From Alphaproteobacteria bacterium (lineage in GTDB: Bacteria > Pseudomonadota > Alphaproteobacteria > Rs-D84 > CACZYB01): a stretch of DNA of 64,000 nt. The stretch lies in NCBI GenBank assembly GCA_017938435.1, contig JAGBBO010000037.1:1-64000 (forward strand). The letters are read 5' to 3'. The notes below the pieces were generated by a model. That model did no database searches. It worked only from the letters and a program-made list of their open reading frames with translations, and was not told the DNA's origin. Positions 1 through 64,000 of this stretch are shown here, piece after piece; the stretch's first letter is position 1; each line of letters starts with the position of its first letter. The position numbers were made by a program, and so were the translations under genes.

Positions 1-1
1 C

Positions 2-520
2 ACAAACTGTTTAACAACAGGTGTTGCTTCTTGTTCAGCAACAACCGGTAAGGCGACAAGTTGTAAGGCAGGATATGGTTTTAATTCATCAAATGGAACT
101 TGCACTATTTGTGAGGCTGGAACTTATTCACCTGGTGGAACTGTTGGTTGTTATTCTTGTTCATCAGGTTACTATTCTAATGCAGGTGCATCAAGTTGTA
201 CAAGTTGTAGTACAAAAAATAAACAAGAATCTAAATCTTGCCCTACATGCTGTGGTAGTTCTACTACAATAAAATTGACTACTCATTACGTGTCAAATTC
301 AACTCATACAGGATGTGTTGTTTCCTATATGGATAGTTGTCCAGAAGTAACAGGATGTGGTCCATGTGGTCCTACAGGACCTACAGGACCTACTGGACCT
401 ACAAGTAATGGAAGTAGTTCTTCTTCAGGAGGAGCCCCACATACTGTATATGGAGGTCCAACGCATGGGCAAACATATACTACCCCTGGTGGAGCAGCTT
501 GTGGTGGTACTGGGTGTTAA
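2..520 (+). CDS. Cysteine-rich surface-type protein with collagen-like tract (5' end missing)
   Basis: The open frame runs from the window edge to TAA at 518-520, so only the C-terminal ~172 residues are present. The visible part is built of Cys-Gly-Ser-Thr-rich segments of the type 'CEAGTYSPGGTVGCYSC' followed by 'CSSGYYSNAGASSC', which resemble GCC2/GCC3 (ephrin-receptor-like) cysteine repeats. Near the end there is a short collagen-like run of Gly-Pro-Thr triplets (about bases 350-405) and then a Ser/Gly-rich tail. No membrane segment is visible. The same kind of cysteine repeat occurs in the large protein at 18422-20660, so both probably belong to one secreted or surface family. Specific function unknown. 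A terminator follows within 4 bp. Confidence 0.7.
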   Translation, partial: TNCLTTGVASCSATTGKATSCKAGYGFNSSNGTCTICEAGTYSPGGTVGCYSCSSGYYSNAGASSCTSCSTKNKQESKSCPTCCGSSTTIKLTTHYVSNSTHTGCVVSYMDSCPEVTGCGPCGPTGPTGPTGPTSNGSSSSSGGAPHTVYGGPTHGQTYTTPGGAACGGTGC

Positions 521-523
521 AAT

Positions 524-557
524 AAAAAATCCCCTCAGTTACGAGGGGATTTTTTTA
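524..557 (+). terminator. Intrinsic terminator of the cysteine-rich gene
   Basis: A perfect 13-bp stem (524-536 with 543-555) with a 6-nt loop ends in a T-run. It starts 4 bp after the stop codon at 520. The A-tract on the left arm would allow it to work in both directions. Confidence 0.85.
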
Positions 558-620
558 TTATGGATTCCAATGTCAAAGCACTAGGATGACATTATTTAGA
601 ATAATAAATCAACCATTTGA

Positions 621-792
621 TGAAGTGGCGGAGGGTACAGGGAGCCGGAGTAGATAAACAAGGGATTTCCCCGCAGTTTATCGTTTACGAGGCGAAAGGG
701 GCCCACCTATGGTGGGAATATCCACTCGAACGACAAACAAAAAGTTTGTCCTGTTAATTAACGACAATACTAAATTCTTTACCAAACATTTA
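621..792 (-). repeat. tRNA-Ser-associated structured repeat, unit 1 (172 bp)
   Basis: First of two tandem units lying 3' of tRNA-Ser(GCU) on the tRNA strand. Bases 621-641 are identical to 962-982, which is the last 16 nt of the tRNA including CCA plus 5 nt of flank. Read on the minus strand the unit contains the hairpins GACAAAC/GTTTGTC, CCCACC/GGTGGG and a nested GATAAAC..GTTTATC stem. No open reading frame of note is present. It differs from unit 2 at only a few positions. It could be a structured RNA co-transcribed with the tRNA, or a tiny integrated element bounded by copies of the tRNA 3' end. Confidence 0.85.
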
Positions 793-961
793 TGAAGTGG
801 CGGAGGGTACAGGGAGCCGGAGTAGATAAACAAGGGGTTCCCCGCAGTTTATCGTTTACGAGGCGAAAGGGGCCCACCTATGGTGGGAATATCCACTCGA
901 ACGACAAACAAAGTTTGTCCTGTTAATTAACGACAATACTAAAGTCTTTACCAAATATTTA
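793..961 (-). repeat. tRNA-Ser-associated structured repeat, unit 2 (169 bp)
   Basis: Second tandem unit, directly abutting tRNA-Ser(GCU). It begins with the same 21-bp copy of the tRNA 3' end (793-813). Compared with unit 1, the GACAAAC/GTTTGTC hairpin keeps its stem and changes loop length from 5 to 3 A residues. The nested stem changes from GGGA..TCCC to GGGG..CCCC and still pairs. Variation that spares the stems suggests that the RNA or DNA hairpins matter. Confidence 0.85.
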
Positions 962-966
962 TGAAG

Positions 967-1054
967 TGGCGGAGGGTACAGGACTCGAACCTGTGGACCA
1001 GTATTACCGGTCACGGATTAGCAATCCGCTGCATTACCGCTCTGCCAACCCTCC
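967..1054 (-). tRNA. tRNA-Ser (anticodon GCU)
   Basis: The 88-nt minus-strand cloverleaf has a GGAGGGT acceptor arm, a long variable arm typical of serine tRNAs, a T-loop TTCGAGT, and an encoded CCA. The anticodon loop TTGCTAA gives GCU, which reads AGC and AGU codons. Its 3' end is the source of the sequence copied in the repeats to the left. Confidence 0.95.
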
Positions 1055-1114
1055 AAAAGGATAATAGATTTATACATTAAATTTATCCTAATTTCAAGGA
1101 AAAAGTTTACAAAT

Positions 1115-2593
1115 CTATTTATTGTTCAATAATAACTCTTTTAAATTATCTATTGGTATAAAAAGCATTTGTGGTCTATAGGCAATCTCGTAATTTATTT
1201 CATAAAGATTGCGACGAAAAACCTCTAAATTAAACCATTCTTTATCAATATCTATTTCATTCAAAAACGCATCTGATAAATTTTTAATAATAGGTTTAAT
1301 AATCGCTGTTGCCCACAAAAGTTTTTCATTATTTACCTCACCTTTCTCATTAGTGGCAAAATGCTTTGCAACCACCACAGGCAAATATCCACTAATAGAA
1401 CGATACATCCCCGCAATATCATACATATATGATCGCTTTTCTTTTCTATCCTTAAACGAAAGATTCGGTTCCCCAGCAAAATCAATAAATTTAATATCCC
1501 CAGATTTTGTTTCTATTGCCTGCCCAAGATGGAAATCACCATGCACACGCATTAAAATCCCCTTGTTTTTTCTTTTATTAAGAGAAGCAAAATTCGCCCT
1601 TAAAAACTTTGACACATACTTTTCCCAATTTTGTAAAGCTTCATGAATATTCAACGCCATATCTGATGAAATACGGTTGATATTACTTTTAATATTTTCC
1701 CTTGTCACAAGCATAAAATCGTTTAAACTTTGCCTATATTGCTTAATATAATTCAAAGTAATCGACTGTGTATTAAGAGTTTTGTTCCCAGAAAAAGAAG
1801 AAAGACACAAAAGCAAATCATTCGTCCTTTTTCCAACTAAATGCATAAGTTCATAAAGTTTTTTATATTTTGATAACGGAATTACATCAGTATTCGAAAC
1901 ATAAGTATCATCCAAAAGATCCAATAATTTTTCTTTTGAAACTTCCCATAAATCGCCATTATTTGGAACGAATTCTTGAACTATTCCAACAAATGCACTT
2001 TCACCATTTGCATTTATCAAAGAAAGATGACCATAAGTTTTTGGAACAACCTTACATTTTGTTTTCATAAGATTATAATTCATTTCAACTTCTGGATTTG
2101 CCAATTCAACAAATTCTATTACTCTTTGTTGTTTAAACGCAAAAACATTATTTCCAACAATCAAGGTTGAATTACTCTGCTCTGCCCCCAAAGGTTGAGA
2201 AATATCATCTATATGCTTTACAATAAAATCTAAACCATCCCACGATTGATAAAAAAGTTTATATCCATTAGGAAGAATAAAATCTTTATCCAAAGTTATT
2301 TCTTTCATAAGAGAAGACCAATAAGTAGGTGATTTCAAAGCATCATAATATTCCTTTCCATTATATTTAATAGATTTTACACCATCAATTTTTTCCACAG
2401 TCAACGGCATAATAAAATATTGAGGAGAATTATTTTTTATAACAGCTTTACCAAGAATAAAAAGCTTTTTCCCATTATCAAATTCCTTTGATTCAAGGAT
2501 TATATCCTCAACCTGATTATTGGTAATTTCATTTTTAAAATTACACCAACGCTCATTATAAATATAATCTAACAATTCTTTATTTTTATTCAA
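1115..2593 (-). CDS. Maltokinase-like / trehalose synthase C-terminal-type kinase
   Basis: This 492-residue protein has the eukaryotic-like kinase signature of the maltokinase (Pep2/Mak) and trehalose-synthase-associated kinase family. The catalytic loop is 'RVHGDFHLGQ' (about residue 354) and the metal-binding motif is 'FIDFAGEP' (about residue 373), followed by the family-type 'DIAGMYRSISGYL' segment. The N-terminal ~110 residues fit the variable cap domain of these enzymes. Known members phosphorylate maltose with ATP to maltose 1-phosphate. The gene is divergent from malQ with 70 bp between the starts, which fits alpha-glucan or maltose use. No glgE or treS is visible in the window, so the exact substrate is an inference. 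No clear terminator follows before the tRNA-Ser gene. Confidence 0.72.
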   Translation of the reverse strand: MNKNKELLDYIYNERWCNFKNEITNNQVEDIILESKEFDNGKKLFILGKAVIKNNSPQYFIMPLTVEKIDGVKSIKYNGKEYYDALKSPTYWSSLMKEITLDKDFILPNGYKLFYQSWDGLDFIVKHIDDISQPLGAEQSNSTLIVGNNVFAFKQQRVIEFVELANPEVEMNYNLMKTKCKVVPKTYGHLSLINANGESAFVGIVQEFVPNNGDLWEVSKEKLLDLLDDTYVSNTDVIPLSKYKKLYELMHLVGKRTNDLLLCLSSFSGNKTLNTQSITLNYIKQYRQSLNDFMLVTRENIKSNINRISSDMALNIHEALQNWEKYVSKFLRANFASLNKRKNKGILMRVHGDFHLGQAIETKSGDIKFIDFAGEPNLSFKDRKEKRSYMYDIAGMYRSISGYLPVVVAKHFATNEKGEVNNEKLLWATAIIKPIIKNLSDAFLNEIDIDKEWFNLEVFRRNLYEINYEIAYRPQMLFIPIDNLKELLLNNK

Positions 2594-2663
2594 TTAAAAC
2601 TTCCTTTATCATTAAATATATGTTATCATTATACCATAAAATAAAGGGGAATAAAATATAAAT

Positions 2664-4826
2664 ATGGCAAATATTTTAAAAAATTTATCCAAGTTTTACG
2701 GTATAACTTCCTTTTATATTGATAAAATGGGGATTAAACACTTTACAAATGACAACTTGCGAAAAACTTTTTTAAAATCTCAGGGAATTAAAAATTTTAA
2801 GGAAACATCATTACAAAAAGTATTAAAAAATCTTGAAAATTTTCCATATCTAAATGGTTTCGAAAATGTTTATTCTTTCTTTGATAATGAAAAAATTGAA
2901 ATTCCATTTTTCATAGAAAAAAATCATATTGAAAAAAAAGTTGTTTTTACATTCATAAATGAAAATGGTTTAAAAAAAGAAATAATAAAAAAACTTGATA
3001 AAAAACTTATAACACAAACAAAAAAAATTGATGGAAAAATTTATTACAAACTTTTAATTCCTTTTCACAAAAAATTTGAACCTGATTATTACAATGTAAT
3101 AGCACAAATAGATGAAAAAATTTTTCAAACCTTTCTTATCATTGCACCAAAAAGTTCTTATCTTCCTAGTATTATTCAGGCAAAGAAAAAAATCCTTGGA
3201 TTAAGTGTGCAACTTTATGCTATTAAATCGAAACATAATATGGGTATTGGTGATTTTTCTGATTTAAAAACTTTTATTACTTTAGCACATAAATATGGAT
3301 GCGATTTTGTTGGAATAAATCCTTTGGGTGTAATGACATCAAACCCATCATCCGATGTTTCCCCATACCGAACTTTAAGTCGTGAATATATCAACTATAT
3401 TTATTTAGATTTACAAGAAGTTGATGATTTTAAAAATTCAAAAGATATCCAAAAATATATCAAAACACCTGAATATAAAAAATCTCTTTTAAAACTTAAA
3501 AATGCAAAAACCATTGATTATAAAAGTATCTTTAATTTCAAATTAAAACTTCTTAATCTTATGTATAAACATTTTAAGGAAGAACATTTGAAAAAAGGTA
3601 GTATAAGGGCAAAATATTTTCAAAAATTTTTAAATACCGAAGGAATAAAATTACAAAATCTTTGCCTATTTGAAACAATACTTGAAAAACAAAATTCCTA
3701 TTGGAAAAATTGGCAAAATGACTTACAAAATATAAATTCCAATGCCGTCCAAAAATTCAAAAAATATCATAAAGATAGGATAGAATTTTTTGCATACGCT
3801 CATTGGCTTTCACATATACAACTTGAAAGCATAAAAAGCCTAACAAAAAAATTAAAAATGAAAATTGGCCTTTATTTAGATATTCCTGTTGGGGCTGCAT
3901 CTGATGGGGTTGAGGTATGGGAAAAACCATCCCACTTTATGGATAATATTGATATTGGAACCCCTCCTGATACTATAAGGCCAAAGGGACAAACTTGGGG
4001 TTTAGTACCTCCTAATCCTCTTGTTATGAAACAAACAAATTACAAAGATTTCCGAAATCTATTACGACAAAATATGAAGTATGCCAACGCAATAAGACTT
4101 GATCATTCTTTCAGTCTTATGCGACTTTTCTGTATTTCACAAAAAAATGGTGGTGCATACATAGATTATAATTTCAAGGATATGACCGCAATACTTTGTC
4201 TTGAAAGTTATAAAAATAAATGCCTTGTTATTGGTGAAGATTTGGGAAATGTTCCAGATGGTTTTCCTGAAATGATGGCACAACATAACATATTTTCAAA
4301 TAAAATACTTTTCCGACAAAAGGATGAAAACGGTAATTTTTTAAATACTGATAAATATCCTTATTATTCTCTTTGTCAGGTAAGCACCCATGACCAAGCA
4401 ACCAGTTGTGGATATTGGATTTCCGAAGATATAGAAATAAATAAAAAATGCAATTTATTTCCAAAGGAATCTCAATACATTGCAAATCTTGCTGAACGGG
4501 ATGAGGAAAGAGAAGATTTCGTAAAAATTCTTAAAAAAACGAAATCATTTTACAAAAATAACGAAAAAAGTTTTATTAAAAATATTCACGGCGAAAATGT
4601 TCCAAAATATCTTGAATATTCTTTCAACATTTACGGCGCAAAAACAAAAAGTGCTATATATCTAGTAAAAACTGTTGATATTTACGGACAAATAGAAATG
4701 GAAAATGTTCCTGGCACTGTGGATGAATATCCAAATTGGAGGGTAAAACTTCCTATACTATTGGATGATATAGAATCAGACGGAACTATGCGAAGATTTT
4801 TCAAAGAAATAAAAAAATACAGATAA
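2664..4826 (+). CDS. malQ: 4-alpha-glucanotransferase (amylomaltase, GH77)
   Basis: At 720 residues this is a full-length GH77 amylomaltase of the long (MalQ) type, with an N-terminal extension of ~170 residues before the barrel. It moves alpha-1,4-glucan segments between maltodextrins. Catalytic signatures are all present: nucleophile Asp in 'NAIRLDHS' (about residue 477), acid/base Glu in 'VIGEDLGNVP' (about 521), and the third Asp in 'STHDQATSCG' (about 576). The substrate-loop sequence 'IGLYLDIPVGAASDGVEVW' also fits the family. It is divergent from the maltokinase-like gene, and the pair probably processes maltodextrin or glycogen breakdown products in the cytoplasm. It ends at a strong hairpin shared with convergent pyk. 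Confidence 0.93.
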   Translation: MANILKNLSKFYGITSFYIDKMGIKHFTNDNLRKTFLKSQGIKNFKETSLQKVLKNLENFPYLNGFENVYSFFDNEKIEIPFFIEKNHIEKKVVFTFINENGLKKEIIKKLDKKLITQTKKIDGKIYYKLLIPFHKKFEPDYYNVIAQIDEKIFQTFLIIAPKSSYLPSIIQAKKKILGLSVQLYAIKSKHNMGIGDFSDLKTFITLAHKYGCDFVGINPLGVMTSNPSSDVSPYRTLSREYINYIYLDLQEVDDFKNSKDIQKYIKTPEYKKSLLKLKNAKTIDYKSIFNFKLKLLNLMYKHFKEEHLKKGSIRAKYFQKFLNTEGIKLQNLCLFETILEKQNSYWKNWQNDLQNINSNAVQKFKKYHKDRIEFFAYAHWLSHIQLESIKSLTKKLKMKIGLYLDIPVGAASDGVEVWEKPSHFMDNIDIGTPPDTIRPKGQTWGLVPPNPLVMKQTNYKDFRNLLRQNMKYANAIRLDHSFSLMRLFCISQKNGGAYIDYNFKDMTAILCLESYKNKCLVIGEDLGNVPDGFPEMMAQHNIFSNKILFRQKDENGNFLNTDKYPYYSLCQVSTHDQATSCGYWISEDIEINKKCNLFPKESQYIANLAERDEEREDFVKILKKTKSFYKNNEKSFIKNIHGENVPKYLEYSFNIYGAKTKSAIYLVKTVDIYGQIEMENVPGTVDEYPNWRVKLPILLDDIESDGTMRRFFKEIKKYR

Positions 4827-4862
4827 AAAAACGCCCCAACTTTTAATCGGGGCGTAATTTTT
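4825..4862. terminator. Bidirectional terminator between malQ and pyk
   Basis: Stem ACGCCCC (4831-4837) pairs with GGGGCGT (4849-4855). An A-run precedes it and a T-rich stretch follows, so it can end transcripts from malQ (+) and pyk (-). Confidence 0.8.
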
Positions 4863-4878
4863 ACAAAGACTTTTATTC

Positions 4879-6330
4879 TTATGCTTTGATAACAGAAACA
4901 AGTGTTGTTGCACCTTCTGTAAAGATAGACTTTGCAGTAGCTGTTCCCTTACCAAATGTAAGAACAAGTTCATCACCTTCTTTTGCAAAACCAAGTTCTT
5001 TTGCAATATTTCTTGAAAGGTCATCAACTTTATCTGAATCTGTTGCTTCAACAACTTTTGGTGTTACACCCCAGCAAAGTGTTACACGACCAGCAACTTT
5101 ATCTTCTGCTGTAACAGCGATAATAGGAGCATGTGGTTTGTGTTTTGCGAGGTTAATTGCAGTTGTTCCAGATGTTGTATATGCAAATACAGCTTTTGCA
5201 TCTGTTTTATTTGTAATATCAGCAGCAACAGAAGTCATAACATCACCCAAAGTATTTTCTTTCAAATCTTTTGTGTATGTTTTGATATAGTTTCTGTATT
5301 CTGGATCAGCTTCTACTTGTTTGATGATTGATGACATCATCTTTACTGCTTCTACTGGATATTTACCTTGTGCAGTTTCAGCAGAAAGCATAACACAATC
5401 TGTGCATTCATAAACAGCATTTGCAACGTCAGATGCTTCGGCACGTGTTGGGAATGTATTATCAATCATTGATTCCAACATATGTGTTGCAACAATAACT
5501 GGTTTTCTTTTTTCACGGCAAAGTTTAATCATTCTTTTTTGAAGCATTGGAACCATTTGTGGTTCAACTTCAACACCAAGATCTCCACGAGCAACCATAA
5601 TAGCATCTGAAAGTTCAACAATTTCTTCCAAGTAATTGATTGCAGCTGTAGGTCTTTCAACTTTTGTGATTAAAGGAGCACGTCCATTGATGATTTTCTT
5701 TACATTACGAACATCATCAGGTGTTTGAACGAATGATGCTGTAACCCAATCAACACCAAGTGAAAGAGCAAATTCCAAATCTGATAAATCTTTTTCTGTG
5801 TAAATAGGTAAATCAACAACAGTATTTGGAAGATTGAAACCTTTTCTATCAGAAATTTTACCACCAACAATAACTTTTGTTTTAACAGCATTAGCAGATT
5901 TTTCAATAACTTGAACTTTCATTTTACCATCATTGATAAGAACGTAATCACCAACTTTTAATGCATCAAGAATTGCAACATTTGGAAGTTGAACACGTGT
6001 GTTATCACCAAGTTCTTCGTTGTTATCAAAAGTAAATTCTTGACCATCTTCAAGAATCTCAAATTCATTTTTAAATTTACCAACACGAAGTTTTGGACCT
6101 TGCATATCAGCAATAATACCAATTTTTTTACCTAATTCTTTTTCGATTCTTTTAATATTATCGAATCTTTTTTTATGATCTTCATGAGTTCCATGAGAGA
6201 AATTAAGACGACAAACATTTACGCCAGCTTCGATTACTGCCTTAAGATTTTCATACTCTTCAGTAGCAGGTCCGATTGTAGCAACAATCTTTGTAAATCT
6301 GTAATTATTATCAAGATTTTTGTTATCCAT
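4879..6330 (-). CDS. pyk: Pyruvate kinase
   Basis: This 483-residue protein converts phosphoenolpyruvate and ADP to pyruvate and ATP, the last step of glycolysis. The N-terminus 'KIVATIGPATEEYENL' and 'VCRLNFSHGTHEDH' are the usual barrel start. The metal/substrate site 'MVARGDLGVEVEP' (about residue 244) and 'NTFPTRAEASDVANAV' (about 291) are intact, and 'MLSAETAQGKYPVEAV' follows. The C-terminal alpha/beta domain is complete, so length is normal for the family. Start ATG at 6330 is preceded by AAGGATATAAAA. With gap and malQ nearby it supports a fermentative or glycolytic metabolism. Confidence 0.97.
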   Translation of the reverse strand: MDNKNLDNNYRFTKIVATIGPATEEYENLKAVIEAGVNVCRLNFSHGTHEDHKKRFDNIKRIEKELGKKIGIIADMQGPKLRVGKFKNEFEILEDGQEFTFDNNEELGDNTRVQLPNVAILDALKVGDYVLINDGKMKVQVIEKSANAVKTKVIVGGKISDRKGFNLPNTVVDLPIYTEKDLSDLEFALSLGVDWVTASFVQTPDDVRNVKKIINGRAPLITKVERPTAAINYLEEIVELSDAIMVARGDLGVEVEPQMVPMLQKRMIKLCREKRKPVIVATHMLESMIDNTFPTRAEASDVANAVYECTDCVMLSAETAQGKYPVEAVKMMSSIIKQVEADPEYRNYIKTYTKDLKENTLGDVMTSVAADITNKTDAKAVFAYTTSGTTAINLAKHKPHAPIIAVTAEDKVAGRVTLCWGVTPKVVEATDSDKVDDLSRNIAKELGFAKEGDELVLTFGKGTATAKSIFTEGATTLVSVIKA

Positions 6331-6377
6331 TTTTATATCCTTTTCGTTTATGTTAGTTATTTTTTTTATTTTTTTAC

Positions 6378-6408
6378 TTGAGTTAAGTAATTTTATGGCT
6401 AATATAAT
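6378..6408 (+). promoter_or_regulatory. Possible promoter of gapR
   Basis: TTGAGT (6378-6383) and TATAAT (6403-6408) are separated by 19 bp, slightly long, and lie ~60 bp upstream of the gapR start. The region also holds the imperfect palindrome ACTTgagttAAGT. Moderate support only, because the region is very AT-rich. Confidence 0.4.
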
Positions 6409-6469
6409 ACATTATATTTTAAGTTTTACAACTTATTTTTATTAACTTTTACAAAAAAAGGAGATGTAA

Positions 6470-6712
6470 ATGGCACAAACAGACGGAATCCGCGCAGATG
6501 AACTTTCAAGTTTTATGGACAGAATCGAAAGATTAGAAGAAGAAATGGCTAATATCCGTAGTGATATTCGTGAAATTTATGCAGAAGCAAAAGCAACTGG
6601 CTATGATCCTAAAATTATGCGTGTTGTTTTAAGACTTAAAAAACTTGATGAAGCAGATAGATCAGAACTTGATGAAGTAACAGAACTTTACAGAACTGCT
6701 CTTAATGTTTAA
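6470..6712 (+). CDS. gapR: GapR-family nucleoid-associated protein (DUF2312)
   Basis: This 80-residue protein matches the GapR/DUF2312 family along its whole length: 'LSSFMDRIERLEEEMANIRSDI' helix (about residues 13-34), then 'IYAEAKATGYDPKIMRVVLRLKK' and an acidic helical C-terminus. Known GapR (Caulobacter) binds overtwisted AT-rich DNA ahead of forks and stimulates topoisomerases. The family is a strong alphaproteobacterial marker. Start ATG 6470 has a good AAAGGAG site. It is monocistronic, ending in its own terminator. Its function pairs logically with gyrB and topA in the same window. Confidence 0.93.
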   Translation: MAQTDGIRADELSSFMDRIERLEEEMANIRSDIREIYAEAKATGYDPKIMRVVLRLKKLDEADRSELDEVTELYRTALNV

Positions 6713-6732
6713 TCTGTGATTTATTTAAAAGG

Positions 6733-6758
6733 GCCTCCCTAAAATGGGAGGTTTTTTG
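6733..6758 (+). terminator. Terminator of gapR
   Basis: Stem CCTCCC (6734-6739) pairs with GGGAGG (6746-6751), followed by T6. Confidence 0.85.
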
Positions 6759-6774
6759 TTCACACGGATTTTTC

Positions 6775-6803
6775 TTTTACTTTTATATTTTATATGCTAT
6801 AAT
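6775..6803 (+). promoter_or_regulatory. Promoter of the Gfo/Idh/MocA gene (extended -10)
   Basis: TTTTAC (-35, 6775-6780), a 17-bp spacer, and an extended -10 TGC-TATAAT (TATAAT at 6798-6803). The predicted start point is near 6810, only ~17 nt before the start codon at 6827. Confidence 0.7.
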
Positions 6804-6826
6804 ATTTCTCAATCATGGAGGTTATA

Positions 6827-7843
6827 ATGCAAAAATTAAGAATGGGAATTGTTGGCTGTGGTCGAATTTCCGATTGTCATTTTGAAGCTATTAAAAATAA
6901 TAACGAAACTATGGAAATTGCCGCTGTTTGCGACATAAATCCAACAAATTTACAAAAGGCTCAACAAAAAACTGGGGCAAACCCATATACAAACATTGAT
7001 GATATGCTTAAATTTGAAAAACTTAATTGTGTAAGTATTTGCACACCAAACGGTTTTCACTATGAAAATGCAAGAAAAGTTCTTAAAGCAGGAATAAATG
7101 TTATCGTTGAAAAACCATTAACACTTTGCTTAAAAGAAGGGAAAAAACTTATTTCCTTGGCAAAAAAGAAGGGCAAGCATGTCTTTCTTATTCATCAAAA
7201 CAGATTTAATCCAACAATTCAATGTGTAAAAAAGGCATTGGATGCTGGTTCATTTGGTAAAATTTATATGATTACATCAAATGTTTTCTGGTATCGTGAT
7301 GATGATTACTATAAAAATCCTGCATGGCATGGTTCAAAAAAAATTGATGGCGGTGCCTTTATTACACAGGCATCTCACTATACTGACATTATGAATTGGT
7401 TTGCAAAAAGTTCTCTTAAATCCATTTACACTCTTGGAAAAACAAGGGAAAGAAAGATTGAAACCGAAGATTGCGGTTCAACAATTATTGAATGGAAAAA
7501 TAATACTATTGGAAACCTTAACCTTTCTGTTCTTACTTATAATGAAAATTATGAAGGAAGTATCACAATTATTGGTGAAAAAGGTTTGGTAAAAATTGGT
7601 GGCGTTGCATTAAATAAAATCCTTGATTGGAAATTCGAAGGCGATGTCGAACAATTCTGTGATGTTTCATACGATGTTGATTCTGTTTATGGAAAGGGTC
7701 ATACTCCTTACTATAAAAGCATTGCTGAAACATTGATTGATGGAAAACCATTTCTTATCTCTGAAAAAGAAGCTATTTCTTCATTAACACTCCTTTGTGG
7801 TATTGTCGATTCTATGGACAAGGGTAAAAAAATAACATATTAA
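6827..7843 (+). CDS. Gfo/Idh/MocA-family NAD(P)-dependent sugar oxidoreductase
   Basis: The N-terminal Rossmann fold shows 'MGIVGCGRISDCHFEAI' and then 'INVIVEKPLTLCL' with the conserved Glu-Lys-Pro. The C-terminal substrate domain has 'VFLIHQNRFNPTIQ' and 'GGAFITQASHYTDIM', which resemble the WlbA/WbpB type (UDP-N-acetylglucosaminuronate 3-dehydrogenase), though other sugar substrates are possible. The start at 6827 is chosen over the in-frame ATG at 6815 because the 6815 codon sits inside the GGAGG ribosome site (6817-6821), 5 nt upstream of 6827. A small unknown gene follows 14 bp later and is probably co-transcribed. No sugar-nucleotide genes surround it, so its pathway cannot be read from context. 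Confidence 0.85.
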   Translation: MQKLRMGIVGCGRISDCHFEAIKNNNETMEIAAVCDINPTNLQKAQQKTGANPYTNIDDMLKFEKLNCVSICTPNGFHYENARKVLKAGINVIVEKPLTLCLKEGKKLISLAKKKGKHVFLIHQNRFNPTIQCVKKALDAGSFGKIYMITSNVFWYRDDDYYKNPAWHGSKKIDGGAFITQASHYTDIMNWFAKSSLKSIYTLGKTRERKIETEDCGSTIIEWKNNTIGNLNLSVLTYNENYEGSITIIGEKGLVKIGGVALNKILDWKFEGDVEQFCDVSYDVDSVYGKGHTPYYKSIAETLIDGKPFLISEKEAISSLTLLCGIVDSMDKGKKITY

Positions 7844-7857
7844 AAGAAAGGTAAAAA

Positions 7858-8355
7858 ATGAAACTTGATGAATTTGGATATATTTCCAAAGAAGAAAAAG
7901 AAAAAGCTAAAAAAATATTAAATAGCAAGGATTATAAAATATCAGAATCTGATAAAATGGATTTGGCAACTGATTTATTAAATGTAAATATGAAAAGTAG
8001 ATTAAATATCATTGAAATTGCAACAATGTTAAATATGCAAACAGATGATAGTTATTATATTCCTTATTCATTACTTATTGGATATTTAGGTTATCAAATA
8101 AGTAAAAAAGAACCTGATTTATCTATGACTTTTGATGAAAAAGATGAAATCTTAGATATATCAAAAGATTTACTAAAAGCAAACATTTCTAACAAAGAAT
8201 TTATTTCAGAAATCTATAATGATTTAAGAACTGGTAAAGATTTTGATATTATGCTTAGCCCAAGAAAAATACGCAAAACATTGGAAGAAAAAAATAACGA
8301 TAATATAAAAAAAGAAATTTATAACAAGTTATTTAATAAAGAAAAAAATATGTAA
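7858..8355 (+). CDS. Uncharacterised 165-residue helical protein
   Basis: Not recognised. The protein is soluble, lysine- and acid-rich and predicted mostly helical, without signal peptide, membrane segment or cysteine. It contains paired segments around 'ATDLLNVNMKSRLNIIEIA' and 'SKDLLKANISNKEFISEIY', which look like an internal duplication of a helical unit of roughly 70-80 residues. It starts 14 bp after the oxidoreductase stop with an AAAGG site and ends in a strong terminator, so it is probably the second gene of a two-gene operon. Codon use matches its neighbours. Confidence 0.75.
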   Translation: MKLDEFGYISKEEKEKAKKILNSKDYKISESDKMDLATDLLNVNMKSRLNIIEIATMLNMQTDDSYYIPYSLLIGYLGYQISKKEPDLSMTFDEKDEILDISKDLLKANISNKEFISEIYNDLRTGKDFDIMLSPRKIRKTLEEKNNDNIKKEIYNKLFNKEKNM

Positions 8356-8360
8356 TAAAA

Positions 8361-8387
8361 AGGCGGGCATAAAACCCGCTTTTTTTA
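8361..8387 (+). terminator. Terminator after the helical unknown gene
   Basis: Stem GCGGG (8363-8367) pairs with CCCGC (8375-8379), extended by flanking A/T pairs, and is followed by T7. Confidence 0.85.
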
Positions 8388-8394
8388 ATTAGAA

Positions 8395-8616
8395 CTACCT
8401 TGTAAAATCTGGATCAAACATTCCTTCACGATATTGTGGTCTATCAATAATCGAAGCACGATAGCGTTTAAGTTGTCTTATTTTACTTTTTAACATATCT
8501 TCGGAAAGTAAAGCATTTACTACCCTTTTACCAGAAAGTATATCTTCATATACCTGAATTTCAGCTTCAACAAATTTAAGTTCTTCTCTATAATTCATTG
8601 AATAATATGTTGGCAT
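8395..8616 (-). CDS. Uncharacterised 73-residue protein
   Basis: Not recognised. A short, charged, probably helical protein with 'YREELKFVEAEIQVYEDIL' in the N-terminal half and a conserved-looking Arg/Lys-rich second half ending in 'GMFDPDFTR'. It follows the 101-residue gene by 9 bp on the same strand, so the two form an operon driven by the promoter at 8965-8993. It is convergent with the gene at 7858. The operon sits between gapR and mipZ; a chromosome or cell-cycle role is possible but nothing in the sequence shows it. Confidence 0.65.
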   Translation of the reverse strand: MPTYYSMNYREELKFVEAEIQVYEDILSGKRVVNALLSEDMLKSKIRQLKRYRASIIDRPQYREGMFDPDFTR

Positions 8617-8625
8617 TTTTGTTTC

Positions 8626-8931
8626 CTATCGTTGATTATCATTAAAAATAAATGGATTTGGTTTGCTTGCAAATTCAACTTTTGCTTTTTCAATTTCTTC
8701 CTTTGAAAACTTTGCTTCCATTTGCATAGTTTTTTCTGCAATAATATTTTGATAATATTTACATCTCATTGCATCCCCAAGTTCACCAGTCCTCGAAAGT
8801 CTATCAATTTGAACTTTACATCTTTCTATTTCTGAAACGAAAAATGAAACTGTTTCTCTTTTATTTTTCTCTTCTGCCTTCCTATCAGCAGAAAGAGATT
8901 CTATCAAAAATTTTTTTAATCTAGCATTCAT
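8626..8931 (-). CDS. Uncharacterised 101-residue coiled-coil-like protein
   Basis: Not recognised. It is a soluble helical protein, rich in Lys, Glu and Arg, with 'VSFFVSEIERCKVQIDRL' and 'YYQNIIAEKTMQMEAKFSK' as likely amphipathic helices and a short 'FASKPNPFIFNDNQR' tail. Start ATG at 8931 has AGGAG 7 nt upstream. A near-consensus promoter lies 34 bp further upstream, so it is the first gene of the pair 8931-8395. Confidence 0.65.
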   Translation of the reverse strand: MNARLKKFLIESLSADRKAEEKNKRETVSFFVSEIERCKVQIDRLSRTGELGDAMRCKYYQNIIAEKTMQMEAKFSKEEIEKAKVEFASKPNPFIFNDNQR

Positions 8932-8964
8932 TACATATCTCCTGTTTTTATTAAGATTGATAAT

Positions 8965-8993
8965 TTTATAGACTAAAAAATATTTTAAGTCAA
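8965..8993 (-). promoter_or_regulatory. Near-consensus sigma70-type promoter of the 8931-8395 operon
   Basis: On the minus strand TTGACT (8993-8988), a 17-bp spacer and TATAAA (8970-8965). The spacer forms part of the AT-rich inverted repeat GACTtAAAATATTTTttAGTC. Confidence 0.75.
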
Positions 8994-9022
8994 GTATTTT
9001 TATAAAAAAATTAAAAAAAAGA

Positions 9023-9832
9023 CTAAATATCCTGTTTCAAAGGAATATTTATAGTATTAAGAACTGCCAAAAGTTCATTTTTTGCAGCAATATGAGATAT
9101 AGAAATTTCCTCTTTACCTATTTTCAAAAGGTCAAGAATGGTTAAACCCTTTAAAAACATTTCACGGTAAACAACCCTTTCCCCAATACCAGAAATATAT
9201 GTGAACCCAAGTTTTTCCTGTAATCTTTTAAGGATTGCATCAACTTCACGCTTATTTTTTGCATCTATATGAGAAATACGATTTCTTAGCACAATCCACA
9301 TTAAATCAGCCATCCCAAGATCAGCACGCTTTTTTTGAATTTCACGAATATTTTCGGTATATTGAGATTCGGAAATAATCTCCTTTGAATTAGGGTCAAT
9401 ATTTGCCAAAACATCAATATCAACCAAACTATCATTAACAGGAGTAACTAAAATATCAGCATTTTTATGTCCAGCATTAGAAAGATGACTAAATGTTCCC
9501 GGTGTATCAATAATGATTATATCATATTCATTTTTCAAATCTTGAATTTCCGCATCAAGTTGTTCCTCATCCTCCTCTGAACTTCGTTTATTAGAAAATT
9601 GCGAAGGTGTCACAACCAAATGTTCCGGCATAGGCAAATCAAGTTTATTTTCTTCAGCATATCTGACACGATTTTCAATATAATGTGTCAAAGTTCCCTG
9701 CCTACCATCCAAATCAATAGTAGCAACTTTATAGCCAGAATAAAGGTATGATACAGCAAGATGAATGGACAGTGTTGACTTTCCACTTCCACCTTTTTCA
9801 TTACCAACTACAATAACCTTTGCATTTGTCAT
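9023..9832 (-). CDS. mipZ: MipZ, ParA-like division-site positioning ATPase
   Basis: This 269-residue protein has the deviant Walker A of MipZ, 'VVGNEKGGSGKST' (about residues 9-21), followed by 'VATIDLDGRQGTLTHYIENR'. It also has the MipZ-specific C-terminal stretch 'MWIVLRNRISHIDAKNK' and 'GERVVYREMFLKGLTILDL'. In Caulobacter, MipZ binds ParB at the origin and forms a bipolar gradient that blocks FtsZ assembly away from midcell. A ParB/parS system is present at 41549-43438. It is clearly distinct from the ParA at 42443, which lacks these segments. The family is restricted largely to Alphaproteobacteria. Confidence 0.93.
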   Translation of the reverse strand: MTNAKVIVVGNEKGGSGKSTLSIHLAVSYLYSGYKVATIDLDGRQGTLTHYIENRVRYAEENKLDLPMPEHLVVTPSQFSNKRSSEEDEEQLDAEIQDLKNEYDIIIIDTPGTFSHLSNAGHKNADILVTPVNDSLVDIDVLANIDPNSKEIISESQYTENIREIQKKRADLGMADLMWIVLRNRISHIDAKNKREVDAILKRLQEKLGFTYISGIGERVVYREMFLKGLTILDLLKIGKEEISISHIAAKNELLAVLNTINIPLKQDI

Positions 9833-9897
9833 TTTTGCCTACCTTTTGTCATTATATCATTATTTTTTCTTAAAATAAAGTGCTTTTGAAAAAATTT

Positions 9898-9925
9898 TTG
9901 CAAATTGTAAAGATTATGATATAAT
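9898..9925 (+). promoter_or_regulatory. Promoter of tRNA-Arg(CCG)
   Basis: TTGCAA (9898-9903), 16-bp spacer, and an extended -10 TGA-TATAAT (TATAAT 9920-9925). The tRNA starts 10 bp after the -10. Confidence 0.75.
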
Positions 9926-9934
9926 TTTTGCATT

Positions 9935-10011
9935 GCACCCATAGCTCAGTTGAATAGAGCGTTGGTTTCCGGAACCAAAGGTCAGAGGTTTGAATCCTCT
10001 TGGGTGCACCA
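9935..10011 (+). tRNA. tRNA-Arg (anticodon CCG)
   Basis: A 77-nt cloverleaf with acceptor GCACCCA/TGGGTGC, D-arm AGCTCAGTTGAATAGAGC, anticodon loop TTCCGGA giving CCG, T-loop TTTGAAT and encoded CCA. It has its own promoter. Part of it is duplicated downstream (10027-10191). Confidence 0.95.
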
Positions 10012-10026
10012 AGTATTTTTTCCATC

Positions 10027-10191
10027 GCGTTGGTTTCACTTACCACTTTTTATACTCTTGTCTTTCACGGGTGGGCGTGGCTATAACCTATTTATTCTAA
10101 ACTCCTCGCTAACACCGCTCGTCATTAAGAATAACTACGGTCATAGTCCGGAACCAAAGGTCAGAGGTTTGAATCCTCTTGGGTGCACCAA
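10027..10191 (+). repeat. Partial, interrupted copy of tRNA-Arg(CCG)
   Basis: Bases 10147-10191 are identical to the tRNA from the anticodon loop through CCA plus one base (9968-10012). Bases 10027-10036 match the anticodon-stem 5' strand (9959-9968). The two pieces meet exactly at the anticodon loop but are separated by 110 bp (10037-10146). This insert holds the motif at 10105-10121, which is also found in the tRNA-Gln repeats. The D-arm and acceptor 5' strand are absent, so it cannot be a working tRNA. Confidence 0.8.
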
Positions 10192-10244
10192 ATTCTCACA
10201 AAATAAATATTGAATATAAATAAATTTTCGTCAAATAAAATATC

Positions 10245-10272
10245 TTGAACTTTACAGGAAAAATAGTATAAT
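10245..10272 (+). promoter_or_regulatory. Promoter of gap
   Basis: TTGAAC (10245-10250), 16-bp spacer, TATAAT (10267-10272), giving a ~48-nt leader before the start codon at 10327. Confidence 0.65.
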
Positions 10273-10326
10273 TTTTTGCAATCTACTTTAATAGATGATA
10301 ATAACAAAAAAGAAAGGATTATTAAA

Positions 10327-11346
10327 ATGACAGTAAAAGTAGCTATAAATGGTTTTGGTCGTATCGGAAGAATGACTTTCCGTGCATTGATTGAAAGTGG
10401 TAGAGAGGATGTTGAAGTTGTTGCAATCAACGATTTGGCAAGTCCTGAATCTTCACTTCATCTTTTGAAATATGATACAGTTCATGGCAGACTTCCAGTA
10501 GAAGCAAAATTGGAAGGTGATATGCTTATTGCTGGTTCACAAAAGGCAAAAATGTTTGCTATCCGTGATCCAAAAGAATATCCATGGAAAGATTTAGATA
10601 TCGATGTTGTTTTTGAATGCACAGGTATTTTCACAGAACGCGAAAAAGCACAAGTTCATCTTGATGCTGGTGCAAAAAGAGTTTTGGTTTCTGCTCCTGC
10701 AAAGGGTGCTGATTTAACTGTTGTTTATGGTGTTAACCAAGACAAAATTACATCAGATATGAGAGTATTCTCAAACGCATCTTGCACAACAAACTGCTTG
10801 GCTCCTGTTGTAGAAGTTTTAAACAGATATTTTGGTATTTCACACGGTTATATGACAACAATTCACTCATATACTGGTGACCAAGTAACATTGGATAGAG
10901 ATTTAAAAGGTAATCTTTACCGTTCACGTTCTGCTGCACAAAACATTATTCCAACAACAACTGGTGCGGCTAAGGCTATCGGTCTTGTTATCCCAGAATT
11001 AGCTGGTAAACTTGACGGTGCTTCAACACGTGTTCCAACACCTGATGTTTCACTTGTTGACTTCAAATTTGTTGTAAACAAAGATAAAGTTACAGCAGAA
11101 GAAATTAACGAAGCTATTGTTAAAGAAGCTGCAACAGAAAGATACAAAGGCATCCTTTGCACAAACAATGATGCACTTGTTTCATCAGATTTCATTCACA
11201 ACCCTGCATCATCAACTTTTGATTTAAAAGAAACAAAAGTTATGGGCGACAATTTCGTTCGTATCGTTTCATGGTATGATAACGAATGGGGTTTCTCAAA
11301 TCGTATGTTAGATACTGCTGTTGCTATTGGTAAATCAATCAAATAA
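10327..11346 (+). CDS. gap: Glyceraldehyde-3-phosphate dehydrogenase
   Basis: This 339-residue class I GAPDH oxidises glyceraldehyde 3-phosphate to 1,3-bisphosphoglycerate. The NAD-binding N-terminus is 'VAINGFGRIGRMTFRAL' with the NAD-type 'AINDLASP'. The catalytic cysteine lies in 'NASCTTNCLAPV' (about residue 158) and the C-terminal 'SWYDNEWGFSNRMLD' is intact. The start at 10327 has AGAAAGGA upstream; earlier in-frame codons have no ribosome site and would overlap the promoter. No pgk follows, so the glycolytic genes are scattered here. A terminator lies 25 bp downstream. Confidence 0.97.
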   Translation: MTVKVAINGFGRIGRMTFRALIESGREDVEVVAINDLASPESSLHLLKYDTVHGRLPVEAKLEGDMLIAGSQKAKMFAIRDPKEYPWKDLDIDVVFECTGIFTEREKAQVHLDAGAKRVLVSAPAKGADLTVVYGVNQDKITSDMRVFSNASCTTNCLAPVVEVLNRYFGISHGYMTTIHSYTGDQVTLDRDLKGNLYRSRSAAQNIIPTTTGAAKAIGLVIPELAGKLDGASTRVPTPDVSLVDFKFVVNKDKVTAEEINEAIVKEAATERYKGILCTNNDALVSSDFIHNPASSTFDLKETKVMGDNFVRIVSWYDNEWGFSNRMLDTAVAIGKSIK

Positions 11347-11370
11347 TAGTAGTTTAAAAAAAAGAAAAAG

Positions 11371-11397
11371 GCTCTCTGTGATAAGGGAGCTTTTTTT
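11371..11397 (+). terminator. Terminator of gap
   Basis: Stem GCTCTC (11371-11376) pairs with GGGAGC (11385-11390) with one G-U pair, followed by T7. Confidence 0.8.
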
Positions 11398-11433
11398 ATT
11401 AAAAAATATGTAATACAACAGTATATTAAACTT

Positions 11434-11592
11434 GTATCCACTTGGATGCGGGACCGTAGAAAGTCCGAAACAAAGATAGGGGCATAAAAAATCTTTTTAT
11501 GCTTAACCCCACGGTAAAATGTGAGGAGTCCTTGATGAATGTTCAGATATGGAGGGAGAATAAAAAAACATCCCCCACAAAATGGGGGATAC
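11434..11592 (+). ncRNA. Candidate structured RNA (family not identified)
   Basis: No credible reading frame covers this ~270-bp gap between gap and the DUF378 gene. On the plus strand a nested fold is visible. ACCGT (11453-11457) pairs with ACGGT (11511-11515), GGG (11479-11481) with CCC just inside it, and GCATAAAAA (11482-11490) with TTTTTATGC (11494-11502). GTATCC (11434-11439) can pair with GGATAC (11587-11592) to close it. Short strings resemble bacterial RNase P conserved regions in the right order, but the P4 partner strand is missing. The other strand could also be the transcribed one. Low confidence. Confidence 0.35.
11562..11590 (-). terminator. Second terminator downstream of the DUF378 gene
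   Basis: ATCCCCC (11570-11576) pairs with GGGGGAT (11584-11590). The minus strand then has T7 (11568-11562); the plus strand has no T-run, so the terminator acts on leftward transcription. Confidence 0.7.
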
Positions 11593-11624
11593 TTCATTTC
11601 AAATATAATAATATCGTGGCATTT

Positions 11625-11656
11625 ATAAAAGGGCGGAAAAAACTCTCGCCCTTTTC
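11625..11656. terminator. Bidirectional terminator downstream of the DUF378 gene
   Basis: A perfect 9-bp stem AAAAGGGCG (11627-11635) with CGCCCTTTT (11647-11655), 12 bp from the DUF378 stop codon. Confidence 0.8.
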
Positions 11657-11667
11657 ATCCCTCCCGT

Positions 11668-11877
11668 TTAATCTTTATTAGATTTTTTTGGTTGTGTTGC
11701 ATATCCATAAAGTAAACAAAGTGCAGCTATACCAACAAGTAAATAAATTATCTTTGCAATAATTCCTACACCAAATAAAACTTCTACTAAATTAAAATTA
11801 AATCCACCTATCAATCCCCAATTAAGGGCTCCTATCAAAACTAATGGTCGGCAAACGAAATTCATAATTGTATTCAT
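11668..11877 (-). CDS. DUF378 small membrane protein
   Basis: This 69-residue protein fits the DUF378 (YuzA-like) family: 'RPLVLIGALNWGLIGGFNFNLVEVLFG' then 'KIIYLLVGIAALCLLYGY', giving two membrane helices with the family Gly-Ala-x-Asn-Trp-Gly-Leu signature, and a Lys-rich C-terminus. Function of the family is unknown. Start ATG 11877 is preceded by AAAAGGAG. A shorter paralogue lies at 12913-13092 on the same strand, with two plus-strand genes between them. Confidence 0.85.
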   Translation of the reverse strand: MNTIMNFVCRPLVLIGALNWGLIGGFNFNLVEVLFGVGIIAKIIYLLVGIAALCLLYGYATQPKKSNKD

Positions 11878-12016
11878 TTTTTTCTCCTTTTGTTTTGTTA
11901 ATTAAATGCTTTCGCAATGTTCATAATATCAAATAATACTCTTTGTGTCAGTAGGTATATCTTCGGATAGAAAAATCATTTAATAACAAATATTTTTTTA
12001 TTTAAGGAGGTTCAAA

Positions 12017-12364
12017 ATGAATAAATTTTTTCCACCACAAAAAGCAATAGAAAATGCTAAACTTGGACTATACTTACACAAAAAATATAATCGTGGAGGT
12101 CTTTCCTTATCCCAAGCAAAAGAAAAAGGCATAGACAGTGGACTTACCCGTGCACAACAAATTATATCTGGAAATCCCTTACCTATTGAAATAATTAAAA
12201 AAATGTCAAGGTTCAATCGCCACCGTAAAAACTTTCGCCCAGAAATAAAATTAAAAGACGGTGGCCCAACTGCCGGAACTATTGCCTGGCTTTTATGGGG
12301 TGGCGACGAAGGTATAAATTGGGCAATACAAAAAAGCAAAGAATATAGACCTATGGAAAAATAA
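12017..12364 (+). CDS. Small phage-like domain protein ('WLLWGGD' motif)
   Basis: A 115-residue basic protein. The layout 'KKYNRGGLSLSQAKEKGI', 'SGLTRAQQIISGNPLPIEIIKKMSRFNRHRKNF' and 'DGGPTAGTIAWLLWGGDEG' resembles a short conserved domain that I associate with phage and mobile-element proteins, whose biochemical role I do not know. It has the strongest ribosome site in this part of the window, AAGGAGG 7 nt before ATG 12017. The gene stands alone, with a ~140-bp spacer upstream and an AT hairpin (about 12389-12405) downstream. It may be a remnant of a mobile element. Confidence 0.6.
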   Translation: MNKFFPPQKAIENAKLGLYLHKKYNRGGLSLSQAKEKGIDSGLTRAQQIISGNPLPIEIIKKMSRFNRHRKNFRPEIKLKDGGPTAGTIAWLLWGGDEGINWAIQKSKEYRPMEK

Positions 12365-12428
12365 ATATCATCATGTTATAAAATTACTACCTTTTAAAAA
12401 GGTAAAAACATAAATGAAAGGAGGCACA

Positions 12429-12782
12429 ATGGATTTAAAAGAAATTCAGACTTTTATCGAAAGTGATTATTTAGAATGGAACACCTATTTTAAGAATCAG
12501 GATAAAAAAACTGAAGCTTTTGCTATTATGTTAAAAATATCAGAAGAATCAGGCGAACTTGCTCGTGAAGTTTTACGATCTTTTGGTTATGCAAATCAAG
12601 AGCGTCTAAATGAACCAAGCCAGCTCGACAATGAACTTGCTGATGTTCTTATCAACACCATGCTTCTTGCAAGATGTTTGGATATTGATGTTCCTCATAT
12701 CTTGGAACGAAGAATGGAAATGATAAGGGAAAAAATAAAAAACAAAAGCAAAGAAAAGCCATGTGAGGATTGTGGGTGCTAG
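12429..12782 (+). CDS. MazG-like nucleotide pyrophosphohydrolase
   Basis: This 117-residue single-domain protein has the all-alpha NTP pyrophosphohydrolase pattern: 'ISEESGELAREVL' supplies the EExxE metal ligands and 'NELADVLINTMLLARCLDI' the second ExxD ligand set. Family members hydrolyse (d)NTPs to monophosphates for pool cleansing. The start at 12429 is chosen over the in-frame ATG at 12414 because that codon is part of the GAAAGGAGG ribosome site. The C-terminus is Lys-rich and ends in 'CEDCGC', a small cysteine cluster not needed for the fold and perhaps metal-binding. Confidence 0.8.
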   Translation: MDLKEIQTFIESDYLEWNTYFKNQDKKTEAFAIMLKISEESGELAREVLRSFGYANQERLNEPSQLDNELADVLINTMLLARCLDIDVPHILERRMEMIREKIKNKSKEKPCEDCGC

Positions 12783-12835
12783 GCATAATTAAATATGCTC
12801 CGTATTAACTTTTAAAGACTTTCGACAGTTCCAAA

Positions 12836-12862
12836 AAACCCTGATTTTTAGTCAGGGTTTTT
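12836..12862 (+). terminator. Terminator of the MazG-like gene
   Basis: AAACCCTGA (12836-12844) pairs with TCAGGGTTT (12852-12860), followed by T-rich sequence. Confidence 0.8.
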
Positions 12863-12863
12863 A

Positions 12864-12896
12864 CAAATAAAAAAACCTCTCCAAAAGGAAAGGTTT
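12864..12896 (-). terminator. Terminator of the 59-residue DUF378 gene
   Basis: CCTCTCC (12876-12882) pairs with GGAAAGG (12887-12893) with one mismatch, followed on the minus strand by a run of T (12875 leftward). Confidence 0.65.
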
Positions 12897-12912
12897 ATCA
12901 AAAATCAAAACA

Positions 12913-13092
12913 TTATTTTTTTGCTGCACCAACAAGAATCAAAAGTGCACAAATTCCAAAGATTATATTTATGATTTTTACTATATCACCTGAAAAAACC
13001 ATACTTACCAAATCATAACCAATCGCACTAAGTCCACAATTTAATGCAGCAAACAATACTACTGGTCCACAAAGTTTCAATAATGATTTCAT
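12913..13092 (-). CDS. Second small DUF378-like membrane protein (59 residues)
   Basis: Read on the minus strand, ATG 13092 to TAA 12913 gives 59 residues starting 'MKSLLKLCGPVVLFAALNCG'. It parallels the DUF378 protein at 11668: first helix with Ala-Ala-Leu-Asn-Cys-Gly in place of Gly-Ala-Leu-Asn-Trp-Gly, then 'DIVKIINIIFGICALLILVG' as second helix and a short Lys-Lys end. An AAAGGAAAT ribosome site precedes the start. It is a diverged paralogue with a shortened C-terminus. The conserved Trp of the signature is replaced. Confidence 0.75.
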   Translation of the reverse strand: MKSLLKLCGPVVLFAALNCGLSAIGYDLVSMVFSGDIVKIINIIFGICALLILVGAAKK

Positions 13093-13166
13093 TTTTATTT
13101 CCTTTCATCTATGTCTTGTGATTTTATTCACAATTTTATTTTATTAAAACAGAACCTACTAGTCAA

Positions 13167-13198
13167 GAAAAAAGCCCTTCCCAGCGGAAGAGCTTTTT
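13167..13198. terminator. Terminator of gyrB (bidirectional)
   Basis: AAAAAGC-CTTCC pairs with GGAAG-GCTTTTT around loop CAGC (stem arms about 13169-13181 and 13186-13198). T-runs lie on both strands. Confidence 0.8.
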
Positions 13199-13219
13199 CT
13201 TTTTTCTAAAAACCTTAAA

Positions 13220-15986
<2,767 letters not shown>

Positions 15987-16697
15987 TTAAAGATTCATAT
16001 ACCTTTTTTGCAAATTTTTTGATAATTTTTCTATTGAATATCTAAGCATAGTCCTTGGCATAACACTAGCATACTCATCCAAAAACAATAAAAGTTGATT
16101 ATATCCTTCATCAGAACTTTTTCCCATTTCCCGTAAAATCCAACCCACAGCCTTATGCATTAAATCATGTTTATGAGAAATAAACTTTTTTGCTAAACTA
16201 ATCAATATATCAAATTTTCCATTTTTAACTATAATCCAATTTGCTACAACACTCATACGCTCACTCCACAAATGCCCTATATCAGATAAATTATAAAGCA
16301 AACTATAGTCATCTATTAACAAACAATATTTACCTAAAATTTTATAAACTGATAAATCAACTAAATCCCAATTATTTATATAGTTTACATTTTTTATATA
16401 AAGGTTAACAATTTCCTTTTTAACATTCAAATCTGATTTATTAAAAATCTCTACCATTAAAAGCAATGCAAATAATCTAACTTCATGATATGAATTATGT
16501 AAAAGTTTTTGAATTATATCAAAATCCCTAACATCTTTATATTTTTTTACAAGGATTCTAATCGTTGGATTTTTAAGTCCATAAAATTTATCCCCTTCAG
16601 CATATTCACCCTTACCTGTTTTAAAAAATCGTAATTGACCCTTTGCAATTTTTGAATTACTTAAATTTTGAATATCATTTATAATATCATCATACAT
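15987..16697 (-). CDS. AlkD-like DNA alkylation repair protein
   Basis: This 236-residue all-helical protein fits the AlkD/DNA-alkylation-repair HEAT-like family, glycosylases that remove 3- and 7-alkyl purines. Matching segments are 'KFYGLKNPTIRILVKKYKD', 'NSYHEVRLFALLLMVEIF', 'NNWDLVDLSVYKILG', 'WSERMSVVANWIIVK' and 'LMHKAVGWILREMGK'. The Trp-Asp pair in 'NNWDLVD' and the Arg in 'LREMGK' are family-typical positions. The start at 16697 (M-Y-D-D) is preferred because AAGGAAAAA lies just upstream; a longer frame to 16829 runs through the divergent gtrA promoter. It faces the GtrA gene head-to-head over 64 bp. Confidence 0.82.
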   Translation of the reverse strand: MYDDIINDIQNLSNSKIAKGQLRFFKTGKGEYAEGDKFYGLKNPTIRILVKKYKDVRDFDIIQKLLHNSYHEVRLFALLLMVEIFNKSDLNVKKEIVNLYIKNVNYINNWDLVDLSVYKILGKYCLLIDDYSLLYNLSDIGHLWSERMSVVANWIIVKNGKFDILISLAKKFISHKHDLMHKAVGWILREMGKSSDEGYNQLLLFLDEYASVMPRTMLRYSIEKLSKNLQKRYMNL

Positions 16698-16761
16698 ATT
16701 TTTTCCTTGCACAAAATTCCTTATAATTTTACCATATAAAAAATAAAAGGAAATAAAAATA

Positions 16762-17229
16762 ATGAAACGATTTATAAAATTTTGTATCGCCGGCGGAACC
16801 GGAGCCATAGTAAATATTTTTATATTCACTATATTAAACTTATCAAATGTAAATTATATTTTCAGTTCGTTTTTATCATTCATAATATCGGCAACCACAA
16901 CATACGAAATAAATGCCTCATGGACTTTTAATGACCGAGGTCAAAAAAAATCAAAAAAATTGTGGGCAAAATTTATGTGTATCTGCACTATCACTTTAGG
17001 TATAAATTTACTAACATTATATTTATCTGAAAAGTTTCTTATGCCAGCATTAAATAACTATTCATTTTTTCAAAAAACATTCGAAATAACCGGCTTTTTA
17101 CTCAAAACCGACATATTGCAAAAAATTACAGCCATCTATTCTCAATGTCTTGGTATTGGTGTTGCAACTATATTTAATTTTATCGGAAATAACTTTATAA
17201 TTTTCAAAAAAAGAACTAATTCATCATAG
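16762..17229 (+). CDS. GtrA-family membrane protein
   Basis: This 155-residue integral membrane protein begins 'FCIAGGTGAIVNIFIFTILN', the GtrA signature, followed by 'FLSFIISATTTYEINASWTF' and further hydrophobic segments consistent with four membrane helices. GtrA-like proteins are thought to flip undecaprenyl-linked sugars for surface-glycan modification. It converges with, and overlaps by 14 bp, the DPM1-like glycosyltransferase at 17216-17953. These two functions are usually partners, so they likely act together in lipid-linked sugar synthesis and translocation even though they lie on opposite strands. Confidence 0.85.
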   Translation: MKRFIKFCIAGGTGAIVNIFIFTILNLSNVNYIFSSFLSFIISATTTYEINASWTFNDRGQKKSKKLWAKFMCICTITLGINLLTLYLSEKFLMPALNNYSFFQKTFEITGFLLKTDILQKITAIYSQCLGIGVATIFNFIGNNFIIFKKRTNSS

Positions 17230-17953
17230 ATTTTATTTTACCTCTACTAAATGTCATTTTTACAACATTAAGCATAGCCTCAAAAAAAATCTTTTTACTC
17301 ATCTTGGATTTTCCAACTCTTCTATCTTCAAAAATAATTGGTATTTCAACTATTTTTAATCCAGCCAAAATATTTCTAAATTTCATTTCTATTTGAAAAC
17401 AATAACCATTCGAAATAATAGTTTTAAGATTTATTTTTTCCAAAGATTTTCTTGTATAACAATTATACCCACCGGTTAAATCCTTAATGGAACTTAAAAG
17501 CAAAAATCTTGCATACAACGAACCACCTTTTGAAATAATTTTTCTACCTATTCCCCAATTTTTCACACCACCATTTTTTACATACCTACTCCCAATACAA
17601 ACATCTGCACCATTTTTAATTGCATCAAGCATATCTTTTATATAAATAGGATTATGCGAAAAATCAGCATCTTGAGAAATAAATGTATCAAACCCATTTT
17701 CCATAGCCCACTGAAAACCTTGAATATACGCAGTCCCTAAACCTAATTTTCCACTTCTATGAAGAATATGAAGTCTGTCACCAAACACTTTGTCTTTAAT
17801 TAAATTATCAACCAAAGCCCCTGTTCCATCCAACGAATTATCATCCACAACTAAAATACTAACATCTGGATTTATATCAAAATCCTTTGAAATAATTTCT
17901 TTTATGTTTTCTATTTCATTGTATGTTGGAATGATTATACAAACTTTTTTCAA
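17216..17953 (-). CDS. Polyprenol-phosphate mannose/glucose synthase (DPM1-like GT2)
   Basis: This 245-residue GT-A glycosyltransferase transfers a sugar from a nucleotide donor to polyprenol phosphate at the cytoplasmic face. It shows 'VCIIIPTYNEIENIKEI', 'ILVVDDNSLDGTGALV', the DxD-type 'FISQDADFSHNP', 'IGSRYVKNGGVKNWGIGRK' and 'DLTGGYNCYTRKSLEKI', which is the bacterial DPM1 pattern. I choose a TTG start at 17953: AGAGG lies 5 nt upstream, and the codon is 10 nt after the stop of the preceding gene. The other upstream frame start (18004, also TTG) would add a hydrophobic stretch and overlap that gene. No C-terminal membrane domain is present, as in the short DPM1 type. Confidence 0.88.
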   Translation of the reverse strand: MKKVCIIIPTYNEIENIKEIISKDFDINPDVSILVVDDNSLDGTGALVDNLIKDKVFGDRLHILHRSGKLGLGTAYIQGFQWAMENGFDTFISQDADFSHNPIYIKDMLDAIKNGADVCIGSRYVKNGGVKNWGIGRKIISKGGSLYARFLLLSSIKDLTGGYNCYTRKSLEKINLKTIISNGYCFQIEMKFRNILAGLKIVEIPIIFEDRRVGKSKMSKKIFFEAMLNVVKMTFSRGKIKSMMN

Positions 17954-17963
17954 ATCAACCTCT

Positions 17964-18185
17964 TTAATTTTTAGAAGTATTAAAACAAGCCATACACAAA
18001 GCAATTATATATGGAAAACCGAATAAAAAACTCAAATAACAAAGTGTTTTTACAACTTCGACATCTTGCTTTGCTAATCCTCTTTTTTTTGCAATAGAAA
18101 TAGGTAATTTCCAAATCTCATACGCCACATAAATACAAGCAAAAAAGGCACAAAAATAAAAAATACCAAAAAGAATGTTATTCAT
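17964..18185 (-). CDS. Small two-helix membrane protein
   Basis: This 73-residue protein has 'ILFGIFYFCAFFACIYVAY' as a first membrane segment, a basic linker 'KLPISIAKKRGLAKQD' and a second hydrophobic segment 'LCYLSFLFGFPYIIALCMAC'. The topology and the Pro-Ile-Ile-Ala-like spacing recall small superinfection-immunity-like membrane proteins, but similarity is too weak for a name. The start at 18185 has GGGAGG 5 nt upstream; the earlier frame start (18209) would place that ribosome site inside the gene. It lies 10 bp upstream of the DPM1-like gene and is probably co-transcribed. Confidence 0.65.
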   Translation of the reverse strand: MNNILFGIFYFCAFFACIYVAYEIWKLPISIAKKRGLAKQDVEVVKTLCYLSFLFGFPYIIALCMACFNTSKN

Positions 18186-18244
18186 AAAAACCTCCCACTT
18201 AAATAACAAAAAGAAAAAGATTCGACAACGACTTCCCTATCAAG

Positions 18245-18332
18245 TGGCGGAAAGAGGGGGATTCGAACCCTCGATACCTTGCGGTATGCACGCTTTCCAA
18301 GCGTGTGCAATCGACCACTCTGCCATCTTTCC
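18245..18332 (-). tRNA. tRNA-Ser (anticodon GGA)
   Basis: An 88-nt minus-strand cloverleaf with acceptor GGAAAGA/TCTTTCC, a long variable arm, T-loop TTCGAAT and encoded CCA. Anticodon loop TTGGAAA gives GGA, reading UCC/UCU. Unlike the other four tRNAs of the window it has no copied 3' end downstream. Confidence 0.95.
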
Positions 18333-18380
18333 TTATCATCAAACTAAGAAAATTTTACTTTAAAATTTGAATAAGTCAAT

Positions 18381-18403
18381 AAAAAAGGGAGCCGAAACTC
18401 CCA
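18381..18403 (-). terminator. Terminator of the large cysteine/serine-rich gene
   Basis: GGGAG (18387-18391) pairs with CTCCC (18398-18402) and on the minus strand is followed by T6. It lies 20 bp past the stop codon at 18422. Confidence 0.8.
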
Positions 18404-18421
18404 TTTTACGATTAAATAATT

Positions 18422-20581
18422 TTATTTATTTTGCATTTCCTGGAACATCTGTAATGCCTTAACAAGAGAAGGTTCTTCATTTATACTATCAAGCATTTTT
18501 GTACATTCTACTTTCTTTGCATCACAATCTTCTTCCTTACATGTTCCACCTCCAATAAGATATTGATCCCCTCCAACACAACGGTATTGATAAATACCAT
18601 CAGAAATATTTTTCTTTGCAAATGTCGCTTTTTTAACAGGATCACCCCATGCTATACTTTCAAATGGTCCAGAAACTTCTTCCCAGAAAAGATCTTCAAA
18701 AATTTTATTCATCCCCTCTTCCGAAATTTTCCATTGTTTAAATAATTCAGGATCTCTAGTAGAAAACCTCTTATAACTATCTACATTATACCTATGACTT
18801 TGAAGCCAATTAGACCAATAATTCTTTGTAACACTATCACAATTATTTAAAGTTGCAGTATAGGCAGCACCATCCAAATCAAGTTTTATAAAATTACAAG
18901 TTTTAGATGAATTGTATTGACGCGATGGAATTATACATGGTAAAGAATCACATCTCCAAGAAAAATTATCACCAAATACAAATTTACCAATCTTTCCTCT
19001 AAGATAACCAGATACACGAACACTAACTGACACATCGTTTTCACGACACACCAAATAATTAAAAAGTGAACTTTTATCAGAATTAGAACAATCATATGAA
19101 CGAGAACTGGAATATCCTTCTCCATTAAGTGCAAGATTAACAAAATCACTGGTTAATACAGTCACTGGACTACAATAGCTTGCCCCTCTAAATGTGTTAG
19201 AAAAAGATAAACCAAAATTACTATTCCCAAAATTATTACTATTCACAAAATCACATTTTTTACACTCTGTTGCACCAGACTGATCATTATATGTTCCAGC
19301 AGGACATTTTACACAAGCTTTTGCACCATCCTTTGAATAAGTACCTGCAAAACAAGTTAAACAACTCTTTGTTATTTCATCATAATATGATCCAGCCTTA
19401 CAAGAACTAGACGCATCTACTTTTTTCTTCTCTTCTTCTTCAGCTTTTTTCTTCTCAGCAGCAATCCTCTCTTCTTCAGCTTTCTTCTTCTCAGCCGCAA
19501 CCCTCTCTTCCTCAGCTTTCTTCTCAGCCGCAGCCTTCTCTTCCTCAGCTTTCTTCTTCTCAGCAGCAGCCTTCTCTTCTTCGGCTTTCTTCTTTTCAGC
19601 AGCAGCCCTCTCTTCTTCGGCTTTCTTTAATGATTCTTCATCATTAACAGGTTCAGAAACAGCCTCTTCCACTACAGAAGTTACAGCATTCACCTTACAA
19701 TCATTTATACTCATAGCTCCAACCGAAGATTCTGTTCCATCCGGACATTTCTCACATTTAGCAATATAATTATCACCTATAGATACAGCATAAAAATTAG
19801 CCTTACACTGTGCAACATAAGCACTATCAAAACCCCAGTCATATGCCTCTTCATCTGTTGCCTTTCTTGCATTTGCATTTGCAGGAAGGGAACATTCACT
19901 ATCTGTATTAGGGTTAATATATTTACTTTTTCTCCTTTCCATTGGAACACCAATAGGACAAATATCATAATTAGAAACACAAACCGAAGATTTCAAAATA
20001 TAACCATCATTACATTCAAAATAAACAGCCTCATTTTCATCTTCAATCCATGCAAGTTTCCTAAGCCCAGATTCTTCAGTCCACAATTCTTCATACGCAT
20101 TTTCTGGTGCATCACATTTTTTTGTCTTCGCAGAATAATAAACTCCATCTACTGCACGTAAAACTACACCAACTTTACAAAAATTCTTTTTTACTTCTTC
20201 AACAGGAGTTTCCTCAACAACAGAAGTTTCCTCAACCTCCGTTTTCAAAGATTTTGATGTTATTGTTTTTTTAGAAGCACTTGCCCTTTTTGATGATTTT
20301 GATGAATTCGCAGCTGCACGCTTACTTGATTTTGTAGAAGAAACCCCTGATTTTGAACTTGCCGAACGCAAACCCTTCTTACTCGATGATGCCGACTTTT
20401 TTGAACTTGCCGAACGCAAACCTTTCTTTGAACTTGCTGAACGCAAACCTTTCTTTGAAGAAGTTTTAGCCTTCGAAGAACCAGACGACTTAGATGAAGC
20501 CCTCTTCGACGACCTTGCACTCTTCGTTTTTGCTACAGTAATATCTGACATAAAAATAAATAGAACAATTATATAGAACAA
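18422..20581 (-). CDS. Large Ser/Lys- and Cys-rich surface-type protein, body frame (719 codons, start out of frame)
   Basis: The body has a Ser/Lys/Arg/Ala-rich region (about residues 17-110) with repeats of the 'KKGLRSASS' type. A cysteine module follows (~130-290), then a charged tract of about five AEEEKAAAEKKK-like units (~305-395), GCC2/GCC3-like repeats 'CKAGSYYDEITKSCLTC' and 'CPAGTYNDQSGATECKKC', and a ~220-residue globular end with cysteine pairs. A secreted, envelope-attached protein is likely. In this copy the frame begins at 20581 without a ribosome site, whereas the well-placed start at 20660 is in another frame because of a 13-bp duplication (20560-20585). Deleting one repeat copy joins MVRQNE... 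to this body with a normal signal peptide ending near 'SDITVAK'. Function unknown; phase variation is my inference. Confidence 0.75.
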   Translation of the reverse strand: MFYIIVLFIFMSDITVAKTKSARSSKRASSKSSGSSKAKTSSKKGLRSASSKKGLRSASSKKSASSSKKGLRSASSKSGVSSTKSSKRAAANSSKSSKRASASKKTITSKSLKTEVEETSVVEETPVEEVKKNFCKVGVVLRAVDGVYYSAKTKKCDAPENAYEELWTEESGLRKLAWIEDENEAVYFECNDGYILKSSVCVSNYDICPIGVPMERRKSKYINPNTDSECSLPANANARKATDEEAYDWGFDSAYVAQCKANFYAVSIGDNYIAKCEKCPDGTESSVGAMSINDCKVNAVTSVVEEAVSEPVNDEESLKKAEEERAAAEKKKAEEEKAAAEKKKAEEEKAAAEKKAEEERVAAEKKKAEEERIAAEKKKAEEEEKKKVDASSSCKAGSYYDEITKSCLTCFAGTYSKDGAKACVKCPAGTYNDQSGATECKKCDFVNSNNFGNSNFGLSFSNTFRGASYCSPVTVLTSDFVNLALNGEGYSSSRSYDCSNSDKSSLFNYLVCRENDVSVSVRVSGYLRGKIGKFVFGDNFSWRCDSLPCIIPSRQYNSSKTCNFIKLDLDGAAYTATLNNCDSVTKNYWSNWLQSHRYNVDSYKRFSTRDPELFKQWKISEEGMNKIFEDLFWEEVSGPFESIAWGDPVKKATFAKKNISDGIYQYRCVGGDQYLIGGGTCKEEDCDAKKVECTKMLDSINEEPSLVKALQMFQEMQNK
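19430..19625 (-). repeat. Tandem 33-36-bp repeats coding AEEEKAAAEKKK-like units
   Basis: About five consecutive imperfect units inside the large surface-protein gene. One unit is 11 instead of 12 residues. Such in-frame repeats are prone to copy-number change without frameshift. Confidence 0.8.
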
Positions 20582-20660
20582 TTATAAAAAGAAAAATACT
20601 AAATCTTCTTAGTATTTTAAGGGGGTTAACTCTCCCAACACATTCGTTTTGTCTAACCAT
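20490..20660 (-). CDS. Out-of-frame 5' end of the surface-protein gene (56 codons)
   Basis: ATG 20660 has GGAGAG 6 nt upstream, the best initiation signal of this locus. The peptide 'MVRQNECVGRVNPLKILRRF' followed by 'SIFLFIIVL' is a typical long signal-peptide n- and h-region. After the first 13-bp repeat copy the frame leaves the coding register and stops at 20490. With one repeat unit fewer, reading continues '..IIVLFIFMSDITVAKTKS' into the 719-codon body. It is therefore most likely the true gene start, shifted OFF in this sequence, rather than a separate small protein. Confidence 0.7.
   Translation of the reverse strand: MVRQNECVGRVNPLKILRRFSIFLFIIVLYNCSIYFYVRYYCSKNEECKVVEEGFI
20560..20585. 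repeat. 13-bp tandem duplication in a signal-peptide region
   Basis: Two perfect adjacent copies of ATAGAACAATTAT (20560-20572 and 20573-20585). Thirteen is not a multiple of three, so copy number decides whether the start at 20660 is in frame with the downstream body. Confidence 0.95.
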
Positions 20661-20743
20661 AACAAACTCTCCATGTTTATATATACACAATATATCAAAA
20701 TTATATCATATTAAATAAAAAAATGCAATATTTTAATATAAAT

Positions 20744-20977
20744 TTAACTTTTCTTTTTGAATGGATTTGTTGGATGTAAAAACCATCCAATAACAGACAT
20801 ACATTTTTCAACACAGAAAAATACTAACCACATTAAGATAAGTAAAACCGGAACTGATGTATGAATTCTATACCCAAGCCAAAAAATATCCACTGTTCCG
20901 TAATTATTGGAAATCCAAACACCAATCACAGAAAACAAAAGAAATATAAAAAAATATTTGAATGCAGTCTTTAACAT
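20744..20977 (-). CDS. HemY N-terminal membrane anchor only (truncated HemY-like protein)
   Basis: This 77-residue protein matches the two-helix N-terminus of alphaproteobacterial HemY: 'FKYFFIFLLFSVIGVWISNN', then 'VDIFWLGYRIHTSVPVLLILM', in which 'WLGYRIxTSVxVLL' is the family hallmark. Full HemY proteins have a TPR domain of ~300 further residues; here the gene ends 'HPTNPFKKKS' with no TPR and no open continuation, only ~50 bp of spacer before the next gene. It follows the Mic60-like gene by 8 bp, the order known for alphaproteobacteria (mic60-hemY). It may be a reduced, still expressed protein, since frame and codon use are normal. Confidence 0.75.
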   Translation of the reverse strand: MLKTAFKYFFIFLLFSVIGVWISNNYGTVDIFWLGYRIHTSVPVLLILMWLVFFCVEKCMSVIGWFLHPTNPFKKKS

Positions 20978-20985
20978 TTTATCTC

Positions 20986-22026
20986 CTATTCATTTGCTTC
21001 TTTTGTTGGTTCAGTAACCAAAAACACCTTTTTCTTCGGAGCAACTTTTTTCACTTCTACATCATGCAAAGCCTTTTCCAAAGCAACCTTTAAAACTGGT
21101 GCCATCACAGCATTTGCAGAAAGTTTAATTTTTGCGTCATTATACCAATTTTTTGCAAAATTAAATCCAGCCTCGGATACTTCTTTCAATTTTTCAAATT
21201 CCATAACTGCCATATTCAAATCAGCTTCTTTTAAATATTTTTCAACATTTGCAACAATATAATCTACAGTTTTTTCTTCATCTATTTTGTTTTCAAAATC
21301 AATCTTTCTTACTTTCAAAAGTCCCTTTACACGGAAAACAAATCTATCACGAATATTGTCACCTTCACCATTTGGATTATCAGCCATAAACACTATATCC
21401 CCAGCAATTTTTTCAAATTCATTTCTAAGTTGAGCATAAGTTTTAATTCCTGTTTCACTATATGGGAAAAGAACTTTTTCCGCCTCCTTTACAACCTTAT
21501 CCTTACCAGCCACTTCTATCAAAGTATCAAGTTCGGCTTTAAAATTATCACCACGATTTATTGCATCACGAAGAAGTGTTGCCGAAGTCAACATCAAAAG
21601 ATTTATACCTTTATAAGTTTTATTATATTCCTCCAAAGATTTAATTTTTGATTCAACTTTTTCTAAATCATTTTTATCGAACATAAGTTCACGCACTCTT
21701 TGGATATTATCTTTTATATCAAGACCAAATTGTTGAACTTGCTCTTTAATATCAACCTTTTGCAAATCACGAATTTTTTTAATATATGTTTCTAAAAGTT
21801 CAACACCGCCCTTTTCCATATTATCAACCTTATTTGCTAAAACAGCAACCTGTCTTTTCTGGTTATCAAGTTCCAAACTTAAAAAACCAATAATCCAAAT
21901 CATAAGGATAAAAAGAAAGGCAAAAATCACCACCTGAAACACAGAAAATGAAGTTTCCTTTCGTGGAGTTTTTACAATTTCAACTACTGTATCTTTTGTT
22001 TTTTCTATTTTATTTTTTTTAAACAT
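20986..22026 (-). CDS. Mic60/mitofilin-like inner membrane protein (COG4223)
   Basis: This 346-residue protein has a basic cytoplasmic N-terminus, one membrane helix 'VFQVVIFAFLFILMIWIIGF' (about residues 31-50), a long charged coiled-coil region, and a C-terminal amphipathic 'mitofilin' segment around 'KEVSEAGFNFAKNWYNDAKI'. This is the layout of alphaproteobacterial Mic60, the relative of mitochondrial MICOS Mic60 that shapes membranes. Context supports it: it lies immediately upstream of the HemY-type gene, as in the known alphaproteobacterial heme-operon arrangement. The second ATG (22026) is preferred because AGGAG lies exactly 6 nt upstream of it. The C-terminus ends in a Lys/Ala/Glu-rich tail. 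Confidence 0.75.
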   Translation of the reverse strand: MFKKNKIEKTKDTVVEIVKTPRKETSFSVFQVVIFAFLFILMIWIIGFLSLELDNQKRQVAVLANKVDNMEKGGVELLETYIKKIRDLQKVDIKEQVQQFGLDIKDNIQRVRELMFDKNDLEKVESKIKSLEEYNKTYKGINLLMLTSATLLRDAINRGDNFKAELDTLIEVAGKDKVVKEAEKVLFPYSETGIKTYAQLRNEFEKIAGDIVFMADNPNGEGDNIRDRFVFRVKGLLKVRKIDFENKIDEEKTVDYIVANVEKYLKEADLNMAVMEFEKLKEVSEAGFNFAKNWYNDAKIKLSANAVMAPVLKVALEKALHDVEVKKVAPKKKVFLVTEPTKEANE

Positions 22027-22035
22027 AAACATCTC

Positions 22036-22410
22036 CTAAAATTTAAAATCAATCACAGTATTATTTTTTGGTTCTGCACTTGATGAAAGTGTAGCCGATA
22101 ATGTTTTTATTTTTGTGGTAATCTGGGCAATCGCATTTGCCAAAACTTCTTCATCCAAAGCATCTTCTTTCAACAAAGAAAGTTGATGTTCCAAATTTGA
22201 AATTTTATTTTTTGCCTTTGTAATATCACCAAAAGTCAAAATACAAACCATCAAAAGCAAAGTTTCATTATCAACATCCCCAAACATAGATGATAAATTT
22301 TTTGCCTTATTATCAATTTGCTCAGCAATAGAAAGAATTTGTTCTTCCTGCCCTGCACCACAATCCACAGAATAATTTTTTGAATTTATTTTAAAATTAA
22401 CTGTTGGCAT
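22036..22410 (-). CDS. zapA: Cell division protein ZapA
   Basis: This 124-residue protein starts 'VNFKINSKNYSVDCGAGQEE', the ZapA N-terminal globular domain, followed by 'ILSIAEQIDNKAKNLSS' and a long coiled coil 'NKISNLEHQLSLLKEDAL'. ZapA binds and bundles FtsZ filaments at the division ring. The central 'NETLLLMVCILTFGDI' is typical. It lies between the coiled-coil gene at 22419 (8 bp) and mic60 (9 bp), so division and membrane-shaping genes share an operon here. Confidence 0.85.
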   Translation of the reverse strand: MPTVNFKINSKNYSVDCGAGQEEQILSIAEQIDNKAKNLSSMFGDVDNETLLLMVCILTFGDITKAKNKISNLEHQLSLLKEDALDEEVLANAIAQITTKIKTLSATLSSSAEPKNNTVIDFKF

Positions 22411-22418
22411 TTTTCCCT

Positions 22419-22682
22419 CTAAAACTTATTTATTTTATTTTTAAGTGAAATTGATAAATCATGTATCTCAGCAATAGCACGCCTTACCTTACTTTGTTCA
22501 ATTAACAAAGAATGTTTAAGATTATCTATTTGAATACGATTTTTTTCATCATTTTCCTTATAAAATTCAACTTCTTGTGAAAAATCTTGCGATTTTACTT
22601 TTTTATATGCTAAAAAACTCTGTTCCAATTCAGTAACAGAATCTGATAATAGTTGTAAAGAATTACTAAGTTTTTCTTTCAT
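22419..22682 (-). CDS. Small coiled-coil protein upstream of zapA (DUF4164-like)
   Basis: This 87-residue protein is one uninterrupted helical coiled coil, with heptad-like Leu/Ile spacing in 'LQLLSDSVTELEQSFLAYKK' and 'IQIDNLKHSLLIEQSKVRRA'. Alphaproteobacteria often carry a short coiled-coil gene (DUF4164 type) before zapA, and this one fits in size and place; the family name is from context more than from sequence. It is the first gene of the leftward operon coiled coil-zapA-mic60-hemYN and is divergent from rph over 77 bp. Confidence 0.65.
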   Translation of the reverse strand: MKEKLSNSLQLLSDSVTELEQSFLAYKKVKSQDFSQEVEFYKENDEKNRIQIDNLKHSLLIEQSKVRRAIAEIHDLSISLKNKINKF

Positions 22683-22759
22683 ACTTGCCTTTTTTAAAAA
22701 AGTTATATATAACTTATATAAAATATACTAAAAAACTAAATAGAATTCAAGGATAAAAA

Positions 22760-23713
22760 ATGAGAAAATCTTTAAGGAAAAATGACGAACTAAGAAATAT
22801 TGAATTAAAAACAGGTGTAAATAAATACGCTGATGGTTCATGTTTAATTACTTGTGGTGATACACAAGTGATGTGTACTGCAACAATAGAACCAAAAGTT
22901 CCTTTGTTTTTGAAACATTCTGGTCAAGGTTGGGTAACTGCAGAATATGGTATGCTTCCAGGTTCATGCACAACTCGTGTTGACAGGGACAAGGCAAAAC
23001 AAGGTGGTCGCACTGCTGAAATTCAAAGATTGATTGGTCGTTCACTTCGTTCTGTTGTTGATTTACAAAAACTTGGTGAAAGACAAGTTATTATTGATTG
23101 CGATGTTATCCAAGCAGATGGTGGCACACGCACTGCATCAATCACTGGTGGATATATTGCTTTATACATTGCTCTTAAAAAATTACAACAAAAGCAAAGA
23201 TGGACTACCTCCCCTATCCTTGATATGGTTGCAGGTATTTCATGTGGTATTGTTAATGGTGAAATTCTTCTTGACCTTGATTACGAAGAAGATAGTAATG
23301 CCGAAACAGATAGTAATTTTGTTATGACAGAAAGTGGTGGTATTGTTGAAATCCAAGGAACTGCTGAAAAAATCCCATTCACTGAAAATGAACTAACAAA
23401 ACTTATTACAACTGCAAAAGCTGGACTTGCAACTATATTTGAAAAACAAAAAGAAGCTATTCAAAAAATAGATGAAGAACTTGAAGCTGAAAAACAAGCA
23501 AGATTAGAAGCAAGACTTGCTATGGCTGCAGAAATAGAAGAAAAAAAACTTAAGAAAGCATTAAAAAAGGAAATAAATGGTAATACATTAGCAGAACCTA
23601 CTTTAAAACCTGTAAAAATGATGAAAAATTCTTCAAAGAAAAAAACTTCTAAAAAAGTTTTAGATGAAAACGGAGATATCAACGGAAACATAGCTGACAA
23701 TGCGGAGGTATAA
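22760..23713 (+). CDS. rph: Ribonuclease PH with a C-terminal tail
   Basis: RNase PH trims the 3' ends of tRNAs phosphorolytically. The core matches fully: 'GWVTAEYGMLPGSCTTR', 'GGRTAEIQRLIGRSLRSVVD', 'IIDCDVIQADGGTRTASITG' and 'GGIVEIQGTAEKIPFTENEL'. The usual protein is ~238 residues; this one has 317. The extra ~75 residues are Lys/Glu/Ala-rich and then a low-complexity Asn/Lys/Ser stretch, probably a coiled coil plus disordered tail. The next gene starts 2 bp after its stop. The role of the tail is not clear; RNA contact through lysines is possible. Confidence 0.93.
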   Translation: MRKSLRKNDELRNIELKTGVNKYADGSCLITCGDTQVMCTATIEPKVPLFLKHSGQGWVTAEYGMLPGSCTTRVDRDKAKQGGRTAEIQRLIGRSLRSVVDLQKLGERQVIIDCDVIQADGGTRTASITGGYIALYIALKKLQQKQRWTTSPILDMVAGISCGIVNGEILLDLDYEEDSNAETDSNFVMTESGGIVEIQGTAEKIPFTENELTKLITTAKAGLATIFEKQKEAIQKIDEELEAEKQARLEARLAMAAEIEEKKLKKALKKEINGNTLAEPTLKPVKMMKNSSKKKTSKKVLDENGDINGNIADNAEV

Positions 23714-23714
23714 T

Positions 23715-24428
23715 ATGTCAAAAAATAAAACTGAAAAAAAATTATCATTAAAAGAACAATATATCGAAAGCCAAAAAAATGCTTTCTTTCGTGAAGTCCA
23801 AGAAGATGTTCAAGCCGAACAACTTTCAAAAATTTGGCAAAAATATAAAAACTATATCATATCTATAATTGTTCTTATCCTTGCAATTACTATCGCAAAA
23901 AATTGGTTTATCACATATAAAAAAGATATAAGTTTAAAAAATGCAAAAAGATTTGAACAAATTATGTCAAAAGAAAATGTATCTGTTGATACTCGTATTT
24001 CTGAATTAAAAGAATTTGCAAACGAAGCAAAATTCGGCTACAAAAATATTGCATATTTCAATATTTATTCAACACAAATTGAAAACAATAAATATAATGA
24101 TGCAATAGATACTCTTAACGATATAATAAAAAATTCATCAGATGAGGTTTTTGAAAATCTTGCAATAATAAAACTTGGCACAATGCTTTCATCTCTTTCT
24201 GGAAAAGATTTAACTGCAATAAAAAAGAACTTATTATATATAAACTCATCAAAACCATTATCTGCTGTTGCAAAATTTGTTCTTGGCTCTATCTATGTAA
24301 AAGAAAATAATTTTGATTCTGCAGAAAAGATTTTCGAAGATTTAGTCGATAATATAAATCTTCCAGTAAGTCTTAAATCTCAAAGTTTAACATTATTGAA
24401 TTACATAAAATCTGCAAAAACAAAATAA
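23715..24428 (+). CDS. YfgM-like membrane-anchored TPR protein
   Basis: This 237-residue protein has a charged cytoplasmic N-terminus, one membrane helix 'KNYIISIIVLILAITIAKNW' (about residues 46-65) and a periplasmic part of TPR-like helix pairs ('IENNKYNDAIDTLNDIIKNS', 'YVKENNFDSAEKIFEDL'). In proteobacteria YfgM sits next to BamB and interacts with the Sec translocon and periplasmic chaperones; here bamB follows 21 bp later, which supports the call. The start at 23715 has GGAGG 6 nt upstream. Part of the rph-yfgM-bamB operon. Confidence 0.78.
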   Translation: MSKNKTEKKLSLKEQYIESQKNAFFREVQEDVQAEQLSKIWQKYKNYIISIIVLILAITIAKNWFITYKKDISLKNAKRFEQIMSKENVSVDTRISELKEFANEAKFGYKNIAYFNIYSTQIENNKYNDAIDTLNDIIKNSSDEVFENLAIIKLGTMLSSLSGKDLTAIKKNLLYINSSKPLSAVAKFVLGSIYVKENNFDSAEKIFEDLVDNINLPVSLKSQSLTLLNYIKSAKTK

Positions 24429-24449
24429 AAATATAGGAGGGAAAATAAA

Positions 24450-25715
24450 ATGAAAAAAATGCAAAATATGAAAAAAAAGCTGGGTATTTTATTTTCCTCT
24501 GCCTTAATTTTTGGTTGTGAAAGTGCTCCTCAACCACTTCAAGGTAAAAAAATTTCTATATTCAATAAAACCCAAAATCAAAGTATAGAACAAAAACAAA
24601 TTATACTTGAAAAACCATATATAAACAAAGAATGGACATCAACCGGTGGTAATTCTGAAAACAATATGGGACACATCGCAGGACACAAAAAATTTCACAA
24701 ACTTTATTCAAATGATATTGGAACTTCTAGTTCAAAAAAACAAATTCTTTATACCCCTGTTGCAAACGAAGATTTAATTTTTACCATTTCGGGAAATCTT
24801 CGCTTAACTGCAACAAATATAAATACTGGAAAAACAGTTTGGTTTCATAAATTTTCAAACAAAGATTTAATTACATTTGGTGCTCTTGCATTAAATAATA
24901 ATGATTTGTATTTAATAACAAACAACGCACAACTTGTTAAACTTAATGCTAAAACAGGTGAAATCATCTATAGCAAGTATTTCAATACTACTCTAAAATC
25001 TGGGCTTACTTTTTGTAATAACAAACTATTTTTTACAACAGATAATAATGAAACATTTGCAATCAATCCATCAAACGGGGAAAAAGAATATATCCACAAA
25101 ACTATTGAGGAAAGTTCTTCTTTTATAAAAGGTTCCACCCCTGCTTGCAAAGATGATAAACTTATCACTACTTTCTCAAATGGTGAAGTTCATATGATTA
25201 TGGCTGATACATCAACTGCAATATGGCTTGATTCTGCATATAAAATCAATACATCTAATATAAATAACATTTCCGATATCATTGCAAATCCTGTAATAAA
25301 TAAAGATACCGTAATTGTAAAAAGTTATAATGATATTACAAAAGCATTTAACATAAACGATGGCTCTACTATTTGGATTACATCAAACGGTGGTAAAACG
25401 ACTCCTATTATATCAAATAATATTATGTTTGATATAGACAATAACAAAATAGTTTTTGCCTCCAATGCAATAACAGGAAATAAAATTTGGGAAACAAAAC
25501 TTGATATAGGTAAAAATGATATTTTCTTTGATCCTCTTTTAATAAATAATCAACTTATTATCCCTGTATCAAATGGTGATTTAATAAAGGTAAATCCATA
25601 TAATGGTCAGATTATTGAAACGGAAAACCTTACATCAAAAATCGATGTTTCCCCTATTGTCATAAATGACAAGTTAATAATAATTTCCAACGGAGATTTA
25701 GAGGTTTTTAATTAA
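24450..25715 (+). CDS. bamB: BamB-like outer membrane assembly lipoprotein (PQQ-type propeller)
   Basis: This 421-residue protein begins with a signal peptide and a lipobox 'ALIFGC' (Cys at about residue 25). It is followed by a beta-propeller of PQQ-like repeats, visible as 'NINTGKTVWFHKF', 'NAKTGEIIYSKYF', 'NINDGSTIWITSNGGKTTPI', 'NAITGNKIWETKL' and 'NPYNGQIIETENL'. BamB is the lipoprotein scaffold of the BAM complex that inserts outer membrane proteins. Its place after a YfgM-like gene fits. GGAGG precedes the ATG. The stop codon sits in the loop of its own terminator. Confidence 0.88.
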   Translation: MKKMQNMKKKLGILFSSALIFGCESAPQPLQGKKISIFNKTQNQSIEQKQIILEKPYINKEWTSTGGNSENNMGHIAGHKKFHKLYSNDIGTSSSKKQILYTPVANEDLIFTISGNLRLTATNINTGKTVWFHKFSNKDLITFGALALNNNDLYLITNNAQLVKLNAKTGEIIYSKYFNTTLKSGLTFCNNKLFFTTDNNETFAINPSNGEKEYIHKTIEESSSFIKGSTPACKDDKLITTFSNGEVHMIMADTSTAIWLDSAYKINTSNINNISDIIANPVINKDTVIVKSYNDITKAFNINDGSTIWITSNGGKTTPIISNNIMFDIDNNKIVFASNAITGNKIWETKLDIGKNDIFFDPLLINNQLIIPVSNGDLIKVNPYNGQIIETENLTSKIDVSPIVINDKLIIISNGDLEVFN

Positions 25716-25727
25716 ACCTCTTTTTTA
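25701..25727 (+). terminator. Terminator of bamB, overlapping its stop codon
   Basis: GAGGTTT (25701-25707) pairs with AAACCTC (25714-25720), followed by T6. The last codons and the stop of bamB lie in it, and the convergent radical SAM gene ends at 25712. Confidence 0.75.
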
Positions 25728-26770
25728 TTTTTTCTTTTGAAAAAGTTCAATATCTTCTGCCACCATAGATAATCTAAACTATTTTGAAGTTCCCTAAGAT
25801 ATCCTTCATCCATTCTATAACCATGCATAGTTTTAAGTCGTCTTAACACTTTAATAAACTTTTTATATTCTGGATGCGTTGGGTCCCAACAAGTATATCT
25901 TTCATACTCCTCACCCATTTTTGTATTAGGCCAATTTCTATACTTCCAAAAAGCAACCCTTGCTCCTAACTTGTTCCCTAATTTTACAAACTTAGGCATC
26001 TCTTTATAATTCAAAGAATGAGCAACAAAAATCAAAGTAAAATCTATATCTTGTTCTTTTGAAATTTTAGATAAGTACTTTAAATTTTTAATAATTTGTT
26101 CCCAATGTCCACCACGAACAATTTTTTCATAAGTTTTCTTTGTCGCAGCATGCACAGAAATTTCAATCCTATGAATTTTATTTTCTAAACCAAAATCTTT
26201 TATATGTTTTTCATCAAACAAAAGACCATTAGAATGAACTTGGAACTCTAACAAAGGATATGTATCTGTAAGTTTATTAACAACATGTTTCAAATGATTA
26301 CTTGTAAATAATTCACCGCCACCGTTAAGATAAATCAAATCTGCATTTTTACAAATATGCACAATTTTATCAGCAACCTCATCAAAACATTTTGTTTGCT
26401 CTTTTGTTTCCACATCCAAAACATCACGGCATGTTTTACATCTTACATTACAAGACCTAACATAACTTAAATTCACAGTCTGTGGAAACGGAGGATGTAA
26501 AAAATTTTCATCTTTTGGATAATCTTCTTTATTAAATCTACAAAATTCGTGCCATTCACCACAAATATCTAAATTGCAATATTTATAGCTCCCATCTAAA
26601 ATAGATTTTCTAAATTCTGTTGCCTTTTCCCCATACCACATATCTTCAAATGAATCTTTGAAAATATTACCAATAAAATAGTTGTTATTATAAGCCGGAC
26701 AACAAAAAGAAACATTACCATCCCACTCAATAGTAAATCTCATAAATGGAAAAGAACAATACTTTTTCAT
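25712..26770 (-). CDS. Radical SAM protein with an N-terminal SPASM-like cysteine region
   Basis: This 352-residue protein has the radical SAM cluster motif 'CNVRCKTC' (CxxxCxxC, about residues 109-116). The following 'LIYLNGGGELFTS' and 'HSNGLLFDEKHIKDF' fit the SAM-binding barrel. Ahead of it, the first ~85 residues carry 'CSFPFMRFTIEWDGNVSFCC', 'IGNIFKDSFEDMWYG' and a later Cys pair, which is the pattern normally found C-terminally in SPASM domains, so the auxiliary cluster domain is N-terminal here. Start ATG 26770 has GGAGG 7 nt upstream. Substrate unknown. It converges with bamB (stops overlap by 4 bp). Confidence 0.8.
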   Translation of the reverse strand: MKKYCSFPFMRFTIEWDGNVSFCCPAYNNNYFIGNIFKDSFEDMWYGEKATEFRKSILDGSYKYCNLDICGEWHEFCRFNKEDYPKDENFLHPPFPQTVNLSYVRSCNVRCKTCRDVLDVETKEQTKCFDEVADKIVHICKNADLIYLNGGGELFTSNHLKHVVNKLTDTYPLLEFQVHSNGLLFDEKHIKDFGLENKIHRIEISVHAATKKTYEKIVRGGHWEQIIKNLKYLSKISKEQDIDFTLIFVAHSLNYKEMPKFVKLGNKLGARVAFWKYRNWPNTKMGEEYERYTCWDPTHPEYKKFIKVLRRLKTMHGYRMDEGYLRELQNSLDYLWWQKILNFFKRKNKKEV

Positions 26771-26786
26771 CAACTATCCTCCATAT

Positions 26787-28628
26787 TTACTTTTTAACAT
26801 ATTTCAATAATGCTGTCAATCCAGCAGGTGTCATCCCAGGGATTCGCGATGCACTAGCCAAAGTAGTAGGCTTCGCCTTTTTAAGTTTAGCCCTCAATTC
26901 CAAATTAAGTCCACCTATTTTATCATAATCAATGTTATAAGGTATCTTTAATTCTTGATCTTTTTTATACGAAGCAATATCCATTTCCTGTCGTTTAAGA
27001 TATCCTTGATATTTACCCTCAATTTCAACTTGTTTAATAATATTATAAGGATATTCTGCCACTTCTGGAAAAATAGTTTCAATTTTATTCATATCAAGTT
27101 CACTATATTTCAAAGCCTCATAAGCATCAGACCCAGCGGCACCACAACCTTCACATTCAACAAGTTTAAGTTTTTTATTATTTAATTTTTTTGATTTCAA
27201 AAAAGTTTTAAGATTCACAATCTGTTTCATTTTTTCATCAAAAAGTTTTTTTCTTTTTTCTCCAACACAACCAATCTTTATACCAATAGAAGTAAGTCTT
27301 TGGTCCGCATTATCAGCCCTAATACTTAAACGATATTCAGATCTTGCAGTAAACATTCTGTATGGCTCATCAACACCCAAAGTAGTAATATCATCAACCA
27401 ATACACCAATATATGCCTGACTTCTATCAAGAACTAATTCATCTTCCCCTTTTGCAAAAAGCCCTGCATTTATTCCAGCCAAAATACCCTGAGATGCAGC
27501 CTCTTCATAACCACTTGTTCCATTTATTTGACCTGCAAAATAAAGTCCATTTATTCTTTTTGAACCAAGTGTTGGTTTAAGTTCTCTTGCATCAATCGCA
27601 TCATATTCAATCGCATAACCATAACGAAGAATTTTTACATTTTCCAATCCCTTTATCGAATGTATAAAATCTTCTTGCACATCTTTTGGTAAAGAGGTTG
27701 AAATACCATTAGGATAAATAACATCTGAACCATATCCTTCTTGTTCCAAAAATATATGATGAGAAGGATGTGATGCAAACCTAACAACTTTATCTTCGAT
27801 ACTTGGGCAATATCTTGGCCCAATAGATTTTATCTGACCATTATAAAGAGGAGTTCTATCTTTGTTATCAGTAATAATTTTATGTGTCTTTGCATTAGTA
27901 TAAGTTATATAACAAGGTAGCAATTCTTGGGAAATTTTATCTGTCATATAAGAAAATGCTTCCGGAGGATTATCACTTTCCTGACACTCTAACCCATCAT
28001 AATTTATTGTAGCCATAGAAAGTCTTGCTGGTGTTCCAGTTTTAAGTCTTAATATTTCAAAGCCAGCTTTTTTTAATGATTCTGTGATTCCATAACTTGC
28101 CTTTTCTCCAACTCTACCACCCTTAGTTTGTTCTTCACCTGTATGCATAACACCATTTAAAAAAGTTCCAGTAGTAAGAACAACTGATTTACAATTTATT
28201 ATTCCATTAGATTTTAAAACAATACCACAAACATTTTCAAATTTATCATCAAACAAAATTTCAACAGCTTCATCTTCTATGATATCCAAAGTTTTCTGCT
28301 CTGCTAAAATTTCATTAACTGCTTTTTTATACAAAGTTCTATCAGCTTGAGCTCTTGGTCCTTGAACCGCAGCACCCTTTGATGCATTAAGAACTCTAAA
28401 CTGAGTTCCTGCTTTATCAATAGCCCTTGCCATAACACCATCAAGAGCATCTATTTCACGAACCAAATGTCCTTTCCCAAGACCACCAATAGATGGATTA
28501 CATGACATTTCACCAATATTTGTTTTCATAAAAGTAACAAGTGCAGTTCTAAGTCCTAATCTTGCAGAAGCAGAACTTGCCTCTATTCCTGCATGACCAC
28601 CACCTATGACAACAACATCATAATTCAT
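26787..28628 (-). CDS. mnmG: tRNA uridine-5-carboxymethylaminomethyl modification enzyme MnmG
   Basis: This 613-residue FAD enzyme, with MnmE, makes the cmnm5U modification at the tRNA wobble base. It shows the FAD motif 'VVVIGGGHAGIEASSASARL', 'SCNPSIGGLGKGHLVREID', 'TGTFLNGVMHTGEEQTKGGR' and a C-terminal GidA-associated helical domain ending 'SASRIPGMTPAGLTALLKY'. The start at 28628 begins exactly at the FAD motif and has GAGG upstream; the longer frame to 28655 lacks support. In many relatives it is beside rsmG-parAB; here those lie ~13 kb away. Confidence 0.96.
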   Translation of the reverse strand: MNYDVVVIGGGHAGIEASSASARLGLRTALVTFMKTNIGEMSCNPSIGGLGKGHLVREIDALDGVMARAIDKAGTQFRVLNASKGAAVQGPRAQADRTLYKKAVNEILAEQKTLDIIEDEAVEILFDDKFENVCGIVLKSNGIINCKSVVLTTGTFLNGVMHTGEEQTKGGRVGEKASYGITESLKKAGFEILRLKTGTPARLSMATINYDGLECQESDNPPEAFSYMTDKISQELLPCYITYTNAKTHKIITDNKDRTPLYNGQIKSIGPRYCPSIEDKVVRFASHPSHHIFLEQEGYGSDVIYPNGISTSLPKDVQEDFIHSIKGLENVKILRYGYAIEYDAIDARELKPTLGSKRINGLYFAGQINGTSGYEEAASQGILAGINAGLFAKGEDELVLDRSQAYIGVLVDDITTLGVDEPYRMFTARSEYRLSIRADNADQRLTSIGIKIGCVGEKRKKLFDEKMKQIVNLKTFLKSKKLNNKKLKLVECEGCGAAGSDAYEALKYSELDMNKIETIFPEVAEYPYNIIKQVEIEGKYQGYLKRQEMDIASYKKDQELKIPYNIDYDKIGGLNLELRAKLKKAKPTTLASASRIPGMTPAGLTALLKYVKK

Positions 28629-28704
28629 TTTTTGCCTCAAATTTAATAAAAACACCTTGCTATATTATAGCAATAATCAGAATAATATCAATTATTTTTA
28701 AAAA

Positions 28705-29487
28705 TTATCTACTATTTTCTTGTGATAAAAGAAGAGTAATAGCAAATGGAAGTATAGTTATATATTCTTCTTTATCAATCATAGCATCAGGTTTCATACC
28801 TGCTAAAAAATCAACTTTTGATTTTTCTTTGTTATAACCAACAGCAATAGTTTTCATTCCTGCATCTTTACCCATTTGAATATCACATGGAGAATCCCCA
28901 ATCATCACAGATCTATCCAAAGGAATACCAACTTCTTGAGCAATATAATTTACAATAGCAGTATTAGGTTTATCATCAAAATTCTTACCACCTTCTGTTG
29001 CTTCAATAATTGAAAAATAATCTCTCATACCGTGCATTTTCATAAATGTTAAAATAGAAGTCAAATCGCGTGACGAAGCAATCGCAAGGGCAATATCTGT
29101 TTTTGCTAATGATTTAATAACACTTTTCATATTATCGTAAAAATACATTTGTTTTATATATTGCGTTTCATTGGAAAGTTTTGTAATCAAAGGTTGATAT
29201 TTTTTCAGATAAATTTGTTTTTGTTCTTCCAAATCCTTACCCCAACCAAAATACTCTTTATCCCAGTTTGTAAAAACATTTTTTACTATATATTCAGAAT
29301 GAGGAAGATTAAGTCTTTTCATCGCATCTTCCATCAAGATATAAAACATTTCTTGAGATTTAACCAAAGTTTCATCAAAATCAAAAACAGCCAATCTTGA
29401 TTTTTCAACTGGTTCTTTTCCAAATGAGTAAACTGACACAGCATTAAACTTTTCTTTTAATTTAGCATTTTTTTCTATTGAATTCAT
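28705..29487 (-). CDS. HAD-family hydrolase (phosphatase-like)
   Basis: This 260-residue protein has the four HAD motifs: 'LAVFDFDETLVKS' (nucleophile Asp-x-Asp), 'ALAIASSRDL', a Lys in 'DDKPNTAIVNYI', and 'VMIGDSPCDIQMGKDAGMKT'. The helical cap between motifs I and II is of the C1 type as in phosphoglycolate phosphatase relatives. An N-terminal extension of ~30 residues precedes motif I. Substrate cannot be told; likely a cytosolic sugar- or nucleotide-phosphate phosphatase. It precedes mnmG on the same strand with a ~76-bp gap and is divergent from ileS. Confidence 0.85.
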   Translation of the reverse strand: MNSIEKNAKLKEKFNAVSVYSFGKEPVEKSRLAVFDFDETLVKSQEMFYILMEDAMKRLNLPHSEYIVKNVFTNWDKEYFGWGKDLEEQKQIYLKKYQPLITKLSNETQYIKQMYFYDNMKSVIKSLAKTDIALAIASSRDLTSILTFMKMHGMRDYFSIIEATEGGKNFDDKPNTAIVNYIAQEVGIPLDRSVMIGDSPCDIQMGKDAGMKTIAVGYNKEKSKVDFLAGMKPDAMIDKEEYITILPFAITLLLSQENSR

Positions 29488-29550
29488 TTTAAAACCTTAT
29501 TATCATAGTTCTATTATTAAATATGACGAATATTAACAAAGGAAATAATT

Positions 29551-32500
29551 ATGTCAAGTAAAAATATTTATCCTGAATCTGTTGCAAAACCAAATTTTCC
29601 AGAAATAGAAGAAAAAGTTCTTGCTTTTTGGAACAAAGAAAAAATTTTCGAACGCTCAGTTGATGAACGCGATGAAAAGGACGAATTTGTTTTTTATGAT
29701 GGACCTCCATTTGCAAATGGACTTCCTCATTATGGTCATGTGTTGCAAAGTTTTGCAAAGGATACCGTTGCTCGTTATCAAACAATGCTTGGAAACAAAG
29801 TAAAACGCCGTTGGGGTTGGGATTGTCATGGACTTCCACCTGAACTTAAAACAGAAAAAGAACTTGGCATTTCTGGTAAAAAAGCTATTGAAAATTATGG
29901 CGTTGATAAATTTACAACAAAATGTCGTGAAGATGTATTGACCTATACCAATGAATGGAAAGGTATTATTAACCGTCTTGGTCGTTGGGTTGATATGGAA
30001 AATTCTTATAAAACAATGGACAAGGAATATTCTGAAAGTATTCTTTGGGCATTCAAAACACTATATGAAAAAGGACTTCTTTACGAAGATTTTCGTATCC
30101 TTCCATATTCATGGGCTGCGGAAACACCTCTTTCAAATTTTGAAGTAAACCAAGGTTATCAGGATAAAACAGATAATACTGCAACTGTTAAATTTAATCT
30201 TGAAAATGGTTTAACACTTCTTGCATGGACAACAACACCATGGACTCTTCCATCAAATTTAATGCTTGTTGTTGGTCGCGACATTGATTACTCAATTTAC
30301 GAATTAAATGGTGAAAAATTAGTTCTCGCTACTGCTCGCACATCTGCATATAAAAAAGAACTTGCAAATGCAACATTTATTCGCGAAATCAAAGGAAGCG
30401 AACTTGTTGGTTTACATTATACACCACTTTTCCCATACTTTGCAGATTATCGTGAAAAATATGATGCTTTCCAAGTTTTATCTGGGGAATATGTTTCAAT
30501 CGAAGATGGAACCGGTGTTGTTCATACTGCACCTGGATTTGGTGAAGACGATTTTAATGTATGTAAATCTTTCAACAAAGATTTTCCTGTTCTTTGCCCT
30601 GTTGATGGCGAAGGTAAATTTACATCCGAAGTTTCTGACTATGCTGGTATGCAAGTATTTGATACAAATGACTTAATATTTACAAAATTAAAGGAAGAAG
30701 GTAAACTTTTCCAAAAATCACAAATTACTCACTCATATCCTTTCTGTTGGAGAACTGATAAACCTCTTATCTATAAAGCAATGAGCTCTTGGTTCGTTCG
30801 TGTAGAAAACATAAAGGACGAGTTAATCAAAGCAAATGAAAATATAACATGGATTCCTGAACATATTAAATATGGTCGTTTTGGAAAATGGTTAGAGGGT
30901 GCTCGTGATTGGTCTATTTCAAGAAACAGATTCTGGGGTGTTCCACTTCCTGTTTGGAAATCTGATGATCCAAAATATCCAAGGATTGATGTTTTTGGAT
31001 CTATTGCTGAAATTGAAAAGGCATCAGGTATGAAAGTTGTTGATTTACACCGTCCATACATTGATAAAATTGTATATCCAAACCCTGATGATCCGACTGG
31101 AAAATCAATGATGCGTCGTATTCCTGATGTATTTGATTGTTGGTTTGAAAGTGGTTCCATGCCATTTGCATCTTGCCACTATCCATTTGAAAACAAAGAT
31201 TGGTTTGATAAACACTTCCCTGCTGACTTCATCATCGAAGGAACTGACCAAACTCGTGGTTGGTTCTATACACTAACCGTTTTAGGTGTAGCATTATTTG
31301 GTCGTGCTCCATTCAAAACTTGTGTATGCTCTGGTTTTGTCTTTGATGAAAAGGGTCAAAAATTATCAAAAAAACTTAAAAATTATTCTGAACCAACTGA
31401 ATTTTTTAATAAATACGGTTCTGATGCCCTTCGTTGGATAATGTTATCATCTCCGGCATTAAGGGGTGAAATGATTAGATTATCAAAAGAAGGAACTGAA
31501 ATTGCAGTATCTTCAAGAAAGGCTCAAATTCCATACTACAACGCATATCACTTCTTTACATTATATGCAAATGCTGATGGAATAAAGGCTGAATATAATA
31601 CATCATCTGATGAAATTATGGATAAATACATACTTTCAAAACTTGAGGAATTAAAGGAAAAAACAAAAATTTGTATGGATAATTATGATATTGCAACCTT
31701 TACAACATTATGTGAAAGATTCCTTGATATCCTTAATAACTGGTATATTCGTCAATGCCGTGAAAGATTCTGGGGAACAAGCGTTTCAAAAGAAACTCAA
31801 ATCAAGGCATTTAATACACTCTACACTGTATTAATTGATATAACAAAGATTATGGCACCACTTATGCCATTTATCACTGATTTTATTTATAAAAATTTAA
31901 CCGGAGAAAGTTCTGTTCACCTATCTCTTTATGCACAACCAACTGGTATAAAAGATACTGATTTAATCTCTGTTATGGATACAGTAATTTCTATCTGCTC
32001 AAGTGCGAAAACACTTCGTGAAGAAGCAAAAATCCGTAACCGTCAACCATTATCACTTATGACTATAGCATCTCCAAAATCTGAAATGTTAAAACCATAT
32101 ACTGATATTATAAAAACAGAGTGTAATGTAAAAGAAATTGCATTTACAACAGATATTGATAAATATGCAAAAAAACTTCTTTATATTTACACTCCTATTG
32201 TTGGAAAACGCCTTGGTCGTGCATTAGCAGAAATTCAAAAAGCTGCAAAACAAAACCAATACGAAATAGTTGATGGTATTTGCAAGATTGCTGGTTATGA
32301 ATTACAACCAAACGAATTTGAAATAAAGGTCGAAGTTATTGGTAATTTCAAAGGAAAATCAACATCAGATAACTCTGCTGTTGTTTTGCTTGATACAAAC
32401 ATAACACCTGAACTTAAAATCGAAGGAATTATCCGTGATTTCATTCGTGCAATCCAAGAAAATAGAAAAAATCAAAACTTTAATATTTCAGACAGAATAA

Positions 32501-32664
32501 CACTTAAATATTTTTCAACTTCTAATGAAATTATTGATGGTGTTAAAAAATTTGAATCTGAAATTTCTTCAACAACACTAGCAACTGAAATTTCTCTTGC
32601 TACTGCACCATTACATGAAGAATTAGAAGATTCAGATTTAACTTTCGAAATAAATAAAATATAA
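29551..32664 (+). CDS. ileS: Isoleucyl-tRNA synthetase, type 2 (eukaryote-like)
   Basis: This 1037-residue class I synthetase charges tRNA-Ile. The HIGH motif is 'GPPFANGLPHYGHVL' and the KMSKS loop is 'GQKLSKKLKNYSEPTE'. These variants, the 'GLPPELKTEKELGI' segment and the length indicate the type-2 (eukaryote-like) IleRS rather than the E. coli type. CP1 editing residues are visible as 'WTTTPWTLPSNL' and 'VHTAPGFGEDDF'. Type-2 enzymes are generally insensitive to mupirocin, a property of the class and not shown here. No C-terminal zinc ribbon of the type-1 enzyme is seen. The gene stands alone, with terminator. Confidence 0.95.
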   Translation: MSSKNIYPESVAKPNFPEIEEKVLAFWNKEKIFERSVDERDEKDEFVFYDGPPFANGLPHYGHVLQSFAKDTVARYQTMLGNKVKRRWGWDCHGLPPELKTEKELGISGKKAIENYGVDKFTTKCREDVLTYTNEWKGIINRLGRWVDMENSYKTMDKEYSESILWAFKTLYEKGLLYEDFRILPYSWAAETPLSNFEVNQGYQDKTDNTATVKFNLENGLTLLAWTTTPWTLPSNLMLVVGRDIDYSIYELNGEKLVLATARTSAYKKELANATFIREIKGSELVGLHYTPLFPYFADYREKYDAFQVLSGEYVSIEDGTGVVHTAPGFGEDDFNVCKSFNKDFPVLCPVDGEGKFTSEVSDYAGMQVFDTNDLIFTKLKEEGKLFQKSQITHSYPFCWRTDKPLIYKAMSSWFVRVENIKDELIKANENITWIPEHIKYGRFGKWLEGARDWSISRNRFWGVPLPVWKSDDPKYPRIDVFGSIAEIEKASGMKVVDLHRPYIDKIVYPNPDDPTGKSMMRRIPDVFDCWFESGSMPFASCHYPFENKDWFDKHFPADFIIEGTDQTRGWFYTLTVLGVALFGRAPFKTCVCSGFVFDEKGQKLSKKLKNYSEPTEFFNKYGSDALRWIMLSSPALRGEMIRLSKEGTEIAVSSRKAQIPYYNAYHFFTLYANADGIKAEYNTSSDEIMDKYILSKLEELKEKTKICMDNYDIATFTTLCERFLDILNNWYIRQCRERFWGTSVSKETQIKAFNTLYTVLIDITKIMAPLMPFITDFIYKNLTGESSVHLSLYAQPTGIKDTDLISVMDTVISICSSAKTLREEAKIRNRQPLSLMTIASPKSEMLKPYTDIIKTECNVKEIAFTTDIDKYAKKLLYIYTPIVGKRLGRALAEIQKAAKQNQYEIVDGICKIAGYELQPNEFEIKVEVIGNFKGKSTSDNSAVVLLDTNITPELKIEGIIRDFIRAIQENRKNQNFNISDRITLKYFSTSNEIIDGVKKFESEISSTTLATEISLATAPLHEELEDSDLTFEINKI

Positions 32665-32668
32665 AAAA

Positions 32669-32701
32669 GAACTGGGATTTAAAAGATCCCAGTTTTTTTT
32701 A
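32669..32701. terminator. Bidirectional terminator between ileS and the 147-residue unknown
   Basis: AACTGGGAT (32670-32678) pairs with ATCCCAGTT (32686-32694), with T8 on the plus strand and an A-run giving T on the minus strand. Confidence 0.85.
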
Positions 32702-33142
32702 TCTTGTTTTTTGATTATAAATATCTGGAATATTCAAATTATGATTTGAAACAACTTTTTGTAGAAGTTGTCTTAACTTATCTTCTGAAACAAACCCCCT
32801 AACAAAATCAGCAACAACACTTGAAATATATTGTTTTTCTTCCATAATAGTTTTGCCTTCTTTTTTAGCAATATCCATAACTGCTTGATTATTAACAAAA
32901 GTTCCTGTTTGATATCTCATATTATTCATAACAGCATTTCCATATTCGTCCTCTGAAAATACACCTAAAATCATATAATCGGATTGTTTAATACCTTTTT
33001 TATCCAATATTTGACGAAGATAATAATGTCCCAAATGAATAACTTCAATTTTACCATCAACTTCATTTGCAAAATTATCATAAACTTTTTCAATTTTGCC
33101 AGTTTTTTTATTAAAATATACAATAAAACTTATAAGTTTCAT
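32699..33142 (-). CDS. Uncharacterised 147-residue protein
   Basis: Not recognised. Soluble protein starting 'MKLISFIVYFNKKTGKIEKV', probably a small alpha/beta domain, with 'DYMILGVFSEDEYGNAVMNN' in the middle and a helical C-terminal part 'ADFVRGFVSEDKLRQLLQKV'. No cysteine motif, signal peptide or membrane segment. The start at 33142 is preferred to 33160 because AGAGG lies 6 nt before it. It stands alone, sharing a terminator with ileS, and is divergent from the unknown gene at 33257. Confidence 0.7.
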   Translation of the reverse strand: MKLISFIVYFNKKTGKIEKVYDNFANEVDGKIEVIHLGHYYLRQILDKKGIKQSDYMILGVFSEDEYGNAVMNNMRYQTGTFVNNQAVMDIAKKEGKTIMEEKQYISSVVADFVRGFVSEDKLRQLLQKVVSNHNLNIPDIYNQKTR

Positions 33143-33256
33143 AATAACCTCTTTGTTCAAAGTTTTAATTATTTATACCAAAATTTTTTGATTTGTCAAC
33201 AAATAATAATAGTATTTAATCAAAAAATATATTATAATGAAACAAAGGGGATAAAA

Positions 33257-33592
33257 ATGATAAAACAAGAAAAACTTTATTTAATTATAACCAATAAAAA
33301 CAATGAAAAATGCCTTTTTCTTACACCTCAAACTATTTCTAAACTATTACCTATAAAACCAGAAATACTATATGATGGTGGCGAACATGCCATATTATAT
33401 CGTAATACACAAGAAACAATCATACTTGACTATCTACCATCATCACAAAGGGAAGATTTAAAAACCCTTTCTGAAATATTAACTGTTGAATATGATGTTA
33501 ATACAAAAACTATTGTAAACGAATATATTTCAAAAGTTACTATAGTAAACAAGATACCTGATATATCAAATGATTTAGAAATAAAAAAATAG
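33257..33592 (+). CDS. Uncharacterised 111-residue protein
   Basis: Not recognised. It is a soluble, Ile/Lys-rich alpha/beta-looking protein with 'EKLYLIITNKNNEKCLFLTP' at the start and 'GGEHAILYRNTQETIILDYL' in the middle. A longer open frame exists upstream to 32984, but it overlaps the divergent gene and has no ribosome site; ATG 33257 has AAAGGGGA 6 nt before it and a TATAAT at 33233-33238 upstream. Its stop codon overlaps a terminator shared with hsp20. Confidence 0.65.
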   Translation: MIKQEKLYLIITNKNNEKCLFLTPQTISKLLPIKPEILYDGGEHAILYRNTQETIILDYLPSSQREDLKTLSEILTVEYDVNTKTIVNEYISKVTIVNKIPDISNDLEIKK

Positions 33593-33613
33593 GCATATTT
33601 CTATGCCTTTTTA
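33588..33613. terminator. Bidirectional terminator overlapping two stop codons
   Basis: AGGCATA (33591-33597) pairs with TATGCCT (33602-33608). The stop codons of the 33257 gene (33590-33592) and hsp20 (33601-33603) both lie in the hairpin. A/T runs flank both sides. Confidence 0.85.
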
Positions 33614-34089
33614 ACCTTTATTTTATGTATTTTTTGTTTTGCTAGTTCTGTTTTTGGAAGATTGATTTTTAATACCCCATTTGTAAATTTTGCATCAATC
33701 TTATCAATATCAACATCACTTGGTAATGCAACAGTTCTACTAACCATACCATACGATCGTTCGGAAAAATACATACCATCGGTTTTTTCTTCAAAATCGT
33801 TGTGTTTTTCACCTCGTATAGTTAGAAAACCATCATCCGACACATCAATATCTATATCATCATCTTTCATTCCAGGAAGCTCTGCTTGAATTTGCACATT
33901 ATTTTCACCATCAATCATCTCGATTTTTGGTTCAATAAAATCAAAATCCCCAAGTGGAGTTAACGGATAATCCAAAATATTAAAAAAATTATCAAAAGCA
34001 CGATTTATATTGTGGCGAAGTTCGCCAAGTTTCTTACCATACTGCTTGGATGGAAGATTTTTTCTACCTTCTGATTTGCTATACACCAT
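33601..34089 (-). CDS. Small heat shock protein (Hsp20/alpha-crystallin)
   Basis: This 162-residue chaperone has the alpha-crystallin domain from about residue 55: 'IEPKIEMIDGENNVQIQAEL', 'ELPGMKDDDIDIDVSDDGFL', 'YFSERSYGMVSRTVALP' and the closing 'NGVLKINLPK' (GxLxxxLPK). It holds unfolding proteins in solution during stress. The start at 34089 is chosen because GGGAGG lies 6 nt upstream; the longer frame starts before the ribosome site. The leader has the U-rich/A-rich run CTTTTTTAAAAGGGAGG, which could mask the ribosome site like a thermometer, but this is only a possibility. Confidence 0.9.
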   Translation of the reverse strand: MVYSKSEGRKNLPSKQYGKKLGELRHNINRAFDNFFNILDYPLTPLGDFDFIEPKIEMIDGENNVQIQAELPGMKDDDIDIDVSDDGFLTIRGEKHNDFEEKTDGMYFSERSYGMVSRTVALPSDVDIDKIDAKFTNGVLKINLPKTELAKQKIHKIKVKKA

Positions 34090-34173
34090 ATTGTACCTCC
34101 CTTTTAAAAAAGCCACACTATAGTAAGGATAGCACCAAACAAAATCTAATTAAATAGGTATATCTTCAAAATC

Positions 34174-34479
34174 CTAGTAATCATCCTCTTCATCAGAATA
34201 ATAATTTGTTTTTGATACAGAATTTTGTTCATCATTATCCATATCAAAAAACATCTCTGATTCAGAAAGATCGACAACTTCATCATTAACACCCAAATCT
34301 TCAATTTGATCATCAGGTTTAACTTCAGTTTTTTTCTTTTTTCTGATAAACTCTATTTCATCATCAATAGTCAAGTTTTTCTTACATTTCGGACAAACAA
34401 CAACTTCCTTTTTCATATCGTAAAACATTGCACCACAAAAAGGACAAATATGTTTTTTACCCCAGTTTTCTTTAACCAT
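34174..34479 (-). CDS. TIGR02300-like zinc-ribbon protein
   Basis: This 101-residue protein begins 'GKKHICPFCGAMFYDMKKEV' with a second pair 'CPKC' (residues 12-35), a zinc ribbon of the TIGR02300 alphaproteobacterial family, which typically reads 'KRICPxCGxxFYDLNKxP'. The C-terminal two-thirds is strongly acidic (Asp/Glu) and probably disordered, also as in that family. Function unknown. It stands alone between hsp20 and the protease-like gene. Confidence 0.78.
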   Translation of the reverse strand: MVKENWGKKHICPFCGAMFYDMKKEVVVCPKCKKNLTIDDEIEFIRKKKKTEVKPDDQIEDLGVNDEVVDLSESEMFFDMDNDEQNSVSKTNYYSDEEDDY

Positions 34480-34550
34480 ATAGACCTCTCTATTTTAAAG
34501 GTTAATCATTTGAAAAATATAAGTCATATATGAAAAAGTCAAGAAAAAAT

Positions 34551-35225
34551 TTACCAACCCTTACAAATACCTTTTACCCTAGCATATTCTTCCTTATTAT
34601 CATAGGATTGATTTTTATCCATCAAAGCATCTTCTAACTTTAATTTAAGAAGTTTTATATTATCGCTTTCAAACACCATTTTTTGAATTTTATTTCCAAT
34701 TTTCTTACCACTAACAGGTCCATCAAAAAATATCGGTCCAACATCCCCCGCAATTCGTTTAAGCTCATCTAAAATTAAATTTCCATAATATTTAAGTTCT
34801 TGTCTATAAATTTTAATATGCCCCTGTTCATGCTCTTTTATTGCATTGTATTCACAAGTTCCTTCTTGATATTTATCATCTATCAAAACATCTAAATTTT
34901 TATAACCTATAGAAAAATTTATACTGGAAAGTATTGCACACACGCCATCATCTATTTTATACTTTTCAAAACCAAAATCATAACCAATACTAAAATCAGC
35001 ATAAGTAAGACCCAAAGTAGCGCTTGGATTTTTTAAATTTTTGAACTTAGAAATTTCAAATCTTGAAACAGATTTATATTCAACATCCCCGTATTTTATA
35101 TCTGTTGTAATTTTTGGTTCTTTATAAAATCTTTCACAAATATCATTCGCATAAACATTTGTTGAAAAAAGTAAAAACCCAGTTATTTTTAAACTTTTTC
35201 TGACAAAATTACTTAAAAGAGTCAA
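34551..35225 (-). CDS. Secreted HExxH metalloprotease-like protein (DUF922-like)
   Basis: With a TTG start at 35225 (GAGG 6 nt upstream, inside the end of virB4) the 224-residue protein has a clear signal peptide 'LSNFVRKSLKITGFLLFSTN' ending 'VYAND'. The mature part has 'CEYNAIKEHEQGHIKIYRQE', where His-Glu-x-x-His is a zinc-protease motif, and four cysteines, two near the mature N-terminus and C-terminus. It resembles DUF922 predicted secreted Zn-dependent proteases. It overlaps virB4 by 17 bp, so it is translationally coupled to the type IV secretion genes and may act on the envelope for their assembly. That role is inferred. Confidence 0.72.
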   Translation of the reverse strand: MTLLSNFVRKSLKITGFLLFSTNVYANDICERFYKEPKITTDIKYGDVEYKSVSRFEISKFKNLKNPSATLGLTYADFSIGYDFGFEKYKIDDGVCAILSSINFSIGYKNLDVLIDDKYQEGTCEYNAIKEHEQGHIKIYRQELKYYGNLILDELKRIAGDVGPIFFDGPVSGKKIGNKIQKMVFESDNIKLLKLKLEDALMDKNQSYDNKEEYARVKGICKGW

Positions 35226-37644
35226 GATAAACCTCCACAAATTTATCCCCATGAATCTTTCGTAATTCCTCAACCAAAAGCACTTGTTTCCTACCACTAT
35301 TAAATATTTGAAGGTATGGACCAAGACCTGATAAATCAACATTTAAAATCACAGATTCATCAATAGATGGTTTTCTGAAAAGTATTGCATATTTCAAATC
35401 TTTAAATATTTTTCCCTGAATAAATGCCATTTCTTTTGGTGTAAGGTTCCATGTTTCATAATCTTCCACCCTCGCCTGAACATTTCGGAAAAATATTTGT
35501 GTCTGACATTGACCACGAATAACCTCTCCTATACCAAGTTTATCCAAAATATTTGGTTGTTGGAATGCAGCTAAATAAGCCTGCCTTTTCTTTCTACCTT
35601 CTTGTAATCCTATAACAAAATTCTTTCTAAATTCTGGATTTTGAAGCATAGGTGCAGTTTCATCAATTATAATAAGAGATGGATCCCCTGTTCTACCAGT
35701 AATATTTTGGATTCTGTTCATAAGATAACTAACCACTGCCGGTGCCAAAGTTCCATCTTCAAATATATATGTAAAATCAAATGCTGTAAATCTGTTTGAT
35801 AAATCAAGACTATCATTTTCACTGTTAAATAAACTACCATATTGATTATCATCAACCCAGCGGTATAATTCCCTTCTCATTTTTCCAGCGGGCGAAAAAC
35901 AAGATTTATAAAGATTTTTCAAAGATCTTTTCTCTGGCTCTAAATAATCAAATGCTGTTGTAACAGCCCTTGCAATTTCCTTTTCACTTGTTGCATCATT
36001 AACCAAAGTTATCTCTTTAAGCCACCTTCTTAAAAAAGCCCTATTTTCAGGATTATCATCAATCCTAAATGGGTTAAGATGGGCAATAACCCCTGTCTTT
36101 TTTACATCTTTATCCTTGGTATCACCATCAAAATTTACATACGACCCACCTATTGCATGAGTAAATATTTCCGCACCCCTATATCTATCAAAAAAGAAAC
36201 ATTTTAAATCTTTAAATCTTAACGATTGCCCAGCTAAAAATGAATAAAGTGTGGTTTTACCTTGACCTGTTGGACCAATTGCAACAGTATGTGCAACAGC
36301 AGTAGGCTCTTCTGATACATGGAATTCAAATTGATATGCAGTTCCTTGATATGTTGGGAAAATAGCAACCGGACCTTCACCCCAATCACATTTAGAAAGA
36401 CCTTCTGGTTGTTTTTCAAAATTAAATGATGTTGCAACAGCCCTTGAAAGCATTTTATACATTCTTGGATATTTATCATATGTTGGAAATTGAGAAAACC
36501 ACGAAGCCTGAGCTATCCAACCTTCACGCACAGGAACAATACCATAAAGTCGGCAAACTTTTTCTATTTCAAAAACAGCTTTATCAAGTTCTTCTAAACT
36601 ATCCGCACTTACAAAAAATGTTTCTGCGTAATTAACCAAAGTTTGATGATCCTCATCTCCCTGCTCTATCAAAGCAAGTGCATCATCAAATTGTCTTAAC
36701 ACATCGTATGAAAAAGTTGTTGAACTTGCCATTTTTCGTTGATTAACCAAAACCATCTGTGCCTTAAGTTTTGATATAGGGAAAAGATTATGAAGCACAG
36801 TAATTTCAAAATTTTTCGCAAGAATATCTGAAAGCATTTGTTCATCAACAATATTTGATTGTTGTTTAATACCAACAACAGCCATATATTTTGTTCTGTT
36901 ACCAGAAGTAAATCTTATATAACCCTTATTACTAAAGAAAATTTCATCTGAAACCAAAAGTTCAGAAATTCTATCATAAATAATATTTTGAGATCTTGGA
37001 TTCGGCCTACTTATCGGATTGATAATATGAGCAAAGAAAGAAATAGGACTTTCTGATTTACCATCTTCCTTTAACATCTCTGCACCAAAATTTGAAAGTA
37101 TAGCCTTAAGATTCGAAGATGCAGTTTCCAAATCTTTCATTGCATCTTTTCTATCATTAACAGAAATAACGATATAGTGGGTATTCATAAATATTTCATT
37201 CTGAGCTTCGTTCCACTTTTCGCTTATATCTTTCAAAAGTTTATTATAATTATTATCAATTTTTTCCGAATGAATTTTTTCCCTAATTGTAAAAATTCTT
37301 GTTTCGACACTTATTTCAGAAAGACTATCTATCCACTTTTTTCTATCTTCTAAAAACTCTTGAATAACTTCCCTTTTTGCAAAAGCAATAGAAGCACCAT
37401 TAACTTTGAACACCCTAACCAAAGTTCCATTCTGACAAAGTATTGTTTTTTTATCATTCAAAATTCTTTCAAATGGTAAATAGTTTACAAGTCTTGTATC
37501 AAAAGGTTTTGGTAAAAACATATTTACCCTATCTGACATAAAAACCACAGTAATCACAGCCAGTGCAATTAAAACAAAAATCAAACCCCAATAATAAGGA
37601 TCAGATAAATTCGAAACTAAAAGATTTTCTAAATTAAAACTCAT
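35209..37644 (-). CDS. virB4: VirB4-type secretion ATPase
   Basis: This 811-residue protein has an N-terminal membrane helix 'YYWGLIFVLIALAVITVVFM', the VirB4/CagE-TrbE N-domain, Walker A 'AIGPTGQGKTTL' (about residue 428), Walker B 'SLIIIDETAPML' (about 662) and 'GLQEGRKKRQAYLAAFQQ' after it. VirB4 is the conserved ATPase of type IV secretion systems. A virB3 gene precedes it by 11 bp and a protease-like gene overlaps its end. No virB6, B8-B11 or virD4 is present in the window. Scattered vir genes are known in Rickettsiales, so the rest may lie elsewhere. Confidence 0.9.
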   Translation of the reverse strand: MSFNLENLLVSNLSDPYYWGLIFVLIALAVITVVFMSDRVNMFLPKPFDTRLVNYLPFERILNDKKTILCQNGTLVRVFKVNGASIAFAKREVIQEFLEDRKKWIDSLSEISVETRIFTIREKIHSEKIDNNYNKLLKDISEKWNEAQNEIFMNTHYIVISVNDRKDAMKDLETASSNLKAILSNFGAEMLKEDGKSESPISFFAHIINPISRPNPRSQNIIYDRISELLVSDEIFFSNKGYIRFTSGNRTKYMAVVGIKQQSNIVDEQMLSDILAKNFEITVLHNLFPISKLKAQMVLVNQRKMASSTTFSYDVLRQFDDALALIEQGDEDHQTLVNYAETFFVSADSLEELDKAVFEIEKVCRLYGIVPVREGWIAQASWFSQFPTYDKYPRMYKMLSRAVATSFNFEKQPEGLSKCDWGEGPVAIFPTYQGTAYQFEFHVSEEPTAVAHTVAIGPTGQGKTTLYSFLAGQSLRFKDLKCFFFDRYRGAEIFTHAIGGSYVNFDGDTKDKDVKKTGVIAHLNPFRIDDNPENRAFLRRWLKEITLVNDATSEKEIARAVTTAFDYLEPEKRSLKNLYKSCFSPAGKMRRELYRWVDDNQYGSLFNSENDSLDLSNRFTAFDFTYIFEDGTLAPAVVSYLMNRIQNITGRTGDPSLIIIDETAPMLQNPEFRKNFVIGLQEGRKKRQAYLAAFQQPNILDKLGIGEVIRGQCQTQIFFRNVQARVEDYETWNLTPKEMAFIQGKIFKDLKYAILFRKPSIDESVILNVDLSGLGPYLQIFNSGRKQVLLVEELRKIHGDKFVEVYLDSFK

Positions 37645-37655
37645 TTTTTCCTCTT

Positions 37656-37949
37656 TTAGGCAGTAAACTTATTTCCATTTTCTTTAATAAGGTTTTTTGT
37701 TTTCGCCCTTATATTTCTTCTCGACATAATTATATTATCAATATGGGGTTCATTTTTTCCAATAATAACTGAAACAAAATGAAGAATTATAAAGAAAATT
37801 ATTGGCACCCACATATAAACACCAAATCCAAAAAACAAAAGCCCCATCATAAAAATAATAGTTAAAATAACATTAAAAATGAATAAACCAAATGGTGCAA
37901 AGAAAATTTGCATTGGTTGAGCAACTGATTTAAGTAATTCCTCTTTCAA
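37656..37949 (-). CDS. virB3: VirB3-type secretion protein
   Basis: This 97-residue protein shows 'SVAQPMQIFFAPFGLFIFNV', two membrane segments 'LFIFNVILTIIFMMGLLFFG' and 'WVPIIFFIILHFVSVIIG', and 'KNEPHIDNIIMSRRNIRAK' at the C-terminus, which is the VirB3 pattern (membrane hairpin followed by the His/Pro and Arg-rich end). VirB3 works with VirB4 at the inner membrane, and here the two are adjacent on the same strand. Confidence 0.82.
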   Translation of the reverse strand: MKEELLKSVAQPMQIFFAPFGLFIFNVILTIIFMMGLLFFGFGVYMWVPIIFFIILHFVSVIIGKNEPHIDNIIMSRRNIRAKTKNLIKENGNKFTA

Positions 37950-38021
37950 AATTCCCCCTCTTATAATATAAATATATTATAAGTTTATTATAAAACAAAA
38001 GCAATAATAAAACAAGGAATT

Positions 38022-38579
38022 TTAAGAATTAGCTTTATTTCGTCTTTCTAAACGATATTTTTCAAATCTTATAGTAAGTTTATATCCAACAAATGCACTT
38101 ATAATAGCCCATGGTAAACAACCTATTGCCATAGAAACACCCCAATCTTTAAGAAGTATTTTAAAAAGCAAAAGCCATTTATCTGAAAAACTTAAATTAC
38201 CCATAAACGCATCTTTGAAAATCCCAGAAAGTTTTCCATAACCACTTATATCACCAATATTTCCACGCATAATTTGACCTGTGACATAGAAAATATAATA
38301 AACAGGAATCATTGTAAAAACATTTGTAACCCATGTATATGCAATTCCAAGAATAAGTGAAAAATCAATATGTAAAACTTTTCTAAAGAAAATCCATGTC
38401 ATAAACACAATCCACATCTGTATTCCAACAAGTGGAGTCATAGCCCAAAAAAGACCAACTGCAACACCCATTGCCTTAACTTCCGGTGGTAAAGAAAGTC
38501 TTGCAACAGGAATCACCAACTTCATTTTCAAAAGTCTTTTAAATCTTTCTTTTAATGTATATTTTTTATGTTTTACCAT
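38022..38579 (-). CDS. DUF2062 membrane protein
   Basis: This 185-residue protein fits DUF2062: a basic N-terminus, 'SLPPEVKAMGVAVGLFWAMT' and 'PLVGIQMWIVFMTWIFFRK', then 'TNVFTMIPVYYIFYVTGQIM' and a last membrane helix 'WGVSMAIGCLPWAIISAFVG', with a basic C-terminus. Three or four membrane helices. Function of the family is unknown; it is common in proteobacteria, often near lipid or cell-envelope genes. It stands alone here. Confidence 0.82.
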   Translation of the reverse strand: MVKHKKYTLKERFKRLLKMKLVIPVARLSLPPEVKAMGVAVGLFWAMTPLVGIQMWIVFMTWIFFRKVLHIDFSLILGIAYTWVTNVFTMIPVYYIFYVTGQIMRGNIGDISGYGKLSGIFKDAFMGNLSFSDKWLLLFKILLKDWGVSMAIGCLPWAIISAFVGYKLTIRFEKYRLERRNKANS

Positions 38580-38632
38580 ATTATCTTAATACCTTAACTA
38601 TTTGATTTTACAAAAATTTTTTAAATATTAAA

Positions 38633-38782
38633 TTCGTTGCCGAAGCCTCTCACGCCTATAACTTCATGGCTGGGGTGGCTGGATTTGACACCGAACCCAG
38701 CTGTTCTTGATTTCGAGCGTTGTTAGCGAGAAATCCTAGAATTGCTTGTTCGTTGCCGAAGCCTCTCACGCCTATAGCTTCA
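38633..38782 (-). repeat. tRNA-Gln(CUG)-associated repeat unit
   Basis: Bases 38633-38685 repeat at 38749-38801 (period 116 bp) with one mismatch. The repeat includes TGGCTGGGGTGGCTGGATT, the 3' end of tRNA-Gln with CCA. The intervening core (38686-38748) contains the motif at 38714-38730 shared with the tRNA-Gln(UUG) and tRNA-Arg elements, and an imperfect palindrome around CTAG. No reading frame. Confidence 0.85.
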
Positions 38783-38857
38783 TGGCTGGGGTGGCTGGAT
38801 TCGAACCAACGAATGGCGGTACCAGAAACCGCTGCCTTACCACTTGGCGACACCCCA
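38783..38857 (-). tRNA. tRNA-Gln (anticodon CUG)
   Basis: A 75-nt minus-strand cloverleaf with acceptor TGGGGTG/CACCCCA, anticodon loop TTCTGGT giving CUG, T-loop TTCGAAT and encoded CCA. Its body is nearly identical to tRNA-Gln(UUG) at 40964. Confidence 0.95.
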
Positions 38858-38914
38858 AAACTAAACCAAATTATATAATCAAACTAAAAGATGTCAAGAT
38901 TAAAAGATTTTATA

Positions 38915-38943
38915 TTGAAAACTGAAATAATCCTATATAAAAT
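38915..38943 (+). promoter_or_regulatory. Possible promoter of the IrrE-like gene
   Basis: TTGAAA (38915-38920), then TAAAAT at 38938-38943 (17-bp spacer) or TATAAA at 38936-38941 (15 bp). AT-rich surroundings lower confidence. Confidence 0.45.
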
Positions 38944-38966
38944 ACTATTAAAAAGGAAAAAATAAT

Positions 38967-39476
38967 ATGAATAAAAATGTTCAATTTACTGAAAATATTG
39001 CCGAAAGATTAAGAAAATTATCAAAATTTTCCATGGATAAAAATCTTCGTCCACAATTAGAAAATATTATTAAAAAATTTGGTGGAAAACTTGAACAATA
39101 TGATAATTTTGCAGGTCTTTACATACTTGATAATGACAATTTTATCATATCATTAGATAAATTCACTTCACCTCTTCGTGATAATTTTTATATCACAAAA
39201 GCTCTTGGTGATTATTTACTTTTTGGAAATGGTGATAAAAAACAATATGGTTCTTTTCGTGTTGATGATACAAATTATTTATCTAATTTATTTGCATATA
39301 GTTTTCTTACCCCAAAAGATGAATTTTTAAAGAAATCAAAAGAATTTAAAAATTCCACTTTGTTATTAGCTGCATATTTTCAAATACCAACTGATTTTAT
39401 AGAAAAAAGACAAGAATATTTAAAAATAATATCAAAAAAACATAAATTAATCTATAAAAAGGAAAAAATAAGATAA
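38967..39476 (+). CDS. ImmA/IrrE-like (M78) protein lacking the zinc motif
   Basis: This 169-residue protein follows the plan of ImmA/IrrE-type peptidases: a region before 'YITKALGDYLLFG', which lines up with the usual HELGHYLLH helix, then 'SNLFAYSFLTPKDEFLKKSK', matching the family 'ANxFAAxLLMPxxxF' segment, and 'LLLAAYFQIPTDFIEKR'. The two zinc histidines and catalytic Glu are replaced (Lys-Ala-Leu-Gly-Asp), so peptidase activity is unlikely. It may be a regulatory or decayed member. It overlaps the start of the next gene by 1 bp, so the two are coupled. The similarity is distant. Confidence 0.55.
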   Translation: MNKNVQFTENIAERLRKLSKFSMDKNLRPQLENIIKKFGGKLEQYDNFAGLYILDNDNFIISLDKFTSPLRDNFYITKALGDYLLFGNGDKKQYGSFRVDDTNYLSNLFAYSFLTPKDEFLKKSKEFKNSTLLLAAYFQIPTDFIEKRQEYLKIISKKHKLIYKKEKIR

Positions 39477-39874
39477 TGACTAAAGTAAATTACAGAATTA
39501 TTTATGCCGACACCGACCAAATGGGTATTGTTTATCATGCAAACTATTTAAAATATTTTGAAATACTTCGTGGCGAAGTTATGCGTGAAAATGGTCTTAC
39601 ATATCATGATTTTGAAACAATGGGTTTTTCTCTTCCTGTTATTGAATCACATTGTGAATATAAATACCCTGCAAAATATGATGATGTAATAGAAATAACT
39701 GGGTTTGTAAGTGAATTAAAAGGGTTAAAAATGAAATTTGAATGTGAAATACATTGTAGTGACAAACTTATTTGCAAAGGTTATACCATCCACACTTGTT
39801 TAAATAAAGATGGTCGCCCAATCAAATTTCCTGAACAGTTAATAAAATTATATGAAAAAAGCCTTAAAATTTAA
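39476..39874 (+). CDS. YbgC/FadM-type acyl-CoA thioesterase (hotdog fold)
   Basis: This 132-residue protein has the 4-hydroxybenzoyl-CoA-thioesterase-like signature 'YADTDQMGIVYHANYLKYFE' with the catalytic Asp of the YbgC group, followed by 'PVIESHCEYKYPAKYDDVIE'. Members hydrolyse acyl-CoA or acyl-ACP and, as YbgC, are linked to phospholipid metabolism and the Tol-Pal system. No tol genes are near. It starts within the stop codon of the IrrE-like gene and converges with a second thioesterase. Confidence 0.88.
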   Translation: MTKVNYRIIYADTDQMGIVYHANYLKYFEILRGEVMRENGLTYHDFETMGFSLPVIESHCEYKYPAKYDDVIEITGFVSELKGLKMKFECEIHCSDKLICKGYTIHTCLNKDGRPIKFPEQLIKLYEKSLKI

Positions 39875-39882
39875 GGCTTTAA
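39856..39882. terminator. Bidirectional terminator overlapping the stops of the two thioesterase genes
   Basis: AAAGCCTTAA (39858-39867) pairs with TTAAGGCTTT (39871-39880), a perfect 10-bp stem with a 3-nt loop. Both stop codons lie in it. Confidence 0.8.
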
Positions 39883-40602
39883 TTTAATATTTATTCTTGC
39901 AAAATCAACTGAACTATCATCTTTTGCAATAGTAAAATCACAATTTTTATCAACAAACAAAGATTTTACTAGCACTTTTTTATCAGAAAGCACAGCCGAC
40001 TTTTTAAAATCGACACTAATTTCTGAAACATCAAACTCTTGTTTTAAATTTTCAAACAAAGCATCTTCACAAAGAGAAATATAAATTGCATTATTTATAT
40101 GATGATTAACATCAACATCATCATATCTTAAATCTTTCATTTCTTCAAAATTATAAGATTCCACAGACCCCATTTTATCCAAAGGAATTTCCATACTTTC
40201 CTCTAATTCAATTTTTGAACAATCGAAAATATTTTGCACAATCAATGGTCTAAGTCTTTCAAGTCCAATCAAAACCCATTGACTTACACCTTTAATCAAA
40301 ATATTACCATTATCATCAAATACTTTAAATTCTCTTATTCCTGTTGGACCAACAAATTTACTTGGATAAGTTTCAATAGTAATTTTGTCTTTAAATTTAG
40401 GAAGTTTATCAATAATAACATGATATTTTGCACAAACCCAAGCACAATTTTTTTCCAAACATTCTTCATATCCTACCCCAAGTCTGTCTGCATGATCACT
40501 TGCCAATTCTTGAAAACAATCAAAAAGATGACGAAGTTTCATTTTCCCAAACTCATTACATTGATAAGTTTTTATTTCAAATTTTTCTTGTAATTTACTC
40601 AT
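39871..40602 (-). CDS. Acyl-ACP thioesterase (Fat-type)
   Basis: This 243-residue double-hotdog protein releases free fatty acids from acyl-ACP. It shows 'FQELASDHADRLGVGYEECL' in the N-terminal domain, 'WVCAKYHVIIDKLPKFKD', and in the C-terminal domain 'DVDVNHHINNAIYISLCEDA', which matches the Asn-x-His catalytic region of FatA/FatB-type enzymes. Such enzymes are best known from plants, Firmicutes and Bacteroidetes, so transfer is possible. Its codon use does not stand out. It converges with the YbgC-type gene (stops overlap by 4 bp). Confidence 0.85.
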   Translation of the reverse strand: MSKLQEKFEIKTYQCNEFGKMKLRHLFDCFQELASDHADRLGVGYEECLEKNCAWVCAKYHVIIDKLPKFKDKITIETYPSKFVGPTGIREFKVFDDNGNILIKGVSQWVLIGLERLRPLIVQNIFDCSKIELEESMEIPLDKMGSVESYNFEEMKDLRYDDVDVNHHINNAIYISLCEDALFENLKQEFDVSEISVDFKKSAVLSDKKVLVKSLFVDKNCDFTIAKDDSSVDFARINIKLKP

Positions 40603-40714
40603 ATTAAAACCTCTTAAATTTATAAAATAATTTTATTTATAAACATAAATTTTGTAAAGAAAAATATAAAATATTATGTAATATTACTTACAAAATTCTT
40701 TCTAAATATCAGTA

Positions 40715-40963
40715 AAAATTCGAAGTGGCTGAGGTATGGTTGGATTTGACACCGAACCCAGCTGTTCTTGATTTCGAGCGTTGTTAGCGAGAAATTCTAG
40801 AATTGCTCGTTCGTTGCCGAAGCCTGTAGCAGTAAAAACTTGAAGTGGCTGGGGTGGCTGGATTTGACACCGAACCCAGCTATTCTTGATTTCGAGCGTT
40901 GTTAGTGAGAAATCCTAGAATTGCTCGTTCGTTGCCGAAGCCTGTAGCAGTAAAAATTCGAAG
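40715..40963 (-). repeat. tRNA-Gln(UUG)-associated tandem repeats (two units)
   Basis: Units 40726-40845 (120 bp) and 40846-40963 (118 bp) each begin, in plus orientation, with a copy of the tRNA-Gln 3' end; the outer copy is mutated (TGGCTGAGGTATGGTTGG). The core between is almost the same as at the tRNA-Gln(CUG) locus, but the 20-nt flank next to CCA differs and is specific to this locus. The core holds the palindrome AATTCTAGAATT (40793-40804) and the shared motif (40775-40791 and 40893-40909). Confidence 0.88.
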
Positions 40964-41038
40964 TGGCTGGGGTGGCTGGATTCGAACCAACGAATGGCGG
41001 AACCAAAATCCGCTGCCTTACCACTTGGCGACACCCCA
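40964..41038 (-). tRNA. tRNA-Gln (anticodon UUG)
   Basis: A 75-nt minus-strand cloverleaf with acceptor TGGGGTG/CACCCCA, anticodon loop TTTTGGT giving UUG, T-loop TTCGAAT and encoded CCA. Confidence 0.95.
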
Positions 41039-41082
41039 AAAGATGTGTCTATACTATACACAATTAAAAAAAAAATCAACAA

Positions 41083-41301
41083 TTATTTTACAAACTTAAA
41101 TCTTTTAATAATTTTTCCATCTTTTTCAATATCTTCTAAAAACATATTTATTGGTCGCACCCATATATCACCAGCACCATACAAAGCCTGATATACAACC
41201 ATTTCTTCCAAAGTTTCACTATGTTTTGCTATACACAAAACCTTATATTTATTTCCTTTAAAGTGTTGATAAACACCACCAATAATTATTTTTTCACTCA
41301 T
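41083..41301 (-). CDS. DUF1653 protein
   Basis: This 72-residue protein matches DUF1653: 'GGVYQHFKGNKYKVLCIAKH', 'HSETLEEMVVYQALYG' and 'WVRPINMFLEDIEKDGK'. A small beta-rich soluble domain of unknown function, widespread in bacteria. It stands alone, between the tRNA-Gln gene and the 9-mer cluster. Confidence 0.88.
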   Translation of the reverse strand: MSEKIIIGGVYQHFKGNKYKVLCIAKHSETLEEMVVYQALYGAGDIWVRPINMFLEDIEKDGKIIKRFKFVK

Positions 41302-41313
41302 TTTTTTTTAAAC

Positions 41314-41495
41314 TGTTAATAAATTGTTAATAACTTTTACAAATATGTTAATATTTTCACATTTTTAAATCAATAAACATTTTCATTAACATGTTAATAA
41401 TTTTTATAAAAATTTAAAAATTGTTAATAACTAAAAAAAGAATCCCTATTTTTAGGGATTCATCAGGATGAAAATAAAATTTTTTCTGTTAATAA
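41314..41495. other. Cluster of direct 9-mer TGTTAATAA repeats (origin-like region)
   Basis: Five exact copies of TGTTAATAA in the same orientation begin at 41314, 41325, 41392, 41422 and 41487, plus a variant TGTTAATAT at 41346, in a very AT-rich gene-free ~250 bp next to parB. The complement TTATTAACA differs from the DnaA box TTATNCACA at one fixed position. The first two also form a TTAA-N7-TTAA arrangement like a CtrA site. This could be a replication origin or regulator array; neither is shown. Confidence 0.45.
41433..41460 (-). terminator. Terminator of the par operon
   Basis: AATCCCTA pairs with TAGGGATT around a T-rich loop (about 41441-41460). On the minus strand it is followed by T7. 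It lies ~90 bp past the parB stop. Confidence 0.75.
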
Positions 41496-41548
41496 CTTGA
41501 CTCAAAACTTTTAATAAACAGTTTTCACAAGCCCAACAATAACAATTA

Positions 41549-42430
41549 CTATATATTATTTAATTTTGTGGTTATATTGTTAAGTTCAGACAAATCATTA
41601 AACTTTATAACAATTTCACCTTTTTTACCTTTAAGTTTGATATCAACTTTTGCTTTCAAAGTATCAGAAAGATTTTCTTTCAATGAAATTAACTCAGCAG
41701 TAAGTTCATTTTCTTCTTCCGTAGCAATTCTTACTTTTTTTGCAGGCTGAACTATATCTTCTGCTTGTTTTACAGTCATATCACCTTTAAGTATTGATTT
41801 TGCAACTTTCAAAGGATTTTCTTTTCCTACCAAAGTTCTTGCAATACTGTATGATAAATCGCCATTATTAACCATATCTTGAACTTCTTCTGGTAAAGAA
41901 AGAAGTCGTAAAACATTTGCAATATATGAACGACTTTTATTTATTATTTTAGCAATATCCTCTTGTGTATAATCAAAAGTATTCATAAGTTTTTTATAGC
42001 CAGTTGCTTCTTCAATAGGAGAAAGATTTTCCCTTTGTAAATTTTCAATTAAACCTATTTCAAAAGTTTCTTTATCTGATAAATCTTTGATTATAGCTGG
42101 GATTTCAGTAATTCCAGCGAAATTTGCAGCACGCCATCTTCTTTCACCTGCTATAATTTCAAACATATTTGATTGGTTTTTAATAGGTCTAACTAAAATA
42201 GGTTGTAAAACACCATTTTTTTCAATAGAAGAAGCTAATTCTTTTAATTGCTCTTCTTTAAATTTTTTTCTTGGCTGATCTTTATTTGGTATTATATTTC
42301 CAATAGAAATATATTTTATATCACCCTGCTCTGCATTTTCATCAACTGTATTTTTAAAAACAGGAACTTCTACTTGTTTATTTTCAAAAAAAGTTGATAA
42401 ACCTTTACCTAATCTTGATTCTACTTTCAT
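41549..42430 (-). CDS. parB: Chromosome partitioning protein ParB
   Basis: This 293-residue protein has the ParB/Spo0J N-domain 'PNKDQPRKKFKEEQLKELAS', the CTP-binding 'EIIAGERRWRAANFAGI' and 'IGLIENLQRENLSPIEEATG', then a helix-turn-helix 'YTQEDIAKIINKSRSYIANV' and a C-terminal dimer region. It loads on parS and spreads as a CTP-dependent clamp; in Alphaproteobacteria it also recruits MipZ. A perfect parS lies ~1 kb away at 43423. It follows parA by 12 bp. Confidence 0.96.
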   Translation of the reverse strand: MKVESRLGKGLSTFFENKQVEVPVFKNTVDENAEQGDIKYISIGNIIPNKDQPRKKFKEEQLKELASSIEKNGVLQPILVRPIKNQSNMFEIIAGERRWRAANFAGITEIPAIIKDLSDKETFEIGLIENLQRENLSPIEEATGYKKLMNTFDYTQEDIAKIINKSRSYIANVLRLLSLPEEVQDMVNNGDLSYSIARTLVGKENPLKVAKSILKGDMTVKQAEDIVQPAKKVRIATEEENELTAELISLKENLSDTLKAKVDIKLKGKKGEIVIKFNDLSELNNITTKLNNI

Positions 42431-42442
42431 TTTTACCCCTTT

Positions 42443-43252
42443 TTATGCTACTTTTTTTAGATTTTTTTCTTCATTTTTTGTTAAAAATTCAGCTGCTAAA
42501 TTTATATATGCTTGACTTCCCATACAATCTAAATCATATAAAATAACAGGTTTTCCATGTGATGGAGCTTCTGAAATTCTTACGTTTCTTGGTATAATTG
42601 TTTTGAAAACAAGTTCACCAAAACAACTTCTAACATCTTTTTCAACAAGTTCAGAAAGTTTATTTCTTCTATCATACATAGTAAGTAAAACACCTTCAAT
42701 TTCCAGTTCTTTATTAAAATTTTGTTGAACTAATTGTATAGTATTCATAAGATGGCTTACACCTTCCAATGCAAAAAATTCACATTGTAAAGGTATCATT
42801 ACTGAATCCGAAGTACATAATGAATTAAGTGTTAAAAAACCAAGTGCTGGTGGACAATCTATTAAAATATAATCATATTTTGATAAAAATTGATTTTTTT
42901 CAAACAAAGATCTTAATTTCAAAGTTTTCTCTTCCATATTAGCTAAATCTATTTCTGCAGCAGAAAGATCAATAGAAGCTGGAATTACATCTAAATTTTT
43001 TATTTTTGTTTGTTTTATTACTTCATTAAAACTATTTTTTTCAAAAAGAAGAGTGTATATATCTTGACTTCTTTCATTTTGTTCAATTCCAAGACCTGTA
43101 CTTGCATTTCCTTGAGGATCAAAGTCTATAACTAAAACTTTTTTATCTATAGTTGCAAGTGCAGTTGCTAAATTTATAGCAGTTGTCGTTTTTCCAACCC
43201 CGCCCTTTTGATTGGTTATTGAAATTATTTTTGTATTTTGAAATATACTCAT
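42443..43252 (-). CDS. parA: Chromosome partitioning ATPase ParA (Soj)
   Basis: This 269-residue protein has the deviant Walker A 'NQKGGVGKTTTAINLATALA' (about residues 14-33), 'VLVIDFDPQGNASTGLGI' and 'YDYILIDCPPALGFLTLNSL'. It forms the DNA-bound ATPase gradient that moves ParB-parS complexes. Context rsmG-[parS]-parA-parB is the classic origin-proximal order. It has no N-terminal helix-turn-helix, as expected for chromosomal ParA. Confidence 0.96.
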   Translation of the reverse strand: MSIFQNTKIISITNQKGGVGKTTTAINLATALATIDKKVLVIDFDPQGNASTGLGIEQNERSQDIYTLLFEKNSFNEVIKQTKIKNLDVIPASIDLSAAEIDLANMEEKTLKLRSLFEKNQFLSKYDYILIDCPPALGFLTLNSLCTSDSVMIPLQCEFFALEGVSHLMNTIQLVQQNFNKELEIEGVLLTMYDRRNKLSELVEKDVRSCFGELVFKTIIPRNVRISEAPSHGKPVILYDLDCMGSQAYINLAAEFLTKNEEKNLKKVA

Positions 43253-43422
43253 ATTTCCTCCTAATAATTTTTTCTATATTTTAAATATAAGTTTTTTTAG
43301 AATCTATTGCAAGAAATATTTTACTTTTTATTTTTAAATATTTAAAAATTTATAAAAAATCTATAAAATATTGAAAATTTTTAAAAATTAACTTATTGAT
43401 TTTACTTAAAAATAGTTAAAAT

Positions 43423-43438
43423 TGTTTCACGTGAAACA
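43423..43438. promoter_or_regulatory. parS centromere site (perfect 16-bp palindrome)
   Basis: TGTTTCACGTGAAACA is identical to the consensus parS bound by chromosomal ParB/Spo0J. It lies in the 220-bp gap between rsmG and parA. Confidence 0.95.
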
Positions 43439-43472
43439 TTTTTATTGAAAAATAAAATTTTTGTATAAAAGT

Positions 43473-44030
43473 TTATTTTTTAGAAATATTTGAAATTTTT
43501 ATGATAAAACCATTTTGTTTTTTAAATAAATCATAATCAAAATTCCAGTCATTTTTTGATTCAATAATTTCTTTATTTATATTTTCACCTTTAAGAAGAT
43601 ACATTTCTGTTTTATCATAAATTATATTTTCACAAAGATTTAAAAATTTATCTAGTGGAGCAAATGCTCGTCCTATTATTGTATCAGCTTTTAAATTTAT
43701 ATTTTCAACTCTATCATTTATAATTTTACAATCTAGATTATATTCTTTTTTTATTTCATTAAGAAAAAAACATTTTCTTTCATCTGATTCAATAAAAGTT
43801 ATATTTTTAATTCCAGCTACACTTAAAACCATACCTGGAAAACCTCCACCACTTCCTATATCGAATATGTTATTTTTATCCTTTATATAATTATAAAGAT
43901 TAAGACTATCTTTAAAATGTCTTTCCCAAACACAAGGGATTGTTTTTGGACTAATAAGATTTATGGCTTTTTGCCATTTTAAAAGAATTTTTATATAATT
44001 TTCAAAATTTTCTTTTTTAAATTCAGTCAT
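43473..44030 (-). CDS. rsmG: 16S rRNA (guanine-N7) methyltransferase RsmG
   Basis: This 185-residue SAM-dependent enzyme methylates G527 of 16S rRNA. It shows 'WQKAINLISPKTIPCVWERH' and 'KDSLNLYNYIKDKNNIFDIG', the SAM motif 'IGSGGGFPGMVLSVAG' and 'FIESDERKCFFLNEI'. It is somewhat shorter at the C-terminus than E. coli RsmG (207). It lies upstream of parA across the parS gap, the standard order. Confidence 0.94.
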   Translation of the reverse strand: MTEFKKENFENYIKILLKWQKAINLISPKTIPCVWERHFKDSLNLYNYIKDKNNIFDIGSGGGFPGMVLSVAGIKNITFIESDERKCFFLNEIKKEYNLDCKIINDRVENINLKADTIIGRAFAPLDKFLNLCENIIYDKTEMYLLKGENINKEIIESKNDWNFDYDLFKKQNGFIIKISNISKK

Positions 44031-44061
44031 TTTTTTTATGCTTTTTTTTAAACCTTTTTTG

Positions 44062-44070
44062 TGGTATAAT
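44062..44070 (+). promoter_or_regulatory. Extended -10 promoter of the TPR gene
   Basis: TGG-TATAAT (TATAAT 44065-44070) preceded by a T-run instead of a clear -35 box, ~34 bp before the start codon at 44104. Confidence 0.55.
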
Positions 44071-44103
44071 ACATATTATATATAATAGAGGGATATAATA
44101 AAA

Positions 44104-45828
44104 ATGCAAAATAAAAAAGTACAAAATATTTTTTCTTTAGTTTTTGTGTCGGGTTTTATTTGTTTTTTATCTATGAGTAATATTTTTGAAAACTCAAAAA
44201 ATACTGTAAAAACAATAAAATATAAAAAAATAGAGAATTTATCAGAAAATAAGTATGGTCTTTTTTTATCAAGTTTACATGCTGATATTGTTGGTGATTT
44301 TCCAACATTATCATCAAATTATTTTGAAGCAGTTAAGCAAAATAATAGTGATTTTTTAGGTAAGCAATTAGTTTTGAAATCTATATCTGGTAATAAAAAA
44401 GATAATTTGACTTTTGCATTAAAAGAGTATGAAAAAAATAAGGAAAATATTATCCCTGTGATGTATCTTGCAAATGATTATTTTATAAAAGGTAATTATA
44501 AAAAAGCATATAGTCTTTATAGTAATATGAAAAAAAAGTCAGATACATTTATTATAAAACTTTTACGTTCGTGGGTTTTAATTGCTGATAAAAAATATGA
44601 TGATGCACTTGATCTTCTTGAAACAGAAATTGATAATCCTGCATTTCGAAAATATGTTTTAATGCACCTTGGTGCACAGGCTGAAATTGCAAATGATGAT
44701 GAATATGCTGATGAACTTTACACCGAAGTTTTAGAAAATGAAAAAGCAAATATTTTTGATATTGAAAATATTACAGCTTTTTACTTAAGAAAAAATGATA
44801 GAAAAAAAGCTATTGAAGTTTTAAAAAAATATTATGAAAAAACGCCGGATTCAATATCTGTTTTATCTTTATTAAGTAAAGTTAAAAAGAATACATATAA
44901 ACCAGTTTCTGTTGATACAGCAAAAAAAGGTATGGCAAAAGCATTATTTGATTTATCTTTTATTTTAAGTTCTGTATTTACATCAAGTCAGGATTTACAT
45001 TTAATGTATCTTTATATGATAAATGATTTATGGCCGGATTTTTATATGGCAAATATTGTTCAAGCTGAAATTTATAAAAAATATAATAATACACAAATGG
45101 TTTATAAATATTTAGATAGTATTCCTGAAAATCATTATTTATATCTTATTTCAAAAATAAATAAAATATTTTATGACTTTTCATCTTTGAAAAAAGAAAA
45201 AGAATCACTGGAATCTATCAAAAATCTTATTGAAAAATATCCTACTTATACACATCTTTATATTAAACTTGGCCACTATTATCATGATATTAAAAATTAT
45301 CAAAATGCATTAGATAATTATTTAAAAGCATTATCTTTAACTGAAAATAAAATGTTGCAATCAAATTTATACTATCTTTGTGCTCAAATTTATGATGAAA
45401 TGAAAAATTTAGAAAAGGCTAGGGTAAATTTTGAAAAATCTTATGGTTTAGGGAATAGGGCGCCTGACTTTTTAAATTATTATGGTTATTTTCTTATTTC
45501 AAACGATTTAGATTTGGATAATGGTGTTTTGATGGTTGCAAGTGCAGTAACAAAAGAACCATCTAATTCTTATTATCTTGATAGTTATGGTTGGGCATTA
45601 TTTAAGTTAGGTGATTTTGATAAGGCAATTACCGTTTTACAATTTGCAAAAAGTTTACAACCTAAAAATCCTGTTATTGCAGATCATTTAGGTGATGTTT
45701 ATTGGAATTTGAATCGTAAAAGAGAAGCTGTTTTTGAGTGGAAAAAAGCGTTAAGTTTAAAAGATTTTCCTAACCAAGAACCGGTTAATTTTAATAAAAT
45801 TGAATATAAAATAAATTATGGATTGTAA
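44104..45828 (+). CDS. Membrane-anchored or secreted TPR-repeat protein
   Basis: This 574-residue protein starts with a hydrophobic signal/anchor 'IFSLVFVSGFICFLSMSNIF' and then consists of tetratricopeptide repeats, e.g. 'YFIKGNYKKAYSLYSNMKKK', 'YHDIKNYQNALDNYLKALSL' and 'GWALFKLGDFDKAITVLQFA', closing with 'DHLGDVYWNLNRKREAVFEW'. This resembles alphaproteobacterial TPR proteins of the cell envelope with no assigned partner. The last repeats are the best preserved. It has an extended -10 promoter and a GAGGGAT ribosome site and is not in an operon. It ends 1 bp from the convergent helicase gene. Confidence 0.8.
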   Translation: MQNKKVQNIFSLVFVSGFICFLSMSNIFENSKNTVKTIKYKKIENLSENKYGLFLSSLHADIVGDFPTLSSNYFEAVKQNNSDFLGKQLVLKSISGNKKDNLTFALKEYEKNKENIIPVMYLANDYFIKGNYKKAYSLYSNMKKKSDTFIIKLLRSWVLIADKKYDDALDLLETEIDNPAFRKYVLMHLGAQAEIANDDEYADELYTEVLENEKANIFDIENITAFYLRKNDRKKAIEVLKKYYEKTPDSISVLSLLSKVKKNTYKPVSVDTAKKGMAKALFDLSFILSSVFTSSQDLHLMYLYMINDLWPDFYMANIVQAEIYKKYNNTQMVYKYLDSIPENHYLYLISKINKIFYDFSSLKKEKESLESIKNLIEKYPTYTHLYIKLGHYYHDIKNYQNALDNYLKALSLTENKMLQSNLYYLCAQIYDEMKNLEKARVNFEKSYGLGNRAPDFLNYYGYFLISNDLDLDNGVLMVASAVTKEPSNSYYLDSYGWALFKLGDFDKAITVLQFAKSLQPKNPVIADHLGDVYWNLNRKREAVFEWKKALSLKDFPNQEPVNFNKIEYKINYGL

Positions 45829-45829
45829 T

Positions 45830-47839
45830 TTATTTATAATTATAAGCATCAGAAAAACTTGTATGTTCAATATCTTCTATTGGTAATTCCTGTAGAAATA
45901 TAGAAGGTATGTTTTGTTGCCATTGTCCAAAAACTAATCTGCTTCCTGCATAATATATTTCCACAATTTTTTTTGCCCTTGTTATTCCAACATACGCAAG
46001 TCGTCTTTCTTCTTCAACGGAACTTCCTAATTGATCACCCATAGATTTTTCATTCGGAAATATTCCCATTTCCCAACCAGGTAAAAATACAATATCAAAT
46101 TCCAAACCCTTTGCTGCATGAAGAGTCATCAATGAAACATATTCAGTATTTTCTATGGTTGCTTGATTACTTTCTGTAAATAAAGTTATATATTCCAAAA
46201 ATTCAGGTATAGATTCAAAGTCGGATTTTATTATACCCATCAATTCCATTATATTTTGAACTTTTGTTTCTGCTTCTACTTTTTTTGAGTTTTGCCACAT
46301 TTCAAAATAACCGGATTCATGTATTATATGTTCCACAAGTTGTGCTTGGTCCATAACTTTATTTGTTTCAAAAAGATTATCACTTTTTCCACTATAAATC
46401 ATTCTCCATTTATAAAAATCATCTATAAATTTTTGAAGATTTAAACTGGCTTTTCCTGTTATTTGTTTTGATTTTAACATACGATCGGTTGCTTCGAACA
46501 ATGAAACTTTGTTAATTCTCGCATATTCAGATATAGCCTGTAGTGTTCTTTCGCCAACACCTCTTTTTGGAACATTTATTATTCTTTCAAAGGAAAGGTT
46601 ATCTTGTGGATAAATAAGAAGTCTTAGATATGCGATTATATCCTTTATTTCTTGTCTTTCATAGAATCTTAATCCACCAACAATTTTATATGGAATTCCT
46701 GCCCTTATCAATTTTTCTTCAAAAAGACGGGTTTGATAACCGGCACGAACTAAAATAGCCATTTCAGATAAAGAATAATTATGTCTTTGGTAATATTCTA
46801 TTTCATCAACTATTTCTAATGCTTCTTCTTCACCATTCCAAACACCATGAACCTGTATTTTTTTACTATCAGGATCTGCAAGCATAGCAGAACAAGGTTT
46901 AAGTTCTTTTCCAAGTCTATCTTTATTTCTTGAAATTAAACATGACGCAGCCCTAAGAATATGTGGAGTAGAACGATAATTTGTTTCAAGCCTTATGATT
47001 GTTGCATTATCAAAATCTTTTTCAAATCTTAAAATATTTTCAATTTCAGCACCACGCCATGAATAAATAGATTGATCATCATCACCAACACAACAAATAT
47101 TATGATGAAAGTCAGAAAGTAATTTTAAAAGTTTATATTGAACGGCATTTGTATCTTGATACTCGTCAACAAGAATATATTTAAATTTTTGTTGAAATTC
47201 TTGTAAAATAACCGGATTCTTTTCGAAAATCATAAGTGGATATAGTAATAAATCACCAAAATCCACAGCGTTTAACTCCTTTAATTTTTCTTGATATACG
47301 CGATAAACTTCCAAAAGTCGGCCATTTATTGTATCAACATCAATCATTTTGATATTTTCATCATCAAAATAATATCCCTTATCTTTTAATCTTGCGATAT
47401 TGTCTAATACAATGGCAGGCGACCATTTTTTTGTATCAATTCTAAGTTCTTCTTCCATTACCTTTTTAATCAATACTTTTTGGTCATTTTCATCATAAAT
47501 AATAAAGTTAGGTTTAAGTCCTACTAATGCAGTGTATCTTTTTAAAATTTTAAGTCCAATAGAATGAAAAGTTCCAATCCATAAACTTTCAGCACCATCA
47601 CCAATGATATTTTTAATACGGCTTTTCATTTCATTTGCAGCTTTATTTGTAAAGGTGACTGCTAAAATTTGCCATGGTAAAGCCAGTTGTTTTGAAATAA
47701 TATATGCAATTCGTGATGTTAAAACCCTTGTTTTTCCAGTTCCAGCACCAGACAAAACTAATAATGGACCTTCTGTTGTTTCAACAGCAGTCCTTTGTTC
47801 AGGGTTAAGTTTATTAAGCCATTCTGGAACTATATTCAT
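45830..47839 (-). CDS. UvrD/PcrA-family SF1 DNA helicase
   Basis: This 669-residue 3'-5' helicase has all SF1A motifs: Q-motif 'LNKLNPEQRTAVETTEGPLL', Walker A 'GAGTGKTRVLTSR', 'FTNKAANEMKSRI', 'ILVDEYQDTNAVQ', 'VGDDDQSIYSWRGAE', 'LETNYRSTPHIL' and 'MTLHAAKGLEFDIVFLPG'. UvrD acts in nucleotide-excision and mismatch repair, and PcrA in replication. The protein is about 50-80 residues shorter than typical UvrD/PcrA because the basic C-terminal tail is absent; it ends soon after motif VI. The identity (uvrD, pcrA or rep) is best left open. Confidence 0.9.
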   Translation of the reverse strand: MNIVPEWLNKLNPEQRTAVETTEGPLLVLSGAGTGKTRVLTSRIAYIISKQLALPWQILAVTFTNKAANEMKSRIKNIIGDGAESLWIGTFHSIGLKILKRYTALVGLKPNFIIYDENDQKVLIKKVMEEELRIDTKKWSPAIVLDNIARLKDKGYYFDDENIKMIDVDTINGRLLEVYRVYQEKLKELNAVDFGDLLLYPLMIFEKNPVILQEFQQKFKYILVDEYQDTNAVQYKLLKLLSDFHHNICCVGDDDQSIYSWRGAEIENILRFEKDFDNATIIRLETNYRSTPHILRAASCLISRNKDRLGKELKPCSAMLADPDSKKIQVHGVWNGEEEALEIVDEIEYYQRHNYSLSEMAILVRAGYQTRLFEEKLIRAGIPYKIVGGLRFYERQEIKDIIAYLRLLIYPQDNLSFERIINVPKRGVGERTLQAISEYARINKVSLFEATDRMLKSKQITGKASLNLQKFIDDFYKWRMIYSGKSDNLFETNKVMDQAQLVEHIIHESGYFEMWQNSKKVEAETKVQNIMELMGIIKSDFESIPEFLEYITLFTESNQATIENTEYVSLMTLHAAKGLEFDIVFLPGWEMGIFPNEKSMGDQLGSSVEEERRLAYVGITRAKKIVEIYYAGSRLVFGQWQQNIPSIFLQELPIEDIEHTSFSDAYNYK

Positions 47840-47911
47840 AATAAAATCTTCTTTTACTTTGTTTTACATCTGTTCTATTATATAAAAAATAGTAAAATTT
47901 TCAATAGAAAA

Positions 47912-47940
47912 ATAAAAGCATAGTTTTTACTATGCTTTAT
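47912..47940 (-). terminator. Terminator overlapping the 3' end of plsC
   Basis: AAAGCATAGT (47915-47924) pairs with ACTATGCTTT (47929-47938). On the minus strand it is followed by TTATTTTT. The plsC stop codon (47930-47932) lies in the stem. Confidence 0.75.
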
Positions 47941-48715
47941 TTAATATCTCTTTAAATCCTTTATTTGATATTTCATAACAGTATTTAGCCAGTTCTTTTC
48001 TGTCTTTAAATTTTGTAATATCAACAGGGTTATGAACTATTACTTCCATAGTAAATGGTGTATGTTTCAATACATTAAATAAATGTTCACCCAAAGTTTG
48101 TTCTTTTATATACCATGCGTAATTATGTCTTTCTTCATCAGAAAGTTTTTTCTTTCCTTCATAGACATAAGCAATAGATATTGGTTGAACCATTATTGGA
48201 TTATCTATTTTTTTACCGAATTGATTTTCAAACATAGCAAACAAAGAACTTTTAAAATGAAGAACTTCATTTCCATCAGTTGATGTTCCTTCTGGAAAAA
48301 CAACTACTGGAATTTTTCGTTTTTCCAGTTCTTTTTCCATAAAATCAACTTCTTTCATTGCTTTCATTTTGTTTCTAGAAATATATACAGTGTTTCCAAA
48401 TGTTGCAAGCAAACCAAAAATAGGCCACTTTTTAACATCTTCCTTTGAAATAAAGTTTACAAGAAATTTTGAACCTAATCCAAAAATATCAAGGTATGAT
48501 GCATGGTTTGATACAATAAGGGTATTTCCTTTTTTTTCTATTTTACCTTTTATAACCCTCGTTTTCATACCAATTATAAAACAGAAAATCTTGAAACAAG
48601 CCCTATTATAATAAGGAGCAAGAGGTGTTTTATATACAACAATCAATAATGGAATTACTAAAAATAAAAGCAAAACAAAAGATACTATTCTTAAATAGGC
48701 AATAATAGCTTTCAT
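47930..48715 (-). CDS. plsC: 1-acyl-sn-glycerol-3-phosphate acyltransferase
   Basis: This 261-residue membrane enzyme converts lysophosphatidate to phosphatidate. It has an N-terminal membrane helix 'VSFVLLLFLVIPLLIVVY', the HX4D motif 'VSNHASYLDIFGLG', 'NTVYISRNK', and 'VVFPEGTSTDGNEVLHFKSS', the FPEGT block. The adjoining genes (secB just upstream on the same strand, 13 bp; cdsA nearby on the other) fit envelope biogenesis; CdsA uses its product. Confidence 0.9.
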   Translation of the reverse strand: MKAIIAYLRIVSFVLLLFLVIPLLIVVYKTPLAPYYNRACFKIFCFIIGMKTRVIKGKIEKKGNTLIVSNHASYLDIFGLGSKFLVNFISKEDVKKWPIFGLLATFGNTVYISRNKMKAMKEVDFMEKELEKRKIPVVVFPEGTSTDGNEVLHFKSSLFAMFENQFGKKIDNPIMVQPISIAYVYEGKKKLSDEERHNYAWYIKEQTLGEHLFNVLKHTPFTMEVIVHNPVDITKFKDRKELAKYCYEISNKGFKEILNKA

Positions 48716-48728
48716 AATTTATTCCTTT

Positions 48729-49196
48729 TTATTCCTTATTTGCAGGAGCAGTATTTTGTGTATTCACAGCTTGTTTTACTTCAACCTTTGAAAAATCAAC
48801 AGGAGCAAGAATAAATGGAGGGAAACCACTTTCTCTTGTAAGGTCAGCAACTATACTACGAGCGAAAGGAAATAAATATGCTGGTACTTGTTTAAGTAAT
48901 ATATTTGTATTTTCTTCATTATTATTTTCAGCATTAAGTGCAACCATAGAGCTGTATGAAAGTTCAATAAAGTATAAAATTCCTTCTTTTATTGAATTTT
49001 TAACAGTTAAATGAATATTTACTTCAAAAAGATGTTCCCCAGCAGGAGCAGATTTTATATCGAATCCAACTTCTGCATTTGGTTTTTCCTCTATCTTTTC
49101 GAAAAAGATTCTTGGTGAATTTGGTGCTTCAAAAGATAAATCTTTTACAAATTGGTTTAAAATTTCAAATTTTTTAATGTTTGTATTTTCTGTCAT
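48729..49196 (-). CDS. secB: Protein-export chaperone SecB
   Basis: This 155-residue cytosolic chaperone keeps preproteins unfolded for SecA. Matching segments are 'VKDLSFEAPNSPRIFFEKIE', 'VGFDIKSAPAGEHLFEVNI', 'LLKQVPAYLFPFARSIVADL' and 'TRESGFPPFILAPVDF', the latter being the family signature. The start at 49196 has GAGG 9 nt upstream and matches typical SecB N-termini; the longer frame (49232) crosses the promoter region. It is divergent from the Tim44-like gene, the usual alphaproteobacterial arrangement. Confidence 0.95.
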   Translation of the reverse strand: MTENTNIKKFEILNQFVKDLSFEAPNSPRIFFEKIEEKPNAEVGFDIKSAPAGEHLFEVNIHLTVKNSIKEGILYFIELSYSSMVALNAENNNEENTNILLKQVPAYLFPFARSIVADLTRESGFPPFILAPVDFSKVEVKQAVNTQNTAPANKE

Positions 49197-49289
49197 TTTA
49201 ATTTTCCTCTTTAAATTTGATTTTTTATACATTATATATTATATATAATATGTAACAAAAACAAGAAAATTTTTAAAGTGGATATTATT

Positions 49290-49946
49290 ATGAGTCAGAT
49301 AAGTTATTATGATGTGATAGTTTTAGTTTTGTTTACAATAGTTTCTTTTTCAATATATAAAATGTTGAAACCTGAAAATGTTGAAGAAAATGCAAACCCA
49401 TTTGCAAAAAAAACTATAAAAGCATCTAAAATGGTTAAACTTTTCAAAAATAAAAAAGCATTACAAAATTTTGTTTTTGAAACCCTTAAAAATGAAAGTT
49501 TAGATATAAAAGTTCAAAAATTATCAAAACTTGATAAAACCTTTGAACCACAATCTTTTATGTCTTGGGCAAGGGATAATTTTGAATATATATTCAAATC
49601 TTTTTATTCTAATCATAACGAAAAACTTAAATTAAAACTTTCTAATGATGTATATAAAGAATTTGAAAAATTTAATAACGAACTTTCTTCTAAAAAACAA
49701 TCTATTAACGCAGAAATTGTTCGTTTTAAAACTATTATGATAAAGGATGTTAATTTATTTAAAAAACAGGCCAATGTAACAGTTGAATTTGTGACTGAAC
49801 AAACTGCTGTTGTTAAAGATTCGACTGGAAAAATCTTAAAGGGAGATGATAATCAAATAGAAACAATAACTGATATTTGGTGTTTTTCAAAAGATTTTTC
49901 ATTAAAAAATCCGGCATGGATTTTAACTAAAACAATAGAAGCATAA
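49290..49946 (+). CDS. Tim44-like domain protein (TimA-type)
   Basis: This 218-residue protein has one N-terminal membrane helix 'YYDVIVLVLFTIVSFSIYKM' and a C-terminal Tim44-like domain: 'ESLDIKVQKLSKLDKTFEPQ', 'SFMSWARDNFEYIFKSFYS' and 'TDIWCFSKDFSLKNPAWILT'. Alphaproteobacterial relatives of mitochondrial Tim44 are membrane-bound and placed next to secB, as here. I use ATG 49290 rather than GTG 49278, though the ribosome site is weak for both. A small membrane protein gene follows after 14 bp. Confidence 0.85.
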   Translation: MSQISYYDVIVLVLFTIVSFSIYKMLKPENVEENANPFAKKTIKASKMVKLFKNKKALQNFVFETLKNESLDIKVQKLSKLDKTFEPQSFMSWARDNFEYIFKSFYSNHNEKLKLKLSNDVYKEFEKFNNELSSKKQSINAEIVRFKTIMIKDVNLFKKQANVTVEFVTEQTAVVKDSTGKILKGDDNQIETITDIWCFSKDFSLKNPAWILTKTIEA

Positions 49947-49960
49947 AAAGGTAGGGTATT

Positions 49961-50143
49961 ATGTTATTTGAAAAGAAAATTACACTTGGAAGTTCACGAA
50001 GAAAACAATCTTTTTCAAAAAAGAAAATTTTTGGTTTGATTCTTTTTATAGTAATAGTATTTCTTTCTATTTGGCAAATGCCATTAAAACAAACAGAAGT
50101 ATCTGAAAATATTGCATTACCAAAGCCAATAGAAATAAAATAA
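49961..50143 (+). CDS. Small single-pass membrane protein
   Basis: A 60-residue protein: a basic cytoplasmic N-terminus 'SSRRKQSFSKKK', one membrane helix 'IFGLILFIVIVFLSIWQMPL' (about residues 24-43) and a short periplasmic tail. It has a GGTAGGG-like ribosome site and lies 14 bp after the Tim44-like gene, so it is likely co-expressed. Not recognised; a bitopic companion of that protein is possible. Confidence 0.65.
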   Translation: MLFEKKITLGSSRRKQSFSKKKIFGLILFIVIVFLSIWQMPLKQTEVSENIALPKPIEIK

Positions 50144-50221
50144 TTTATCTTTTTTTTCTATTTACATTATTGTTTTCCTATGGTAAATTTTTAACATATT
50201 AACTCCAAAAGGAAAATAAAA

Positions 50222-50791
50222 ATGGCATATACAAATTTTTCAGAATTAAAAACAGAATTGTCTGTTAAAATGACAAAGGCTGTTGATGTTTTAAAACGCG
50301 ATTTATCAGGTCTTCGCACTGGTCGTGCGTCTGTTAATCTTCTTGATAATATTATGGTTATGGCTTATGGCGCACCAACACCAATAAACCAAGTTGCAAG
50401 TATTTCTACACCAGAAGCAAGACTTATTTGTGTATCTGTATGGGATAAATCTTTGGCATCAGCTGTTGAAAAGGCAATTCGTGATTCAGATTTGGGTTTA
50501 AATCCTGCATCTGATGGAACATTGGTTCGTATTCCAATACCTGCACTTACCGAAGAAAGAAGAAAGGAACTTTCAAAGATTGCAAGTGGTTATACCGAAC
50601 AAACAAAAGTTTCAATTCGTAATGTTCGTCGTGATGGTATGGAAGCTGTTAAATCTATGGAAAAAGAAAAACTTATTTCCGAAGATGATAGAAAATCATA
50701 CGAAGATGAAATTCAAAAATTAACTGATTCTACTGTTGCAGAAGCAGAAAAACTTTTCGAAGAAAAACAAAAAGATATTATGACTATATAG
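50222..50791 (+). CDS. frr: Ribosome recycling factor
   Basis: At 189 residues this is a normal-length RRF, which splits the post-termination ribosome with EF-G. It shows 'LKRDLSGLRTGRASVNLLDN', 'PINQVASISTPEARLICVSV', 'IRIPIPALTEERRKELSKIA' and a C-terminal helix. First gene of the frr-uppS-cdsA operon, a standard proteobacterial order (pyrH and tsf, often ahead of it, are not here). Confidence 0.96.
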   Translation: MAYTNFSELKTELSVKMTKAVDVLKRDLSGLRTGRASVNLLDNIMVMAYGAPTPINQVASISTPEARLICVSVWDKSLASAVEKAIRDSDLGLNPASDGTLVRIPIPALTEERRKELSKIASGYTEQTKVSIRNVRRDGMEAVKSMEKEKLISEDDRKSYEDEIQKLTDSTVAEAEKLFEEKQKDIMTI

Positions 50792-50804
50792 TTGGAGGTT
50801 TTTT

Positions 50805-51515
50805 ATGGAACAAGAGTTAAAGATTCCAAATCATGTTGCTATTATTTTGGATGGTAATGGTCGTTGGGCAAAGAAAAAGGGTTTACCCCGAACTGTTGGT
50901 CATGTAAATGGTATGAAGGCTGTGCAACGAACTATTGCTGCATGCCAAAAGTTTGGTATAAAAACCTTGACTGTTTACGGTTTTTCAACTGAAAATTGGT
51001 CCCGACCAAAAGAAGAAGTCGATTTTTTGATGAAACTTCTTTTGAGACATTTAATCAATAAGGCAAATAAAATTATTGAAAATAAAATTCGTTTTGTTGT
51101 TTTAGGTGATAAGTCAAGATTTTCTCCAGAAATTCAAAATGCAATGAAAAAGCTGGAATCTGATACAAAAGATTTTACCGAATTTACATTTAATGTCGCT
51201 TTGAATTACGGTGGCCATGCTGAAATAGTAAAGGCAACGAAAGAAATTGCTCAAGATGTAAAAGATGGTAAAATATCCATTGATGATATTGATGAAAAAA
51301 TCTTTGAATCTCATCTTTATACACACGATCAATTACCTCCTGATTTAATTATAAGGACCAGTGGCGAACAAAGATTAAGCGGATTTTTGCTTTGGCAATG
51401 TTCTTACTCTGAATTTTACTTCCCACAGGTTCATTTCCCTGATTTTAATGAGGAACAATTAAAAATTGCAATACAAGAATATTCAAAAAGAGATAGACGC
51501 TATGGAAAAGTTTAA
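50805..51515 (+). CDS. uppS: Undecaprenyl diphosphate synthase
   Basis: This 236-residue cis-prenyltransferase makes the C55 lipid carrier for peptidoglycan and glycans. Catalytic Asp is in 'AIILDGNGRWAKKKGLPRTV' and 'GHVNGMKAVQRTIAACQKFG' follows; 'TVYGFSTENWSRPKEEV' and the C-terminal 'LIIRTSGEQRLSGFLLWQCS' with 'SEFYFPQVHFPDF' are intact. TTGGAGG lies 7-8 nt before the start. cdsA overlaps its end by 14 bp. Confidence 0.96.
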   Translation: MEQELKIPNHVAIILDGNGRWAKKKGLPRTVGHVNGMKAVQRTIAACQKFGIKTLTVYGFSTENWSRPKEEVDFLMKLLLRHLINKANKIIENKIRFVVLGDKSRFSPEIQNAMKKLESDTKDFTEFTFNVALNYGGHAEIVKATKEIAQDVKDGKISIDDIDEKIFESHLYTHDQLPPDLIIRTSGEQRLSGFLLWQCSYSEFYFPQVHFPDFNEEQLKIAIQEYSKRDRRYGKV

Positions 51516-52359
51516 AAATTTTTTTACAAAAACAAATAAAAGATTAAGAATTACAACAGCTGTTATTATGTTGGGTATAGCTTATCTTTTTTCTATGTTT
51601 GGTTTTATTGGAATTTGTTCATTAGTTCTTCTTATAAGTTCGCTAATGATTTATGAATTTAATAAACTTTTTAATCCAAAATTGGGTTTTAAATTCATTT
51701 GGGATGAAATAAGTATCCTTGGGGTTTTAATTTTATTCTGTTTAAATAGAATATTTTTTCACGCTCCTAACTATTATTTTTCATTTGCCTTGGTCGGACT
51801 TTTCTGTTCATCAATGCTTGCAAACATAGCATCTGATAAAAAACACTGGGTTTTGGAAAGTATTACACCTATTTATATAGGTTTTGGTGTAATGTCTATT
51901 TTATATGCCTATCTTTATTCAAGTATTATGGCTATTATTTATATGTTCATTATTACTATTTCAACAGATACAGGTGCATTTTTTATAGGGTCAGCATTAG
52001 GTGGTCCAAAACTTTGGGTTCGTATTAGTCCGAAAAAGACATGGAGTGGTGCTATAGGTGGTGTCCTTTGTGCATTTGCTTTTGGAACAACTTTTATATT
52101 AAATCTTCTTTGGAATGATAATACTGCAGATTTTACAAATTTATCTATTTGGGGTGCGATAAGTTTAATGCTTTCGTTCTGTTCACAATGTGGTGATTTG
52201 TTTGAATCATGGTTAAAACGCATTAACGGAATAAAAGATTCAAGTAATCTTATCCCTGGACACGGTGGTTTCCTTGATAGATTTGATAGTATATTATTTG
52301 TAGCTCCAATTTTCGCACTTATTCTTGCATTTGCAAAGGTTGGATTTTTAGGGTTATAA
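51502..52359 (+). CDS. cdsA: Phosphatidate cytidylyltransferase
   Basis: This 285-residue polytopic enzyme makes CDP-diacylglycerol from phosphatidate and CTP. The CdsA signature 'SSNLIPGHGGFLDRFDSIL' and the preceding 'SPKKTWSGAIGG' and 'SQCGDLFESWLKRINGIKD' are present, with about seven hydrophobic segments. The start at 51502 lies within uppS, so translation is coupled; an earlier in-frame start has no ribosome site. dxr and bamA, which often follow, are absent here; a terminator closes the operon. Confidence 0.93.
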   Translation: MEKFKNFFTKTNKRLRITTAVIMLGIAYLFSMFGFIGICSLVLLISSLMIYEFNKLFNPKLGFKFIWDEISILGVLILFCLNRIFFHAPNYYFSFALVGLFCSSMLANIASDKKHWVLESITPIYIGFGVMSILYAYLYSSIMAIIYMFIITISTDTGAFFIGSALGGPKLWVRISPKKTWSGAIGGVLCAFAFGTTFILNLLWNDNTADFTNLSIWGAISLMLSFCSQCGDLFESWLKRINGIKDSSNLIPGHGGFLDRFDSILFVAPIFALILAFAKVGFLGL

Positions 52360-52376
52360 TAACAATATTTACAATA

Positions 52377-52406
52377 AAAAAGCCTCCCAAATGGGAGGTA
52401 TTTTTT
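52377..52406. terminator. Terminator of frr-uppS-cdsA (bidirectional)
   Basis: CCTCCC (52383-52388) pairs with GGGAGG (52393-52398). A-run on the left and T7 on the right. Confidence 0.85.
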
Positions 52407-52420
52407 TATAAAGCCGGTTT

Positions 52421-52576
52421 TTATTTTGTTTTTAACCTTCTATCCTTCATAATCTTATTATTCACTTTTATTACCAAAGAGGTATCAGTAAATTTTGTTG
52501 GGTGCTTTTTTAATTCTTCCAACGCTTTTTTATAATATAGATTTATTTCTTCTTCGGTTAGTTTTATTTGCTTCAT
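52421..52576 (-). CDS. Uncharacterised 51-residue protein
   Basis: Not recognised. It begins 'MKQIKLTEEEINLYYKKALE' and is helical and Lys/Glu-rich. The N-terminus resembles that of the gene just upstream ('MKQDRLSEIEINSIVEDY'), so the two may share a short recognition or leader-like helix. The start at 52576 is 1 bp past the stop of that gene, with AGAAAG as a weak site, so the pair is coupled. The longer open frame (to 52657) overlaps that gene. Confidence 0.55.
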   Translation of the reverse strand: MKQIKLTEEEINLYYKKALEELKKHPTKFTDTSLVIKVNNKIMKDRRLKTK

Positions 52577-52577
52577 A

Positions 52578-52955
52578 TTATCTTTCTCTTCTAAATTCTT
52601 TTTTGCAATACACACAATAATTAAAGATGTTTTTATATCTGCAATACTCGTTATCAAAAGAAAGTTTACAATTTTTTACTGCTTTGAATAATATATCAAT
52701 CTTTTCTTCTTGAATTTTTGAGTATTCTCTCGAATTTATAGGAGGCATAGCATTATTTAAATCATAGATTCCTTTTTTTATACAAAGATTACAACCAAAT
52801 CTACTATCCAAATTAACACTTCCTGCACATTTACCATTTTTAAAATTAGGACAAGAATTTTTGTAATTTTCTATGATGCTTCCTTCTTTTTTTCTTATTT
52901 CATAATCTTCAACTATGCTATTTATTTCTATTTCTGATAATCTATCTTGTTTCAT
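52578..52955 (-). CDS. Uncharacterised Cys-rich 125-residue protein
   Basis: Not recognised. It contains eight cysteines in two groups: 'CPNFKNGKCAGSVNLDSRFG' with 'CNLCIKKG', and 'CKLSFDNEYCRYKNIFNYC' with 'VYCKKEF' near the C-terminus. The spacing suggests zinc or Fe-S binding. There is no signal peptide, so it is cytosolic. Start ATG 52955 has AAAGGAAAT upstream. It lies 23 bp downstream of the LpoA-like gene on the same strand and may be co-transcribed with it. Confidence 0.6.
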   Translation of the reverse strand: MKQDRLSEIEINSIVEDYEIRKKEGSIIENYKNSCPNFKNGKCAGSVNLDSRFGCNLCIKKGIYDLNNAMPPINSREYSKIQEEKIDILFKAVKNCKLSFDNEYCRYKNIFNYCVYCKKEFRRER

Positions 52956-52978
52956 TTTTATTTCCTTTTTACTTTTAT

Positions 52979-54538
52979 CTATTGTAAAAAATTTACAGGG
53001 GCAGGGGATATAACTTTTGTTTTAGTTACACTGCCACCTATAACTTCCTTAATATCCATATTTCTTTCACTTGAACCATTAGATTTAAAACGGAAAATAC
53101 CATTTATACCGGTCCATCCATTTGGATTTAGTAAATCTCTTTTTTCTATTTCCCCATCTTTTGCAAGAGAGTTAATCAACGAAACCGCATCATAAGCAAG
53201 TGAAGCTATTTTAATAGGTTTTCTCTTAAAATATTTTTTATATGCTTCATCAAACTTTCCGGTATATTTTGTTGAAACAGATGGATACCATGCGCCACGG
53301 AATGCGCGTTCAGTGTAAATTTTTGGATTTTCAAATTGTGATGTTCCAAGGTATTTTATTCTATCTGGATGAACATCATAATACATAAGCGAAGAACCAA
53401 TCATCAATACATCATTTATATCATCACCAAAGATAAATATACTTTCATATTCCGGATCGTTTATTGTTGTTTTATGTTCCAATTCTTCTAATGTTTTTTC
53501 CAAAAATGAAACTTCATCATCAGTTGAAAGATATTGAGTATTATCAAATGCCTCGGCATATTCTATTGGATTTTCATCACGAAGAAGAACTAGATAATCA
53601 AATCTTTCTTTTACAGCTTTTTTGTATTCATTATATTCATTAACTCTGGCTTCGAAATCAGAAATTTCCTTCACAGCATTCATAAGTCCAGTTTTTTTAT
53701 CAGTATATGTAACTTCTTTTACAACATCACCATCATACATAGAAACATATTTTTTAAAGTGTTTTTTTACAAAATCACCGGATTCAGAGTTAGATACAAT
53801 GATTCCAAATTTTGTTTTTCCATTTTGTATAGCATATTCAACAACTCGTTTTATTTGTTGTTCCATTAAAAATCCTATTGAAAAAACAGAACTATCAAGA
53901 ACATTTGCATTTGTTGTAAATGATACAATAGGAGTGTATCCAGCCGACCTACTTGCACCATTTACTTCTTCGGAAAATAATGGACCAACTATAATATCAG
54001 CCCCTTCATCTACTGCCTTTTTTGCTAGTTCTTTACCACTATTATATGTTCCATCAGTAGCATAAAATTGTAAAACAGAATTATTCGATTTTGCATCAAA
54101 CAAAGCCATAGTCGCAGCATTTTTTAAATCTTGTGCCACAACTGGATTTTGCATTTTTGTAGGAAGTATTATTGCAATTCTAAGAAGTCCATCATCTTTT
54201 TGTATTTCTTCTTTTTGTTCAGGAATAACATTTTCTATAACAACTTCCTCTTCATATGCAGTATATTCATAAGGTTTCACTTCAATTACATTTTGTTTCT
54301 TTGGTTGAGTAATATTTGAAAAATCAAAAAGTTTTCTTATTGGCTCACCAGAATAATTGTTATATAATCCTGTGATATATTCCCTTTCCACATCTTGAAT
54401 AGGTGCAGTCTTTTTTGTTTCACCAAGTTGAAGAGCCTGAGGCTTATTTATAGCTTTTGGAATCCTATTTGATGTTGAACAAGATGAAATCAAAAGGATT
54501 GTTGCAAAAGATATATTTTTAAATACTTTATTAAACAT
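52979..54538 (-). CDS. LpoA/LppC-like penicillin-binding protein activator (lipoprotein)
   Basis: This 519-residue protein has a signal peptide and lipobox 'ILLISSC' (Cys at about residue 18). A periplasmic-binding-protein-like fold follows: 'LRIAIILPTKMQNPVVAQDL', 'GADIIVGPLFSEEVNGASRS', 'YTPIVSFTTNANVLDSSVFS' and 'AYKKYFKRKPIKIASLAYDA'. Alphaproteobacterial members of this family are annotated as penicillin-binding protein activators that stimulate peptidoglycan synthesis from the outer membrane. It is divergent from rsmI, a conserved neighbourhood. The start at 54538 is chosen because the longer frame has a second hydrophobic segment and overlaps the divergent promoter. Confidence 0.8.
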   Translation of the reverse strand: MFNKVFKNISFATILLISSCSTSNRIPKAINKPQALQLGETKKTAPIQDVEREYITGLYNNYSGEPIRKLFDFSNITQPKKQNVIEVKPYEYTAYEEEVVIENVIPEQKEEIQKDDGLLRIAIILPTKMQNPVVAQDLKNAATMALFDAKSNNSVLQFYATDGTYNSGKELAKKAVDEGADIIVGPLFSEEVNGASRSAGYTPIVSFTTNANVLDSSVFSIGFLMEQQIKRVVEYAIQNGKTKFGIIVSNSESGDFVKKHFKKYVSMYDGDVVKEVTYTDKKTGLMNAVKEISDFEARVNEYNEYKKAVKERFDYLVLLRDENPIEYAEAFDNTQYLSTDDEVSFLEKTLEELEHKTTINDPEYESIFIFGDDINDVLMIGSSLMYYDVHPDRIKYLGTSQFENPKIYTERAFRGAWYPSVSTKYTGKFDEAYKKYFKRKPIKIASLAYDAVSLINSLAKDGEIEKRDLLNPNGWTGINGIFRFKSNGSSERNMDIKEVIGGSVTKTKVISPAPVNFLQ

Positions 54539-54599
54539 AATTCTCGCTTTTTTTATAAAATGTGTTAGTATAGACTTATGATAAAACAAGGTTTCAAAT

Positions 54600-55466
54600 A
54601 TGACAAGTAAAATAACAGAAAATAATAAAAATATTTTGCGTGCAGGTTTATATATTATTGCCACACCTATTGGTAATTTATCTGATATTACATTTCGTGC
54701 TATTGATACTTTGCAAAATGCTGATTTAATTGCATGTGAAGATACTAGGGTATCAAAAGTTCTTCTTGATAAATATAGTATTAAAACTCCAACAACAAGT
54801 GTTCATAATTATAACGAAACAGATAGATTAGATTTTCTTAAATCACAAATTGATAATGGTAAGGCAGTTGCATTTATTTCTGATGCTGGAACTCCTCTTA
54901 TTTCTGATCCTGGGTATAAAATTTCAAGCCTTCTTCGTTCTCTTGGTTATTATGTTACAATAATACCAGGTCCATCTGCTCCTATTGCAGGGTTGGTTCT
55001 TTCTGGTTTTCCAACAGATAGATTTATGTTTATTGGTTTTGTTCCAACAAAAAATAACGAAAAAGCCAGCTTTTTTAATCAAATTAAAAATGAAAAGGCT
55101 ACAGTTATATTTTTTGAAAGTCCAAATCGTATTCTTGAAACACTTAAAACTTTGGATGAAATTTTTAGGGATAGGAAAATTGCTCTTGTCCGTGAAATTA
55201 CAAAAATTTATGAGGAGGTTCAATCTGGAACGGCAAAGGATTTAATTTCTTATTTTACCTTAAATCCACCAAAGGGTGAATTTGTTGGTTTAATTCATCC
55301 GGCCGATGATACTACAGATATAAATATTGATAAAATAAAAAATATGTTAATTTTGCTTTTAAAACATATGAGTTTAAAAGATGCGAGCGAATTTATTTCA
55401 TCAACATTTGAAATATCAAAAAAAACGGTATATAATATTGGTTTAGAAATTAAAAAGGAGGATTAA
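54600..55466 (+). CDS. rsmI: 16S rRNA (cytidine-2'-O) methyltransferase RsmI
   Basis: This 288-residue enzyme of the tetrapyrrole-methylase fold methylates C1402 of 16S rRNA. Signatures: 'LYIIATPIGNLSDITFRAID', 'ADLIACEDTRVSKVLLDKY', 'VAFISDAGTPLISDPGYKI' and 'IPGPSAPIAGLVLSGFPTDR'. The C-terminal extension ends in a small helix-turn-helix-like segment. Two genes follow with no gap, forming rsmI-(secreted unknown)-smpB. Confidence 0.95.
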   Translation: MTSKITENNKNILRAGLYIIATPIGNLSDITFRAIDTLQNADLIACEDTRVSKVLLDKYSIKTPTTSVHNYNETDRLDFLKSQIDNGKAVAFISDAGTPLISDPGYKISSLLRSLGYYVTIIPGPSAPIAGLVLSGFPTDRFMFIGFVPTKNNEKASFFNQIKNEKATVIFFESPNRILETLKTLDEIFRDRKIALVREITKIYEEVQSGTAKDLISYFTLNPPKGEFVGLIHPADDTTDINIDKIKNMLILLLKHMSLKDASEFISSTFEISKKTVYNIGLEIKKED

Positions 55467-56054
55467 ATGAAAAAATTTTTAACATTTTCAGTAATGGGAT
55501 TACTTTTATCGCTACCTGTTTTTGCTTCATCTGTAGATGATAAGGATATAGAATTAAAAGAACTTAACCAAACAGCAAAAGAAATTGCTTCAAAAAAAGC
55601 AAAACTTAATACTACATTTGATCTTTCTGCCTTTTTTGGTGATGAAAAAGAATTAAAATTAAACGAACAAACACTAAAATATTTTGATAATTTATTATCT
55701 TGTAATTCTGATAAAACAGTTGTCGATATGCCAACAGGGGATAAGGCTACACAAGAAATTATTGGTTTTGATAATGATAAATGTATTGTTAATACAACTA
55801 TAAAAGATAAAGTTGTAAAATGTGCATTTCCAAAGGAAAAACTTTCAGAAATTTCTGAATATTATAAACAAACTTTAACCAAAGGTTTTGGTGGTAAATA
55901 TAATTTTGATTTTGATATGAAAATGCCAGAAATTAACTTTAACGATTTATCAGAAGATAATCTTGATTTTGGTATAAAACTTGAAATGCCAAAAATTAAA
56001 ATTGATAAAGTAAAATCAGATATTGAAAAAGTAATTGAGGAATCTTGTAAATAA
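55467..56054 (+). CDS. Uncharacterised secreted protein between rsmI and smpB
   Basis: Not recognised. The 195-residue protein has a signal peptide 'FLTFSVMGLLLSLPVFASSV' with a likely cleavage after Ala-Ser. The mature part is Lys/Asp/Glu-rich with three cysteines, around 'LLSCNSDKTVVD', 'DKCIVNTTI', 'VVKCAFPKE' and a final 'EESCK'. These could form two disulfides. It begins directly after the rsmI stop and ends directly before smpB, so it is tightly coupled. A periplasmic role is likely. Confidence 0.7.
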   Translation: MKKFLTFSVMGLLLSLPVFASSVDDKDIELKELNQTAKEIASKKAKLNTTFDLSAFFGDEKELKLNEQTLKYFDNLLSCNSDKTVVDMPTGDKATQEIIGFDNDKCIVNTTIKDKVVKCAFPKEKLSEISEYYKQTLTKGFGGKYNFDFDMKMPEINFNDLSEDNLDFGIKLEMPKIKIDKVKSDIEKVIEESCK

Positions 56055-56537
56055 ATGGCTGATAAAAAAGGACATATAAGGCTTATATCTACAGGTCAGG
56101 TTGCAGAAAACCGAAAGGCAAGGTTTAACTATGCTATAACCGATACTTATGAGGCGGGTTTGTCCTTAACTGGTGCCGAGGTAAAAAGTCTTCGTCAGGG
56201 TAGGGCTAATATTACGGATGGTTATGCGACTCCTGATGGAAATAGTATTATTATGAATAATATTACTATTGGTAAATATGATAGTGAAAGTCCTTATATG
56301 CCACATACCGAAAAACACCCACGCAGACTTTTGCTTAATAAAACAGAAATTAAACGCCTAATTGGTCTTTATAACAAAGAACATATTACAATAGTTCCCC
56401 TTAAACTTTATTTTAATAATAAAGGGTTGGCAAAACTTCTTATTGGTGTTGGTCAAGGTAAGAATTTAGTTGATAAACGCCAAACTATTAAAGAGCGTGA
56501 ATGGGCTCGCCAAAAAGCCAGAATTATGAAAAAATAA
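56055..56537 (+). CDS. smpB: SsrA-binding protein SmpB
   Basis: This 160-residue protein binds tmRNA and carries it to stalled ribosomes. It shows 'AENRKARFNYAITDTYEAGL', 'GAEVKSLRQGRANITDGYA', 'LLLNKTEIKRLIGLYNKEHI' and the lysine/arginine-rich end 'REWARQKARIMKK'. The start directly follows the preceding stop codon (TAA-ATG) with GAGG-like sequence inside that gene. The ssrA gene is not seen in the window. Confidence 0.95.
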   Translation: MADKKGHIRLISTGQVAENRKARFNYAITDTYEAGLSLTGAEVKSLRQGRANITDGYATPDGNSIIMNNITIGKYDSESPYMPHTEKHPRRLLLNKTEIKRLIGLYNKEHITIVPLKLYFNNKGLAKLLIGVGQGKNLVDKRQTIKEREWARQKARIMKK

Positions 56538-56610
56538 AGTATCGTAATTTTTTTTTCATAATCTGTTATACAAGGAAATCTTTTTAATAATAATATAAAA
56601 TAGTTTGATA

Positions 56611-56636
56611 AAAAATCCCCGACCAAAATCGGGGAA
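56611..56636 (-). terminator. Terminator of the YebC gene
   Basis: CCCCGA (56617-56622) pairs with TCGGGG (56629-56634). On the minus strand it is followed by ATTTTTT. Confidence 0.8.
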
Positions 56637-56660
56637 AGTTTTTCTTTTTTACACTAAATC

Positions 56661-57383
56661 TTAATCATTAAATTCAGCATTTGTGTAAACTTTTTGAACA
56701 TCATCATTGTCTTCTAATGCGTCAGTAAAGTGTTCAATTTTTTCTGCACCCTCACTATCAACAGCAACAGTTAATTTTGGTTGCCAAATAATTTCAGCCT
56801 TTTCTGGTTCGCCAAATTTTTCCAATGCTTTTGAAAGGTTTGAAAAATCAGAAATTTCGCAAGTGATGATATAGTTTTCATCTTCTTCCTCAACATTACT
56901 TGCACCACCTTCTAATGCTGTTTCAAACACTGTGTCAAAATCACCAACTTCTTTTTTATACATAAAGAAGCCAACATGTTCAAAGTTAAAAGAAACAGAT
57001 CCTGTTTCACCAAGATTTCCACCATTTTTCGAGAAAATAGAACGAATATCAGAGGCAGTTCTGTTTTTGTTATCTGTTAAACATTCAACAATAACAGAAA
57101 TTCCACCTGGTGCATAACCTTCGTATCTGATTTCTGAATAATCTCCTTCGCCACTTCCAGGAAGAGCTTTGGCAATTGCACGTTTAATGTTATCGTTTGG
57201 CATAGATTCTTTTCTAGCAGCCAATACAGCCAATCTAAGTCTTGGGTTCATATCTGGATTTGGATCCCCAAGTTTTGCAGCAACGGTAATTTCCTTTGCT
57301 AATTTAGTGAATAAGTTTCCTCTTTTTTTATCTTGCAAACCTTTTCTGTGTTGAATGTTTGCCCATTTTGAATGTCCTGACAT
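56661..57383 (-). CDS. YebC/PmpR-family protein
   Basis: This 240-residue protein has the family start '[20 protein letters not shown]', then '[20 protein letters not shown]' and '[20 protein letters not shown]' with '[20 protein letters not shown]', and an acidic end. YebC proteins are transcription-linked or, in recent work, ribosome-associated factors that ease proline-rich stalls; the mitochondrial relative is TACO1. It has its own terminator. The often adjacent ruvC is not in this window. Confidence 0.94.
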
Positions 57384-57453
57384 ATTTTTAATCCTTTTTT
57401 GTAAATTTTATTAAAGTTTTATTTATTATACATATATGATTTTTTATTGTAAA

Positions 57454-59997
57454 TTACTTTTTGGGTTTTGGTTTTTCCTTTACCTCTGGCTTCTTTTTAG
57501 GTTCCTTTGGTGCTAATTTTTCCAAAGCTAAATCCAAAGTAATAGTTTCCTCAGTCGCAACATTTGTTGGAATCGAAGCAAAAACACGATTATGTTGAAC
57601 ATAAGGCCCAAATTTTCCAGTTTTAAAATAAACAACTGGTTTTCCATCATCAGGATGAGAGCCAAGTTCTTTTCCCTTTGGTTTTTCAACAGCTCCCAAA
57701 AGTAAATCATGTGCAATCTTTATATCAACATCAAATACAGATGTTGATGCAGGAATACTTTTTGAAACATTACCTTTTTTAACATAAGGTCCAAATTTTC
57801 CAATCGCAACAAATACCTCTTCATCCCCATCAAAACCTATCGATTTTGGAAGTGATAAAAGGAATATTGCTTTTTCCAAAGTTAATGCGTCTATTTGAAT
57901 ATTTTTTGGAATAGGAGCACGCATTGGTCCGCGAACATCTCCCTTTACAGCATCACCAAGTTGTAAATAATTTCCATAAGGTCCATTTTTAAGATATACA
58001 TTTTCACCATTTTCATTTTGTCCTAAAATTTGACCATCATTTGTCTTAGGTGCTGGGTTTGAACCTTCTTCTTCCTCATCATTAAGGATTAAAGGTTTTG
58101 TATGTTTACATGTTGGATAATTTGAACAACCAATGAAACCACCAAATTTTCCAAGTTTTATTCCAAGTCGTCCAGTTTCGCAATCAGGGCATTTTCTTGG
58201 ATCGCTACCATCTTCTGTTTTTGGAAAGAAGTGAGAACCAAGTTCATTATCTATTGCATCTGTGATTTCAGACATAGAAAGTCCATTTGATGCTTCAACT
58301 GCATTTTTAAACCCAGTCCAAAATTCACTTAATACATCCTTGTAATTTTTCTTTCCATTTGAAATTTCATCAAGTTCATCTTCCATATATGCGGTAAAGT
58401 CATATTCAACATATTTTGTGAAATATTTTTCAAGGAATACTGAAACAATTCTACCGCGTTCTTGTGGAACAAATTTTTTCTTTACCAAATCAACATAATG
58501 TCTTTCCTGTATAACAGAAAGAATTGAGGCATAAGTTGATGGACGACCAATACCCAACTCTTCCATTTTCTTAACCAAAGATGCTTCAGAATATCTAGGA
58601 GGTGGTTGAGTAAAATGTTGTTCAGGCTTTATTTCTTCGGATTTAATATTATCTCCTTCCGCCATTGTTGGAAGCATTCTGTTGTCATCATCATCCGAAG
58701 TTGCATCATCAATATCTTCTTTATAAAGTTTCATAAATCCATCAAATGCAATCATGGAACCATTTGCACGGAACATAGATTTATTATCTGATGTTACAAT
58801 ATCAGCAGCAACTAAATTAAGTTCAGCAGGAACCATTTGACATGCAACAGTTCTTTTCCAAATAAGTTCATAAAGTTTGAATTGATTTGCATCCAAATAT
58901 CCTTTTATTGATTGAGGGGTTTTTGTTGCATAAGTTGGACGGATTGCCTCGTGGGCTTCTTGTGCATTTTTACTTCTATTATCATAAGATACAGGAGATT
59001 TTGGCAAATATTCATCACCAAAATCAGACTTAATCATATCCCTAATACTTGCGACTGCTTCCTGTGAAAGATTAACAGAATCGGTTCTCATATAAGTAAT
59101 TAAACCAACTGTTTCACCACCAACATCAACACCTTCGTAAAGTTTTTGAGCAATTTGCATAGTCTGTTTTGCAGAAAATCCAAGTTTTCTTGAAGCCTCT
59201 TGTTGAAGAGTAGATGTTGTAAACGGAGCGACAGGTTTCCTTGCTTGTTTTTTTCGTTCAATATTACCAATATGATACTGTTCATTTGCCAAAGTATTCA
59301 AAATTTCTTCGGCTTTTTCCTTTGTTGGAATATCAAATTTATCAAGTTTACTTCCATTATATGAAAAAAGTTTTGCAGGAAATTCTTTACCATCATTTGT
59401 TGCAAATTTTCCATCAATAGACCAATATTCGCGTTTTACAAAGTTTTCAATTTCGCTTTCTCTTTCGCAAACAAGTCGTAATGCAACTGATTGAACACGC
59501 CCTGCAGATTTGCAACCAGGAAGTTTTCTCCATAATACTGGTGAAAGTTTAAATCCAACCAAAAAATCCAATGCACGACGAGCAAGATAAGCATTAACAA
59601 GTTTATCATCAATATCTCGTGGTTCTTGAATTGCCTTTGTCACAGCAGATTTTGTTATTTCGTGGAATGCAACACGATGAATTGGTTTAGTAAGTTCATT
59701 TCTTGATTTTAAAATATCAATGATATGCCATGAAATAGCCTCTCCCTCTCTATCAGGGTCGGTTGCAAGATAAACAGCATCAGCTTTTTTCATATATTTT
59801 TCAATATCACGGATTCTTTGTTCTTTGTCTTTCATAATAGCCCATTTCATTTGGAAACCATTATCAACATCAACCGCACCATCATGTGGATCAAGATCTC
59901 TAACATGACCGACTGATGGAACAACAATAAAATCAGATCCCAGATATTTAGAAATAGTTTTTGATTTTGCAGGAGACTCTACTACCAAAAGTTTCAT
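57454..59997 (-). CDS. topA: DNA topoisomerase I
   Basis: This 847-residue type IA topoisomerase relaxes negative supercoils. The Toprim domain has 'LLVVESPAKSKTISKYLGSD' and 'ATDPDREGEAISWHIIDIL'; the active tyrosine is in 'GLITYMRTDSVNLSQEAV'. One four-cysteine zinc finger 'CPDCETGRLGIKLGKFGGFI' with 'GCSNYPTCKHTKP' (about residues 607-640) is followed by three TopoI C-terminal repeats ('IGKFGPYVKKGNVSKSI', 'GKFGPYVQHNRVFASI') and a Lys/Pro tail. Normal length for alphaproteobacteria. dprA, often upstream, is not here. Confidence 0.96.
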   Translation of the reverse strand: MKLLVVESPAKSKTISKYLGSDFIVVPSVGHVRDLDPHDGAVDVDNGFQMKWAIMKDKEQRIRDIEKYMKKADAVYLATDPDREGEAISWHIIDILKSRNELTKPIHRVAFHEITKSAVTKAIQEPRDIDDKLVNAYLARRALDFLVGFKLSPVLWRKLPGCKSAGRVQSVALRLVCERESEIENFVKREYWSIDGKFATNDGKEFPAKLFSYNGSKLDKFDIPTKEKAEEILNTLANEQYHIGNIERKKQARKPVAPFTTSTLQQEASRKLGFSAKQTMQIAQKLYEGVDVGGETVGLITYMRTDSVNLSQEAVASIRDMIKSDFGDEYLPKSPVSYDNRSKNAQEAHEAIRPTYATKTPQSIKGYLDANQFKLYELIWKRTVACQMVPAELNLVAADIVTSDNKSMFRANGSMIAFDGFMKLYKEDIDDATSDDDDNRMLPTMAEGDNIKSEEIKPEQHFTQPPPRYSEASLVKKMEELGIGRPSTYASILSVIQERHYVDLVKKKFVPQERGRIVSVFLEKYFTKYVEYDFTAYMEDELDEISNGKKNYKDVLSEFWTGFKNAVEASNGLSMSEITDAIDNELGSHFFPKTEDGSDPRKCPDCETGRLGIKLGKFGGFIGCSNYPTCKHTKPLILNDEEEEGSNPAPKTNDGQILGQNENGENVYLKNGPYGNYLQLGDAVKGDVRGPMRAPIPKNIQIDALTLEKAIFLLSLPKSIGFDGDEEVFVAIGKFGPYVKKGNVSKSIPASTSVFDVDIKIAHDLLLGAVEKPKGKELGSHPDDGKPVVYFKTGKFGPYVQHNRVFASIPTNVATEETITLDLALEKLAPKEPKKKPEVKEKPKPKK

Positions 59998-60180
59998 TTT
60001 GCATACCTATTTGTTTTTTCACTTTATTTTAATATAAAACCCCTTTTTATGGGTGAAAGTCAAGGATAAATTTTTTATATATATAATATATAAAGTAGAG
60101 ATTTTTTATTTCAATCTTGATTCTTTGTAATCTATTTTATATAATGAGTGCATATTTTTTTAATAAAAAGGATGAAAGAA

Positions 60181-61446
60181 ATGTTAGATATAAAATTCAT
60201 AAGGGAAAACACGGACCTTGTAAAGAAAATTTGCGAACAAAAAAATGTTGATATTGATATCGATTTAATGCTTAAACTTGATGCCGAGATTCTTTCTCTT
60301 AATCAAAAACTTCAAGATTTAAGAGAAGAAAAAAATGCTATTTCTTCATCTATTCCAACACTAAAAGACGATGAAAAAAAAGAAGCAATCACAAAATCAA
60401 AAGATTTGAATGATAAAATTAAGGTTTATGAAACCGAACTTGCTACAAAACAACCTGACTTTGATGATATGATGTGGAGGGTGCCAAATATTCCCGCACC
60501 TGATGTTCCAGTAGGTAAAGATGATAGTGAAAATGTTATTCTTCGCCGTGAAGGAACTCCACGAAAATTTGATTTCGAACCACGCGATCACTATGATATT
60601 TTGGAAATGAATGATTGGGCTGATTTCAAACGCGTTGCAAAAGTTTGTGGTTCTCGTTCTTATACACTTAAGGGGGCAGCATCAAGATTGGAAATTGCAC
60701 TTCATATGTATATGATGGATAAGTTGACAGCAAAGGGTTTCACAATGATTACTGTTCCATCAATGGTAAAGGAAGAGGCATTATATGGAACCGGTCATTT
60801 TCCAACTGGTCGTGATGATGTTTACTATTTACCAAAGGAAAATTTATATCTTTCTGGAACTGCTGAAATCGTTCTTACATCACTTCACCGTGATGAAATT
60901 TTAGAAGAAAACCAACTTCCTATCCTTTATGCAGGATATTCACCATGTTTCAGAAGTGAGGCAGGTTCTGCTGGTAAAGATGTTCGTGGTCTTATCCGTG
61001 TTCATCAATTTATGAAGGTGGAACAATATGTTATTTGTAAGGCTGATTTAGCAGAAAGTGAAAAATGGTATAACATCCTTCTTGAAACAGCCGAGGAAGT
61101 TTTGAAGGATTTAGAGTTGCCATATCAAGTACTTGCATGTTGCACTGGTGATATGGGTGCTGGTAAATACAAAATGTATGATTTAGAGGCCTGGACACCT
61201 TCTCAAAACAAATATCGCGAAACACATTCTTGCTCGAACCTTCTTGATTGGCAGGCAAGACGTGCTAATATCCGCTATCGTGAAAATGCAACCGGAAAGG
61301 TTAAATATTGCTATACTTTGAATAATACAGGTATTGCAACACCGAGAATCCTTGCTCCATTCTTGGAAAATCATCAAACTGCGGATGGTAAGGTAAGAAT
61401 TCCAGAAAAACTTCGTCCATATATGGGTGGTAAGGAGTATTTGTAG
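60181..61446 (+). CDS. serS: Seryl-tRNA synthetase
   Basis: This 421-residue class II synthetase charges both tRNA-Ser species seen in the window. The N-terminal coiled-coil arm runs to about residue 100. Motif 2 is 'CFRSEAGSAGKDVRGLIRVH', and motif 3 includes 'ETHSCSNLLDWQARRANIRY'; 'LSGTAEIVLTSLHRDEIL' is the serine-site region. The start at 60181 (M-L-D-I-K) matches the family; the frame also opens upstream to 60148. Its stop is one base from the start of the next gene. Confidence 0.96.
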   Translation: MLDIKFIRENTDLVKKICEQKNVDIDIDLMLKLDAEILSLNQKLQDLREEKNAISSSIPTLKDDEKKEAITKSKDLNDKIKVYETELATKQPDFDDMMWRVPNIPAPDVPVGKDDSENVILRREGTPRKFDFEPRDHYDILEMNDWADFKRVAKVCGSRSYTLKGAASRLEIALHMYMMDKLTAKGFTMITVPSMVKEEALYGTGHFPTGRDDVYYLPKENLYLSGTAEIVLTSLHRDEILEENQLPILYAGYSPCFRSEAGSAGKDVRGLIRVHQFMKVEQYVICKADLAESEKWYNILLETAEEVLKDLELPYQVLACCTGDMGAGKYKMYDLEAWTPSQNKYRETHSCSNLLDWQARRANIRYRENATGKVKYCYTLNNTGIATPRILAPFLENHQTADGKVRIPEKLRPYMGGKEYL

Positions 61447-61447
61447 G

Positions 61448-61933
61448 ATGAAGAAATTTTTGACCTTGGTTGTCGTGCTTTGTTCTTTCGCTGGTGGATG
61501 GATATTTGCGAAAGTGTCCGAAAGAAAGGATGTTAGAACTAAGTTTAGCCGTAGACCTGAGATTAGCGTGATGGTGTATCCTGCGGGAAAGGAGCATGGG
61601 GGACCTGTTGGTGGAATAATGTTTACAGAGGTTCAGGCGTATGTTGATAATCGCTATTCAAAAACTTTTTTGGTTGATCCAAAAACGGGGAAATTGGTAT
61701 TTGAGGAGAGGCGGACCTATGATGATCATGATGGACCGACCGGCTCTGTAAGACAGCTTATATTGTACAAGAATGGAAAACCTTGTTTAGTGACAGGCCT
61801 ACTGATGCAGGAATTTGGTCCACTTTTTGATATTGATAATGAAAAGTATGGTGGATTTTCTTTGTTCAACTTCTATAATAACCAGGAATGTAATATAGAA
61901 AATGAAGATGACAAGGAAGACGAAGAATACTAA
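61448..61933 (+). CDS. Uncharacterised secreted protein downstream of serS
   Basis: Not recognised. This 161-residue protein starts with a signal peptide 'FLTLVVVLCSFAGGWIFAKV'. The mature part has 'ISVMVYPAGKEHGGPVGGIM', 'KTGKLVFEERRTYDDHDGPT', one later cysteine pair position and a very acidic end 'NEDDKEDEEY'. It starts 1 bp after serS and is coupled to it. Its codon choice is unlike its neighbours: GAG, AAG, GGG, CGG and GCG are common while the rest of the window prefers GAA, AAA and GGT, so recent acquisition or low expression is possible. Confidence 0.65.
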   Translation: MKKFLTLVVVLCSFAGGWIFAKVSERKDVRTKFSRRPEISVMVYPAGKEHGGPVGGIMFTEVQAYVDNRYSKTFLVDPKTGKLVFEERRTYDDHDGPTGSVRQLILYKNGKPCLVTGLLMQEFGPLFDIDNEKYGGFSLFNFYNNQECNIENEDDKEDEEY

Positions 61934-61990
61934 AAAAAATACAACAACAATAATTTAAACAAACGATAAATACGAAAGGAAAAGAGAAAA

Positions 61991-62932
61991 ATGCGTGCTT
62001 TTTTATTCCCTGGACAGGGATCTCAAAAATTAAAAATGGGTTTGGATTTATATCAAAATTTTACTGAGGCCAAGGATGTTTTTGATGAGGTGGATTCTGC
62101 TTTGTCGCAAAATCTTTCATCAATAATTTTTGGTGATGATGCGGATGCATTAAATAAAACTGAAAATACACAACCAGCATTATTTGCTGTAAGTATGGCA
62201 ACATTAAAAGTTATTGAAAATCAAAGTGGTAAAAAAATAACTGAACTTTGTGATATGGTTGCTGGTCACTCTTTGGGTGAATATTCTGCGTTATGTGCTG
62301 CCGAAGTAATGCCAATTTCCGTTGGGGCAAGACTTCTTAAAGTTCGTGCAAAAGCAATGGCAGAGGCTGTTCCCGCTGGTCTTGGTGCAATGATGGCAAT
62401 AATCGGACTTGATATTGATACTGTTCGCAAAGTATGTGAAAAGGCTTCAACCGAAACTGAAAAATGCTCTGTTGCAAATGATAATTGTCCTGATCAAATT
62501 GTAATCAGTGGTCATAAATCTGCTATTGAAAAGGCTGAAGGTATTGCAAAAGAAATGGGTGCAAGAAAGTCGGTCATTCTTCCTGTTTCTGTTCCTGCAC
62601 ATTGCCCACTTATGGCTTCAGCAAAGGAAGTTGTGGAAGAAGCACTTTCTGAAATTACATTAAAAAACCCTATTGTTTCATTTGTTTCAAACAGAACCGC
62701 TGAAATTGCAACTGATGCAAAAGATATAAAAGAACACCTTGCACTTCAAATGGTAAACGGTGTTCGTTTCCGTGAATCTGTCGATTTTATGATTTCAAAA
62801 GGTGTTGATAATTTTGCCGAAATTGGAAGTGGTAATGTGCTTTCTGGTTTGGTAAAAAGATGTACTGACAAGGCAGTTTCAACTCCTGTTGGAAGTGTTG
62901 AAACTATTTCTGAATTTTTAAAAACTTTATAG
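61991..62932 (+). CDS. fabD: Malonyl-CoA:ACP transacylase
   Basis: This 313-residue enzyme loads malonate onto ACP for fatty-acid synthesis. The N-terminus 'LFPGQGSQKLKMGLDLYQ', the catalytic serine in 'MVAGHSLGEYSALCAAEVM', the Arg in 'LLKVRAKAMAEAVPAG' and the His in 'VPAHCPLMASAKEVVEEAL' are intact. AAAGGAAAAG precedes the start. fabG follows 9 bp later. The two are the usual start of a fab cluster, but acpP and fabF are not adjacent: a recombinase gene follows in the opposite direction. Confidence 0.95.
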   Translation: MRAFLFPGQGSQKLKMGLDLYQNFTEAKDVFDEVDSALSQNLSSIIFGDDADALNKTENTQPALFAVSMATLKVIENQSGKKITELCDMVAGHSLGEYSALCAAEVMPISVGARLLKVRAKAMAEAVPAGLGAMMAIIGLDIDTVRKVCEKASTETEKCSVANDNCPDQIVISGHKSAIEKAEGIAKEMGARKSVILPVSVPAHCPLMASAKEVVEEALSEITLKNPIVSFVSNRTAEIATDAKDIKEHLALQMVNGVRFRESVDFMISKGVDNFAEIGSGNVLSGLVKRCTDKAVSTPVGSVETISEFLKTL

Positions 62933-62941
62933 GAGGTTTAT

Positions 62942-63679
62942 ATGTTTGATTTAACAGGAAAAGTAGCTTTAGTGACTGGTGCAACTGGTGGTATTGGTGA
63001 AACTATTGCAAGAACTTTATACACTCAAGGTGCAACTGTAATTTTAACAGGTCGTAAGAAAGAAGTTCTTGAAAACCTTAAAAATGAACTTGGTGATAGG
63101 GCATTTGCAATCCCTGCTGATTTATCAGTTGACGGTGCAACAAAAACTTTGGTTGAGGAAGCATTAAAGGTTACAGGTCGTATTGATATCCTTATCAATA
63201 ATGCTGGACTAACAAAAGATGGTCTTATGATGCGTATGAAGGATGAAGATTGGCAAACAGTTATTGATGTCAACTTGACTGCGTCATTCAAACTTGCACG
63301 CGATGTTGTGACACCAATGATGAAAAATCGTTTCGGAAGAATTATAAATATCACATCTGTTGTTGGGTGGATGGGTAATGCTGGACAAGCAAATTATTGT
63401 GCAACAAAAGCTGGTTTAACTGGTATGAGTAAGGCCTTGGCTACTGAAGTTGCAAGCCGTGGTATCACAGTAAATTGTGTTGCCCCTGGCTTCATTTCAA
63501 CACCTATGACTGATGTTTTATCAGACGATTTGAAATCAAAAATGTTGGAACAAATTCCTACAAAACGCTTTGGAACAACAACCGATATTGCAAATGCGAT
63601 TGTTTTCTTGGCAAGTGACGAAGCATCGTATATCACTGGTCAAACAATCCATGTAAACGGTGGTATGTTAAGAGTTTAG
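62942..63679 (+). CDS. fabG: 3-oxoacyl-ACP reductase
   Basis: This 245-residue short-chain dehydrogenase reduces 3-oxoacyl-ACP with NADPH. The cofactor motif is 'ALVTGATGGIGETIARTL', the catalytic Ser-Tyr-Lys are in 'GRIINITSVVGWMG' and 'YCATKAGLTGMSKALATEVA', and the end 'SDEASYITGQTIHVNGGML' is typical of FabG. AGGAGG lies just before the start. It is the second gene of the fabD-fabG operon. Confidence 0.95.
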   Translation: MFDLTGKVALVTGATGGIGETIARTLYTQGATVILTGRKKEVLENLKNELGDRAFAIPADLSVDGATKTLVEEALKVTGRIDILINNAGLTKDGLMMRMKDEDWQTVIDVNLTASFKLARDVVTPMMKNRFGRIINITSVVGWMGNAGQANYCATKAGLTGMSKALATEVASRGITVNCVAPGFISTPMTDVLSDDLKSKMLEQIPTKRFGTTTDIANAIVFLASDEASYITGQTIHVNGGMLRV

Positions 63680-63700
63680 TTTTTAGTTATTAAATTGAAT

Positions 63701-63740
63701 ACCTTCCTTTGTTCGTGATGGGAATAATGGAAAGTAAGGT
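63701..63740. terminator. Inverted repeat between fabG and the recombinase gene
   Basis: ACCTTCCTTT (63701-63710) pairs with AAAGTAAGGT (63731-63740) with one mismatch around a 20-nt loop. It lies between convergent genes and may end transcription, although the T-runs are weak. Confidence 0.4.
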
Positions 63741-63751
63741 TATTTGAAAAA

Positions 63752-64000
63752 TTATTTTTTAAATAAGTTATTAAGTGGATGTTTTTCTTCCACTGCTTTT
63801 TTAAGCCTGTCCGTCATTATATGGGTATATATTTGCGTTGTTGCAATGTCGGAATGTCCCAACATTATTTGCACGGCTCTTAAATCTGCACCTCCCGCAA
63901 CAAGATGCGATGCAAACGAATGTCTGAATACATGGGGAGATACTTTTGCAGGATCAATACCAGCGGAAATTGCAATATCTTTTAAATTTTTATAAAAAAT
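63752..64000 (-). CDS. Tyrosine recombinase XerC/XerD, C-terminal part (start beyond the window)
   Basis: Only the last 82 residues are present, ending at TAA 63754-63752. They contain the catalytic box '[20 protein letters not shown]' (His-x-x-Arg), '[19 protein letters not shown]' with the second His and the nucleophile Tyr, and '[11 protein letters not shown]', the typical XerC/D end. Xer proteins resolve chromosome dimers at dif. The fragment cannot tell XerC from XerD; the ending '[11 protein letters not shown]' slightly favours XerD. Confidence 0.9.

Follow-up and report, generated by a model that had tools for sequence, protein, structure and literature searches.

What occupies the DNA directly downstream of the tRNA-Ser(GCU) gene in the 64,000-nucleotide stretch analysed here (the window), and why does it repeatedly end in the tail of that tRNA? 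Two answers had been offered in a sequence-only reading of the locus: a small structured RNA transcribed together with the tRNA, whose tRNA-like 3' ends would act as signals for processing or as decoys, or a minimal element that had integrated more than once at the 3' end of the tRNA. A direct sequence match showed that the 21-mer TGAAGTGGCGGAGGGTACAGG is present exactly at 621–641, 793–813, and 962–982, the last of these copies comprising the final 16 nt of tRNA-Ser(GCU) and 5 nt of flank. The intervals between the copies form two near-identical units of 172 and 169 bp (Table 1). The list of open reading frames contained none of at least 60 aa between 585 and 1114; the units are thus protein-less and carry no integrase gene. 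Each unit contains three hairpins, and the differences between the units include an AAAAA/AAA loop and the pairing-neutral exchange of GGGATTTCCCC and GGGGTTCCCC. All of these features had been described correctly from the letters alone. Folding of one unit on the tRNA strand gave −50.3 kcal/mol (z = −3.3 relative to dinucleotide shuffles), which was better than 200 of 200 shuffles. A search of the window and several units against Rfam returned only the tRNA and chance matches below the cutoff. The locus has the layout of a tRNA-integrated island, with an intact tRNA at one end and a displaced tRNA 3' fragment at the other.

Table 1. Positions in the window of the tRNA-Ser(GCU) locus, its component parts, and the units behind other tRNAs
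Feature	Position	Strand	Remark
tRNA-Ser(GCU)	967..1054	-	Gene upstream of the units; 3' end in the 962-982 21-mer
Unit 1, 169 bp	798..966	-	Starts one base past the CCA of the tRNA and runs through the CCA of the following 3'-end copy
Unit 2, 172 bp	626..797	-	
Copy 2 of tRNA 3' end + 5-nt flank, exact	793..813	-	
Copy 3 of tRNA 3' end + flank, exact	621..641	-	Distal, displaced
Type-1 core of unit 1	814..894	+	Family consensus on + strand, opposite to tRNA
Type-1 core of unit 2	642..723	+	R1 match 633-731; sequence is part of the model
Helix P2, unit 1	825..853	+	GATAAAC...GTTTATC
Helix P2, unit 2	653..682	+	
Helix P3, unit 1	873..887	+	CCCACC TAT GGTGGG
Helix P3, unit 2	702..716	+	
T-loop copy GTTCGAGT bordering core 1	895..902	-	tRNA's own is GGTTCGAGTCC
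T-loop copy GTTCGAGT bordering core 2	724..731	-	
Hairpin P0, unit 1	903..919	-	GACAAAC TTT GTTTGTC
Hairpin P0, unit 2	732..750	-	GACAAAC TTTTT GTTTGTC
Segment B, unit 1 (putative)	913..924	-	Short inverted degenerate T-arm copy (AACAGGACAAAC), predicted from anatomy of other units
Segment B, unit 2 (putative)	744..755	-	Likewise predicted
Unit behind tRNA-Arg(CCG), 179 bp	10012..10190	+	44-nt copy; non-type-1 core
Unit behind tRNA-Gln(CTG), 116 bp	38667..38782	-	Non-type-1 core
Unit behind tRNA-Gln(TTG), 118 bp	40846..40963	-	Core type as in Gln-CTG

The phenomenon described for tRNA-Ser(GCU) is real but is not confined to that gene. In the window, tRNA-Arg(CCG) (9935–10011) is followed by 44 nt copied from its own 3' half, beginning at the anticodon loop and ending at 10190, and 19-nt copies of their own ends lie behind tRNA-Gln(CTG) (at +116, ending at 38667) and tRNA-Gln(TTG) (at +118, ending at 40846). 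Altogether, 6 of the 31 tRNAs of this genome, namely Ser-GCU, Arg-CCG, the two Gln, Asn-GTT, and Glu-CTC, have a nearby downstream copy of their own end. Upstream copies were found for none of the 31 tRNAs, the only match, for a tRNA-Gly, being another tRNA-Gly gene. The Arg-CCG unit and both Gln units share a second core with a CTCGCTAACAACGCTCG-like hairpin, which is also present behind tRNA-Glu(CTC) of this genome.

When a unit was used as a query, only weak matches were obtained in relatives; these shared the motif CGAAAGGGGCCC-hairpin-GGGAAT, each within a wider frame. With the hairpin left variable, 51 of 201 genomes of the order contained the motif, and the reversed control gave no match. 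Among the named genomes, nearly all real matches came from gut Alphaproteobacteria assemblies; about 19 of 103 named contig stretches, in which the surrounding consensus was absent, were left out as chance pattern matches. An alignment of 41 divergent cores of this kind (type 1; folded, about 75–95 bp) was used to build the model R1. The alignment supports three helices, P1, P2, and P3, of which P1 is the weakest (69% paired). Overall, 87.0% of the pair cells were paired, compared with 71.4% in shuffles, and cells changed on both sides numbered 160 versus 54. The covariation score was 0.442, compared with 0.177 for shuffled and at most 0.108 for slid versions, although the excess over the slid versions is partly built in, since the structure was read from the same 41 sequences, which does not apply to the double changes. 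Both window cores show the conserved P2 and P3 helices and match R1, at 805–902 with E = 4.4e-15 (by a model that includes the window copy 633–731) and at 633–731 with E = 1.5e-14 (a sequence itself in the model). Thus, selection on structure, which had been proposed from two near-identical copies and was weakly founded on these alone, is borne out by the 41 divergent relatives. Comparison of G-U with A-C appositions as a test of the strand was uninformative over all helices (19 versus 21); after removal of two poorly aligned helices, the values of 18 versus 6 weakly favoured the consensus strand, the sequences not being independent.

The search for relatives and the covariance model, both suggested by the sequence-only reading, were productive. 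R1 matched 143 of the 191 genomes of the order (101 of the 126 good ones); among about 380 other alphaproteobacterial genomes, about 10 had matches, several of them again at tRNA ends. A lack of relatives and of covariation would have counted against the earlier reading; given these 143 genomes and the strong covariation, the opposite was found. The units share a common frame, in which the tRNA 3' end is followed, usually after a terminator-like hairpin, by an inverted degenerate copy of the T-arm, the direct start of a T-arm (GGTTCG), the core, and a second stretch from T-loop to CCA. Several unlike core types occupy this same frame. Outside the window genome, we collected 98 type-1 units, 67 of which had a tRNA upstream, representing about 19 isoacceptors; in 52 of these 67, the terminal 19 nt of the unit's own tRNA were repeated at its end (44 exactly, 8 with one mismatch). 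The other 31 units were in part cut by contig ends or situated in arrays, while others lay in REP-like palindromes without a tRNA. Relatives of the core were found behind at least 20 tRNA types, among them Glu, Arg, Thr, Ser, Tyr, Leu, Pro, Lys, Gln, His, Asp, and Gly tRNAs.

The single-contig genome of Candidatus Enterousia intestinigallinarum (G027) gave a similar picture: 10 of its 45 tRNAs were followed within 500 bp by a copy of their own end with one mismatch or fewer, no tRNA was preceded by such a copy, and additional tRNAs had more diverged or otherwise placed copies. In the same genome, tRNA-Leu(CAA) at 303512 and tRNA-Gly(GCC) at 1001196 are followed by tandem units of 115 bp and 95 bp whose cores are different and shorter, and the copy at tRNA-Leu(CAA) resumes in the acceptor stem, not in the T-loop.

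The closest known parallel is provided by the tyrT/tyrV repeats of Escherichia coli, which likewise consist of tandem units of about 170–180 bp directly behind a tRNA, terminating in a tRNA end with CCA. The final 19 nt of E. coli tyrV are repeated at precisely +178, +356, and +534; at tRNA-Ser(GCU) of the window, the exact copies comprise 16 nt of the tRNA. As in the E. coli units, those of the order run from an inverted degenerate T-arm copy through the direct start of a T-arm and a structured core to a tRNA end, and the Rfam model RtT (RF00391) closes the inverted segment on the tRNA end. The type-1 core of the window differs in sequence from that of E. coli and here runs in the opposite orientation to the tRNA. 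No RtT match was obtained between 560 and 1120 at E values up to 5; since the model is silent on the type-1 units of the window, these units share the layout of RtT but not its sequence family. In 28 of the 191 genomes of the order, RtT gave weak matches below the cutoff (best 29 versus 45 bits) to other core types, and all eight loci fetched, as well as the one in this genome, proved to be tRNA 3'-end units. RtT members have been described at several tRNAs in Pasteurellaceae (PMC4986893), and a similarity of rtT to BIMEs has been pointed out in E. coli (PMC2965389). The E. coli rtT unit (query L255:1367-1544) was present in 4696 of 5426 E. coli genomes, at 1 to 9 places each, 18 places being on plasmids; its copy number varied between strains.

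This precedent bears directly on the first of the two answers, according to which each unit is a structured small RNA of about 170 nt, made with the tRNA, ending in the copied CCA and processed free, the repeats being gene copies kept for the RNA. In E. coli, the annotated RttR RNA (171 nt) starts at +8 behind tyrV, and its end coincides precisely with the CCA of the first copy of the tRNA-Tyr end; rtT is reportedly freed from the tyrT transcript and tied to the stringent response (Bosl and Kersten, 1991, as cited in PMC4986893 and PMC2965389). The strong covariation of the 41 cores, the fold of the window unit on the tRNA strand, and the tandem GA within P2 of most type-1 cores, which recalls the helix framing a tandem GA in RtT (PMC8250186), all agree with an RNA. 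In addition, no terminator was found in the window between tRNA-Ser(GCU) and the unit on the tRNA strand. However, a terminator-like hairpin stands at that place in most other genomes of the order, type-1 cores also occur at palindromes without a tRNA, and in the genus of the window the core runs against the direction of the tRNA, so that an RNA transcribed together with the tRNA would contain the family consensus in complementary form. Inversion and terminators weaken this explanation as a general one, but not the formation of an RNA as a by-product; by analogy, an rtT-like product from the units is possible. We regard a role as RNA genes as a serious but rather doubtful explanation. An argument for co-transcription based on terminators was dropped, given that the window has none while most relatives do, and no test result supports our first idea that the units are guide-bearing RNAs.

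The core itself appears to move between tRNA genes, and four observations point to this. Firstly, similar cores are shared by different tRNAs with differing flanks: those behind Leu-CAA and His-GTG are 92% identical, and those behind Glu-TTC and Arg-TCT 88% identical over 92 columns. On the core tree, 18 changes of tRNA label were counted, compared with a minimum of 12 and with 23.9 in shuffles, and the supported branches alone force at least three changes for tRNA-Glu. The labels are nevertheless partly clustered by tRNA, so much of the history of the core was vertical. Secondly, a locus of the same genus (L316, 1376–1700) has two unlike cores head-to-tail inside one copied tRNA-Phe 3' half, both in one T-loop and with no tRNA end between them. 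Thirdly, type-1 cores lie in the loops of REP-like palindromes without a tRNA (L303, L105, L127, and L120), of the form GTCATTGCCGGRCTTG...CCCGGCAATCC, whose arms vary while their complementarity is kept; in the genome G466, R1 has ten matches. Fourthly, each of the five loci seen from the genus of the window has its core in the orientation opposite to that of the tRNA, which is not the case elsewhere. In two members of this genus (G002 and G004), the same tRNA-Ser is present but no units follow it.

Such patterns could also be produced without a mobile core if the tRNA 3' half and its flank were duplicated in tandem by slippage or unequal exchange, the palindrome being kept as a terminator and the cores being shared by gene conversion, which between units could mimic movement. 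The near-identity of the units within arrays, their terminators, and the resemblance of the inverted T-arm copy to a template-switch product are in line with such a history. It accounts poorly, however, for the recurrence of one structured core behind unrelated tRNAs with differing flanks and for the two unlike cores in a single T-loop of L316, and we consider it improbable.

The second answer, a repeatedly integrated minimal element, fits best, because the same core occurs behind many tRNAs with matching ends, in two orientations, twice in one T-loop, and in palindromes without a tRNA; the inverted core also speaks against an orientation-dependent, co-transcribed function. Specifically, the units may represent a non-autonomous, protein-less mini-element that integrates at the T-loop and regenerates the end of the tRNA, a reading to which we give about even chances of being right or wrong. 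The folded core would enter a tRNA 3' half at the border of the T-loop; the tRNA would remain intact, with the element providing its 3' end, while the displaced copy, from the T-loop or T-stem to CCA (here 16 nt and 5 nt of flank), would stay on the far side. Repeated insertion, or unequal crossing-over among the copied tRNA ends, would give rise to tandem arrays. Integrases are known to cross over at both the T-loop and the anticodon loop, and a loop flanked by palindromic stems, with the tRNA end restored, is the seat used by tyrosine integrases that target tRNA genes (PMC4383910). The likeliest chemistry would be conservative site-specific recombination in the T-loop by an enzyme acting in trans, and the palindromic T-stem flanks may resemble the paired binding sites of a tyrosine recombinase. 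The presence of several quite different core types in the same bracket is not predicted by a single mini-element and argues against it.

None of the genes for tyrosine recombinases, reverse transcriptases, or Y1 transposases tracks the units. PF00589 is near universal, and in G027 no more than two intact-looking PF00589 loci stand against at least 10 units. PF00078 is absent from this genome and from G027, and PF01797 (Y1/RAYT) was found in 4 of the 191 genomes of the order and not in the present one. On viral contigs, the first core pattern yielded only three copies of one unrelated contig stretch and four further core patterns had no match; blastn against phage and plasmid collections identified no carrier. 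Since no enzyme tracks the units, we infer, beyond the movement of the core, the type of reaction, that is, spread by DNA insertion rather than by copying or gene conversion, and likewise the kind of enzyme. In this genome (G000), two large PF00589 proteins (open frames of 662 and 505 aa, on C37 and C16; L232 and L233) are encoded close to tRNA-Ser(CGA) and tRNA-Leu(TAA).

With Islander-type islands and prophages, the units have in common a regenerated tRNA, a displaced 3' fragment, and a crossover in the T-loop or anticodon loop (PMC4383910); unlike these islands, they measure only about 0.1–0.2 kb, have no integrase, and place the same core at many tRNA species. They are short, structured, repeated, and protein-less like REP/BIME sequences, and type-1 cores are also seated in REP-like palindromes, whereas the Y1/RAYT transposase of REP systems is missing from 187 of 191 genomes. 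A further resemblance is to integron cassettes, which likewise form arrays of short, palindrome-bordered units, some of them containing ORFs; the seat here is a tRNA 3' end. The possibility that the units are ORF-less cassettes of integron-like arrays seated at tRNA ends would agree with ORF-bearing intervals between tRNA-end copies or units in L088 (1–3200), L056 (1–2800), and L065 (at tRNA-Glu of G027). However, we consider it very unlikely: only a handful of such loci were seen, the intervals could be ordinary insertions into arrays, and the PF00589 matches were counted as a family, with no integron integrase identified. The ORFs of the intervals include one GNAT acetyltransferase and one with weak peptidoglycan-binding and YkuD/Tlde1 matches.

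Beyond the mini-element at tRNA ends, we can offer only as a speculation, and one more probably wrong than right, that the cores form a class of protein-less mobile elements of about 75–95 bp, recognised by their structure and inserting in hairpin loops (mainly T-loops, but also REP-like palindromes) across Alphaproteobacteria, with E. coli tyrT/rtT as one surviving case.

In conclusion, the tyrT repeats of E. coli have so far been a nearly isolated curiosity with an RNA of uncertain role. One order now shows the same layout behind many tRNAs in most of its genomes, with several cores that are unrelated to one another, and this turns a single locus into a comparative system. It has thus become testable whether such units serve as genes for an RNA or were left behind by a mobile element addressed by the tRNA tail, and fragments of tRNA tails in genomes need not signal large islands.

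Follow-up and report, generated by a model that had tools for sequence, protein, structure and literature searches.

A gene for a predicted secreted or surface protein, whose reading frame is broken inside the signal peptide, was found on the minus strand of the window (the whole stretch of DNA that was analysed, 64,000 bp). We consider it quite probable that this gene is species-specific and is present as an OFF allele that arose through a recent 13-bp duplication, that it originates from a family of genes with poly-G tracts, and that the allele is reversible in principle.

The start codon ATG (20658–20660, minus strand) was read from the sequence, and a Shine-Dalgarno GGAG is located ahead of it at positions 20672–20669 of the same strand. 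The body of the gene is an intact frame of 719 codons (18422–20581, minus strand), unbroken from a TTG at 20581, and directly past it lies an intrinsic terminator (18387–18402, minus strand). The unit ATAATTGTTCTAT occurs twice, with one base more, within the signal peptide's hydrophobic core (20560–20586, minus strand), which corresponds to codons 26–34 of the ORF begun by ATG 20660 and shifts the frame by +1. Analysis of the window using TRF gave a period of 13, 2.1 copies and a 100% match for this tandem. In the present two-copy allele, ATG 20660 is out of frame with the body, and its frame is closed by a stop after 56 codons (20490–20660, minus strand). This short frame covers the charged leader and the beginning of the hydrophobic core, the body frame opens inside the core, and both meet at the tandem. 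When only one copy was read, 741 codons were open from 20660 (MVRQNECVGRVNPLKILRRFSIFLFIIVLFIFMSDITVA-KTKS...), and the signal peptide had a net charge of +4 ahead of a strong, normal hydrophobic core. The tandem is the only disruption of the gene. These results bear out the original prediction in that two perfect copies lie in the signal-peptide region, that the start at 20660 has a good ribosome site and is out of frame with the body, and that removal of one copy yields a continuous protein with a normal signal peptide. Its span of 20560–20660 took in the start codon together with the repeat and needs only this small correction.

No other perfect tandem with a period of at least 13 is present in the 64-kb window. 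Under a first-order Markov model 0.025 such tandems are expected per 64 kb, and one of 40 simulated windows contained one; the tandem is above this chance level, yet it has just two units. As in contingency loci, the repeat is located in the 5′ coding part and a change of one unit alters the frame. The microhomology flanking the unit is at most 1 bp, and this, together with the presence of only two copies, means that the unit is no obvious hot spot.

The 5′ end of the gene was compared with that of a paralog from its own genome, C42 (C42:41,200). The 5′ end of the paralog is ATGATTAGACAAAATAGACGAAT-G8-TAAATCCC, and after G8 it continues as TAAATCCCTTGTAAA; at G8 its start and its 432-codon body fall into different frames. 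The window leader ATGGTTAGACAAAACGAATGTGTTGGGAGAGTTAACCCCCTTAAAA is collinear with the C42 leader, including an eroded poly-G leader motif GTTGGGAGAGTTAACCCCCTTAAA (20616–20639, minus strand) that is collinear with ATGGGGGGGGTAAATCCCTTGTAAA of C42 and in which the G tract has been reduced to GGGAGAG. Ranked by similarity of the 5′ 66 nt to the C42 leader, ATG 20660 was first among the 2296 ATGs of the window, with a z of 4.6 relative to ORF starts. Without anchoring, over 225 bp, the score of the real pair was reached by 10 of 500 shuffles; judged from these alignments, anchoring on the start codon is needed to make the homology clear. The one-copy signal peptide of the window gene and that of C42 were aligned without gaps. 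The two genes also have a common promoter layout, namely a promoter-like TTGCAT-17-TATAAT with TGn before the −10 element (20700–20728, minus strand; read from the sequence and the C42 alignment) and its counterpart TTGCAT-17-TAATAT in C42. The comparison supports the assumption that ATG 20660 is the start of the family, and with its frame broken the present allele appears to be OFF or a fresh mutation, as had been proposed. Of the poly-G leader layout (SD-ATG, 5–14 codons, G8–10, TAAA and a signal peptide), the window gene lacks the G tract, which is eroded; the signal peptide followed by a K/R/S linker and a conserved body is present.

The body consists of a K/R/S-rich linker, a KAEEE coiled region, a Cys-rich motif and a C-terminal domain without an assigned family. 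A match to Ephrin_rec_like (GCC2/GCC3-type, PF07699) was found at residues ~387–444 with an E-value of 6.5e-12 and a score of 45.5 bits, against a curated Pfam cut-off of 23.1. The Cys-rich motif is thus shared, above this cut-off, with GCC2/GCC3 secreted proteins; unlike that motif, the N-terminal linker, the coiled region and the C-terminal 260 residues did not yield any family assignment. Structure prediction gave a poor model of the C-terminal 276 residues (mean pLDDT 40.8). Designed PPR repeats from the PDB were considered for the last 38 residues, where the targets consist of repetitive helices and not one individual stretch passes, and TolA was considered for the KAEEE coiled region, to which its matches are confined and where they stay below the cut-off; both candidates were rejected. 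The body matches paralogs in its own genome and in congeners with E-values down to 4.5e-45. Relatives with an E-value of 1e-20 or better were present in the own genome and in four of the five congeners, weaker matches of the Cys-rich motif were found elsewhere in the order, and no relatives of the protein were found in plasmids or viral contigs. The gene is taken to encode a cysteine-rich protein that is secreted or located at the surface.

The gene lies between a small LapA-like membrane protein gene upstream (20744–20977, minus strand; named by general resemblance, with no family match above the cut-off) and a tRNA-Ser (GGA) gene downstream (18245–18332, minus strand). The two upstream genes, a 348-codon ORF and the LapA-like gene, are kept in all five congeners. 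Next after them, G004, G001, G003 and G005 have the tRNA-Ser(GGA) gene or sequence from its immediate vicinity, and G002 has other genes. A surface-protein gene after the LapA-like gene was found in none of the five, which indicates that the window gene is an insertion or duplication specific to the species or its near relatives.

The genomes of the genus were also screened for poly-G tracts. There were 45 tracts of at least eight G in G003 and 28 in G005, next to three in the own genome and one, one and two in the other three congeners. Two screens (29 + 1) revealed 30 genes with a Shine-Dalgarno site and ATG, 5–14 codons and then G8–10, including C42 of the own genome, and in most cases the proteins behind this start are secreted or membrane-bound. 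The start was out of frame in 25 of the 30 and in frame in five, where single ON/OFF calls are uncertain because the lengths of G tracts in draft assemblies may err by one base. Among the 24 out-of-frame genes of the 29-gene screen, 18 need one base fewer and six need one more. The distribution over these 29 genes (18 with one G too many, six with one too few, five in frame) is skewed relative to the equal thirds that free slippage would give. Related OFF/OFF pairs (e.g. L147/L164, L158/L165, L131/L189 and L156/L188) had dN/dS values of 0.23–0.58; the silent bodies in the sister species thus appear to remain under constraint, which would be expected of genes that are ON for some of the time. 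Taken together, 5′ frame switching through poly-G tracts is evidently in use in this genus.

Behind the poly-G leader, 17 groups of bodies can be told apart, and no similarity was detected from one group to another. Ahead of these unrelated groups, a conserved leader DNA was observed, consisting of the start codon, a short peptide, G8–10 and TAAA..TGTAAAWTCAA..GTTATA (loci L036, L131, L137, L144, L147, L149, L163, L164, L174 and L181–L191). In its sequence, this leader looks like a portable switch cassette. At least six intergenic copies of the leader (L133, L134, L135, L168, L172 and L198) have no long reading frame behind them. Viral contigs contained no copy of the motif, and apart from the two sister species none turned up in the order's genomes (190 searched, 2 mismatches). 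A separate dispersed repeat was observed in the two sister species, in which poly-G is located in the loops of 10–12 bp palindromes, e.g. GTCCATCCCCCTA-G9-TAAGGGGGATGGAC (L121, L126, L129, L130, L139, L146, L157, L173 and L199). At L143, L151, L178 and L180, a conserved ATTGATTTTACA in the upstream region is followed by a poly-G tract close to promoter-like sequence, which suggests phase variation of the promoter type at these four loci.

The most probable history of the window gene is as follows. In the family from which it derives, a start codon and a short leader are followed by a poly-G tract before the signal peptide, as the sequences of paralogs and sister species show, and slippage of this tract would set the frame. 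In the window copy, the G tract was eroded by substitutions that left a readable leader frame, provided that the leader homology holds. A 13-bp segment of the signal-peptide core was duplicated in tandem, putting the ribosome into a frame that ends after 56 codons, so that no exported protein would be expected from ATG 20660. Because the two copies have not diverged and the 719-codon body carries no interruption, the duplication is probably recent. Should slipped-strand mispairing remove one copy, the frame would be restored, which makes the allele reversible in principle. A second allele was sought in the genome and viral contig sets (genome_contigs and viral_contigs), from which records of the own or very near genomes may be left out, and no relative was found; we therefore infer that a one-copy allele exists or existed.

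Two known systems were compared with this history. In the pneumococcal genes cap3A, cap8E (wchA) and tts, short tandem duplications that arise spontaneously are reported to cause phase variation (Waite et al. 2001, 2003; cited in PMC4022640 and PMC4243769). As in cap3A, a perfect tandem duplication within an ORF breaks the frame and could be undone if one copy were lost precisely. However, reversion is reported there, whereas the window gene is known from a single allele; in addition, those are capsule genes, and here the duplication lies in the signal peptide of a secreted-protein gene. The pneumococcal duplications are the nearest precedent for the 13-bp event. For the genus context, the nearest precedent is the poly-G contingency loci, or phasomes, of Campylobacter, Helicobacter and Neisseria (PMC6321876, PMC2823697, PMC3786947). 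Like these, the members from the sister species and C42 carry G8–10 after the start codon, and tract length sets the frame. The differences are that no G tract is left in the window gene and that in the sister species a single leader motif fronts many unrelated secreted proteins.

Two other explanations share the anatomy described above; the disagreement is over whether the break functions as a switch. According to the first, the gene is an early pseudogene, fixed after the loss of poly-G, which then acquired a chance 13-bp duplication and is practically irreversible; we give this a little less than an even chance. The state of the other own paralogs points in this direction. The C29 copy (L192, C29:44130) shares the leader, in which the G tract is broken and codon 4 is a TAA; in C16 (L212, C16:91360) the signal peptide and the body are in different frames across a shortened K/R/S linker, and only C37 is intact. 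The lesions in these two of the five own paralogs do not look reversible by slippage, and the own genome has few G tracts compared with its sisters, which makes decay a close rival; the species-specific position of the gene is also consistent with it. However, the bodies in the own paralog family are still open (719, 432, 333 and 597 codons), and a pure G8 tract persists in C42, which speaks against decay.

According to the second, poly-G has been replaced by the 13-bp repeat, which would now work as a contingency switch, with slippage between one and two copies keeping both ON and OFF cells. The 5′ coding position, a unit length that is not a multiple of 3, the intact body and a genus with 5′ frame switching on the same protein class are in line with this, as is the reported switching of pneumococcal capsule genes by spontaneous short tandem duplications (Waite 2001, 2003; cited in PMC4022640 and PMC4243769). 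Against it are the mere two copies and the fact that no comparable repeat was found in other genes of the window or in the examined paralogs, and we consider it rather doubtful. The original prediction of a phase-variable surface protein thus holds in part. Phase variation by repeats in 5′ coding regions is evidently widespread in the sister species; the 13-bp repeat as the switch could not be upheld as stated, because the family repeat at that place is poly-G, which is lost in the window gene, and because there are two copies with almost no microhomology at their ends and two other own paralogs with irreversible-looking lesions. The 13-bp repeat is at most a candidate for a switch maintained by selection. 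A broader version, in which the window gene is a member of the poly-G switch-leader family whose G tract was swapped for the 13-bp duplication as a slower ON/OFF switch, in a lineage that uses one portable leader (promoter, start codon, poly-G and conserved tail) before many unrelated secreted proteins, is likewise improbable as a whole.

Synthesis of the body in the two-copy state is very unlikely. It could begin at TTG 20581 or at ATG 20551, the earliest in-frame ATG of the body, both of which are in the body frame, or depend on frameshifting or transcript slippage on the T5 runs ahead of the repeat. However, neither codon has a Shine-Dalgarno site, both T runs are just 5 long, and the homologous start is ATG 20660; moreover, a protein begun at either codon would have no charged n-region and a shortened core, and thus no proper signal peptide. 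An assembly or sequencing error at the tandem is scarcely credible even for a draft genome of 55 contigs that is probably a metagenome assembly, as the contig is 75 kb long, the 27-bp feature fits in any read, and short-read assemblers seldom invent perfect 13-bp duplications.

A frame break in a single gene would be ordinary, and it is the setting of the genus that adds weight. New here are the homology of the start and leader with the out-of-frame G8 paralog C42 of the own genome and the poly-G setting of the genus. The genus is uncultured, with genomes of about 1 Mb; dozens of poly-G tracts are present in two of its species, where the frame of secreted proteins, which are mostly OFF in the assembly, is evidently set by tract length. 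Genome sizes over the order were 0.5–1.1 Mb and in this appear to resemble the order Rs-D84 (Enterousia and relatives; PMC12306168). No paper on phase variation in this bacterial group was found in the library searched. If confirmed by reads, this would open surface switching to testing in a lineage for which gene lists are otherwise the only source on host-associated life.

Two longer tandem arrays were also observed in the window, one of 171 bp × 2.2 at 610–982 and one of 118 bp × 2.3 at 40710–40982. They run into tRNA-Ser and tRNA-Gln genes, repeating parts of their 3′ ends, and are possibly tRNA-linked integration scars.
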